NCBI GenBank assembly: GCA_944325315.1 | Contig: CALVAA010000019.1 | Span: 1 to 34,496 of the forward strand | Reading direction: 5' to 3' | Length of the DNA stretch: 34,496 bases | Source of the DNA: Candidatus Gastranaerophilales bacterium | Lineage (GTDB): Bacteria > Cyanobacteriota > Vampirovibrionia > Gastranaerophilales > Gastranaerophilaceae | Shown here: positions 1 through 34,496 of the stretch, in pieces | How the letters are laid out: the number at the start of each line of letters is the position of its first letter | Numbering within the stretch: position 1 is the stretch's first letter | Made by a program: the position numbers and the translations under genes | The notes under the pieces: model-generated | What the model was told of the DNA's origin: nothing | Database searches by the model: none | What the model saw: only the letters and a program-made list of their open reading frames with translations

Positions 1-244
1 CGCCACAGGCCCAACAGGTATATTCAATTTTCAATCTTGGACTTTGTGGCGAAATTGGTTTCAATTCTCTTATCTTGTTTGATTTTGCTTTCGCAAAATA
101 CAAACAGCGCCACAGGCCCATCAGGTATATTCAATTTTCAATCTTGGACTTTGTGGCGAAATTGGTTTCAATTCTCTTATCATGTTTGATTTTGCTTTCG
201 CAAAATAAAAACAGCGCCACAGGCCCATCAGGTATATTCAATTT
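1..244. repeat. 107-bp tandem repeat, two full copies plus a 30-bp partial copy
   Basis: Copies begin at 1, 108 and 215, each with CGCCACAGGCCC. The two full copies differ at about three positions and the third stops matching after 244. The array may extend left of the window. Each unit has two inverted repeats: CGCCACA (1-7) with TGTGGCG (45-51), and ATTTTGC (82-88) with GCAAAAT (93-99). On the minus strand the loop of the second is GAAA, a GNRA-type tetraloop. The 107-bp period is not a multiple of three, which argues against coding. The array lies just downstream of the minus-strand glycosyltransferase gene, so a structured 3' RNA or an intergenic repeat family are both possible. Confidence 0.9.
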
Positions 245-290
245 GCTTAATTATAATACAACAAGCACAAAATTGAGTCAACGAATAATC

Positions 291-1031
291 TTAATTATTT
301 TTCTCCCAATATTTATCAAGCCACTTTGTAGGTTTAACATATCTCAATCCGCCCTTGCCCATAAAACCGTTATAAGCTTGTTCAGGCGTTGGACGACCAT
401 GGAATATAATAATTTTTGCATCTATCGGGTCAATTGGTTCTAAAAAAAAGTTAAGTGGAAAGGGTCTTAAGCAGTTTCTTTTAAAACTAACACACCAGGA
501 TTTGTCCCAATATTTTAAAATACCCTTATTGTTCATTTGATGAGACAAAAAAGCTTGTTCGTTTTTATAGCGCTTTCTTATATCTTTTCCTTCTTTGTAA
601 AAATTATCAATTATATCCACGTGTTTTTTAACATTAAACTTAAATACGGAAGAATTGCCTATTATATCATTCGGAAAATCCCAATCTTTAATAATATAAA
701 ATTCACCTTCTTTTCTAAAAAAGCAATCTATGTTATCTCTAATTACAATATCCAAATCTAAAAACAAAGCTTCGCCTTCTAAATCGCTTAGTTTGTCTGT
801 GAATAGTCCTAGCTTTTTCCAGGCTTTTTCAGGTAATCCGTCATCATTTAATTCAGGTAGCGGTCTTATTTCCACCCCTTCAACTATTCCTTTTGAATCA
901 TCCGTAAAACAAACAAAGCGATGCTCGAGGGTCAAATTTTTTTCAACCATTTTATAAAGACGATTAACATAATCTGCACCAAATTTATTTCCCCATTTAA
1001 TACAAATTACATTTCTTTTGTTTTTATCCAT
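291..1031 (-). CDS. GT-A-fold glycosyltransferase-like protein
   Basis: This 246-residue soluble protein resembles nucleotide-sugar glycosyltransferases of the GT-A fold. The visible signs are an N-terminal strand (VICIKWGNKFGADYV), the CFTDD segment near residue 41, and a DxD motif (FLDLDIV, D92 and D94) that in this fold binds the metal and nucleotide sugar. A C-terminal IIFHGRP resembles the HG-containing end of GT8-like enzymes. The acceptor sugar cannot be read from the sequence. The start has a clear AGGAG about 8 nt upstream. The gene begins 9 nt after lysS ends and is probably the last gene of the phosphohexomutase-lysS-glycosyltransferase run. The 107-bp repeats follow it. The fold is fairly sure and the substrate unknown. 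Confidence 0.7.
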   Translation of the reverse strand: MDKNKRNVICIKWGNKFGADYVNRLYKMVEKNLTLEHRFVCFTDDSKGIVEGVEIRPLPELNDDGLPEKAWKKLGLFTDKLSDLEGEALFLDLDIVIRDNIDCFFRKEGEFYIIKDWDFPNDIIGNSSVFKFNVKKHVDIIDNFYKEGKDIRKRYKNEQAFLSHQMNNKGILKYWDKSWCVSFKRNCLRPFPLNFFLEPIDPIDAKIIIFHGRPTPEQAYNGFMGKGGLRYVKPTKWLDKYWEKNN

Positions 1032-1040
1032 AATAAACTC

Positions 1041-2528
1041 CTATTTATTAATCTGGCGCATTGTAGGAAATGCTATAACATCTCTTATGGAAGGAGAATT
1101 TGTCAAAAGCATTACCAATCTGTCTATTCCCATACCCATACCTCCCGTAGGGGGCATGCCATATTCAAGAGCAGTGATAAAGTCTTCATCTATTTCCATA
1201 GCCTCGTCATCACCTTGTGCTTTTGCTTGTGCTTGAGCTTCAAACCTTTGACGCTGGTCAATAGGATCGGATAATTCCGAAAATGCGTTTGCAATTTCCC
1301 ATCCGTTGACTCTTGTTTCAAAACGCTCTGTCAGACGTTCATTGTCTCTATGCACTTTAGCAAGAGGAGAAATTTCTCTTGGATAATCTATAATATGGCA
1401 AGGTTGTATTAAACTTGGTTCAATTTTTTCTTCAAATACTTTTTCAACAATTTGTCCCCAATTGTCGGTCTCATCCGTGTGAACACCGACAGATTCTGCA
1501 AGCTCTCTTGCTTCTTTTGCGCTGTACACTTCCAAAAAATCAATGCCGACTGCTTCTTTAATTGAACCCAGCATTGTTTTTCTATCCCAAGGAGGAGTTA
1601 AATCAATTTCATTTTCTCCGTATTTAATCTTTGTTGTACCCAAAACTTCTTGCGCAACATAGGCAACTAAATTTTCCGTTAAGGTCATCATATCGTTATA
1701 ATCTGCATAAGCCTGATATAGCTCTATCATAGTAAATTCCGGGTTATGGCGTGTATCTATTCCTTCATTTCTAAAACACTTACCGATTTCAAAAACCCTT
1801 TCAGAAACTCCACCTACAATTAATCTTTTCAAATATAGTTCAAGAGCAATTCTTAAAGTTAAATCCATTTCAAGAGCATTATGATGGGTAAAAAATGGTC
1901 TTGCGTTTGCGCCTGAGGCCGTTGTTTGCAAAGTCGGCGTTTCAACTTCCATAAAACCGTCACGTGCAAGAAATTCCCTTATTTTTTGTATAATTAAACT
2001 CCTTTTTCTGAATGTCTCCCTGACTTCAGGATTAACTATCATATCCAAGTATCTTTGGCGATAACGAATTTCAACATCAGATAATCCGTGAAACTTTTCA
2101 GGCAAAGGCAATAATGATTTTGACAGAAGTTTTAAATCGGCAGCCTTAATTGAGAGTTCTCCTCTTGGTGTTCTTCTTATTGAACCTTTAAAACCTACAA
2201 TATCGCCAACATCTATTAATTTCAAAAGTTTCATTTTTTCTTCCGGCAGATTTTGTTTATGTGAAAATATCTGTATTTTGCCTGTTGCATCAGCTAAATC
2301 AATAAACATGCCGGTATTTCTAATCGCCATTACACGCCCTGCAACAGAATACACATCTTCAGTTTCAACGCCGGGTTCAATTTCTTTATATTTCTCCTGG
2401 AGCGTCTTAGCATTTGCAGTTTTATCAAATGTATAAGGGTATGGATTCACCCCTAAATCAATTAAATCAGTTAATTTTTGAATTCTATTTTCTCTGATAC
2501 TTTGAGAAGAACTATTATTTGTTTCCAT
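1041..2528 (-). CDS. lysS: Lysyl-tRNA synthetase, class II
   Basis: This enzyme charges tRNA-Lys with lysine in the cytoplasm. The 495-residue length is normal for bacterial LysS. An N-terminal OB-fold anticodon-binding domain (about residues 55-160, with VAGRVMAIRNTGMFIDLAD) precedes the class II catalytic core. Motif 2 is visible as FRNEGIDTRHNPEFTMIE and motif 3 as GMGIDRLVMLL followed by SIRDVIAFP. The start codon has a GGAG Shine-Dalgarno sequence 5-6 nt upstream. The gene lies 17 nt after the phosphohexomutase gene and 9 nt before the glycosyltransferase gene, all on the minus strand, which suggests one transcript. Nothing looks truncated or altered. Confidence 0.98.
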   Translation of the reverse strand: METNNSSSQSIRENRIQKLTDLIDLGVNPYPYTFDKTANAKTLQEKYKEIEPGVETEDVYSVAGRVMAIRNTGMFIDLADATGKIQIFSHKQNLPEEKMKLLKLIDVGDIVGFKGSIRRTPRGELSIKAADLKLLSKSLLPLPEKFHGLSDVEIRYRQRYLDMIVNPEVRETFRKRSLIIQKIREFLARDGFMEVETPTLQTTASGANARPFFTHHNALEMDLTLRIALELYLKRLIVGGVSERVFEIGKCFRNEGIDTRHNPEFTMIELYQAYADYNDMMTLTENLVAYVAQEVLGTTKIKYGENEIDLTPPWDRKTMLGSIKEAVGIDFLEVYSAKEARELAESVGVHTDETDNWGQIVEKVFEEKIEPSLIQPCHIIDYPREISPLAKVHRDNERLTERFETRVNGWEIANAFSELSDPIDQRQRFEAQAQAKAQGDDEAMEIDEDFITALEYGMPPTGGMGMGIDRLVMLLTNSPSIRDVIAFPTMRQINK

Positions 2529-2545
2529 TATATCTCCTTGTGAAA

Positions 2546-4765
2546 TTATTTTAAAAAACTATATTCCGGAATATTGAACACCCGTTTATCTTCGTCTTTT
2601 TTTGAGTATTTTTCATAAATATCAAATGAAATATTTTTTGAATTTTCAACGTATTGTTCATCAAGATATTTTTTGTAAGTTTCTGTTAACTCACCTGTAT
2701 AGTTACCTAAAATATCTGCGTATTTATACAATTCTGTTTTGTTGCCGCCGCCTGCATATGCCTTTGTTTTTGCATCAGTCCCCGAAGGGCGGATTTCAAC
2801 GAATTTATCATCAAAATCCAAATAAGTTCCGTCACCGACAAATACAACATCCGTTAGGTTTGAAAAATCCAGTTCTAAAAAAGCAGAGGAAAGTATTTCT
2901 TTTATGTTATCCAAATTAACTTTTCCTTCGAGTTTTGCAATGGCAAGCGCAAGATAAAAAATATCATTTTTTGTTCTTTTTGCTTCGCCTATAGTTTTTG
3001 CAGCTTTCAATTTATCTATATCCGGCTCGGATTCGTTATAATATGCAATGTCCACTCTTACATCAAACCTGGGAATAATATTGTTTTCATCATAAATTCT
3101 CTGCAAATATTCTGCTAAAGTAGTATCAATTGAACTAACCAGTGCACTTGCAAGAATTATGGCTTCAGTTGCAGATTTTTCTCTCATTGCAAGAGCAACT
3201 CTGTTATTTAAAGATTTAATCGGCTCAACAGCACCAATTATCATTCCTCCGGATTCTTCACCCCCAAAAACCATTCTGGGGTTTTTCTTAAGTTCAATTT
3301 TTCTATTAAAAATATCATGTATGGTTATATTTTCTTCGCCTTTCTGGTATTGGGCTTCTATTTTTTTAACAGCTCCGGCAATTTCCTTAAAGCCGACAGG
3401 AGTATTTATTACTTTTATTCCTTTTGATTCTGCCCATTTATCCCAAGATTTGGAGCTTGCTGTTGTTTTTACTATAAAGTATTCGCTATCTTTACTTTCA
3501 GGTAAAGACTTTGCCCAAAAATCCATTATCATTAGAAAAGCTTGGTTTGCAGAAAAAATACACAAAAGTTTGTTATCGCAAAATTCAATATAATCTACTC
3601 CCGCTTTAACTAAGATTTGTTCTTTTTCTTTTGAAACAATTTGAGCTATGTTTAATCTGTCATGATCCGGATCGGTTATTAAAATTACCGTATTTATAGG
3701 ATAGTCTTTGAGTTTTTGTTGATAATTAAGTGACTCAACAACCGGAAAATACTCTTTTCCGTCTTTATTTTTAGCTAAAACGGTAACATCCAATGACCAA
3801 TCATAAAAAACATCTTTACCGTTTTTGTCTTTTTTAATATCTTTTCCGATTCCATGGAAAAACGGGTCTTCTTCTTTGTTTAACCAGTCAAAAGACTTAT
3901 CAATATCAAGTTTTTTAAGTATTTTCGATAAAGTATTATACGCACAGCCCCCAACTGAATCTATTACAATTTTTTTATCAAAAAATTTTATTCTGTCTAT
4001 ATTGTTCTTACAAGCCACCCCTTCTTTAAGATAATCGCAGTATAAACCTACACCGTTATTCAGCTTATCCATTGTTTTTTCGTCAATCAAAGAATCATTT
4101 TGGGCACTGAATTCAATTTCAAAAACACCTTTTTCATCAACCGTTTTTAAAATTTGTTCAATTTTATTCACAAATTCTATGCTTTCATCTGGCAAAAACT
4201 GTGAGCCTTGATTATTTAAATCTTTTGTAGCATTTTTAACCGAAATTCCATGGGAGCTTGTAATATACTCAGCTCCAACCAAATCAAGTTTAAAAGCAAG
4301 AAAAGAAGCAAGCCAAATCGGAATAGTTTGCCTGTTTGTCGGGGTAAGTGTTCTTATATTAAGAGCAGCCTGAATTCTCGCAATAATATCAAGATATATT
4401 TTTGAATTATACCTTACCTCACAGCCTACTAATTTAACCAGATTTTGATTAGGATACTTTTCCTTTAAAACAAGAGCTTTAGCAAGAGTTGCCAAAGTAA
4501 TACCTATTGTGTTAATAGGAAATCTTGTATCATAAGGATAAACAATGTTCTGCGGACCTCTGATACCTGCGGTTGAGACAAGTGCTTCTTTTTTATAACT
4601 TTCAAACCAACTTTTTAAATTTAATCTTTCCGCTAATTCTTTTGTTAATTTAAAAGTAAATTTATTTTTATCATCATAGTTAAAAATTTTGTCCTGTTTA
4701 ATATTATCAGGCGTATTTTTTTCAACGCTTTCAACAAGCATTTTTTCAAGTGTCGTTATAGTCAT
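2546..4765 (-). CDS. Alpha-D-phosphohexomutase family protein (phosphoglucomutase/phosphomannomutase-like), enlarged
   Basis: Four family signatures occur in order: STAGIRG near residue 64 (phosphate or N-terminal loop), an active-serine loop TSSHG at 169-173, the metal loop DPDHDR with D365, D367 and D369, the sugar loop GEESGG at 502-507, and the phosphate-binding RPSGT at 659-663. Such enzymes move phosphate between C1 and C6 of hexoses for polysaccharide and glycogen metabolism. Two things are odd. The length is 739 residues against the usual 450-580, with extra sequence between the serine and metal loops. The serine loop, usually TASHNP, reads T-S-S-H-G-I, so S171 is kept but the Asn-Pro is lost. 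The substrate is undetermined. It precedes lysS by 17 nt. Confidence 0.88.
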   Translation of the reverse strand: MTITTLEKMLVESVEKNTPDNIKQDKIFNYDDKNKFTFKLTKELAERLNLKSWFESYKKEALVSTAGIRGPQNIVYPYDTRFPINTIGITLATLAKALVLKEKYPNQNLVKLVGCEVRYNSKIYLDIIARIQAALNIRTLTPTNRQTIPIWLASFLAFKLDLVGAEYITSSHGISVKNATKDLNNQGSQFLPDESIEFVNKIEQILKTVDEKGVFEIEFSAQNDSLIDEKTMDKLNNGVGLYCDYLKEGVACKNNIDRIKFFDKKIVIDSVGGCAYNTLSKILKKLDIDKSFDWLNKEEDPFFHGIGKDIKKDKNGKDVFYDWSLDVTVLAKNKDGKEYFPVVESLNYQQKLKDYPINTVILITDPDHDRLNIAQIVSKEKEQILVKAGVDYIEFCDNKLLCIFSANQAFLMIMDFWAKSLPESKDSEYFIVKTTASSKSWDKWAESKGIKVINTPVGFKEIAGAVKKIEAQYQKGEENITIHDIFNRKIELKKNPRMVFGGEESGGMIIGAVEPIKSLNNRVALAMREKSATEAIILASALVSSIDTTLAEYLQRIYDENNIIPRFDVRVDIAYYNESEPDIDKLKAAKTIGEAKRTKNDIFYLALAIAKLEGKVNLDNIKEILSSAFLELDFSNLTDVVFVGDGTYLDFDDKFVEIRPSGTDAKTKAYAGGGNKTELYKYADILGNYTGELTETYKKYLDEQYVENSKNISFDIYEKYSKKDEDKRVFNIPEYSFLK

Positions 4766-4826
4766 TTATTTCTCTCTTATTAATAAACTAAATCCCATAA
4801 AACTAATATTATCATAAACAAAAATT

Positions 4827-7217
4827 TTATTTGTCTTTTTTGTTAATATAGCTATTATTATTTTTAATGCCTGCCTTTTGGGTCAAGTTTTTCTTGCCTG
4901 TTATTTTCTTAAACAATCTTGACCAAGCGCCTAACGGTCCTTTTTTATTTATCTGTTCTTCTTCAAATTTAATTATTTCTTCCCTTGATTTTTTTGGCAA
5001 AACAGGTTGGCAAATAGATTTTCTTACAAGAAATTCGTTTGTTGTTTCCGTCATAGCTGCAATTGCTGCTGCTTGAGGCAATGAGTTATTAAGTTGAGTT
5101 TTAAATACTGAATTAAATAAATTCATCAAAGTACCGTTAATAACAAAATTAGAAAGTTTATGGGCTATTCTTTCGTTTCTTTCTTCTTTGGCTTCTTCGA
5201 CGCTTCTTCCTGCCGACTCTATTAAAACCTTGTTTGTATAATCATTAACAAAGAAATAAGTAGAAATTAACGTAACCATTGTTCTTGAAATATGTGCCAA
5301 TTCACCTGTTTCAGAACCTTTAAGAAAATTTCTTACATTTTTTGTTATAGTTTCAATGGTTTTATCATCATTTTTCGGTTTATTTATATTTATAAATCCT
5401 AAATATTTCTTATTGTTGTCAAAAAGAATTTCGTTCAACTTTTCCATCTCTTTTTTAAACCTTGATGCATCGATACTTTTTAAAGTTGATTCAACTGTTT
5501 TAATATTCTTTTCACATTTTTTTCCAACAACAATTTGCTCAAACGCAAAATTTGCAAGTCTTCCGGGGATAGAAAACAGATTATAGAAAAGTTTAAATAT
5601 TTTACTGAATCCTTCATACACACCGGTTGCTAAAGGTTTTTTAAGCGAAGCTGACCAATTTACAATATTATTTTGTTTTAATACATCAATGTGTTTTAAA
5701 TATTCATCAAATAAACCCTTGTTTTCAATCCCTTTGGGGGTGTCTGCCAATCTTTTAATTTCTTTTTCAATATTTTCAAGATTTATCTGTGTCTTTTTTT
5801 GAGTGAGCAGTTTTTTAATGTTACCTGCAAAATCGTATTTGCTGCTTCGTTTTTTATATTTGTCGTGTATATTCTTAAAAACTTCTTTATTTTTGCTTAT
5901 AAATTTTTCATTAAGCTCATCAGGATTAATATTGCCAAATATCTTTTTATACTCAAGTCCTTTACCGTATTCACCCTTAAGTGCTTTTGAGGCAAGATAA
6001 CCTAAAGATGCAATTAAAGAAGCTGAAATTAAAAGTTGTCTTCGCTTTTTTTGTTTTGATGATAATTGTTTGTTTTCAGCAATTCTTTTTTTGGAAGCAA
6101 GCTTTGAATTTTCAATGGTAATACTTTCTAATGGAGCAAAAGTTCCGTCTTTTGATGCAAACTGAATAAATATGTTTCGAATTGAATTGTCACCTTTAAA
6201 GTTTGTGGTTTTCTTTATTTGTTCATTTTGTTTGCCGTTTTCTTTTTGTTCTTGCGCATTTACAACTATATGTTTTTTTTGTGCATATTTTTTTGCTTCC
6301 TCCGGACTCAAAGGAACAATAGGAGTACCGTTAAATATTCTTGAAGCAACCTCTGATATAAGGGCCGACATAGCAATCACAAGAGCATTAACCATTGTTC
6401 TGTTTTTAATATATTTATCCAAAGCACCAAGCGTCACAAATGTCGTTCCCGCACTTAGCATCATTCTTGTAAGCTCTTGCTTCATACGGGATTTTTGAGA
6501 TTTTTTTGCTTCTTTTGAATCATTTTTTTGAAGCATTGAAATATTAAAAAAGTCCCATCCCGAATAAATAGCACTAACCGTTGCAGTTACCATACGGTTT
6601 AGCGTTCTTTCATCCCTTGAGCTGTAATTTTTTGAGGTATTTGCAATATTTGCCGTTGTTTTTTCCTTAAAAGCTTTTTTGCATTTGTCAAACAGATATT
6701 TTCCGTCTTGATTTTTCACCAAAAATTCGTCAAGAACATCAGAGACAAAATTGATATTTTTTTCCGTTTGTGAAGCATTTACTCTATTTGCTATAAATTT
6801 TGTGTTTAGTATATAGTTTGCAAATTTATTTGATTTATTTTTATTAATAAAATTTGCACCGCTGATTATAAGATCCCTGGGCAAATCTACAAAAGGATAT
6901 TTAATAGTTTTTGCCAAATCTATAATAAGATTTCTTTTGGGTATTTCTATAGTATTATCTTGTATTTTTAATTTTGCTTTATCTACTGCTTCACTGAATG
7001 CTTTTTGTCCAAATATATCATCTATACTGTTTATGATCTCTTTGGCATTTGTATATGCGATTTTTCCGTTTTGCAGATTTAATTTTTGAATAATTCCCGA
7101 GGTAAAATTAATAGGGGCTGAAACTTGGCCTTTTTTGTTGTTGTCAAATTCAAAATTATTTTTGACATGGCAAGGCGCAACTGAAAAATTATTTGTTTTT
7201 GGTGTAGTTACTTTCAT
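4827..7217 (-). CDS. Large membrane-associated protein of unknown function
   Basis: I do not recognise this 796-residue protein. It is very rich in Lys and Asn. Hydrophobic segments that could span a membrane lie near residues 205-220, 245-260 (around MMLSAGTTFVTLGAL), 270-290 (ALVIAMSALISEVA), 395-415 (LISASLIASLGYLASKAL), a stretch around FYNLFSIPGRLANFAF, and SRTMVTLISTYFFVND. No signal peptide is visible. Long charged coiled-coil-like stretches separate the hydrophobic parts. An ATG at 7217 is preferred. An in-frame TTG at 7229 would add four residues. Neither has a Shine-Dalgarno sequence. The gene is divergent from the histidine kinase and ends 61 nt before the phosphohexomutase gene, so it may head that operon. 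Proteins of this style look lineage-specific. Confidence 0.75.
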   Translation of the reverse strand: MKVTTPKTNNFSVAPCHVKNNFEFDNNKKGQVSAPINFTSGIIQKLNLQNGKIAYTNAKEIINSIDDIFGQKAFSEAVDKAKLKIQDNTIEIPKRNLIIDLAKTIKYPFVDLPRDLIISGANFINKNKSNKFANYILNTKFIANRVNASQTEKNINFVSDVLDEFLVKNQDGKYLFDKCKKAFKEKTTANIANTSKNYSSRDERTLNRMVTATVSAIYSGWDFFNISMLQKNDSKEAKKSQKSRMKQELTRMMLSAGTTFVTLGALDKYIKNRTMVNALVIAMSALISEVASRIFNGTPIVPLSPEEAKKYAQKKHIVVNAQEQKENGKQNEQIKKTTNFKGDNSIRNIFIQFASKDGTFAPLESITIENSKLASKKRIAENKQLSSKQKKRRQLLISASLIASLGYLASKALKGEYGKGLEYKKIFGNINPDELNEKFISKNKEVFKNIHDKYKKRSSKYDFAGNIKKLLTQKKTQINLENIEKEIKRLADTPKGIENKGLFDEYLKHIDVLKQNNIVNWSASLKKPLATGVYEGFSKIFKLFYNLFSIPGRLANFAFEQIVVGKKCEKNIKTVESTLKSIDASRFKKEMEKLNEILFDNNKKYLGFININKPKNDDKTIETITKNVRNFLKGSETGELAHISRTMVTLISTYFFVNDYTNKVLIESAGRSVEEAKEERNERIAHKLSNFVINGTLMNLFNSVFKTQLNNSLPQAAAIAAMTETTNEFLVRKSICQPVLPKKSREEIIKFEEEQINKKGPLGAWSRLFKKITGKKNLTQKAGIKNNNSYINKKDK

Positions 7218-7322
7218 GAATTTAGGCAAGTTTCAAATTCTATATCTCTACAATATCATAATCAGAAAAATTAGTATCGTTTTTTTATCAATTTTTAAGT
7301 TTTTTATATTTTTGTTAATAAC

Positions 7323-7351
7323 TTGTATTAATAAAAAAAATAAATTATCTT
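7323..7351 (+). promoter_or_regulatory. Putative promoter of the kinase-regulator operon
   Basis: A -35-like TTGTAT (7323-7328) is 17 bp from a -10-like TATCTT (7346-7351). The ATG at 7358 follows after only 6 nt and there is no Shine-Dalgarno sequence, so transcription would start at or next to the A of the start codon. This predicts a leaderless mRNA. Confidence 0.45.
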
Positions 7352-7357
7352 GTTATT

Positions 7358-8905
7358 ATGGATAAACTGGGAAAAATTGTCATAGTAGATGACGAAGCCA
7401 TGGTCACCAAAACTCTTTCTATGCTTTTGGGTCTGGAAGGCTTTAGTAATGTTATGGTTTATAATAATCCGATTGAAGCTCTTGATTTTATCGACAATAA
7501 CGAGGTTGATTTAATTTTAAGCGATTTTTATATGCCCAATATGAACGGTATAGACTTTTTAGATAAGGCAAAAAAAATTCAAAAGGATGTTTCGGCCATC
7601 CTTTTAACAGGTTATGCAGACAAAGAAAACGCCATAAGGGCAATTAATGAAATAGGTATATTTAAATATATAGAAAAACCATGGGACAACAACAACCTTA
7701 TAATAAGCATTAAAAACGCCCTTATGCAGACAAGACTTAAAAAAGAACTGGACAAAAAAATAAAAGAGCTTGAATTTGCAAATAAAAAATTAGAATCATA
7801 CTCAAAAAACCTTGAACAAACAGTTCAAAAAAGAACACTTGAACTATCCGACGCTAATTCAAAACTTAATGCAATAATCACAAATTGCGCAGACGGCATT
7901 GTTTTATTTGATCAAAATTATCATATTATTGACCTAAACCCCGCTTCTTTAAATTTGTTTGGACAAAAAAAAGAAGAACTTTTATCAAAAAATCTTTTCG
8001 AGCTTATCGTAAGTGACAGTAAAAGATTTTCAAAAGCAAAATTAAACTCTAAAGAGCATCTTTTTTTAAGAAACTACCACCTTGTTAACTACGCAAAGGA
8101 TATAAAAATACCCGTTGAGATAAGCATTTCTCCCGTTAATTGCAAAAAAGATAATTTTTTTGTTGCAGTTATCAGAGATGTAACCTATCAAAAAGAAACC
8201 GAGCGATTAAGAGACGATTTTATAGCAACATTAACACACGATTTAAGAACCCCGCTTTTAGCAACAATTTCAGGACTTGATTTTGTTTTAGATAAATCAT
8301 TGGGAGAAATCAATGAAAAACAAAACAATCTTTTTTCAGCCATGAAAAAAAGCTCGGAAGATATGCTTGGCCTTGTTAATGCACTTTTGGAAGTTTACAG
8401 ATATGAAGCAGGCAAAACATACCTTTGTAAAACCAAATTTGATGTTGTAAAACTTGCTGAAGAATCTTTGGATGAGTTAAGGCCGTTAGCCCAAAAAACA
8501 GGTACAAATTTTGTTTTAAATTCATCTGACGATGAAATATTTATAAATGCGGATAAAAACGAAATTCACAGGGTTTTGACAAATTTGATAGGTAACGCGA
8601 TAAAGCATTCTCAAAATATAAACGATGTTAAGATTAATATTATTCAAAACAACAAAGATTTAAAAGTGGAAGTAATTGATGACGGCATAGGGCTTTGTAA
8701 AACTGACTGCGAAAGGCTTTTTAATCGTTTTTCTCAAGGAACAAATTCTAAGCGCTCGGCTTCAACAGGATTGGGTTTATATCTTTCAAGACAAATAATT
8801 GAAGCCCATGGCGGGAAAATATATGTTGAATCAGAACTAAACAAGGGTTCAAAATTTACTTTTGAACTTAAAGAATCCATAAATGATTGTAAGGTAATTC
8901 TATGA
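7358..8905 (+). CDS. REC-PAS-histidine kinase (hybrid sensor kinase with N-terminal receiver)
   Basis: This 515-residue soluble signalling protein has no membrane segment. An N-terminal receiver domain (1-122) carries the acidic pair D11/D12, phospho-acceptor D56 in SDFYMP, the LLTG threonine and lysine in EKPW. A coiled coil (about 123-168) leads to a PAS domain (about 170-280; ADGIVLFDQNYHIIDLNPAS). The HisKA domain has THDLRTPL with phospho-accepting H294. The ATPase domain shows an N box (LIGNAIKHS), DDGIGL and STGLGLYLSRQIIEAHGG. An incoming phosphoryl signal or a cytoplasmic ligand could therefore tune the kinase. Its stop overlaps the start of a NarL-type regulator by 4 nt (ATGA), so that regulator is its likely partner. 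Confidence 0.95.
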   Translation: MDKLGKIVIVDDEAMVTKTLSMLLGLEGFSNVMVYNNPIEALDFIDNNEVDLILSDFYMPNMNGIDFLDKAKKIQKDVSAILLTGYADKENAIRAINEIGIFKYIEKPWDNNNLIISIKNALMQTRLKKELDKKIKELEFANKKLESYSKNLEQTVQKRTLELSDANSKLNAIITNCADGIVLFDQNYHIIDLNPASLNLFGQKKEELLSKNLFELIVSDSKRFSKAKLNSKEHLFLRNYHLVNYAKDIKIPVEISISPVNCKKDNFFVAVIRDVTYQKETERLRDDFIATLTHDLRTPLLATISGLDFVLDKSLGEINEKQNNLFSAMKKSSEDMLGLVNALLEVYRYEAGKTYLCKTKFDVVKLAEESLDELRPLAQKTGTNFVLNSSDDEIFINADKNEIHRVLTNLIGNAIKHSQNINDVKINIIQNNKDLKVEVIDDGIGLCKTDCERLFNRFSQGTNSKRSASTGLGLYLSRQIIEAHGGKIYVESELNKGSKFTFELKESINDCKVIL

Positions 8906-9591
8906 GAGAAAAAATTCAAAACAGAAAAATAAATATTTTATTGGTCGAAGACCACGAATTCACAAGGATGGGTTTGTCTATGAAAATTGAAAATACACCT
9001 GACCTTAATCTTGTTGCCCAGGCGACAGACGGACAAGAAGGTGTATTAATGGCGCAAAAATATAATCCGGATGTAATACTTATGGATATCGGGCTTCCCA
9101 AAATGGATGGAATAAGTGCCACAAAAAAAATTAAAGAAGATTTAAAATTAGATTGCGCAGTTTTAATGTTTACTTCAAGAGATAACAAAGAAGATATTTT
9201 TGCAGCATTCAAAGCCGGAGCAGACGGATATATAATGAAAGGTTCAAGTTCGCAAAATCTTTTAAATGCTATAGACACAGTATCTCAACGTGCCGCATGG
9301 ATAGATTCTCAAATCGCCAGAGTTGTTTTATCAAGCATTCAACAGGAAGACAACAATGAAATTGCTTTGAATAAAACAAAAAAAGATGCAAATAAAAAAT
9401 ACGGACTTACAAAAAAAGAGCTTGAAGTGCTTTCATTAATTGTTGACGGTCTTTCCAACCAAGAAATTTCAGAAAAACTCGTTGTGTCAATTTCGACAAC
9501 AAAAGCCCATGTTCATAATATTTTGCAAAAGCTATACCTGACAGACAGAACAAAAGCAGCCATAGTAGCCCTCAAGGAAGGCTTAGTTTAA
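8902..9591 (+). CDS. NarL/FixJ-family response regulator
   Basis: A 229-residue DNA-binding response regulator. The receiver domain (about 10-130) has an acidic pocket in LLVEDHEF, phospho-acceptor D62 in LMDIGLP, the FTSRD threonine/serine and K in YIMKGSS. The C-terminal LuxR-type helix-turn-helix (about 165-229) reads YGLTKKELEVLSLIVDGLSN and then EISEKLVVSISTTKAHVHNI. The ATG overlaps the kinase stop codon by 4 nt. Its own stop overlaps the next gene by one base, giving a tightly coupled three-gene unit. It probably controls the downstream adaptor/porter genes or other envelope genes. No operator could be recognised. Confidence 0.96.
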   Translation: MREKIQNRKINILLVEDHEFTRMGLSMKIENTPDLNLVAQATDGQEGVLMAQKYNPDVILMDIGLPKMDGISATKKIKEDLKLDCAVLMFTSRDNKEDIFAAFKAGADGYIMKGSSSQNLLNAIDTVSQRAAWIDSQIARVVLSSIQQEDNNEIALNKTKKDANKKYGLTKKELEVLSLIVDGLSNQEISEKLVVSISTTKAHVHNILQKLYLTDRTKAAIVALKEGLV

Positions 9592-10523
9592 TGAAATTTT
9601 TTTTAATATTTTTTTCCTTTTTGTTTTTATACTCAAACTACTGTTTTGCTTTTTTTAAAAAACAAGAACCAAAAAAAACAAAAATGGTAGAAACAAAGCA
9701 AGAATGGGAAACTGAAGCAGCAGATGTTCCGCTTAGCGAAAGGCCTCCTTATAATAACGTTACCATAGAACAAAACAAAAAAATAGAAACACCAAAACCG
9801 CATTATGTTTTTGAAAAATACAATTATCCTGCCGGTTCAAGAAAAATAAATATAGAAGACGTCAAAAAAAGACTTTATTCCTATCCTTATGTGGTAGCTG
9901 ATATTAATTGCAGATATATAGCATACCCCAGATATTACTTTTCGGGTGAATATAACCAAATTTTTTCAAGCTTTTATGTTGAAAAACTTGATACATCAAA
10001 AAATAAAACAAAAAGAATACTTGAATATAATCACAACAGTGAAATCAGAACTCCAATAATTGAAGCCGGCTTAAAGGAAAATTACCCAAACCTTTTTAGA
10101 GGCCTTACGCTTGTTGATTGGAGTCATGATTCAAAAAAGCTCTTAATTAAAGAACAAACAGGCTCTCTTTTAGGCGGAATATATAAAACTTATCTGTATG
10201 TACATTTTCTATCTGAAAATGATAAAAATTCGTATACAATTAAGCTTGAAAATTTCGACAATGCAATTAAAAATTATTTCTTGGATTTTGAAAATCTTCA
10301 ACTGATAAAATACAAATACTCATTAGAACCGCTGGGTTTTAGTGCTGACAATGACAATATTATAATAGTATTATGCTGGGCATATAACAAAGACAACAAA
10401 AAAGTATTCCTTGGAAAATGGGGATATAATTGTTCAACTAACGAAATACTGCTCCTTTCAAAAACAGATTCATCCCATGAAATTAGTTTGAACGGATTAA
10501 TTCTAAGACAAACATACGATTAG
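9591..10523 (+). CDS. Secreted protein of unknown function in the kinase-regulator operon
   Basis: This 310-residue protein begins with a signal peptide (MKFFLIFFSFLFLYSNYCFA) and should lie in the periplasm or be exported. The mature part starts with a Lys/Pro/Glu-rich linker (about 22-75). It continues into a domain rich in Tyr, Asn and beta-strand patterns, with LTLVDWSHDSKKLLIKE and LEPLGFSADNDNIIIVL. These two segments recall the W-S-x-D-S-K-x-L/I strands of TolB/WD-type propeller repeats, but only two or three are visible and the assignment is weak. The start shares one base with the regulator's stop (TAATG), so translation is coupled. A sensory or accessory role for the two-component pair is possible. 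I do not recognise the family. Confidence 0.75.
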   Translation: MKFFLIFFSFLFLYSNYCFAFFKKQEPKKTKMVETKQEWETEAADVPLSERPPYNNVTIEQNKKIETPKPHYVFEKYNYPAGSRKINIEDVKKRLYSYPYVVADINCRYIAYPRYYFSGEYNQIFSSFYVEKLDTSKNKTKRILEYNHNSEIRTPIIEAGLKENYPNLFRGLTLVDWSHDSKKLLIKEQTGSLLGGIYKTYLYVHFLSENDKNSYTIKLENFDNAIKNYFLDFENLQLIKYKYSLEPLGFSADNDNIIIVLCWAYNKDNKKVFLGKWGYNCSTNEILLLSKTDSSHEISLNGLILRQTYD

Positions 10524-10557
10524 CCTGTTGTGTGATTTTATTTTCATTTTATTTTTA

Positions 10558-10563
10558 TAGAAT
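10558..10563 (+). promoter_or_regulatory. Putative -10 element of the adaptor gene
   Basis: TAGAAT is separated by exactly 6 nt (TTATTT) from the ATG at 10570. There is no Shine-Dalgarno sequence and no convincing -35. This matches the leaderless-type arrangement before the genes starting at 7358, 15249 and 24400. Confidence 0.3.
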
Positions 10564-10569
10564 TTATTT

Positions 10570-11613
10570 ATGAATTTGGCAAAAACACTGTTTCTGATTC
10601 TTCTTACACTGTGTCTGTGCGGATGTAGGGATATAGAAAGCATTAAAAACGTAGATTATATCAAAGTTGTAAAAGATAAAAATTTAAATTCAAAGACTTT
10701 TCATGGGATGGTAAAATCACAGTTGAAATCCGATTTGAGTTTTCAAAGCGAAGGAAAAATCATATTTCTTCCATACACAAAAGGCGATTTTGTAAAAAAA
10801 GGACAAGTTCTTGCAAGACTTGACGGAATTTTGTATAAAATCAGAAAAAACGAAGAAGAAGCAAGACTAAAAGAAGCAAAAATCGAATACAACAAATCAA
10901 AAAGTTATTATAAAAGAATGGATATTTTACACAAAGAAGGTGCAATTTCGGATAATGACTGGGAAGATGCGTATTTCGGCTTAAAAACACTTGGCGAAAA
11001 AATAAAAATTCAGCAAGAAAAAATAAATTATCTAAATAGGGAAATAAGCTACAATATTATAACAGCACCCTATGACGGCTTTATAAGCGACAAAATGAGT
11101 GAAGTAGGTTCATATGCCAAAATCGGAGTGCCTGTTTTAACAATAATGGGCAATAATAAAACCCAAATAGAAACAATGGTGGATTCTTCCATTATTAATA
11201 ATCTTGGCTTGAATGAAACAGTAGAAATAACTGCGGGCGGAAATTATTACGAAGGAAAAATCGCCCATATTTCAAAGACAAGCTCGACAACCGGCGGGTA
11301 CTTAATTAAAATATATTTAGACGGAATAAAAAGCGAATTGAAAGACGGCATGAGTGCCGATATTACAATACCGATTAAAAATGTTTATTGTACATATATT
11401 CCTCTTGATTGCATCTTTGAAGAAAACGGGGAAAAGTTTGTATATAAAATTGTAAATATAAAAAATAACATCGGTACTGTACTAAAAGAAAAAATCAAAA
11501 CAGGATTAATAAAAGATACGGAAGTTGAAATTATAAAAGGAATAAATGACAACGATTTAATAATATCAGGCAATTTAAACAAATTGAACAATAATATCAA
11601 AGTAAGATTATGA
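10570..11613 (+). CDS. RND-type efflux periplasmic adaptor lipoprotein (HlyD/AcrA family)
   Basis: A 347-residue membrane fusion protein that would link an inner-membrane transporter to an outer-membrane channel. A lipoprotein signal ends in L-C-G-C with lipidated Cys19. It is followed by the first half of the lipoyl domain (GKIIFLPYTKGDFVKKGQVL), an alpha-hairpin (about 90-160, rich in Lys/Glu), and the second lipoyl half (NIITAPYDGFISDKMSEVGS). A beta-barrel domain (GKIAHISK, DGMSADITIPI) and a membrane-proximal domain (VPLDCIF-like YIPLDCIFEENGEKFVYKI, then VEIIKGINDNDLIISGNL) complete it. Its stop overlaps the porter-like gene by 4 nt (ATGA), so the two are translationally coupled. It starts 46 nt after the secreted protein gene. 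Confidence 0.93.
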   Translation: MNLAKTLFLILLTLCLCGCRDIESIKNVDYIKVVKDKNLNSKTFHGMVKSQLKSDLSFQSEGKIIFLPYTKGDFVKKGQVLARLDGILYKIRKNEEEARLKEAKIEYNKSKSYYKRMDILHKEGAISDNDWEDAYFGLKTLGEKIKIQQEKINYLNREISYNIITAPYDGFISDKMSEVGSYAKIGVPVLTIMGNNKTQIETMVDSSIINNLGLNETVEITAGGNYYEGKIAHISKTSSTTGGYLIKIYLDGIKSELKDGMSADITIPIKNVYCTYIPLDCIFEENGEKFVYKIVNIKNNIGTVLKEKIKTGLIKDTEVEIIKGINDNDLIISGNLNKLNNNIKVRL

Positions 11614-13166
11614 AAAAATATATTTTAATTATTGTTTTTTTGATTACATTTTTTGCCTTTTATATTATTCAAAAAAATTCATACTCAATAAGAATAAATT
11701 TTCCGCTCAAAGGAATGAATTGTGAAAAAATCAACTTTCAAATTGCAAACAAGATTAGCGAAATCTTACTTCAAATTGAACAAATAAAAGACTTTGTAAT
11801 TTTTTCAAAACAAGATTCCTGCAGTGTCTACATTAAAATCAAACCTTTTTTGATGCTCAGAAAAAAACTTGCCTTTGAAATTGCAAGAAAATTTGATAAT
11901 GAATTTGAAAATCTTAACTTTGACTTAGATGATGAATACGATTACCCTTACTGTACATTCTTTATAATGGCAACAGATGATTCTTATTATGATTTAAAGA
12001 AAAAAGCCCAAGATATATTAGAAAAACTTTTAAATTTAAAAATAGCGTCAGAAGTTGAAGCTTTCAGTCCGGAAATAGTAACCTATATACATTTTGACTA
12101 CAATACACTTTTAAATTATGATTTATCAGTTAGTGATATAAAAAATATTATTCTTAAGACAAATATAAAAAACACAAGTTCTTTAAAATCAAATGCAAAA
12201 AGCAGTTTTTCCGTAGATACTAATGGCAACATAAATAATATTGATGATATTAAAAGCATTGCTTTATACCAAAAAAATAAACAATTCTCTATTTTATTAA
12301 AAGATGTCTTTGAAGTTGAAAATGCTCTGAAAACGCCTCCCTTGGGGCTTATATTCTTTGATGAATATAAAGCAGTTATTTTTGCAATTAAAAAAAGAAA
12401 GTTTTATCCTGCTTTTTTGTTTTATTACAAATTAAAAAAATATAGAAATTTTTTAAACAAAAATATGAAAAACTATAAATTTACAATCATAAACAGTTCA
12501 AAACTAAAAAAAACAGAAGTATATCTTCAAGAAAACTCAAGTACCGACGCCCTTTTTGATTTATATAAAAAAATTAAACACAAAGGTTTTAAAAACACAC
12601 TTTACCTGCTTTCAATGCCAAACCCTAAAATAGGTTTAAAAGACGAATTTTTTGAATATTTAAACAACAGATTGATAATTCTTTCAAATCCTGTTGAAAC
12701 AAATAAGATAAGAAAATTTTTAAAAAAAAATAAATTTGATTACATTAAAGAAAATAAAAACAAAATTGAAATTTATAAAAACACGCCAGATGAAATCATT
12801 ACAGAAATAAAAAATTTCAGTAATAATTATATAAACAATACAACATCTAAAAAACTACAAATTAATTACCAAATTGTACAGTACTTTTTAAGAGACTACG
12901 GTTTTATAAAAAATGAAGTAATTGATGCAATCTTTGCTTCAAACGACGGGTTGGAGGCAGGGTATTACTTTGATGAAAAAATAAAAATTCCTATAATAAT
13001 AAAAGCAAAAAACCAAAAAAATAATTTTATTTATTCAAACACATACAAAACTTTGTTTCCGTTTGAAAATTTGACAAAAACTTTTATTAAAAACAGTTAT
13101 TATATGATAGTCAGAAAAAACGGAAAATATTACGCCGAATTAATACGCAAAAACCCTTCAATTTGA
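11610..13166 (+). CDS. RND-porter-like protein lacking transmembrane helices 2-12
   Basis: A 518-residue protein with one N-terminal membrane helix (residues 4-20); the rest looks periplasmic. Residues 25-305 follow the order of the first RND periplasmic loop: PN1-like start (SIRINFPLKGMNCEKINFQI), the segment EIVTYIHFDYNTLLNYDLSV that matches the conserved 'V-x-V-D-x-x-x-L-x-x-x-x-L-S-x-x-D-V' pattern, and SILLKDVFEVENAL matching 'V-x-L-x-D-V-A-x-V'. Residues 306-515 resemble the second loop, including GLEAGYYFDEKIKIPIIIKA and LFPFENL. The protein ends where helix 8 would begin. Helices carrying the proton-relay residues are absent. The open reading frame is intact and coupled to the adaptor gene, so it is probably functional. 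By-eye homology; no search was run. Confidence 0.65.
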   Translation: MKKYILIIVFLITFFAFYIIQKNSYSIRINFPLKGMNCEKINFQIANKISEILLQIEQIKDFVIFSKQDSCSVYIKIKPFLMLRKKLAFEIARKFDNEFENLNFDLDDEYDYPYCTFFIMATDDSYYDLKKKAQDILEKLLNLKIASEVEAFSPEIVTYIHFDYNTLLNYDLSVSDIKNIILKTNIKNTSSLKSNAKSSFSVDTNGNINNIDDIKSIALYQKNKQFSILLKDVFEVENALKTPPLGLIFFDEYKAVIFAIKKRKFYPAFLFYYKLKKYRNFLNKNMKNYKFTIINSSKLKKTEVYLQENSSTDALFDLYKKIKHKGFKNTLYLLSMPNPKIGLKDEFFEYLNNRLIILSNPVETNKIRKFLKKNKFDYIKENKNKIEIYKNTPDEIITEIKNFSNNYINNTTSKKLQINYQIVQYFLRDYGFIKNEVIDAIFASNDGLEAGYYFDEKIKIPIIIKAKNQKNNFIYSNTYKTLFPFENLTKTFIKNSYYMIVRKNGKYYAELIRKNPSI

Positions 13167-13172
13167 AGGGTT
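13152..13172 (+). terminator. Hairpin at the end of the adaptor/porter operon
   Basis: AACCCTTCAA (13152-13161) and TTGAAGGGTT (13163-13172) form a near-perfect palindrome that includes the porter-like gene's TGA stop (13164-13166). Only a short TT follows, so it is a weak intrinsic terminator or a 3'-end stabilising hairpin. Confidence 0.55.
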
Positions 13173-13223
13173 AAATCATCCGCCAGTTTCTTCCTCTATA
13201 TTTATAATCTTTAAGATTAATTA

Positions 13224-13397
13224 TTATCTGTTTATTCTGAAATTTATCATTGCTTTGTGATTGAGTGCAATCATTTCCATTGAGTTGAAAATTGTGTTTG
13301 CATCGATTGTAGATTTTGTGTCAAGGTTTACAGTTACTTTAGATGAATAAAGTTCTGCAAGTTTTTGATCAAAATTTTCAGTAATTTGTAGTTTCAT
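13224..13397 (-). CDS. Small HPr-like protein (57 residues) without the active histidine
   Basis: A short reading frame on the minus strand: MKLQITENFDQKLAELYSSK, continuing to TIDANTIFNSMEMIALNHKA and MINFRINR, then TAA. The start has AAAGG 8 nt upstream. The segment from about residue 18 lines up with the second half of HPr: a strand, then 'V-N-x-K-S-I-M-x-x-M-x-L-x-x-x-x-G-x-x-I-x-I', here I-D-A-N-T-I-F-N-S-M-E-M-I-A-L-N-H-K-A-M-I-N-F. HPr is normally about 85 residues with phospho-acceptor His15; that part and the GIHARP motif are missing. It would therefore not carry PTS phosphate and may be a binding or regulatory relic. It follows the TolC-like pair by 105 nt on the same strand. Confidence 0.55.
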   Translation of the reverse strand: MKLQITENFDQKLAELYSSKVTVNLDTKSTIDANTIFNSMEMIALNHKAMINFRINR

Positions 13398-13502
13398 CTT
13401 TTTGCCTTTCGTAACTGCTTATATATATAAAGTATATATTGAATACATAATTTCATATTTAAATTTATTTGTTACAATTCTTAACAATATAGCAAAATAT
13501 TA

Positions 13503-14375
13503 TCACTTGTTTTCTTCAATTTTTTTAAGAGCATCTGTACCCACAAGATTTTCTAAAATTGAACGGGAAGTTAAAAAATCGTCTTGCGCTCTTTGAGCAT
13601 CTATTTTGGCGTTTCTGTAATATACATCCGCAATAATTAATTCTTCTTTCGATTTGTTCTGTGAATTTTTATAAACTTGCTCTCTTTTTTCAAAATTTTC
13701 TTTTGTCATCTTGGCAAGCTTTTCTTTTGTCTTGTAATCAATGTATAAATCTAAAAGTTTTTTTTGCAAATCATCAATTTTTCTTATTAAAAGGACCATA
13801 TCTGCGTCAGTTACTTTTGAAAACCTGTAGTTTGCTTCTTTATCATCTTTCATAAAAGCATTAACAAGCCCCCCGCCTATTAAAGCACCGGTTGCAAGAT
13901 ACGGATCTGCAGCAAGACTTGCGCCTGCCAGAGAAGAAAAGCTTGTAATGGGTTTTAAAATTTTTTTAATAGTGGATTCATTTGGTTTGTCTTCATCCGG
14001 ATTTGAAAGCTTGTAGATAGTATATTTCATTGTTTCGGATTTTGCCGTTGTTGCTTGCCACAGTATACTTAAATCGGAATTTGTTTTATTTTCATCCAAC
14101 TCCAATTCATAGCTTATATCATTTGCAAGTTTTTTAAGACTTAAATCCGCATAATTTTGTCCTTCTTTTGTCGAAGGATTACTGTTGTCTTTAGGGTTAG
14201 AAGTTAATTTTGCACTTTGTTGTTCAATTTTTTTATCGTTTTGTTTATTTGATTCAACTTTATCCGTATTGGAAAGCCTTCCCATAAAAGGTTTCGGCTC
14301 AACTAAATCCGACACATTGATTGCATAAGAGTAAGGTAAAAGCAATAATATTAAATTAAGGAGAATTTTTTTCAT
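13503..14375 (-). CDS. Secreted TolC-like helical protein, half length (copy 2)
   Basis: This 290-residue protein has a signal peptide (MKKILLNLILLLLPYSYA). Its C-terminal half is a long helical coiled coil ending YRNAKIDAQRAQDDFLTSR followed by ILENLVG, which resembles the 'A-x-x-x-Y-x-x-A-...-A-x-x-x-L-...-L-x-x-L-x-G' close of outer-membrane efflux (TolC) repeats. It shares its layout with the upstream gene product: LW-x-AT, a KL-x-x-P segment, a Gly/Ala-rich hydrophobic middle, then T-D-A-x-x-x-x-L-x-x-x-I-x-D-L-Q. TolC proteins are typically 430-490 residues. I chose the ATG at 14375 because of a strong GGAGGA 5-6 nt before it; an upstream start would add ten residues. It overlaps the preceding gene by 20 nt. 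Confidence 0.72.
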   Translation of the reverse strand: MKKILLNLILLLLPYSYAINVSDLVEPKPFMGRLSNTDKVESNKQNDKKIEQQSAKLTSNPKDNSNPSTKEGQNYADLSLKKLANDISYELELDENKTNSDLSILWQATTAKSETMKYTIYKLSNPDEDKPNESTIKKILKPITSFSSLAGASLAADPYLATGALIGGGLVNAFMKDDKEANYRFSKVTDADMVLLIRKIDDLQKKLLDLYIDYKTKEKLAKMTKENFEKREQVYKNSQNKSKEELIIADVYYRNAKIDAQRAQDDFLTSRSILENLVGTDALKKIEENK

Positions 14376-15249
14376 TTCTATCCTCCAAAGGTAAATTTGA
14401 AACATTTAAAAGTTTCTTTTCATAATTCAAATCATTTTTATCGACATTCTGAAAAGTTAAATCAAATTGGGCAACATTTAATTCCTGTACTGTTTTTTTT
14501 CCTGCAAGTCTTACAAGAGCAAGTTGATATTTTTTTGCTTCTTGCTTCAGTTTAAATTCTTCTATTAATTCATCTTCCCACTGAGCAGAAGTAATTGATA
14601 TATTTAATGAATCACTGCCGGATAAAGCATCAGAATAATTTTTGTTGTGCAGAAGAATTTGCTCCCTGCATTTTTTTAGCTTAGTAAGTGCGCCTTTGTA
14701 TTTGAAATAGTCTACAATAATTTCATCCTGTAAGTCTTCAATTAAGCTTGCAAGTTCTATTGCTTCAGTATCTGTTATAGCCGGGTTTTGAAGTTTTTCA
14801 TTATTTTCTTTATTGATTAAACTTGTAGCAAGTCTGCCGGCAGCATAAGCACCCGATTGCACACCGTAGTTCATTCCCAAAAAAGAAGGCAATAAAGCCG
14901 CTCCGGAAATTATTGCACTCATTGATTTAGCCAAAAGCGAAGAGTGGATTCTTCTTTGTTCTGCCGGAATTGCAAGTTTTTTAAGACAAAAACTAATCAT
15001 AGGATTATTGTTTACGGTTGCATTCCATAAATTCTCAATATCTTCAAGATCAGCCCTTTGTTGTTCGTTTATTTGGTTTTGTGCTTCCAGTGTATCATCA
15101 ACAAATAAAGAACCTTTTAAAGTATCTACCTGGTCTTTATATTGAACATCAAAGCTTTGAACTTTGTCGAGTCTGATTGCATCCTCGGCAAAAGCAAAAG
15201 GAATTATATTAAAAATTAGCAAAATAAGGCTTATATATTTCCTCACCAT
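14356..15249 (-). CDS. Secreted TolC-like helical protein, half length (copy 1)
   Basis: A 297-residue exported protein with signal peptide MVRKYISLILLIFNIIPFAFA. Visible parts are an acidic linker, IENLWNATVNNNPMISFCLK, a Gly/Ala-rich hydrophobic stretch (about 115-155), then TDTEAIELASLIEDLQDEII and a long helical region ending in LALVRLAGKK, similar to the end of a TolC/outer-membrane efflux helix pair. It is a diverged paralogue of the following gene, with which it overlaps by 20 nt. The two could form a hetero-oligomer that replaces the internally duplicated TolC subunit. No barrel-forming strands were identified. There is no Shine-Dalgarno sequence; a -10-like TAAAAT lies 6 nt before the ATG. 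Confidence 0.72.
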   Translation of the reverse strand: MVRKYISLILLIFNIIPFAFAEDAIRLDKVQSFDVQYKDQVDTLKGSLFVDDTLEAQNQINEQQRADLEDIENLWNATVNNNPMISFCLKKLAIPAEQRRIHSSLLAKSMSAIISGAALLPSFLGMNYGVQSGAYAAGRLATSLINKENNEKLQNPAITDTEAIELASLIEDLQDEIIVDYFKYKGALTKLKKCREQILLHNKNYSDALSGSDSLNISITSAQWEDELIEEFKLKQEAKKYQLALVRLAGKKTVQELNVAQFDLTFQNVDKNDLNYEKKLLNVSNLPLEDRNEKNSP

Positions 15250-15255
15250 AATTAA

Positions 15256-15261
15256 ATTTTA
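15256..15261 (-). promoter_or_regulatory. Putative -10 element of the TolC-like gene pair
   Basis: On the minus strand TAAAAT is followed by 6 nt and then the ATG at 15249. An overlapping TATGAT lies 5 nt further upstream. There is no Shine-Dalgarno sequence and the -35 is weak. This suggests a leaderless or nearly leaderless transcript. Confidence 0.35.
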
Positions 15262-15370
15262 TCATACAAAAATAAAACAAAAAGTTTGTAAAAATTTAGT
15301 TAATTTATAAAATATAAATTTTTTGAATAAAAAACCAATTATAATCATCCCAAAAAACCTTGTTTGTAAT

Positions 15371-15397
15371 TAAAAACAGGCAGCTAAGGCTGCCTGT
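15371..15397 (-). terminator. Intrinsic terminator of the 15424-17034 gene pair
   Basis: ACAGGCAGC (15376-15384) pairs perfectly with GCTGCCTGT (15389-15397) over a 4-nt loop. Read on the minus strand the hairpin is followed by TTTTTA (15376-15371). It lies 26 nt after the stop at 15424. Confidence 0.85.
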
Positions 15398-15423
15398 GGT
15401 TATGTGTTTATTTTAATATTAAC

Positions 15424-16413
15424 TTATTCGGCGGAATTTTCCAGCATTTCTCTTTGTATATCGCCGGCTTTTTTGCTAAGATCTGCTTTTTGTTGCATTA
15501 GTTCGGAAAAATGCGATATTACAGCTTCTTTTGTATCTTTTTGAATTTGTCTTTGTTCGTCACTAGTTTCTTTATTTAGATTACCGGAGTCGTCAAAACC
15601 TGCATAAGAATCTGTCTCATCTGGCTGCAATTCCGCTTTTGAATATTCACTTTCCGACATTGCAACCCATTCCGGATTAAAACCATCGCCGGGTACATCC
15701 ATCCAGCTTGTTTTATGCTTAATCCTCATTTCTGTATTTTCATCAAAAGAAGGTTCTTCTCTAAATTCCTTGCCTTGTTTTTCAGCTTCTGCTTTTTTTG
15801 CGTAGTAATCATCTACTTCTTGTTTTTCGGAATCGGATAGTTCATCATATTTTTTTCCGTTATAAGTATTAATCACGGTTACTTCATATCCGCCACCTAT
15901 ATCATACTTTGCTACTCCTGTTTGTTCATATTCTGCATCCATTTCTTTTTCACCGGTTTCAATCTGCATTAAAAGGTCTTTAATATCAGAATTTTTTTCC
16001 AGATATTCTTCATCTAAAATCTCACCATAGTCTTCTTCTCTTTGTTTTTCATATTCAGCAAGAATTTCATCATCATTAAGTAAACCTGTCGGATCTAGAA
16101 TTGGTTTTAGATTTTCTTTAGGCGCCACTTTCATGTATATTGTTTCAATTGGTTCACTGCTGCGTGCATTATCCAAAGCATCCAAAATATCTTTATTTGC
16201 AGCTTCATCTGTGTTCGGTAAAGCAACCTCACTTAAGACGCTTTGCGTAGAATCAGCAAAAATCTCATTTACGATATTTTCTGTGTTTTGATTTTGCTGC
16301 GTTTGTTGAACATCTTGAATTCCGTTTTGCAGCCCGGATAAAATTTTTGGTATTTCCATAAATACACCATAACCTTTCTTTATTATTTTGTGTTCAAATC
16401 CATAACACGGCAA
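15424..16413 (-). CDS. Acidic protein of unknown function, paralogous to its upstream neighbour
   Basis: A 329-residue, strongly acidic and Gln/Glu-rich protein with no signal peptide or membrane helix. I do not recognise the family. A module near residues 168-240 (GGGYEVTVINTYNGKKYDEL, then LSDSEKQEVDDYY, GKEFREEPSFDE and MRIKHK) also occurs at the C-terminus of the protein at 16525-17034, so the genes are paralogous. The region around 100-140 is rich in Asp/Glu and the C-terminus is helical. A TTG start at 16413 has GGAG 9 nt upstream. An in-frame ATG at 16359, giving a 311-residue MEIPKILSGL form, has only AAAGG 13 nt away; either may be used. A terminator follows. Confidence 0.7.
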   Translation of the reverse strand: MPCYGFEHKIIKKGYGVFMEIPKILSGLQNGIQDVQQTQQNQNTENIVNEIFADSTQSVLSEVALPNTDEAANKDILDALDNARSSEPIETIYMKVAPKENLKPILDPTGLLNDDEILAEYEKQREEDYGEILDEEYLEKNSDIKDLLMQIETGEKEMDAEYEQTGVAKYDIGGGYEVTVINTYNGKKYDELSDSEKQEVDDYYAKKAEAEKQGKEFREEPSFDENTEMRIKHKTSWMDVPGDGFNPEWVAMSESEYSKAELQPDETDSYAGFDDSGNLNKETSDEQRQIQKDTKEAVISHFSELMQQKADLSKKAGDIQREMLENSAE

Positions 16414-16485
16414 ATTTTTGATCTCCTTTAAAAAATCCTCTCACATTTTCGGATTTTGTTACAAAACTTAAAAACAATTTTCAAA

Positions 16486-16519
16486 TTTTAAACCCCAAAA
16501 ATAATTTTGAGGTTTAAAA
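16486..16519 (-). terminator. Hairpin between the two paralogous genes
   Basis: TTTTAAACCCC (16486-16496) pairs with GAGGTTTAAAA (16509-16519) with one G-T pair. It begins 6 nt after the stop of the 16525 gene on the minus strand. There is no strong U-run, so it may attenuate rather than end transcription. Confidence 0.45.
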
Positions 16520-16524
16520 CAAAC

Positions 16525-17034
16525 TTATATTTTTTTAATCCTATGCTCAAAATTTATTTCAAACGGACATTTTTCTCTAAATTCCGTACTGTTTTGCAAT
16601 GCTTTTTGCTTCTGAAACTCAAAATCTCTAATTTTTAATTCCTCAGCTTTGGAAAGATTAAAATACATTTTATTATCGTATAGTTTAATGGAAGTAATTT
16701 TGTAGCCACCAAAATCAACTTCATTTATGCCCGGTTCTATATGCTCATTAAGAATATTTTCAGCGTGCAATAAAATATCATTTAGCGCATATTCCAACGT
16801 TGAATTTTTTTCTATAAAATCTTTGACAATAACGCCATATTTTTCTTCCCTTGAAAAGGAGTTGCTTTTTACCGTTCTTGATACAAATTCAATACCATTT
16901 GCCTTTTTAAAATCAAATTTTTTATCTAAACAGGTTTTTGGTTCTAAAAAAGATAAGATGGCTTGGTTTGGGCTTAGGGAAATATCATTTATTGTTGTTG
17001 AATCGTTTTCATAACAATTTTTATTTTCATTCAT
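16525..17034 (-). CDS. Protein of unknown function sharing a C-terminal module with its downstream neighbour
   Basis: A 169-residue cytoplasmic protein. Residues from about 100 onwards (INEVDFGGYKITSIKLYDNK, then MYFNLSKAEELKIRDFEFQK, EFREKCPFEINFEHRIKK) match the middle module of the 15424-16413 product: D-x-G-G-Y-x-(I/V)-T, Y-(N/D)-x-K-x-Y, L-S-x-x-E, EFRE-x-x-(P/S)F and RIK. The N-terminal 90 residues are unlike the neighbour. The ATG at 17034 has AGGTG 6 nt upstream; an in-frame GTG three codons earlier has no better signal. Function unknown. The duplicated module seems the conserved unit. It lies 115 nt from the ribosomal operon's terminator and is transcribed separately. Confidence 0.68.
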   Translation of the reverse strand: MNENKNCYENDSTTINDISLSPNQAILSFLEPKTCLDKKFDFKKANGIEFVSRTVKSNSFSREEKYGVIVKDFIEKNSTLEYALNDILLHAENILNEHIEPGINEVDFGGYKITSIKLYDNKMYFNLSKAEELKIRDFEFQKQKALQNSTEFREKCPFEINFEHRIKKI

Positions 17035-17137
17035 AATTAACACCTATTTAGCAGCACATAAATATTTAATTCCAGTTTTTGGGGTTTTATTTATAATTTT
17101 TATATTTTTTTTACAAATTTTAATAAAATGTAATGCC

Positions 17138-17169
17138 AAAAAACCCGCCTTGTAAAAAGCGGGTTTTTT
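17138..17169 (-). terminator. Intrinsic terminator of the ribosomal protein operon
   Basis: AAAAAACCCGC (17138-17148) pairs with GCGGGTTTTTT (17159-17169). On the minus strand the hairpin ends in a run of six T, 20 nt after the rpsI stop. The flanking A- and T-runs allow it to work in both directions. Confidence 0.88.
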
Positions 17170-17188
17170 GAATGCATTGTTAAAAATA

Positions 17189-17590
17189 TTATCTTTTTGA
17201 AAATTGAAATCTTTTTCTCGCTCTTTTTCTTCCGTATTTCTTACGTTCTTTAATACGTGCATCGCGAGTCAAAAGACCTTCTTGTTTTAAAGCAGGTTTA
17301 AATTCTTCATTAATTTCAACCAATGCTCTTGAAATTGCAAGTGCTATGGCATCAGCTTGTGCAGATACGCCGCCGCCAATTGCCTTAACACGTACATCAA
17401 ATTTGTCTTGGTTTTCTGTTAAAACTAAAGGCCTGAAAATTGTCATCTCTAAAGATGGTCTGTTGCCAAAGTATCCTTTTAGAGTTTTTCCGTTAATAAA
17501 AACTCTGCCCTTACCTGATACAACCTTAGCAACTGCGATAGAGCATTTTCTTCTTCCTGTTTTTACGATTTCATTTTTATTATCAGCCAT
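17189..17590 (-). CDS. rpsI: 30S ribosomal protein S9 (uS9)
   Basis: A 133-residue protein of the small-subunit head. It shows the family opening TGRRKCSIAVAKVVSGKGRV, the central GGGVSAQADAIALAISRAL and the basic C-terminal tail (DARIKERKKYGRKRARKRF then QFSKR) whose end reaches the P-site tRNA in the ribosome. It is the last gene of the operon. Its ATG shares one base with the rplM stop (TAATG), so the two are coupled. The intrinsic terminator at 17138-17169 follows. Confidence 0.98.
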   Translation of the reverse strand: MADNKNEIVKTGRRKCSIAVAKVVSGKGRVFINGKTLKGYFGNRPSLEMTIFRPLVLTENQDKFDVRVKAIGGGVSAQADAIALAISRALVEINEEFKPALKQEGLLTRDARIKERKKYGRKRARKRFQFSKR

Positions 17591-18030
17591 TATTTATCTC
17601 CTTTTAATTCGTATGCGATAGGTTTTTGAGCTTCGTGAGGATGCTTTTCACCGGCGTATACTTTTAATTTTTGGAATTGTTGGTCACCCAAAGTATTATG
17701 AGGCAACATTCCCTTTACTGCTTTTTCAATAGCTTTGCAAGGAGTTTTTTCCATTAATGCCCTGAAGCTAATTTCCTTAAAACCGCCCGGGTAACCTGAG
17801 TGGCTGCGATACATTTTGTCGGTTTCTTTTTTACCTGATACGGAAATTTTATCAGCATTGATGACAATAACAAAATCACCTGTATCAATATGAGGAGTAT
17901 ATTGAGGCTTGTTTTTGCCTCTTAAAATATTTGCAACTTCTACTGCTAATCTTCCTAAAGTAGCACCGTTGGCATCAATTAAGTACCATTTCCTTTCTAC
18001 TTCCAGGGGTTTTGCACTAAATGTTTTCAT
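17590..18030 (-). CDS. rplM: 50S ribosomal protein L13 (uL13)
   Basis: A 146-residue large-subunit protein of normal length. Diagnostic segments are [48 protein letters not shown] and [14 protein letters not shown]13 binds 23S rRNA early in assembly. The ATG overlaps the truA stop by 4 nt (ATGA) and the stop overlaps the rpsI start by one base, so the three genes are translationally coupled. The rplM-rpsI pairing is nearly universal in bacteria. Confidence 0.98.
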
Positions 18031-18824
18031 TTATTACCTTCCTTTATAAGTTTTTCAATATAATTTTCTACATTATCATATCCGACGTATTCAAGACATA
18101 AGCCCTGAGGGTCGATAGCATTTGCAGCTTTTGTTCTGTCTTTTGATTCAAGAACAAATTTAATATGCTCACAATCCAGTTTATTTCGCTCTTGATAGAG
18201 TAAAGTCCCTACGATTGTTCTTACCATATTATAGAGAAAACGATTCCCTATAATATCAATTAAAACAAAACAACTTCTGTTATTTATGACTTTTTTTGCT
18301 TTTGCATAATATATTATACAGTCATTGTAAGGATTGTCCGATTTTGATTTGAATGCACTAAAATCATGGTATCCTGTCAAATACGACAAAGAACAATTAA
18401 TTCTTTCTATATTAAGCGTAAAATACGGATAAAACAGACAACAGGAAGAAAAAACCGAAGCAACATGGCTATTTTCTATTGTATATCTGTAATGTTTGTA
18501 TTTAGCATCTTTTTGGGCATGAAAGCCGGGTTTTGCTTCGTAAAGCTCAAAAATTTTGATGTCATTCGGAAGAATACAGTTTAGTTTATAACAAAAATCA
18601 TCCAAATTTGATATTTTTGCTGCGTCAAAATGCGCAACTTGATATTTTGAACTAACCTTTGCGTCTGTTCTTCCTGACAGAAATATACAAGTTTTGTCTT
18701 TTGTCAATGTGCAAAGCGCTTTTTCAATTTCTCCCTGAACCGTCCTTCTGTCCGGTTGTTTTTGACTACCGAAAAAAGCAGTTCCAAGAAATTCAAAAAC
18801 AATAATATAGCGAGTTTTTAGCAT
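18027..18824 (-). CDS. truA: tRNA pseudouridine(38-40) synthase TruA
   Basis: A 265-residue enzyme that isomerises uridines 38-40 in the anticodon arm of tRNAs to pseudouridine. The catalytic aspartate is D54 in [18 protein letters not shown]. Other family signatures are [20 protein letters not shown] near the start, [19 protein letters not shown] and [14 protein letters not shown] towards the end. The start overlaps the rplQ stop by one base, and the stop overlaps rplM by 4 nt. Its place between rplQ and rplM is the order I know from Cyanobacteria; Firmicutes usually have ECF transporter genes between rplQ and truA. Confidence 0.97.
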
Positions 18825-19252
18825 TAAACTAACTGAATTAATGCCATTTCTGCGTTATCACCACGTCTTGGGGTTAATCTTAAAATTCTTGTATAACCGC
18901 CATTACGTGTTGCATATTTTTTTCCGATAACAGAGAATAACTGTCTTAAAACAGACTGTTTCGGAAGTTTTCTTCCTTCCGGTAATGTATCAAACAGTTC
19001 ACCTGTTTCAGTATCAATATATTTTTCTGTTTCGATATCAAAAATATCTTTTTTTGCTTCACGGCGAGCTGCCAAATCACCTTTTTTGGCAAAAGTTATT
19101 ATTGATTCAGCATATGGTTTAAGAGCCTTTGCTCTCGCCATTGTGGTTGTAATTTCGCCATTCAAAAACAGTTGAGAAGCCAAAGAACGAAGTAAGGCTC
19201 TTCTTTGATCCGCTGCTTTTGAAAGCTTATGAATTTTGCGACCGTGTCTCAT
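18824..19252 (-). CDS. rplQ: 50S ribosomal protein L17 (bL17)
   Basis: A 142-residue large-subunit protein with the typical opening MRHGRKIHKLSKAADQRRAL followed by RSLASQLFLNGEITTTMARA. It is longer than the usual ~117-residue core: a stretch around 63-85 (IFDIETEKYIDTETGELFDT) is inserted before the closing KYATRNGGYTRILRLTPRRG. It is located after rpoA with 27 nt between and one base of overlap with truA. Confidence 0.97.
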   Translation of the reverse strand: MRHGRKIHKLSKAADQRRALLRSLASQLFLNGEITTTMARAKALKPYAESIITFAKKGDLAARREAKKDIFDIETEKYIDTETGELFDTLPEGRKLPKQSVLRQLFSVIGKKYATRNGGYTRILRLTPRRGDNAEMALIQLV

Positions 19253-19279
19253 TTTATCTTTTCCTTTTAATTGACTGTT

Positions 19280-20257
19280 TTATATTAATTCTAAGTCATC
19301 AGCATCTTCAGGGTTTGGTTGAAGATTAAGACCCATTTGGTGAAGTTTTTCAATAACTTCGTCTGATGATTTTTTCCCAAAGTTTTTAATATTCAATAAA
19401 TCATGTTCGGATTTCTTCAACAATTCACTCATTGAATTAATTGAGGCTCTTTTTAGACAGTTGTATGCCCTAACAGATAATTCCAAATCTTCAATTGAAA
19501 GAGTAGGAGCAGCTTCTTCTTGAACCTCACTAACTTCTACAACTTCCGGCTTTGCTTGAAGCGGAGCACCTGATATGCCTGCTATTTGACTAAAATGTTC
19601 TATTAAAAGATTAGAGGCTTTTGATAAAGCAGCACCAACTTCGATAGAACCGTTTGACCAGATTTCAAGAGTTAATTTGTCAAAATCTAACGATTCACCG
19701 ACACGTGCCGGCTCAACATTATAACTAACCCTTTTAATCGGCATAAATACGGCATCGATTGGCAACAAGTCAATCGGAAGACCGTTTTTCTGTTCTTTTA
19801 ATACATCTGTTGTAACATATCCTTTGCCAACTTCAACGGTAATATCCGCATGGATTGAACCGCCTTGTGACAAAGTACAAATTACACAGTCGGGGTTTAC
19901 AATCTTAACCCCTGCAGGAAGTTCAATATCTCCTGCCAAAACAGGGCCTGTCTTTGTAGCATCCAATCTTAAATGTTGAGGTTCAATAGAGTCAGTTTTA
20001 ACAACCACAGATTTAAGATTCAGCATAATATCTATAACATCTTCTACAACACCGGGTATTGAAGTGTATTCATGGGTAATGCCTTCAATTCTGACTGAAG
20101 TTACCGCAGCACCTTCAAGACTGGATAGCAAAACTCGTCTTAAAGCATTTCCGATTGTAGCTCCATAGCCTCTTTCTAGCGGTTCAATCACAAATTTACC
20201 GTATTGAGATCCGTCAGATGAAGTTGTAGTATTAATGTTTTTAATTTTCAGTTCCAT
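19280..20257 (-). CDS. rpoA: DNA-directed RNA polymerase subunit alpha
   Basis: The 325-residue alpha subunit. The N-terminal domain, which dimerises and recruits beta and beta', shows GKFVIEPLERGYGATIGNAL and RRVLLSSLEGAAVTSVRIEG, then EYTSIPGVVEDV. A linker rich in Glu/Val (about 235-250) leads to the C-terminal domain (about 252-315; LELSVRAYNCLKRASINSMS, then LLNIKNFGKKS), which binds UP elements and activators. The start has a clear AGGAGAG just upstream. The gene lies 18 nt after rpsD and 27 nt before rplQ. Confidence 0.99.
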   Translation of the reverse strand: MELKIKNINTTTSSDGSQYGKFVIEPLERGYGATIGNALRRVLLSSLEGAAVTSVRIEGITHEYTSIPGVVEDVIDIMLNLKSVVVKTDSIEPQHLRLDATKTGPVLAGDIELPAGVKIVNPDCVICTLSQGGSIHADITVEVGKGYVTTDVLKEQKNGLPIDLLPIDAVFMPIKRVSYNVEPARVGESLDFDKLTLEIWSNGSIEVGAALSKASNLLIEHFSQIAGISGAPLQAKPEVVEVSEVQEEAAPTLSIEDLELSVRAYNCLKRASINSMSELLKKSEHDLLNIKNFGKKSSDEVIEKLHQMGLNLQPNPEDADDLELI

Positions 20258-20275
20258 AATTTTATTCTCTCCTAA

Positions 20276-20878
20276 TTATTTAGAATAGTATTCAATAACG
20301 AGTTGTTCTTTGAATTCAGGATCAAGTTCTTCCCTTTGAGGAATTCTGTCAAAAGTGATGCTCAAATTGTTTTTATCAACGCTTAACCAAGCGTAGTTTA
20401 AAGCTAAATCAATTTGTTCAATAACACCTTTAACAAATTCTTTTGAGTTTTCTCTAACTGTAACAACATCGCCTGCTTTCAATAAATAAGAAGGAATATC
20501 AACTTTTTTACCGTTAACAAGTACGTGTGCGTGATTTACAATTTGCCTTGCTTGGCGTCTTGTGATAGCAAAGCCTGATCTGTATACAACATTGTCCAAT
20601 CTTGATTCAAGAGTTTGCAGCATAATAGTACCTGTTACACCGGTTTTTCTTGAAGCAATCTGATAATACTTAGCAAACTGTTTTTCGCTAACCAAATATG
20701 TCATTCTGATAGTTTGTTTTGCTTTTAATTGTAAAGCATAGTCAGAACTTTTTTTTCTGGCTGCACCATGTTGTCCTGATGCATGTTGCCTCATTGATGT
20801 TGTTAATTTGCGATTTGACAAATCTTTAACACCGTAGTTTCTGAATAATTTATTTGTAGGTCCAGTATATTTAGCCAT
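20276..20878 (-). CDS. rpsD: 30S ribosomal protein S4 (uS4)
   Basis: A 200-residue primary 16S rRNA-binding protein. It begins MAKYTGPTNKLFRNYG and has the S4 RNA-binding core LESRLDNVVYRSGFAITRRQ ARQ, followed by VNHAHVLVNGKKVDIPSY. The N-terminal region lacks the zinc-type cysteine cluster, so this is the cysteine-free form. It is between rpsK and rpoA, as in the classical alpha operon, whereas many cyanobacteria keep rpsD elsewhere. In other bacteria S4 represses this operon; no obvious operator structure was identified here. Confidence 0.98.
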   Translation of the reverse strand: MAKYTGPTNKLFRNYGVKDLSNRKLTTSMRQHASGQHGAARKKSSDYALQLKAKQTIRMTYLVSEKQFAKYYQIASRKTGVTGTIMLQTLESRLDNVVYRSGFAITRRQARQIVNHAHVLVNGKKVDIPSYLLKAGDVVTVRENSKEFVKGVIEQIDLALNYAWLSVDKNNLSITFDRIPQREELDPEFKEQLVIEYYSK

Positions 20879-20904
20879 TTTAGCTCCTATTTGTTAATTA
20901 ATTT

Positions 20905-21291
20905 CTATACTCTGCGTTTTTTTGGCGGGCGACAGCCATTGTGAGGAATCGGGGTAACATCTTTAATTAAAGTAATTTCAAGACCTGCTCCTTGAATAGC
21001 TCTAATTGCTGTTTCTCTGCCTGAACCCGGCCCTTTAACGTATACTTCAACTTTTTTCATACCTTGATCAATCGATTTTTTTGCAACAATTTCAGCAGCA
21101 CTTTGAGCGGCAAAAGGCGTACCTTTTCTTGCTCCTTTAAAACCGCAACCGCCGGCTGAAGCCCAAGCAACAGCATTGCCTTGCGTATCTGTTGAAGTGA
21201 CAATCGTATTATTAAAGGTGGATTGAATATGAACTACACCTTGTAATATATTTTTTCTTTCTTTCTTTTTAACTTTTTGTGGTTTAGCCAT
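20905..21291 (-). CDS. rpsK: 30S ribosomal protein S11 (uS11)
   Basis: A 128-residue protein of the 30S platform. Typical segments are [60 protein letters not shown] and the C-terminal [18 protein letters not shown]. The start has a GGA-type Shine-Dalgarno sequence. It is 63 nt after rpsM and 26 nt before rpsD. Nothing is unusual. Confidence 0.99.
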
Positions 21292-21354
21292 TATCTTTTT
21301 TTCCTTTTAATTTTCTTTCGTTTATCCTTTTTGGATTATGTTAATTTGAAAAAT

Positions 21355-21723
21355 CTATTTTTTCTTATTTGCTATAGGTCCTGTTTTTTTGCCACGACGG
21401 GTTCTTGCATTTGTTTTAGTTCTCTGACCACGACACGGAAGTTTTCTTCTGTGGCGCATTCCTCTGTACGAACCGATTTCGCCTAAGCGTTTAATATGAA
21501 GCGATTCTTCTCTTTTTAAATCACCTTCTATTGTGTAGTGGGCAATTTCATTTCTTAACTTTTTAATGTCTTCTTCGGTTAAATCGTCCGTTCTAAGGTC
21601 TTGTGAAATATCACACGCCGCTAAAATTTTAGCGCTTCTTGTAGGTCCGATTCCGTAGATATAGGTTAGTGCTATAACCATTCTTTTATTGCGGGGTAAG
21701 TCAACCCCAACTAATCTTGCCAT
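21355..21723 (-). CDS. rpsM: 30S ribosomal protein S13 (uS13)
   Basis: A 122-residue protein of the 30S head that contacts S19 and the large subunit. Signatures are [34 protein letters not shown], the region [20 protein letters not shown] and the basic tail [17 protein letters not shown]. It has an AGGAGA Shine-Dalgarno sequence and lies 16 nt after rpmJ. Confidence 0.99.
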
Positions 21724-21739
21724 TTATCTTCTCCTATTA

Positions 21740-21853
21740 TTAACCTTGTCTTTGTTTATGTTTCGGATGTTTGCATACAACAGTCACTCTGCCGCGTCTT
21801 TTGATTACTTGACAGTCTTTGCATATTTTTTTTACTGATGCTCTTACTTTCAT
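21740..21853 (-). CDS. rpmJ: 50S ribosomal protein L36 (bL36), zinc-binding form
   Basis: A 37-residue protein: [20 protein letters not shown] then [17 protein letters not shown] and a TAA stop. C11, C14, C27 and H32 are the complete zinc-ribbon ligand set, so this is the zinc-containing (C+) form. It sits between infA and rpsM, the usual place. The ATG is 17 nt after the infA stop, with AAGGATA upstream as ribosome-binding site. Confidence 0.97.
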
Positions 21854-21870
21854 TTTTTATATCCTTATAT

Positions 21871-22086
21871 TTACTTAAGTCTGTATGTTATTCTGCCTCT
21901 TGAAAGGTCGTAAGGAGTCATTTCAACTTTTACCTTGTCACCCGGCAAAATTCTAATAAAATTTTTACGGATTTTTCCTGAAATGTGTGCCAAAATCTCA
22001 TGTCCGTTTTCAAGTTCCACTCTGAACATTGCGTTAGGCAACGATTCAAGGATTGTACCTTCTAGTTCAATTACGTCTTTTGACAT
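21871..22086 (-). CDS. infA: Translation initiation factor IF-1
   Basis: A 71-residue OB-fold protein that occupies the ribosomal A site during initiation. Segments typical of IF-1 are [40 protein letters not shown] and [21 protein letters not shown] use the ATG at 22086 ([10 protein letters not shown]) because it gives the standard family length and has AAGGA 5 nt upstream; an in-frame start 11 codons earlier lacks support. In most bacteria infA follows secY-adk-map. Here it is the first gene, and the next gene upstream is divergent. Confidence 0.97.
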
Positions 22087-22118
22087 AGTTTTCCTTATTT
22101 TTTTGTTCAGTATAATCA

Positions 22119-22146
22119 ATCATACATGTTGAATTTTTCATTGCAA
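22119..22146 (-). promoter_or_regulatory. Putative promoter of the infA-rpsI operon
   Basis: On the minus strand TTGCAA (22146-22141) is separated by 16 bp from TATGAT (22124-22119). The infA ATG follows about 32 nt further on with its Shine-Dalgarno sequence. Both hexamers are close to the sigma-70-type consensus, as expected for a ribosomal operon. Confidence 0.65.
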
Positions 22147-22407
22147 GAAAAAAATGTCTTAAAATTCCTTTAAAACGCAAGTTTTACTCAAATTTTAAAA
22201 TTTATTTTTTTAAATATTGAACACATTAAGTTGTTATCGAATCCGAGAAATCTTTTGTTTTAGTGAATTTCAAGAGCATTTGTGAAGTTTTATTAAAATT
22301 TATAAAACTTATATGTTTAAAAAAATAAATTTACATTGCTGTAATTAATTCTTGTTGATAATTAAAAAAAATTTAGTTTTTTATATAATCTTATAAACGG
22401 AGGGAAA
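22147..22407. promoter_or_regulatory. Divergent intergenic region between infA and the prenyltransferase gene
   Basis: With the infA promoter this makes a 321-bp gene-free stretch, very AT-rich and without a credible small reading frame. At its right end a perfect TATAAT (22384-22389) is followed by a GGAGG ribosome-binding site (22399-22403) and the ATG at 22408. The -35 is not clear: TTGATA at 22355 is 23 bp away, too far. No riboswitch or structured leader was recognised. Confidence 0.45.
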
Positions 22408-23379
22408 ATGGATAAAATTAAAACCTTTATTGAATTAACACGTGCTTATTCGCTTCTTGTTACATTTGCATCTTTTTTTGTTATTCTGTCGTATGCATAC
22501 TACAGCGAAAAATTCAGTCTTTTTAATTCGATAATTTTACTCATAGCACTGGCTGCAGCGCACTTGGGTGCAAATTTGTACGACGATTATATTGATGTTA
22601 AACAAAAGCTAAAGCAAGGTATTGAGCTTGAAAATATACATTTTGATTCATTTTTACAAAAAGCAAGATTGATAACAACAAAACAAGTATCCCTAAAAAA
22701 AGTTGAACTTATTATTGCATCGCTTTTTGGGGTTGCGGCGTTATCCGGAATATATTTTGCTTTTGTATCGGGATTTCAAGTACTTTTATTTGCACTTATA
22801 GGCGGCATTTTAATTCTTTTTTATCCTGTAAGTTCAAAATACTATCTTTCAGAGACAATAATAGGAATGATATGGGGTCCTTTAACGATTATGGGCGGTT
22901 ATTTTGCACTTTGCGGCGGATACGAACCTAATTTGTTTTTTATGTCGTTTGCAATATTCTTTTCAACTCTTATTCTTTTGCATACCCACAACATTATGGA
23001 CTGGGAGTTTGACATTAAAGAAAGAAAAAACACTCTTGCAATTTTGACAAAAACAAAACCCAATGCAATAAAAGCGCTTTTTTGGATGATATTTGCTTCG
23101 TATTTTATTGTTTTTTTGGGAGTAATTACTCTAAAATTCAACCCGAATGTTCTTTATTGTTTTTTAACTTTACCAATTGCAACAAAGTTGCTTGAATCAA
23201 TAAAAGATTATATAAATATAAAAGATGTCAAATTTGAACCAAGATGGTATTGGGGAATGTTTGAAAATTGGGAAGCAATAAAAAGTGAAAAAATTGACTT
23301 TTTTATGTTCAGATTTTACCTGGCCAGAAATTTTTCTTTCTTTTTCGCACTGTTTGTTTCCATAGGAGCAATGATATAA
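22408..23379 (+). CDS. UbiA-family prenyltransferase-like membrane protein
   Basis: A 323-residue polytopic membrane protein with about eight or nine helices. The UbiA superfamily transfers polyprenyl groups to aromatic acceptors such as menaquinone or ubiquinone precursors. The first Asp-rich motif is NLYDDYID (N56, D59, D63). The second is in HTHNIMDWEFDIKERKNTLA (D197, D201), on loops between helices as in the family. The acceptor cannot be deduced; a MenA-like role is one option, but no quinone-pathway gene is nearby. A C-terminal extension carries EPRWYWGMFENWEAI before the last helix. Translation starts at an ATG with a strong GGAGG. A PEBP gene follows after 15 nt. Confidence 0.85.
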   Translation: MDKIKTFIELTRAYSLLVTFASFFVILSYAYYSEKFSLFNSIILLIALAAAHLGANLYDDYIDVKQKLKQGIELENIHFDSFLQKARLITTKQVSLKKVELIIASLFGVAALSGIYFAFVSGFQVLLFALIGGILILFYPVSSKYYLSETIIGMIWGPLTIMGGYFALCGGYEPNLFFMSFAIFFSTLILLHTHNIMDWEFDIKERKNTLAILTKTKPNAIKALFWMIFASYFIVFLGVITLKFNPNVLYCFLTLPIATKLLESIKDYINIKDVKFEPRWYWGMFENWEAIKSEKIDFFMFRFYLARNFSFFFALFVSIGAMI

Positions 23380-23394
23380 AAATACGGGAATGAT

Positions 23395-23949
23395 ATGAAA
23401 AAAATTATACTATTAATTTTATGTTTATACTTAGGAGGAATTATTATGTCGAGCGCATTAGACAAAGTTGAAGAAAATATATTTAAATTAACTTCCAAAA
23501 CATTAAAAAATAACGACATTCTTCCAAATAATCAGGTCTATAAAGGCTATGGCTGCGAAGGAGGAAATGTATCCCCTGAGCTAAATTGGACAAATCCGCC
23601 GGTTAACACAAAAAGTTTTGCAATAGTATGCCATGACCCTGATGCTCCCAAAGAAAACGGTTGGTATCATTGGCTTGTTGTAAATATTCCTTCTGATATC
23701 AGAAGCATTAAAGAAGGAGGTAAAATAAAAGGCTCACTTGAAACAATAACAGACTTTAAAACTTATGGATACGGCGGAGCTTGCCCTCCTGTAGGCCATG
23801 GCGTACACCATTACAATTTCACCGTCTATGCTCTAGATATTGAAAAGCTTGATATTTCAAAAGACGCAAAACCCAAAGAGGCAGAAGATAAAATTTTATC
23901 CCACGCTGTAGCAAAATCAACAATAACAGCTTTATTTGAACGCAAATAA
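23395..23949 (+). CDS. YbhB/YbcL-type Raf kinase inhibitor-like protein (PEBP family)
   Basis: A 184-residue phosphatidylethanolamine-binding-protein-like fold. The ligand-pocket motifs are visible: SPELNWTNPPVNTKSFAIVC, then HDPDAP and the GWYHWLVVNIP segment, with a later GVHHYNFTVYALD. The molecular role of bacterial members is generally unclear. Two starts compete. The ATG at 23395 gives a hydrophobic, signal-like N-terminus (MKKIILLILCLYLGG). An internal ATG at 23446 (MSSALDKVEE) has a perfect AGGAGG 7 nt upstream and would give a cytoplasmic 167-residue form. It is probably cotranscribed with the prenyltransferase gene. Its stop is one base from the stop of the converging gene. Confidence 0.92.
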   Translation: MKKIILLILCLYLGGIIMSSALDKVEENIFKLTSKTLKNNDILPNNQVYKGYGCEGGNVSPELNWTNPPVNTKSFAIVCHDPDAPKENGWYHWLVVNIPSDIRSIKEGGKIKGSLETITDFKTYGYGGACPPVGHGVHHYNFTVYALDIEKLDISKDAKPKEAEDKILSHAVAKSTITALFERK

Positions 23950-23950
23950 A

Positions 23951-24199
23951 CTAAGTTAAAAAGTAATCACAAATAAGTTTTTCTTTTTTCTTAATTGTTA
24001 TAGCTTCTTTTATACGCTGTTTTATAGAAGGTCTGTAGCACAGCTTTTTATATCTGTCTATAAGAATTGCCTTTTGCACAATAATTTTATTGTATTCTTT
24101 AGATTTTTCATCGTCAAATTCAATATAAGGCGCTAATTCTTTCAATTTCTTTTTACAATTTAGAATTTCTTTTTCCAAGCTTTTTTGTGTGTTATTCAT
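23951..24199 (-). CDS. Small basic helical protein of unknown function
   Basis: An 82-residue Lys/Glu-rich protein without signal peptide: it begins MNNTQKSLEKEILNCKKKLK and ends KKKEKLICDYFLT. The first 60 residues look like one or two amphipathic helices. I chose the ATG at 24199 because GAGAG lies just upstream; a longer reading frame to 24274 has no ribosome-binding site. The gene converges on the PEBP gene with one base between the two stop codons. The family is not recognised, so its reality rests on the start signal and frame. Confidence 0.5.
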   Translation of the reverse strand: MNNTQKSLEKEILNCKKKLKELAPYIEFDDEKSKEYNKIIVQKAILIDRYKKLCYRPSIKQRIKEAITIKKKEKLICDYFLT

Positions 24200-24387
24200 T
24201 TTACTCTCAAAATTACTATGGGGATATATCAACAAAAAAAGGGAGATTCCCTTTGTTTTTTTATAATACAACAATTAAAAAATTAAAACTCATCCATAAT
24301 ATGTAAAATAAAAAACAGTATTCAAATAGAGTAATTTTTTAAATTTTATTCAATTAAATATAGTATTTTTAGATATAAAAAAAGATT

Positions 24388-24393
24388 TAAAAT
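24388..24393 (+). promoter_or_regulatory. Putative -10 element of the GH38 gene
   Basis: TAAAAT is followed by exactly 6 nt and the ATG at 24400. No Shine-Dalgarno sequence precedes this start, and the -35 is weak. It fits the leaderless-type pattern seen at 7358, 10570 and 15249. Confidence 0.35.
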
Positions 24394-24399
24394 AAATAT

Positions 24400-26637
24400 A
24401 TGAAAAAGAATGTTTATGCATATCTGCACACCCACTGGGATACCGAATGGTACAGAGATAAACAGGACTTTGACATACGGTTTTTAAAAGTCTTTGATGA
24501 AGTTCTTGACGAGCTTAAAAAGAATAACGCACCTTATTTTTATCTTGATGGTCAGTTCTTAGCGCTCGAAAACTATTTAAAATACAGAAAAGAAAAACTT
24601 GATGAAATATTATATTTCATCAAAAACAAAAAACTTTCCATAGGCCCTTATTACGTAAGCGCAGACAGTTATTTGAGCAATTTCTGTATGGCAGTTAAAA
24701 ACCTTGGATTAGGAATTAAGTATTCAAAAGAATTTGGCCAAAAAGAATTTATCGGTTACATGGCTGATATTTTTGGAATATCCGGTTCCGCATTTTGCGC
24801 ACTTAATTTAAACAATATTGACAAAGCAATCGTCTGGAGAGGCGTAAACCCCAAAAAAACAAACAACAATGCAAACTTTATAAAAAACAACATTAAAACA
24901 ACCTGGCTTGTTCAGGGATATTTTAATGACTTTTTCCACAGTGACCCTATAAATATTGACGGCATCAACGATTATCTTAACAAAATTTCTAAATATTCAA
25001 ACCCCATACTCTTTCCAATCGGAGCAGATCATTTGGGTGTATTAAAAAATGCAAAAGAAAAAATAAATTTTGTTAATAGAAACCTAAAAAACTATAAAAT
25101 CATTCTTACAAGTCCGTTTGAATACTTTAAACACACTGACTTTAAAGACAATACAAATGAAAAAGAATTTTTGGACAATTCAAACACATATATCCTCCCG
25201 GGAGTATACAGTGCAAGGATTTACCAAAAAAGAAACAATAGCTTTGCCCAGCACAAACTTACAAGATTAATAGAACCGCTGGATTTTTATCTTGGTAAAA
25301 AATATTCACCAAATATTGAATACTGTTATAAAACTTTGATGAAAAATCATGCCCACGACGGAATTTACGGATGCAGCACAGACAAAGTCCACAGAGCAAT
25401 TGATTATAGAATTGAAAAATGTCAAAATGCTTTAGATTCAATCCTTTCTAATATAATTTATGATTTTAAAACCAAAAACAATATTCAGGGCGAATCAGCA
25501 GAAAGAATAGGGCTTTTTAACCTTTCAAACAATGATGATATTAAAGTTGTTGAAATAAAGCTCCCTTATGTATTAAAAAATTCTCAAATAATCGAAAAAC
25601 AAAGAGGTTTTAAGGATTCACTGCTTTTTAATCTCCGCAAAATTCCGGTTACCGAAGATATTTGCCCGATTTACACACAAATAATTGAAATTGAAAAAAA
25701 TAAAAAATTTGAATACTCAAATCCAAAAATCATCCCACCCAAAAAAACCCATAAAATCACTCATGTATCTATTGAAAATAAGTATATAGGGTTGAATATT
25801 AAAAATAATAAAATATTTATCTCAAACAAAAAAACAGATGAAAAATATGAACTGAAAATAAGCGACATTAAAGACCAAGGCGATAGTTACAATTTCTGTC
25901 CAAAAGGAGAGTATACGTATTTTAATCTCTTAAAATCCGAAATTTTATACAAAGGACAAATTGAATCTTGTCTTAGGCTTCGCTTTAAAAATATTACTCT
26001 TGACATCCGCATAAATAACCACAATGAATTTTTGGATTTTAAAGCACAAATTAACAACAAAAAGAAAAACCGTAAAATCCAGCTTGTTCTAATTCACAAT
26101 AACAACATAAAAGAAACGACCGCTCAGGATATGGCAGGCTACATTAAAAGAAAAATAGATTATAATTATAATATAAAAGATCACATGCCGGCCGTTAGAC
26201 CAAAAGAATTAAAAACAAACACCTTTCCGATGCAAAATTTTGTCTGTACAAAAGACTTAATTGTTTTAACAAAAGGCTTAAACGAATACGAAGTATATAA
26301 AAATGAGCTTAGAATATGCCTGTTAAGAGCTTTTGGAACAATTTCAAACCCCAAAAACAAGACAAGAGCAATACCTGCGGGTCCCGACATAAAAACACCG
26401 CAAGCACAAGTTTTGGGAGAAAATTATGCTGACTTTGCAATTTGTTTTGGAGATTTCAAAAAAGCTTTTTATAATTTGGACATCTTTTTTAAAAACTATG
26501 TTGTTTTTGACGGAAATTTTACAAAAAACAACAAAATTAAATTAGATGAGATTCCTAAAGAAAAATATATATACGGACTATATCAAAACAAAAAAATAAG
26601 CTTTGATTTTAAAGACAAAAAAATATCATTGATATAA
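24400..26637 (+). CDS. Glycoside hydrolase family 38 alpha-mannosidase-like enzyme
   Basis: A 745-residue protein. The N-terminal catalytic domain has the zinc-binding HTHWDTEWY (H12 and D14 as ligands), the nucleophile region GYMADIFGISGS with D123, the VWRGVNP segment and the later NHAHDGIYGCSTDKVHRAID with the third and fourth zinc-site residues. GH38 enzymes remove alpha-linked mannose. Similarity of the motifs to mannosylglycerate hydrolase (MngB) suggests a small mannoside as substrate, but this is not certain. The C-terminal part (about 380-745) is the family's beta-sandwich region and is shorter than in MngB. No signal peptide, so cytoplasmic. It stands alone, with no sugar transporter next to it. 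Confidence 0.9.
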   Translation: MKKNVYAYLHTHWDTEWYRDKQDFDIRFLKVFDEVLDELKKNNAPYFYLDGQFLALENYLKYRKEKLDEILYFIKNKKLSIGPYYVSADSYLSNFCMAVKNLGLGIKYSKEFGQKEFIGYMADIFGISGSAFCALNLNNIDKAIVWRGVNPKKTNNNANFIKNNIKTTWLVQGYFNDFFHSDPINIDGINDYLNKISKYSNPILFPIGADHLGVLKNAKEKINFVNRNLKNYKIILTSPFEYFKHTDFKDNTNEKEFLDNSNTYILPGVYSARIYQKRNNSFAQHKLTRLIEPLDFYLGKKYSPNIEYCYKTLMKNHAHDGIYGCSTDKVHRAIDYRIEKCQNALDSILSNIIYDFKTKNNIQGESAERIGLFNLSNNDDIKVVEIKLPYVLKNSQIIEKQRGFKDSLLFNLRKIPVTEDICPIYTQIIEIEKNKKFEYSNPKIIPPKKTHKITHVSIENKYIGLNIKNNKIFISNKKTDEKYELKISDIKDQGDSYNFCPKGEYTYFNLLKSEILYKGQIESCLRLRFKNITLDIRINNHNEFLDFKAQINNKKKNRKIQLVLIHNNNIKETTAQDMAGYIKRKIDYNYNIKDHMPAVRPKELKTNTFPMQNFVCTKDLIVLTKGLNEYEVYKNELRICLLRAFGTISNPKNKTRAIPAGPDIKTPQAQVLGENYADFAICFGDFKKAFYNLDIFFKNYVVFDGNFTKNNKIKLDEIPKEKYIYGLYQNKKISFDFKDKKISLI

Positions 26638-26708
26638 AAAACATTTTTTTGGGAATATCAATACAAGGAAGAAGTTTATTGAAGGATACTAAAGTGGAGA
26701 TAACTACT

Positions 26709-27527
26709 ATGAATGAAATTAACCAGGCAGTGGAAATATTTGAAAAAAACGGCATAAAAAGCCGCCTTAACAAGGATAATAAAATTATAATTTCGCATTA
26801 TGCAAGACCAAAAGATGAATCAATTAATGAAAATGATTTAATTAAAAACGTTATAGCATGCGAAGGCTTATTTGATACAAAAAATTCACTCCTAACCGAA
26901 TTTCCTCTTGTTGTGGCACGAGAAATAAGGCTTTATGACGATACCAAAATTACAGAAATGCCTGAATTAAAAGCAGCGGGGATTATTGTATTAAATAAAA
27001 CATTAAAAAAACTCCCTAAACTAAAAGCTGTAGGTTCAATTTCTCTTGAAGATTCCATGATAAAATCACTTCCTAAATTAAAAGAAGCAGGAATTCTTAT
27101 TGCTCAAAATTCAAAGTTAAAAGAATTGCCTTCTTTAAAAAAAGCAACCAAACTATGCATTATAGACTGCCCTGTTGAAGATTTAAAAGAATTAGAAGAA
27201 GCCGAAGATATTTTCCTATGTTCAAGTGATGAAAACAACAAAATTAAAATTATCAACCTTGCAAATTTAAAAGAAGTTAACAAGCTTTTTGCTGCAAATA
27301 CAGCTTTAAAGTCACTTCCGAAACTAAAAAAAGCACAAAAAATCGCCTTATATAATTGTGAAGTAAAAAGTTTAAAACTCAAAGGCGCAGAAATTGAAAT
27401 CAAAAACCATATTTCAGATAGCGAGTTGAGCGAAAAGTTTGACACATTTACCGATTGGTATAATTCGGATATTCTTGAAAAATCTATGGATTTGCTCGGA
27501 AGTGTGGTAAATCTTATACAAAGTTAA
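26709..27527 (+). CDS. Leucine-rich-repeat-like protein with 19-residue repeats
   Basis: A 272-residue cytoplasmic protein. From about residue 75 it has at least seven repeats of roughly 19 residues with the pattern [K/E]-x-L-P-x-L-K-x-A-x-x-I-x-L-x-x-x-x-[L/I/V]: for example KKLPKLKAVGSISLEDSMI, KSLPKLKEAGILIAQNSKL and KSLPKLKKAQKIALYNCEV. This would fold as a parallel solenoid. The N-terminal 70 residues (MNEINQAVEIFEKNGIKSRL) and the C-terminal helix (FTDWYNSDILEKSMDLLGSV) cap it. The ATG at 26709 has GGAG 9 nt upstream; a TTG 20 codons earlier is a poorer start. It follows the GH38 gene by 71 nt and ends in a strong terminator. A protein-interaction role is likely but the partner is unknown. 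Confidence 0.75.
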   Translation: MNEINQAVEIFEKNGIKSRLNKDNKIIISHYARPKDESINENDLIKNVIACEGLFDTKNSLLTEFPLVVAREIRLYDDTKITEMPELKAAGIIVLNKTLKKLPKLKAVGSISLEDSMIKSLPKLKEAGILIAQNSKLKELPSLKKATKLCIIDCPVEDLKELEEAEDIFLCSSDENNKIKIINLANLKEVNKLFAANTALKSLPKLKKAQKIALYNCEVKSLKLKGAEIEIKNHISDSELSEKFDTFTDWYNSDILEKSMDLLGSVVNLIQS

Positions 27528-27550
27528 AGGCTTCATATGAAGCCTTTTTT
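27526..27550 (+). terminator. Intrinsic terminator after the repeat-protein gene
   Basis: AAAGGCTTC (27526-27534) and GAAGCCTTT (27539-27547) form a perfect stem over ATAT, ending in a run of six T (27545-27550). The stem begins within the TAA stop codon. Confidence 0.92.
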
Positions 27551-27653
27551 AATAGCTTTAAATATGTTAAGAAATATTAAAAAAGTATATACTTTTGAAA
27601 TACTCTTCCGGAAAATGTTTTTATATATTTGTACAAGCTAAAAGGTCGATAAA

Positions 27654-28037
27654 ATGAATCAGGTTAATAAAGTTGCACAATACGAAGAAAATAATCTAAA
27701 CTCAAGCGACTACAATAGATTCTCCGCTTGCGAAGATATAGTAGACGCTTTGGTTGAACAAGGTTTATCCAAAAACTTTAATCCTGATACATATATGGAT
27801 AAAATCTCAAAAGCTTACGGTATAAATATACAAGAAGCAAGAACTTGTCTAAAACTTGCAATAAGACAGCTTGAAAGTGAAAAAACAAACCAAAAAGATT
27901 CAACGGAAAAACTAAATGCACAAAGCGAATACTTTTACCCTTCATATACAAAAAACAAAACTAACTCAAAACATGACGGAATGGACAGTTTAACATCCCT
28001 TGCAAACTATAATCGTTTAATGTTTCAAATAAGATAA
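27654..28037 (+). CDS. Small protein of unknown function
   Basis: A 127-residue cytoplasmic protein: MNQVNKVAQYEENNLNSSDY opens it. Residues about 23-75 form a compact helical domain (EDIVDALVEQGLSKNFNPDT, YMDKISKAYGINIQEARTCL, KLAIRQLE). The rest is Ser/Asn/Lys-rich and probably disordered. The family is not recognised; the helical part is of a size that could bind nucleic acid, but there is no clear motif. AAAAGG lies 8 nt before the ATG. It is transcribed alone after the terminator at 27550, and its stop is one base from the stop of the converging ispF. Confidence 0.6.
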   Translation: MNQVNKVAQYEENNLNSSDYNRFSACEDIVDALVEQGLSKNFNPDTYMDKISKAYGINIQEARTCLKLAIRQLESEKTNQKDSTEKLNAQSEYFYPSYTKNKTNSKHDGMDSLTSLANYNRLMFQIR

Positions 28038-28038
28038 A

Positions 28039-28512
28039 TTATATTTTATCCAATAAAACAACAGCCCACGATGCAACCGATTTACCATCACCGATTGAAT
28101 CCATTTTCTCGTTGGTCTTAGCTTTAATTGAAACACAATCAAAGTCAATATCAAGAGCAGTTGAAATATTTTTGCGCATGTTATCTATAAAGGGAGATAA
28201 TTTTGGTTTTTGACAAACAATATTCGAATCAATATTTATAACCTTGTAACCTTTGTCTTTGATTAATTCGTTTGTTTTCTTTAATAAAAGCATGCTGTTT
28301 GCATCTTTATATTTTTCGTCGGTATCCGGAAAATGAAAACCAATATCTCTTAAAGCTAAAGCTCCCAGCAAAGCATCGATTATTGAATGAACCAAAACAT
28401 CCGCATCGGAATGTCCTAAAAGGCCTGATTCAAAAGGAATTGTTTCGCCTCCGATAATAAATTTTCTGTTTTTTGATAACTGATGTATATCATAACCTAA
28501 CCCTATTCGCAC
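28039..28512 (-). CDS. ispF: 2-C-methyl-D-erythritol 2,4-cyclodiphosphate synthase
   Basis: A 157-residue enzyme of the non-mevalonate (MEP) isoprenoid pathway. It cyclises the CDP-ME 2-phosphate intermediate with release of CMP. Metal ligands D8 and H10 are in GLGYDIHQL and H42 in DADVLVHSIIDALLGA. The GHSDAD and DIGFHFPDTDEKYKDA segments and the C-terminal KAKTNEKMDSIGDGKSV are diagnostic. Its start overlaps the HAD phosphatase gene by 10 nt, so the two are coupled. No other MEP gene lies in the window. The isoprenoid product could serve the prenyltransferase at 22408. Confidence 0.98.
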   Translation of the reverse strand: MRIGLGYDIHQLSKNRKFIIGGETIPFESGLLGHSDADVLVHSIIDALLGALALRDIGFHFPDTDEKYKDANSMLLLKKTNELIKDKGYKVINIDSNIVCQKPKLSPFIDNMRKNISTALDIDFDCVSIKAKTNEKMDSIGDGKSVASWAVVLLDKI

Positions 28513-29306
28513 AATACCAGCCTTTCGATTAAATCAGGCAATTCATCACTATTTACGCTTTTACAATGATAGTTTGCAATTTTTTCCAAAGCTTTACTGT
28601 TATTGCCCACACATACTCTATACTTTGCTTCTTGCAACATATCAACATCATTATCCTGATCGCCCGAAGCAATTATTTCATCGTAAGTCAAATTCCAATA
28701 ATCTTTTAAAAATTTAAGAGCATTACCTTTAGAAGCTTTTATATCGTTAATTTCAAGATAAACAGGAGAGCTTTGAACAATTGTCAAAATGTTTTTATAT
28801 TTACAAGAAAGCTCGTCTTTTACTTCCTGCATTAAAACTTTGTCTTTTATGACACCAAGAACTTTAGCTACATTATTAAGTTTAATTTCATCAAAACTGG
28901 AAATATGTATGTATTCTATGCCTCTTCCCAAGCAGTATTCGTCCATGATTTCCTTGTTATTATCTTCAACATATAATATATCATCATTATATATGTGTGT
29001 ATGAACTTTTTTACTTCTTAAATATTCAATAATTTCTCTCACAATTTTGTTTTCAACCAAAGCCTGCCAAAGAATATTTTCCTTTGTCCTTACAACAGCA
29101 CCCTGATAGCAAACAACAGGAGTATTTATATCAAACATATCAGCAACAAATTGAGCACCTTGAAACATTCTTCCGGTAGCTAAAACCATCTTTACATCCG
29201 TATTTTGAATTTCTTTAATAACGCCGGCCATTTTTTTTGTGTAGCTGCTGTCATAATTCATTAAAGTTCCGTCTATATCGCTTATCCAAAGTTTAATTTT
29301 TGTCAA
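28503..29306 (-). CDS. HAD-superfamily phosphatase, Cof subfamily
   Basis: A 267-residue hydrolase. Motif I is WISDIDGTLMN with nucleophile D10 and acid D12. The threonine of motif II is in MVLATGRMF. The lysine of motif III is near KASKGNALKFL and motif IV is GDQDNDVDMLQEA. The large cap domain between motifs II and III marks the IIB (Cof) type. These enzymes dephosphorylate sugar phosphates and related small molecules; the substrate here is unknown. The start is a TTG with GAGG 7 nt upstream, and the ATG nearby is out of frame. It overlaps ispF by 10 nt. Confidence 0.93.
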   Translation of the reverse strand: MTKIKLWISDIDGTLMNYDSSYTKKMAGVIKEIQNTDVKMVLATGRMFQGAQFVADMFDINTPVVCYQGAVVRTKENILWQALVENKIVREIIEYLRSKKVHTHIYNDDILYVEDNNKEIMDEYCLGRGIEYIHISSFDEIKLNNVAKVLGVIKDKVLMQEVKDELSCKYKNILTIVQSSPVYLEINDIKASKGNALKFLKDYWNLTYDEIIASGDQDNDVDMLQEAKYRVCVGNNSKALEKIANYHCKSVNSDELPDLIERLVLCE

Positions 29307-29378
29307 AACATTACCTCATAATTTATTTTTATTATACAATAAAAAAGTCTATAACATTAAAAAGGAGCTTACACAAGG

Positions 29379-30755
29379 ATGGCTGAAAAAATTGAAAGAC
29401 AAAGACCAAAAGAACAGGACAGATTTGAAAGAAGGACTAATTTTGAATCGGTAGAAGAAAACTTTACAAAAGAACAAGCACTTCTTGAAGCATCAAGATG
29501 CCTAAACTGCAAAAATGCGAGGTGTAAACAAGGCTGTCCGGTTAGCATTGATATACCGGCTTTTATAAAAGAGGTTAAAGAAAACAATATAGAAAAAGCA
29601 GGGGAAATTATCAGAAATTCGTCCATGCTTCCATCCGTTTGCGGAAGGGTATGCCCGCAGGAAAAACAATGCGAAGGAAAATGTGTTCTCGGAATTAAGG
29701 GTCTGCCTGTTGCAATCGGTGCTTTAGAAAGATTTGTGGGCGACAATACAAAAGCAAGCAAAGTTGAAATTAAACCAAACGGTAAAAAAGTAGCAATTGT
29801 AGGCTCAGGCTGTGCCGGCATGAGTGCTGCAGCTGACCTTAGAAATGCAGGGTTCGAAGTTTCAATTTTTGAAGCGCTCCATGAATATGGCGGTGTTTTA
29901 AGATACGGCATACCTCCTTTTAGGCTTCCAAGGGTTGTTTTAGACAGAGAAATTAAAGCACTGCAAGATATGGGAGTAAAATTTTATAAAAACGTCATAG
30001 TAGGAAAATCCATAACAATAAAACAACTGAAAGAAGAAGGTTATGAAGCAATATTTATCTGCTCGGGAGCAGGTCTACCAAAAATGATGAATATTCCGGG
30101 CGAAAACCTAAACGGCGTTTATAGTGCAAACGAATTTTTAACAAGAGTAAATTTAATGCATGCACAAAGCCCTGATACTCCAACCCCGCTTAAAATAGGG
30201 AAAACAACAGCTGTTATAGGCGGCGGTAACGTTGCAATGGATGCAGCAAGGACGGCAGTGAGAGTCGGATATGAAAAAGTTTATATATTTTACAGAAGAA
30301 CCGAAAAAGAGCTTCCTGCACGCTTGGAGGAAATTCGCCATGCTAAAGAAGAAGGTATTGATTTTCAATTCCTTCATGCCCCCATTGAAATAAAGGGAGA
30401 AAACGGTTGGGTTAAATCAATGAAATTTGAAATTATGGAGCTTGGCGAACCCGATGAATCGGGAAGACAAAAACCGGTTGGAACAGGAAAATATGTTGAA
30501 GTTGAACTTGACAGTGTGATTGTTTCGCTTGGAACAGGTCCAAATCCAATTATTCAAAGAAGTGCCGTGAATGATAATATAGATTTAGATACGGATAATA
30601 AAGGCTATATTATAATTAATGACAAAGGGGAAACATCCGTAAGACAGATATATGCAGGAGGGGATGTTGCTCCGCTGGGCCCGTCAACTGCAATTAATGC
30701 AATGGGAGCAGGAAAAAGGGCAGCCAAAACAATAATTGAAAATTTATTGGGTTAA
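29379..30755 (+). CDS. gltD: Glutamate synthase small subunit-like NAD(P)-dependent flavoprotein
   Basis: A 458-residue oxidoreductase of the GltD/dihydropyrimidine-dehydrogenase N-terminal type. Two cysteine clusters (C41, C44, C49, C53 and C88, C92, C98, C102; CLNCKNARCKQGCP and CGRVCPQEKQCEGKC) should hold two 4Fe-4S centres. An FAD-binding Rossmann motif (VAIVGSGCAGMSAAADLRNA) is followed by YGIPPFRLPR and a second, NADPH-binding motif (TAVIGGGNVAMDAARTAVRV). The C-terminal IYAGGDVAPLGPSTAINAMG closes the FAD site. No large subunit (gltB) is adjacent, so it may work with a distant partner or with ferredoxin, as in NfnB/SudA-like enzymes. AGGAG lies 11 nt before the ATG. It is monocistronic. 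Confidence 0.9.
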   Translation: MAEKIERQRPKEQDRFERRTNFESVEENFTKEQALLEASRCLNCKNARCKQGCPVSIDIPAFIKEVKENNIEKAGEIIRNSSMLPSVCGRVCPQEKQCEGKCVLGIKGLPVAIGALERFVGDNTKASKVEIKPNGKKVAIVGSGCAGMSAAADLRNAGFEVSIFEALHEYGGVLRYGIPPFRLPRVVLDREIKALQDMGVKFYKNVIVGKSITIKQLKEEGYEAIFICSGAGLPKMMNIPGENLNGVYSANEFLTRVNLMHAQSPDTPTPLKIGKTTAVIGGGNVAMDAARTAVRVGYEKVYIFYRRTEKELPARLEEIRHAKEEGIDFQFLHAPIEIKGENGWVKSMKFEIMELGEPDESGRQKPVGTGKYVEVELDSVIVSLGTGPNPIIQRSAVNDNIDLDTDNKGYIIINDKGETSVRQIYAGGDVAPLGPSTAINAMGAGKRAAKTIIENLLG

Positions 30756-30765
30756 TGTAAAAAAT

Positions 30766-30791
30766 GGCCGTCAAATTGACGGTCTTTTTTT
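30766..30791 (+). terminator. Intrinsic terminator between gltD-like gene and converging small gene
   Basis: CCGTCAA (30768-30774) and TTGACGG (30776-30782), extended by a G-T pair, are followed by a run of seven T (30785-30791). The run includes the first bases of the stop codon of the opposite-strand gene at 30790. Confidence 0.85.
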
Positions 30792-31068
30792 AATAAGCAT
30801 ATTGTCTATTATAAGCATTAATCCTTGCCGCATGAGCTGCATTTTTTAATCTTGAAGGTGAGTGGACATATCTGACACCGGAATTTGAAAAAATATACCT
30901 ACCATACGCTCCAAGAGTTTGCCTTGGCGGATTTTGATACATATAATCGTATCTTGTTTCACTTCTTGGTCTATCGTCTTCATAGTCAAAATCGTTTTGC
31001 CTATTTGAAGCATTTGCAGGCGAAAATAAAATTACAGATAAAAACAAAACACAGATAATTTTTTTCAC
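30790..31068 (-). CDS. Small secreted protein rich in Tyr, Arg and Asn
   Basis: A 92-residue protein with a signal peptide (MKKIICVLFLSVILFSPANA) cleaved before SNRQNDFD. The mature ~70 residues are rich in Tyr (around a dozen), Arg and Asn: an acidic start (FDYEDDRPRSETRYDY) and a basic end (SPSRLKNAAHAARINAYNRQ). No cysteines and no known motif. A surface or periplasmic role is likely. It is downstream of alaS on the same strand with 92 nt between, so read-through is possible. The family is not recognised. Confidence 0.6.
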   Translation of the reverse strand: MKKIICVLFLSVILFSPANASNRQNDFDYEDDRPRSETRYDYMYQNPPRQTLGAYGRYIFSNSGVRYVHSPSRLKNAAHAARINAYNRQYAY

Positions 31069-31160
31069 TTTTCCACACCCATACTTACACTATACTTTAA
31101 ATAAAATCAGTAAGCAGAAAAAAGTGTCTGTTTTAAATTTTTTATTTACATTTTTTAATA

Positions 31161-33824
31161 TTACTCAAGTGCCTTAATTATTTCTTCTTTTGTTTTATTT
31201 AAAATATCATCCAATCCGTCTTGAACTTTACCTAAACCTTGAGCTATTTGAGGCTTTCCTCCGCCGTTTCCTTTAAGCGCTTTTGTAATATTTCCAACCA
31301 CTTTCCCGGCTTGAACTTTTTTAATTAGAGAATCATCTACTTTTGCACTAACAAAAACACTTCCGTCTTTCTTAACAGAACAAAGTACAATTATGCTTTT
31401 GCCTAATTTATCCGAAAACAAATCAAGACCATATTTAATCGCATTTGGTGCAAAATCATCTGTTTTTACAATAAGCACTTTTGTGCTGTTAATTTCAAAA
31501 GCATGATCAATAAGTTTTTCGAGGCTCTCTTTTGCTCTCAAAATTTCAAGCTCTGTCAGTTTTTCCTTTAAGTCTTTAATTTCAAGGTTTAATTTATCAA
31601 TTTTATCTTGAATTTTGTCAAAAGGCACTTTATTCAAACTTGAAAGCCTGTCTATTTCATCAGCTTTTAAATTCAAAAGTTCAAAACAAGCGCTCGAACA
31701 AATAACTTCTATTCTTCTGACGCCTGCGGAGCTTGCTTGTTCAGACACTATTTTTGCAAGACGTAAATCTTTTGAATTGTCCACATGGCATCCTGCGCAC
31801 AATTCTTTTGAATAGCAATTTCCTTTATCATCATCAAAGCTTACTACTCTTACAAAATCGCCGTATTTTTCGCCAAATAAAGCCATAGCGCCGGTTTTAT
31901 TTGCCTCATCCAAAGACATTACTTTTGTTGTTCTGAATAAGCCTTTATTAATCCAATAATTAATAGTATCTTCAACTTTTTTAATTTCTTCTTTTGTTAA
32001 AGCTCTATCAAAAGTAAAATCATAACGAGTTTTGTTTTCTTCAACACTGGAGCCTGCTTGGTGAACTTCTTTGCCTAAAACTTTCTGTAAAGCTGCCTGC
32101 AAAAGATGCGCAAGGGAATGATGTTTTGTAATTTCATTTCTTCTTGAAACATCTATTTGGGCTTTTATAATATCGCCTTTTTTTATTTCTTTTTCTTTTA
32201 CTATTGTTCTGTGAACAAAAATATCCTGAACTTTAAAGGTTTTAACAACTTCATATTTTTCACCCTCGAATTCAAGATATCCGCTATCGCCGGTTTGGCC
32301 GCCGCATTCAGCATAAAAAGGAGTTTTATCAAGAATGATATCAAAAATTCCTTCAACGGCACAATTGATATTTTTTCCTTCTTTATCCACTATAGAAATT
32401 ACTTTTGCATCGGAATTGTTTTGTTCATAACCGATAAATTCGGTTTTAGGATTATTTAGATAGTTCAAGTCATTTGTTATTATAACTTTTTGAGCGCTTG
32501 ACCTTGCTCTTTCTTTTTGTTCTTCCATTGCCTTTTTAAAACCGGCTTCATTAACACCCAAGCCTTTTTCCGAAGCAATTTCAACCGTAAGCTCATAAGG
32601 AAAACCAAAAGTATCATATAACTTAAATGCATCTTCGCCGGATATTTCTTTTGAATTATCAACTAAAGCCTTTGATACCAAGGATTCAATCAACTGATAG
32701 CCTTTATCAAGGGTTTGTTTAAAGCGTTCTTCTTCTTTTAAAATTGTTTGTTTAATTTTTGTTTCATTTTCTCTTAATTCAGGATACTGTATACAATATT
32801 TATCAATAACAAGATTAATAACAGGTTCTAAAAACGGAAGCTCAAGCCCTAAAAGATACCCATGGCGCAAAGCACGTCTTAATATCATTCTAAGAACATA
32901 TCCTCGGCCTTCATTAGAAGGTGTAATTCCGTCTGCAATCATGAAGGCAACACAACGACTGTGATCGGTTATAATTCTTAAAGATATATCCGTCTTTTCA
33001 TTTTCTTTATATTTCTTATTTGAAATAGCACAGACTTTATCTAAGATATGTTTTAAAATATCTGTCTCAAAAGTTGATTCCACTCCCTGGCATACCATTG
33101 CAATACGCTCTAAACCCATACCGGTATCAACATTTTTTTTGTCTAGGGGAGTTTGTATTCCTTGTTCGTCTTGGAATAATTCAGTAAATACCATATTCCA
33201 AATCTCAACCCATCTGTCACATTCACAAGTTGCAATAGAACAATCATCGCTGCATTTTAAATGCTCGCCAAGATCATAATGAATTTCACTACAAGGTCCG
33301 CAAGAGCCTGTTGGACCCGGAGGACCCCAAAAATTGTCTTTTTTGCCTTTTCTTATTATTCTTTTTGGATCAATATCTGTTAAATTTTTCCAAATTTCGT
33401 ATGCTTCATCATCCGTTTCAAATATCGTAACCCAAAGCCTTGATTTATCTAAACCAAGATACTCTTTACTTGTAACAAATTCCCAGGCCCAGGGTATGAC
33501 TTCTTTTTTATAATAATCACCCCATGCAAAATTGCCCAACATTTCAAAAAAAGTATGATGACGGGGTGTTCTTCCGACATTTTCAATATCTGAATCCTTT
33601 CCGCCTGCACGTGCGCATTTTTGACAGCTTGTAGCTCTCGGCGGATTATAGGGGCACTGTTCCAGACCTAAATAATAGGGCACAAATTGAACCATGCCGG
33701 CGCTTGTCAAAAGTATAGTAGGATTATCCGGTATTAAACTTGAACTTTTAACACGTGTAGAACTGTGTTTTTTTTCAAAAAAACTTAAAAAACCTTCCCT
33801 AATTTCATCAACTGTTTTCATCAT
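31161..33824 (-). CDS. alaS: Alanyl-tRNA synthetase
   Basis: An 887-residue enzyme that charges tRNA-Ala; the length is normal. The class II catalytic domain begins DEIREGFLSFFEKKHSSTRV and includes LTSAGMVQFVPYYLG, RTPRHHTFFEMLGNFAWGDY and FWGPPGPTGSCGPCSEIHYD. A tRNA-recognition region follows (EGRGYVLRMILRRALRHGYL). The editing domain has the zinc-type HHSLAHLLQAAL and the matching C-x-x-CH (ELCAGCHVD). A coiled coil and the C-Ala domain (GGGKPQIAQG) end the protein. Two ATGs are adjacent at 33824 and 33821; there is no Shine-Dalgarno sequence, but TACGAT lies 9 nt upstream. Confidence 0.99.
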   Translation of the reverse strand: MMKTVDEIREGFLSFFEKKHSSTRVKSSSLIPDNPTILLTSAGMVQFVPYYLGLEQCPYNPPRATSCQKCARAGGKDSDIENVGRTPRHHTFFEMLGNFAWGDYYKKEVIPWAWEFVTSKEYLGLDKSRLWVTIFETDDEAYEIWKNLTDIDPKRIIRKGKKDNFWGPPGPTGSCGPCSEIHYDLGEHLKCSDDCSIATCECDRWVEIWNMVFTELFQDEQGIQTPLDKKNVDTGMGLERIAMVCQGVESTFETDILKHILDKVCAISNKKYKENEKTDISLRIITDHSRCVAFMIADGITPSNEGRGYVLRMILRRALRHGYLLGLELPFLEPVINLVIDKYCIQYPELRENETKIKQTILKEEERFKQTLDKGYQLIESLVSKALVDNSKEISGEDAFKLYDTFGFPYELTVEIASEKGLGVNEAGFKKAMEEQKERARSSAQKVIITNDLNYLNNPKTEFIGYEQNNSDAKVISIVDKEGKNINCAVEGIFDIILDKTPFYAECGGQTGDSGYLEFEGEKYEVVKTFKVQDIFVHRTIVKEKEIKKGDIIKAQIDVSRRNEITKHHSLAHLLQAALQKVLGKEVHQAGSSVEENKTRYDFTFDRALTKEEIKKVEDTINYWINKGLFRTTKVMSLDEANKTGAMALFGEKYGDFVRVVSFDDDKGNCYSKELCAGCHVDNSKDLRLAKIVSEQASSAGVRRIEVICSSACFELLNLKADEIDRLSSLNKVPFDKIQDKIDKLNLEIKDLKEKLTELEILRAKESLEKLIDHAFEINSTKVLIVKTDDFAPNAIKYGLDLFSDKLGKSIIVLCSVKKDGSVFVSAKVDDSLIKKVQAGKVVGNITKALKGNGGGKPQIAQGLGKVQDGLDDILNKTKEEIIKALE

Positions 33825-33850
33825 AGTGCTTTAATCGTAACACAAAAAAG

Positions 33851-33879
33851 AAAAAAGAACATATAAAATGTTCTTTTTT
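33851..33879 (-). terminator. Intrinsic terminator after the 33899 gene, before alaS
   Basis: AAAAAAGAACAT (33851-33862) pairs with ATGTTCTTTTTT (33868-33879) over a 5-nt loop. The A/T runs on both sides make it work in either direction. It lies 20 nt after the stop at 33899, so alaS needs its own promoter in the remaining 26 nt. Confidence 0.75.
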
Positions 33880-33898
33880 AAATTGTAATGTTAAGTTG

Positions 33899-34195
33899 TC
33901 AGATAGCAATCTGTGAGTTTCTAAGTGATTCTTGTTTTTGGCTCAATCTTTTTTCGCGTAATGTTTGTCTTTTCCATTGCGGTTCCGAATAAGTAGTTCC
34001 GCCTGTTGACATTATAAAGTATCCGTTTGTACAAATTCTTCCGTTAAGAGTGCACATAATATTAGAAGAATTTTGATAGCCTGAAGACTTTTCAATTGTA
34101 TTTGTTATATAAATATTATTTATAGTTTGGGCGTTACATATACAAGTTGAAAACATTAACAGTAAAGCAGTAAGTAATAAAGAATATTTTTTCAT
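33899..34195 (-). CDS. Small secreted protein of unknown function
   Basis: A 98-residue exported protein with signal peptide MKKYSLLLTALLLMFSTC and ICNA, cleaved before QTINN. The mature part has two cysteines (around NIMCTLNGRICTNGYF) that may form a disulphide. It ends in a basic, Gln/Arg-rich helix (WKRQTLREKRLSQKQESLRN). The start has a strong AGGAG 6 nt upstream. The terminator at 33851-33879 ends its transcript. It is not similar to the other small secreted protein at 30790 apart from size and position beside alaS. Family not recognised. Confidence 0.6.
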   Translation of the reverse strand: MKKYSLLLTALLLMFSTCICNAQTINNIYITNTIEKSSGYQNSSNIMCTLNGRICTNGYFIMSTGGTTYSEPQWKRQTLREKRLSQKQESLRNSQIAI

Positions 34196-34307
34196 TTTTT
34201 CTCCTTTATAGTATTTCTTTTATATTCATTCAAACGAGTTTTTAAATTAAAAGTTCATTTTTTATTTTGTTTTTAATATTTCTTTACAAAAAGCTTAAAC
34301 AAACCAC

Positions 34308-34335
34308 TTGATTATTTTTGTTGATATTGTATTAT
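34308..34335 (+). promoter_or_regulatory. Putative promoter of tRNA-Gly
   Basis: TTGATT (34308-34313) is 16 bp from TATTAT (34330-34335). The tRNA begins 17 nt downstream, a suitable distance for a short 5' leader. Confidence 0.55.
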
Positions 34336-34352
34336 AAAGAAGCAAACAATTT

Positions 34353-34427
34353 GCGGGAGTAATTCAGTGGTAGAATGCTTCCTTGCCAAGGAAGATGTCG
34401 CGAGTTCGAGCCTCGTCTCCCGCTCCA
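34353..34427 (+). tRNA. tRNA-Gly (anticodon GCC), CCA encoded
   Basis: A 75-nt cloverleaf. The acceptor stem is GCGGGAG (34353-34359) with CTCCCGC (34417-34423), followed by discriminator T and an encoded CCA (34425-34427). The anticodon stem CTTCC/GGAAG encloses loop TTGCCAA (34383-34389) with anticodon GCC at 34385-34387. The T loop has GTTCGAG. It reads glycine codons GGC and GGU. Confidence 0.98.
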
Positions 34428-34429
34428 TT

Positions 34430-34453
34430 ATCGCCTAAAACAGGCGATTTTTT
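34430..34453 (+). terminator. Intrinsic terminator of tRNA-Gly
   Basis: ATCGCCT (34430-34436) and AGGCGAT (34442-34448) form a stem over AAAAC, followed by a run of six T (34448-34453). It lies 2 nt after the CCA end. Confidence 0.9.
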
Positions 34454-34479
34454 AATAAAGACGAGGAAACCTCTTACTA

Positions 34480-34496
34480 ACGTATACTTATACGTA
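34480..34496. repeat. Short inverted repeat at the window edge
   Basis: ACGTATA (34480-34486) and TATACGT (34489-34495) are separated by CT. The window ends one base later, so its wider context is not visible. It may be an operator or chance in AT-rich DNA. Confidence 0.35.

Follow-up and report, generated by a model that had tools for sequence, protein, structure and literature searches.

An RND-derived periplasmic head on a single membrane anchor, encoded with its adaptor in Candidatus Gastranaerophilales

The gene at 11610..13166 (+) of the window, by which is meant the whole stretch of 34,496 nucleotides analysed here, encodes a stripped RND porter of 518 aa in which a single anchor helix is followed by the fused periplasmic loops 1 and 2, as seen from its frame, Pfam, a genus profile, hydropathy and AlphaFold. 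Homology of this protein to the RND superfamily, HAE-1 type (TriC/MexK-like), is certain, and both its identity as an RND periplasmic head on one anchor and its origin from a pump that lost TM2-7 and everything after them from TM8 carry very high confidence. In the usual view an RND pump is a single machine that cannot be taken apart, in which a membrane motor drives a periplasmic head. Here we present the features of the gene, its relatives and its partner adaptor, together with a best explanation in which the anchored head of stripped origin would serve as an unpowered docking collar for the adaptor; taken as a whole, this explanation is about evenly poised between right and wrong.

Gene structure and sequence matches

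The frame 11610-13166 (+) is open over 518 codons with no internal stops, and its start overlaps the stop of the adaptor gene by 4 nt (ATGA). Hydropathy analysis shows a single hydrophobic segment at residues 3-21, and AlphaFold places a helix at residues 2-22 (11613..11675, +), the N-terminal anchor equivalent to TM1. An intact 518-codon frame with one N-terminal helix had been described in an earlier note on this DNA, and ORF, hydropathy and predicted helix all agree with that description.

The Pfam family ACR_tran (PF00873) matches the porter at 30.1 bits, above the gathering cut-off of 28, with the match limited to loop 1 (residues 27-263 against profile positions 43-287); the same family is matched at E 0.01 or better by 17 of 20 orthologues. 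A profile built from 20 orthologues of the window's genus (A1) reached MexK at 1.7e-11 and TriC at 1e-9 with loop 1, and CmeB residues 685-800 at 2.5e-5 with loop 2. The profile match to the RND loops that the earlier note had proposed to look for was found in these searches, and the segments it had assigned in order to both loops fall where it put them in the alignment to full-length relatives.

In that alignment the columns of TM2-7 and TM8-12 are empty in the stripped porters, and all stripped members have one TM segment as against 9-12 in the full-length relatives. In the coordinates of the full-length relative G226, the TM2-TM7 gap spans about 232 residues and the window porter ends near residue 803; TM8 of G226 begins near residue 851. 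No TM-coding sequence remains downstream of the porter. The removal of helices 2-12, claimed from the window alone, is thus borne out by comparison with the full-length pumps of sister genera, against which TM2-7 and TM8 onward are missing. The 12 TM helices in two 6-TM repeats that characterize an RND pump are absent, as are the proton-relay Asp/Lys of TM4 and TM10, the stripped porter being without these helices; because both features are lacking, the proper name is RND-derived porter protein and not RND pump.

Predicted fold and subdomain layout

The AlphaFold prediction of the window porter as a monomer, made with 24 orthologues, has a mean pLDDT of 86.7 and a pTM of 0.84, with one doubtful loop (residues 188-205) and with loop 1 passing directly into loop 2 at residues 290-300. 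The top Foldseek matches are AcrBper structures (5ENO/5EN5/7B8R type; best E 4.6e-26, TM about 0.70-0.74). VIA-align gave Z 27.1 to OqxB across 487 residues and Z of about 24-26 to AcrB, MexB, CusA and TriC. The protein is confidently predicted to have the fold of the porter (PN1, PN2, PC1, PC2) and docking (DN, DC) domains with the end of PC2 trimmed, and the AlphaFold check proposed for the porter fold accordingly matched these domains of AcrB, OqxB, CusA and TriC. The earlier view that all porter parts are kept stands for the porter and docking fold but not in full, since the last helix-strand of PC2 is missing and PC1 and PC2a are somewhat shortened.

All predicted parts lie on the + strand. 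The anchor is followed by a PN1-like subdomain (residues 27-113; 11688..11948), placed from AlphaFold, VIA-align and subdomain occupancy with approximate boundaries drawn from predicted secondary structure. Part 1 of a PN2-like subdomain (residues 114-154; 11949..12071; AlphaFold, subdomain occupancy) leads into a DN-like docking subdomain (residues 155-250; 12072..12359; AlphaFold, occupancy), after which the alignment places part 2 of PN2 (residues 251-296; 12360..12497), with TM2-TM7 missing at its end. The PC1-like subdomain follows at residues 297-380 (12498..12749; AlphaFold, subdomain occupancy), and part 1 of the PC2-like subdomain (PC2a) at residues 381-411 (12750..12842; subdomain occupancy). 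The DC-like docking subdomain at residues 412-496 (12843..13097) contains the match to CmeB 685-800 and is further placed by AlphaFold and occupancy. Residues 497-518 (13098..13163) align with the last strands only of PC2 and stop before its last helix and TM8.

Orthologues and selection

Intact porter orthologues of 408-558 aa are present in 25 of the 28 genomes of the window's genus (g1), each directly after the same adaptor. In a locus search with the adaptor alignment, the loci that come from named records are mostly of Candidatus Gastranaerophilales MAGs. Orthologues of about 500 residues beside an adaptor were what the earlier note had suggested seeking in related genomes. Its further question, whether the gene is a recent frameshifted fragment, is answered by the same result, as the relatives form a family whose genes are intact, encode about 410-560 aa and lie beside the adaptor. 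Identity to the window protein is only 23-38% in the multiple alignments, yet 25/25 copies are open frames. In the wider comparisons the porter is 23-40% and the adaptor 40-65% identical, so that the porter evolves faster. Nei-Gojobori dN/dS values in close pairs are 0.07-0.28, which are rough values because dS is near saturation, and porter dN/dS equals that of the adaptor in the closest group. Translational coupling to the adaptor is kept in most orthologues, and deletions across orthologues stay in frame. Sequence comparison shows that purifying selection maintains the porter, always together with its adaptor; the opinion that it is probably not a pseudogene agrees with the 25 intact orthologues and their dN/dS.

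In a search of the whole class, only g1 and g26 yielded frames of about 440-650 aa that match A1 across both loops. The order-level search also returned one 497-aa frame, in G078 (f3, g41), that matches A1 in loop 1 only.

Subdomain occupancy was compared in 21 orthologues. PN1, DN and DC are 94-100% present in 21/21, and PC1 is at least 90% present in 17/21, with shortened forms among the orthologues. One lineage (G003, G012, G018 and, judged by sequence, G009) has lost PC2a, and in G007, a separate lineage, PC1 is wholly deleted together with most of PC2a. The AlphaFold model of the 408-aa orthologue without PC1 (pLDDT 81.2, pTM 0.69) still has the RND-head fold, with Z of about 18. Further deletions within the genus are thus confined to the PC1/PC2 cleft and spare the docking parts. 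Sequence conservation is nearly even across subdomains, the docking parts being no more conserved than the rest; only their presence is conserved. In RND pumps the entry cleft is made by PC1 and PC2, which together with PN2 also make up the pocket; DN and DC keep the trimer together and are turned towards adaptor and channel. Since PC1/PC2 were repeatedly deleted and the docking parts never, a structural job appears likelier than alternating-access substrate transport, and the pattern suggests that the role retained is more likely one of structure or docking than of substrate binding or such transport.

Genomic context

The adaptor gene (10570..11613, +) encodes a periplasmic adaptor with a lipoprotein-type signal, identified by profile and sequence matches as RND_mfp (TIGR01730), TriA/B- and MexJ-like; with the 4-nt overlap, this supports the reading of translational coupling to a normal adaptor. 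It adjoins the porter in 25/25 porter-bearing genomes of the genus. Upstream lie three conserved neighbours, an HK (7358-8905, +), a LuxR-type RR (8902-9591, +) and orf310 (9591-10523, +), and these precede the adaptor-porter pair wherever the neighbourhood was fetched (21 genomes). Three of the 28 genus genomes have no porter: in G006 and G013, HK-RR-orf310 are kept and adaptor and porter are both missing, and in G015 the locus is cut by the contig end. As adaptor and porter were lost together in G006 and G013, they behave as one two-gene module. HK-RR-orf310 were considered as part of this module and are treated as neighbours only, being kept where the pair is lost, and orf310 being present in 234/239 genomes of the family. 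The latter is a secreted protein without known family match that adjoins HK-RR in every neighbourhood fetched and reaches about 490 aa in genus g26.

The genome holds several OEP-family (TolC-type) channels, all away from the porter operon, and no dedicated OMF gene was found in this operon or in that of the full-length ancestor form in genus g65. The genes at 13503-14405 and 14356-15249 were considered as the missing TolC and rejected, as they have no family match and, among the genomes fetched, lie close to the porter in just one other. Besides the porter, an ACR_tran search of the genome returned only two full-length pumps (C5 and C1, which have their own adaptor and channel genes), SecD/SecF and an RseP; a 440-aa match at C7, considered as a lone TM half, proved to be SecD. 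No TM gene or energising gene is conserved beside the porter in the genus neighbourhoods fetched. Further exporters with adaptors are encoded in the genome, and a 96-aa short frame (G000:C27:19114-19332) that is 41% identical to the adaptor N-terminus is a possible adaptor remnant.

Right after the porter, at 13224-13397 (-), lies a 57-aa reverse ORF (MKLQITENFDQKLAELYSSKV...), and a similar sequence occupies this position in the other genomes of the genus that were compared; several assemblies have contigs that stop within it, as though it existed in many copies. At the contig end, window 1-244 contains 2.3 copies of a 107-bp tandem repeat with the unit beginning CGCCACAGGCCCA, which also forms the end of an apparent tRNA-Leu gene where the L055 contig ends correspondingly. 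Tails of tRNA genes in repeated copies may be the reason for the break in the contig.

Full-length relatives and origin

In genus g65, HK-RR-orf310 are followed, after about 3.6 kb of other genes, by an adaptor and a full-length RND pump that has 1008-1023 aa and matches TriC along its whole length at 2.2e-149. Full-length pumps were also found in genera g66 and g68. In g26, one conserved locus, with the order two small secreted proteins, short reverse gene, adaptor and porter or pump, carries a pump of 989-1001 aa in G052, G125 and G172 and a stripped head of about 553-573 aa in G208, G151, G223 and G258. The gene that follows in the stripped copies and in G172 is of SulP type; for G125, the contig is not long enough to reveal the wider locus. 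Full-length pumps at the same operon or locus in sister genera give the direction of change as a loss of helices 2-12.

Because stripped and full-length versions share the g26 locus in different species, stripping most likely happened twice, independently in two lineages, as judged from trees and gene order. The adaptor tree joins the stripped and full-length g26 members (100/99) and rejects a single clade of all stripped members (p-AU 0.004). The porter tree groups all stripped heads (90/99, not starred), weakly and with long branches, which is the point in favour of a single origin, and under it a g26 clade is not rejected (p 0.137). A scenario of one truncation, after which the porter alone was transferred into the g26 locus, is less favoured, given the adaptor tree, the differing loci of g1 and g26, and the identity of the g26 heads, which is 33% to the g26 full-length pumps and 24% to the g1 heads; a single origin of all stripped heads was rejected on these grounds.

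In TM4, the full-length relatives of g65, g26 and g66 carry LVDN instead of the LVDD present in AcrB, TriC and MexK; in TM10 they carry Asn at the position of AcrB K940, which is Arg in TriC and MexK. Of the three canonical relay residues, two are therefore already altered in these full-length relatives. It is a speculation, drawn from these residues, that the changes might have weakened proton coupling ahead of helix loss; such variants may be common among other RND pumps. Loci L093-L098 and L089-L092 contain full-length TriC/MexK-like pumps of this family with LVDN in TM4 and Asn in TM10. In g65 (L093, L097, L158) a 300-aa gene lies ahead of the pump pair; judged by its N-terminal sequence alone it resembles XerC/XerD-type recombinases, and it might have helped to move the pair.

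Proposed function

A role of the stripped porter as collar or conduit is put forward tentatively, by analogy with the engineered AcrBper, and falls slightly short of an even chance. Three copies would trimerise through the docking subdomains, as AcrBper does, to form an unpowered collar at the base of a trans-periplasmic conduit. The hexameric adaptor would assemble on this collar and link it to one of the TolC-type channels of the genome, the collar seating and opening the adaptor-channel assembly. The complex could act as a trans-periplasmic conduit, or as a periplasmic scavenging or holding complex, without use of the proton gradient. The faster evolution of the porter relative to the adaptor and its absence in 3/28 genomes speak against a collar and would also fit slow decay. 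The near-even sequence conservation across subdomains and the lack of a dedicated OMF gene in the operon also count against the collar.

Such decay, in which a pump is being lost and the head slowly erodes, would also account for the repeated internal deletions and for the missing copies in G006, G013 and G015 (contig end). It is decidedly unlikely, however, in view of 25/25 open frames at the low identities given above, dN/dS equal to that of the adaptor in the closest group, translational coupling mostly kept, and deletions that are in frame and spare the docking parts. A passive or gated path, in which the PN2/PC1 pocket captures a periplasmic substrate and passes it to adaptor and channel, powered either by the gradient of the substrate itself or by a different transporter of the inner membrane, is rather unlikely. 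It draws on the pocket subdomains retained in most orthologues, on the other exporters with adaptors in the genome and on AcrBper, which binds drugs without a TM domain (PMC8617272); yet the gene is retained where PC1 is wholly gone (G007) and in the second lineage without PC2a, and no energising gene is conserved beside it in the genus.

Heterotrimeric RND pumps such as MdtBC exist (PMC8277102), and with two full-length pumps in the genome the porter could be a regulatory or mixed-trimer subunit that joins or competes with C5 and C1, or titrates adaptors and channels. As these pumps are distant (loops about 14% identical to the stripped g26 heads) and have their own adaptor and channel genes, and as the porter is coupled to its own adaptor, this is considered very unlikely. 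No support was found for a split pump or an artefact. A TM domain supplied by another gene is extremely improbable, given what the ACR_tran search of the genome returned and the lack of a conserved neighbouring TM gene; a frameshift or assembly fragment of a full-length pump has a negligible chance, given that 25 independent assemblies from one genus and 4 from another share this architecture and that no TM remnant lies downstream.

Under the collar reading, two lineages would independently have made an unpowered anchored collar that still partners its adaptor, with a head function separate from the motor; this too is offered as a possibility just below even. If true, the RND head has a selected function apart from its motor, and one may ask whether a motorless head provides passive exit, channel opening, scaffolding or sensing. 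A natural head under selection, with an uncut ancestor in the corresponding operon of a sister genus and a likely second origin, gives a direct handle on what adaptor and head do without energy, and the cleft-less lineages are a built-in experiment on which head parts matter.

Comparison with known systems

No published natural RND protein without TM domain was found in literature searches covering part of the literature. TriC and MexK, HAE-1 RND pumps of Pseudomonas aeruginosa, are homologous to the stripped porter in loops 1 and 2, and the window adaptor is closest to TriA/B and MexJ. In contrast to TriC/MexK and to the full-length relatives in g65, g66, g26 and g68, genera of the family to which the window's genus belongs, the stripped porter is without TM2-12 and the proton-relay residues; compared with TriC/MexK its last PC2 helix-strand is trimmed, and some orthologues are without PC1 or PC2a. 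SecD/SecF, of the RND superfamily and split into two 6-TM halves, are likewise a natural departure from the one-chain 12-TM layout, but SecDF retains both TM halves and proton coupling (PMC8277102), whereas the stripped porter has no TM domain. AcrBper, the engineered soluble loop fusion of AcrB (PDB 5EN5, 5ENO, 7B8R, among others), has the same direct joining of loop 1 to loop 2 and forms trimers and binds drugs with no membrane domain at all (PMC8617272). It is a man-made soluble protein derived from AcrB, whereas the window porter occurs in nature, carries a membrane anchor, is TriC-like and has a partner adaptor; the porter is a natural counterpart of this construct, which is used in inhibitor studies.

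Follow-up and report, generated by a model that had tools for sequence, protein, structure and literature searches.

The window, a stretch of 34,496 nucleotides, carries two overlapping genes, A and B, of a protein family that the libraries consulted (Pfam and NCBIfam) leave unnamed and that is nearly universal within the class that bears it, Vampirovibrionia (Melainabacteria in literature usage). Both products are predicted to contain a long helical hairpin of the TolC type. Our tentative proposal, which we regard as plausible but far from secure, is that A and B build an alternating ring, forming a periplasmic helical tube with a Gly/Ala-rich hairpin at the outer membrane and no beta barrel. 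The pair and its parts are located as follows.

14356-15249, minus strand: gene A, upstream member of the pair, an open reading frame of 297 aa
13503-14375, minus strand: gene B, downstream member of the pair, an open reading frame of 290 aa with its ATG at 14375
14356-14375, minus strand: 20-nt overlap of the end of A and the start of B (open reading frame coordinates)
14382-14386, minus strand: GGAGG, resembling a ribosome-binding site, for B (sequence)
15187-15249, minus strand: Sec-type signal peptide of A, residues 1-21 (judged by eye)
14322-14375, minus strand: Sec-type signal peptide of B, residues 1-18 (judged by eye)
14971-15093, minus strand: N-terminal helices of A with LWNAT, residues 53-93 (AlphaFold model)
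14812-14937, minus strand: Gly/Ala-rich middle of A, residues 105-146 (helical in AlphaFold with pLDDT mostly <50; hydropathy and periodicity)
14503-14772, minus strand: long helix, turn and 36-residue helix of A (residues 160-211 and 214-249) with LxxLxG end (AlphaFold and profile alignments)
14004-14156, minus strand: N-terminal helices of B with LWQAT, residues 74-124 (AlphaFold model)
13848-13979, minus strand: Gly/Ala-rich middle of B, residues 133-176 (AlphaFold at low confidence; hydropathy and periodicity)
13542-13808, minus strand: long helix, turn and 36-residue helix of B (residues 190-240 and 243-278; AlphaFold, pLDDT 75-97 by blocks)

Two overlapping genes had been called by the first-pass annotation, and both open reading frames and their overlap were found; each N-terminus is signal-peptide-like by eye, in line with the signal peptides that it assigned to both products. 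The start of B was taken as 14375 rather than 14405, where the open-reading-frame list places it (300 aa), because GGAGG lies 6 nt upstream of the ATG at 14375. A motif layout described as common to both proteins was recovered for LWxAT, KLxxP, IxDLQ and LxxLxG, whereas the TDxE/DA element is exact only in A (TDTEA) and reads TDADM in B. Judged from their sequences, A and B are homologues whose likeness is beyond chance, with a BLASTP E of 1e-10 over 143 aligned positions and a profile-profile score of 99.7% (2.6e-25, 197 columns).

Each protein comprises one domain of about 185 residues, in which an LWxAT helix is followed by the weakly hydrophobic, Gly/Ala-rich middle, a long helix, a turn and a helix with an LxxLxG end; the consensus of 94 domains runs from DLEDLEILWEATVERNPTIKFALKKLS through the middle SSLMKKTLSPLISGAALAGAMLGGDPGTASGSLAGGGLANNLIN and then VTDTELILLARLIEDLQDKLIKNYYDYK to a hairpin with an LERLAG end. 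The AlphaFold models are all-helical, with main helices at residues 53-81, 83-93, 105-114, 128-146, 160-211 and 214-249 in A and helices at 74-112, 114-124, 133-144, 159-176, 190-240 and 243-278 in B. Mean pLDDT was 60.9 for A and 66.2 for B (pTM 0.52), the hairpins being confident and the middles low. A TolC-like helix pair, on which the earlier reading of these proteins depended, is present in both models. Its last helix has 36 residues in A and B, equal to H4/H8 of OprM, and its long helix has 51-52 residues, compared with 67 in H3/H7 of OprM (lengths from an excerpt of PMC8277102).

Sequence searches located relatives of A and of B each in 52 of 58 related genomes, and the six genomes lacking both are 78-93% complete. 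A family profile search of the class identified the family in 112 of 117 genomes and in 88 of 89 high-quality genomes, with a completeness of 54-93% for the five genomes without it. In a phylum sample (n = 292), 136 genomes matched, all of them within the class, and 156 had no match; the 20 of these that were listed all lie outside the class. Most genomes carry one or two copies, and the named relatives drawn from the genome collection (18 loci) belong to Candidatus Gastranaerophilales or to uncultured MAGs. Neither A nor B matched anything above the cut-off in Pfam or NCBIfam, and thus no confident match to an unrelated family arose there. No NCBIfam match at E ≤ 0.01 was obtained for 22 diverse family members, a PDB sequence search with the A and B profiles gave nothing beyond chance level (lowest E 0.27 and 0.63), and literature searches returned no publication on such a family.

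The likeness of the family to TolC and other outer-membrane efflux proteins (OEP, PF02321) exceeds the control scores. The 94-domain family profile matched 63 OEP repeats of the class at 92.6% in local alignment (E 4.6e-7), and a forced global alignment gave 95.0% over 178 columns, spanning OEP 1-186. Against the same family profile, hairpins of membrane-fusion protein (MFP) adaptors scored 9.7%, Skp/OmpH 0.4% and reversed OEP 0.1%. A further control with 65 neighbour protein families gave at most 1.3%. With a smaller OEP set, reversal of one side gave 0.6 and 0.9%, and reversal of both sides 75.5% versus 88.1% forward. The signal is carried by the C-terminal hairpin, which alone scored 87.6%; the middle alone scored 0.1%. 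The N-terminal 60 columns alone scored 1.6%, which is not significant though in register and lies below one control family at 4.2%, so that the N-terminal helix yielded no independent support for OEP likeness. Because OEP and MFP hairpins themselves score 93.5% against each other, the family-OEP score is no proof of homology, and likeness at such a level may reflect a common hairpin design.

Among Pfam matches of individual members at E ≤ 1, OEP was the commonest family, found for 9 of 33 B domains, for 3 of 22 members of A7 and, level with one other family, for 2 of 29 members of alignment A1. The B domain of the window reached 14.9 bits against OEP, under the Pfam gathering cut-off of 22, and A of the window had no OEP match in Pfam. 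Membership of OEP is not claimed, because strands and the family cut-off were both tested: no strands were predicted, and the window proteins stayed below the cut-off. Foldseek found no PDB match at E ≤ 0.001 for either model; a second structural comparison returned only common helical hairpins with many tied rows, and the lack of a clear TolC row in it excludes nothing. In the window's own genome, 24 OEP matches were found at E ≤ 1, of which 19 exceed the cut-off; counted by frame, this 1.8-Mb genome encodes about nine TolC-type proteins, many for its size.

Amphipathic helices appear to suit the Gly/Ala-rich middle better than inner-membrane spans or strands. Periodicity, assessed in 14-residue windows with 2000 shuffles and p values uncorrected for the windows scanned, was alpha-type (p = 0.003 and 0.017) in two stretches of the family that flank a GGDPG turn, and nowhere beta-type there, and an OEP positive control showed beta periodicity at the corresponding place (p = 0.011). 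This test is rough, because some OEP windows beyond the strands also gave beta-type power (p 0.015-0.049). No strand was predicted in the middle of either AlphaFold model, where confidence is low. The best 19-residue hydropathy reached the usual inner-membrane threshold of 1.6 in none of 39 A domains, one of 43 B domains and none of 12 single-copy domains. The prior suggestion that these proteins lack a normal barrel is thus upheld at the level of prediction by the models, hydropathy and periodicity in agreement, the middle being modelled at low confidence.

Among 55 loci, 31 contain adjacent A and B genes, 8 one fused open reading frame, 12 a single copy and 4 only B, the B-only loci (L111-L114) lying near a contig end. 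In every one of the 31 two-gene loci A comes before B, with either a short gap or an overlap between them, and the fused loci keep this order; the fused frames (512-573 aa, two repeats) all belong to family f3. A gene tree of 83 domains, from which L114, the same-genus loci L116, L117 and L119-L121 and domains of <120 profile positions were left out, resolved an A clade (34 rows), a B clade (37) and a single-copy clade (12), with the A halves and the B halves of the fused f3 form each monophyletic. A tree of RpoA, S4, S11 and S13 from 29 genomes (one of 30 genomes yielded no RpoA and is absent; RpsD was found in 21 of the 29) placed all two-copy families in one clade (17 rows, 100/99), to which neither the single-copy families nor the cyanobacterial outgroup belong. 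The two trees broadly agree. Given both trees and the monophyly of the f3 halves, parsimony favours an ancestor with a single domain, which duplicated in tandem once to give A and B; fusion in f3 came later. As neither the root nor the deep branching is fixed, the single-copy families may instead have lost one copy. The first-pass description of A and B as split TolC-like halves therefore survives only in part: the TolC-type helical hairpin is borne out by profiles and models, whereas a split is not supported, given the separate A, B and single-copy clades, the one two-copy clade in the species tree and a fused form seen only in f3.

Across the class, no neighbour gene is common to the loci, and no efflux genes are kept beside the pair. 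Two genes of efflux type converge on the pair in the window, an association that is not conserved.

10570-11613, strand not given: RND adaptor gene, directly preceding the gene at 11610-13166
11610-13166, plus strand: 518-aa RND-like protein; ACR_tran matches residues 27-263 (1.4e-7), and a single membrane span lies at the N-terminus

MFP and RND-like genes also lie about 1.5 kb from the pair in one other species (locus L117). An efflux operon was considered and rejected, the adjoining MFP and RND-like genes not being conserved neighbours. The shortened RND-like product corresponds to the start of the periplasmic part of an RND permease without its 12-span body; it is not a fresh pseudogene, because 25 of 28 genomes from the genus carry a relative, encoded by a frame of 411-562 aa.

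The adjoining adaptor gene is consistent with a different role, in which A and B would form a periplasmic adaptor collar, their coiled-coil tips docking on TolC or membrane-fusion proteins and their middle resting on the membrane. The genome's many ordinary OEP proteins (24 matches) indicate that the pair is no replacement for them, and the best-ranked structural neighbours of B include the adaptor hairpins of AcrA, a TMexCD1-TOprJ1 entry and HlyD (Z 8.1-9.3). RND and HlyD adaptors share the long alpha-hairpin with A and B, but carry lipoyl and beta-barrel domains around it; Pfam and NCBIfam showed neither domain in A or B, and no HlyD match. With a family profile that scores 9.7% against adaptors and 92.6% against OEP, and with an adaptor gene that is not a conserved neighbour, we consider such a collar rather unlikely.

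A conserved arrangement was observed in families f8 and f13: in 8 of 8 loci (L107, L166 and L170-L175) the single-copy gene lies between a preceding zinc-ribbon-like gene and an S49 peptidase gene that comes after it. Peptidase_S49 was confirmed by Pfam in L107 and L171 and assigned by cluster in the other six loci, and the zinc-ribbon match is weak and comes from a single scanned protein. In the seven f8 loci the row continues with genes for a Yip1-domain protein and a MiaA-type transferase. This order of genes, together with PspA/Vipp1 and F-BAR folds among the tied structural neighbours, would fit a scaffold on the periplasmic face of the inner membrane, serving membrane organisation or quality control with an SppA-type S49 protease, the TolC likeness then being that of a convergent coiled coil. 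However, none of the other lineages examined showed the S49 operon, and the OEP likeness stands above its controls, which leaves this role, too, on the unlikely side.

The alignment from end to end and a unit length nearly equal to that of OEP would also agree with divergent but ordinary TolC proteins whose middle forms normal beta strands; this is very improbable, as the middle shows neither beta periodicity, which the OEP control does show, nor a predicted strand, and scores 0.1% against OEP when taken alone. An exported helical pore-former of the bipartite or tripartite alpha-pore-forming type, composed of A and B jointly, would account for a hydrophobic head set between long helices, and the many tied structural rows for A include AhlC (Z 7.7), but near-universal presence in one or two copies with agreeing gene and species trees is unlike a typical accessory weapon and neither protein matched such a family in Pfam, so that we give this reading hardly any credence.

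In the alternating tube that we tentatively propose, A and B would be translated together and exported to the envelope, each supplying one TolC-like repeat composed of a helix, a hydrophobic helical hairpin and a long coiled-coil hairpin. The two proteins would alternate within one ring, for example as 3A+3B, giving six repeats; the number of units would equal that of TolC, whose six helix-turn-helix units derive from three chains with two repeats each (excerpt of PMC13095208). This ring would form the periplasmic helical tube; the Gly/Ala-rich hairpin, placed where TolC has two beta strands, would embed the tube in the outer membrane or hold it against that membrane. Such a membrane is presumably available to the family, because Melainabacteria carry genes for a diderm, LPS-containing envelope (excerpts of PMC4040986 and PMC4451040). 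Single-copy relatives would assemble the same ring from one protein, and fused relatives from a two-repeat protein. The bolder claim of a second TolC tunnel architecture, an alternating hetero-hexamer that keeps the coiled-coil tube and enters the outer membrane by a ring of amphipathic Gly-rich helices, seems doubtful to us at present.

TolC and other OEP proteins have two repeats per chain and act as outer-membrane trimers serving as exit ducts, each repeat contributing two membrane beta strands to a 12-strand barrel. The family resembles them in its signal-peptide-like start (by eye), its unit of about 185 residues, its coiled-coil hairpin per repeat with a 36-residue last helix and LxxLxG close, and its two units per set (A and B, or fused). 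In contrast to OEP, A and B are predicted to lack beta strands and to have a Gly/Ala-rich helical segment in their place, the units are encoded by separate genes in most lineages with two copies (one unit per gene in the window), the window proteins fall under the Pfam cut-off, and the pair lies outside efflux operons. VirB10 provides a precedent for crossing of the outer membrane by helices. The alpha-helical barrel of Wza-type proteins likewise places helices instead of strands in the outer membrane; the periplasmic rings of these proteins are mixed in composition, with beta structure predominating (excerpt of PMC4827864).

An envelope family nearly universal in a whole bacterial class is likely to have a basic role in its cells. 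A strandless TolC-type tube, if it exists, would mean that the tunnel part and the membrane part are exchangeable. The class retains a single unit, a tandem pair and a fused double unit, all three stages of the presumed history of TolC, and this series would offer a direct testbed for the duplication and fusion presumed to lie behind TolC.

Other genes in the window include the following.

4827-7229, minus strand: 800-aa protein, with no Pfam match at 0.001
15424-16413 and 16525-17043, minus strand: adjacent paralogues (36% over 108 aa, 2e-16), with no Pfam match above the cut-off
24400-26637, plus strand: glycoside hydrolase family 38 alpha-mannosidase, adjoining the unassigned gene at 26649-27527
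26649-27527, strand not given: 292-aa product with leucine-proline-lysine repeats (by eye)
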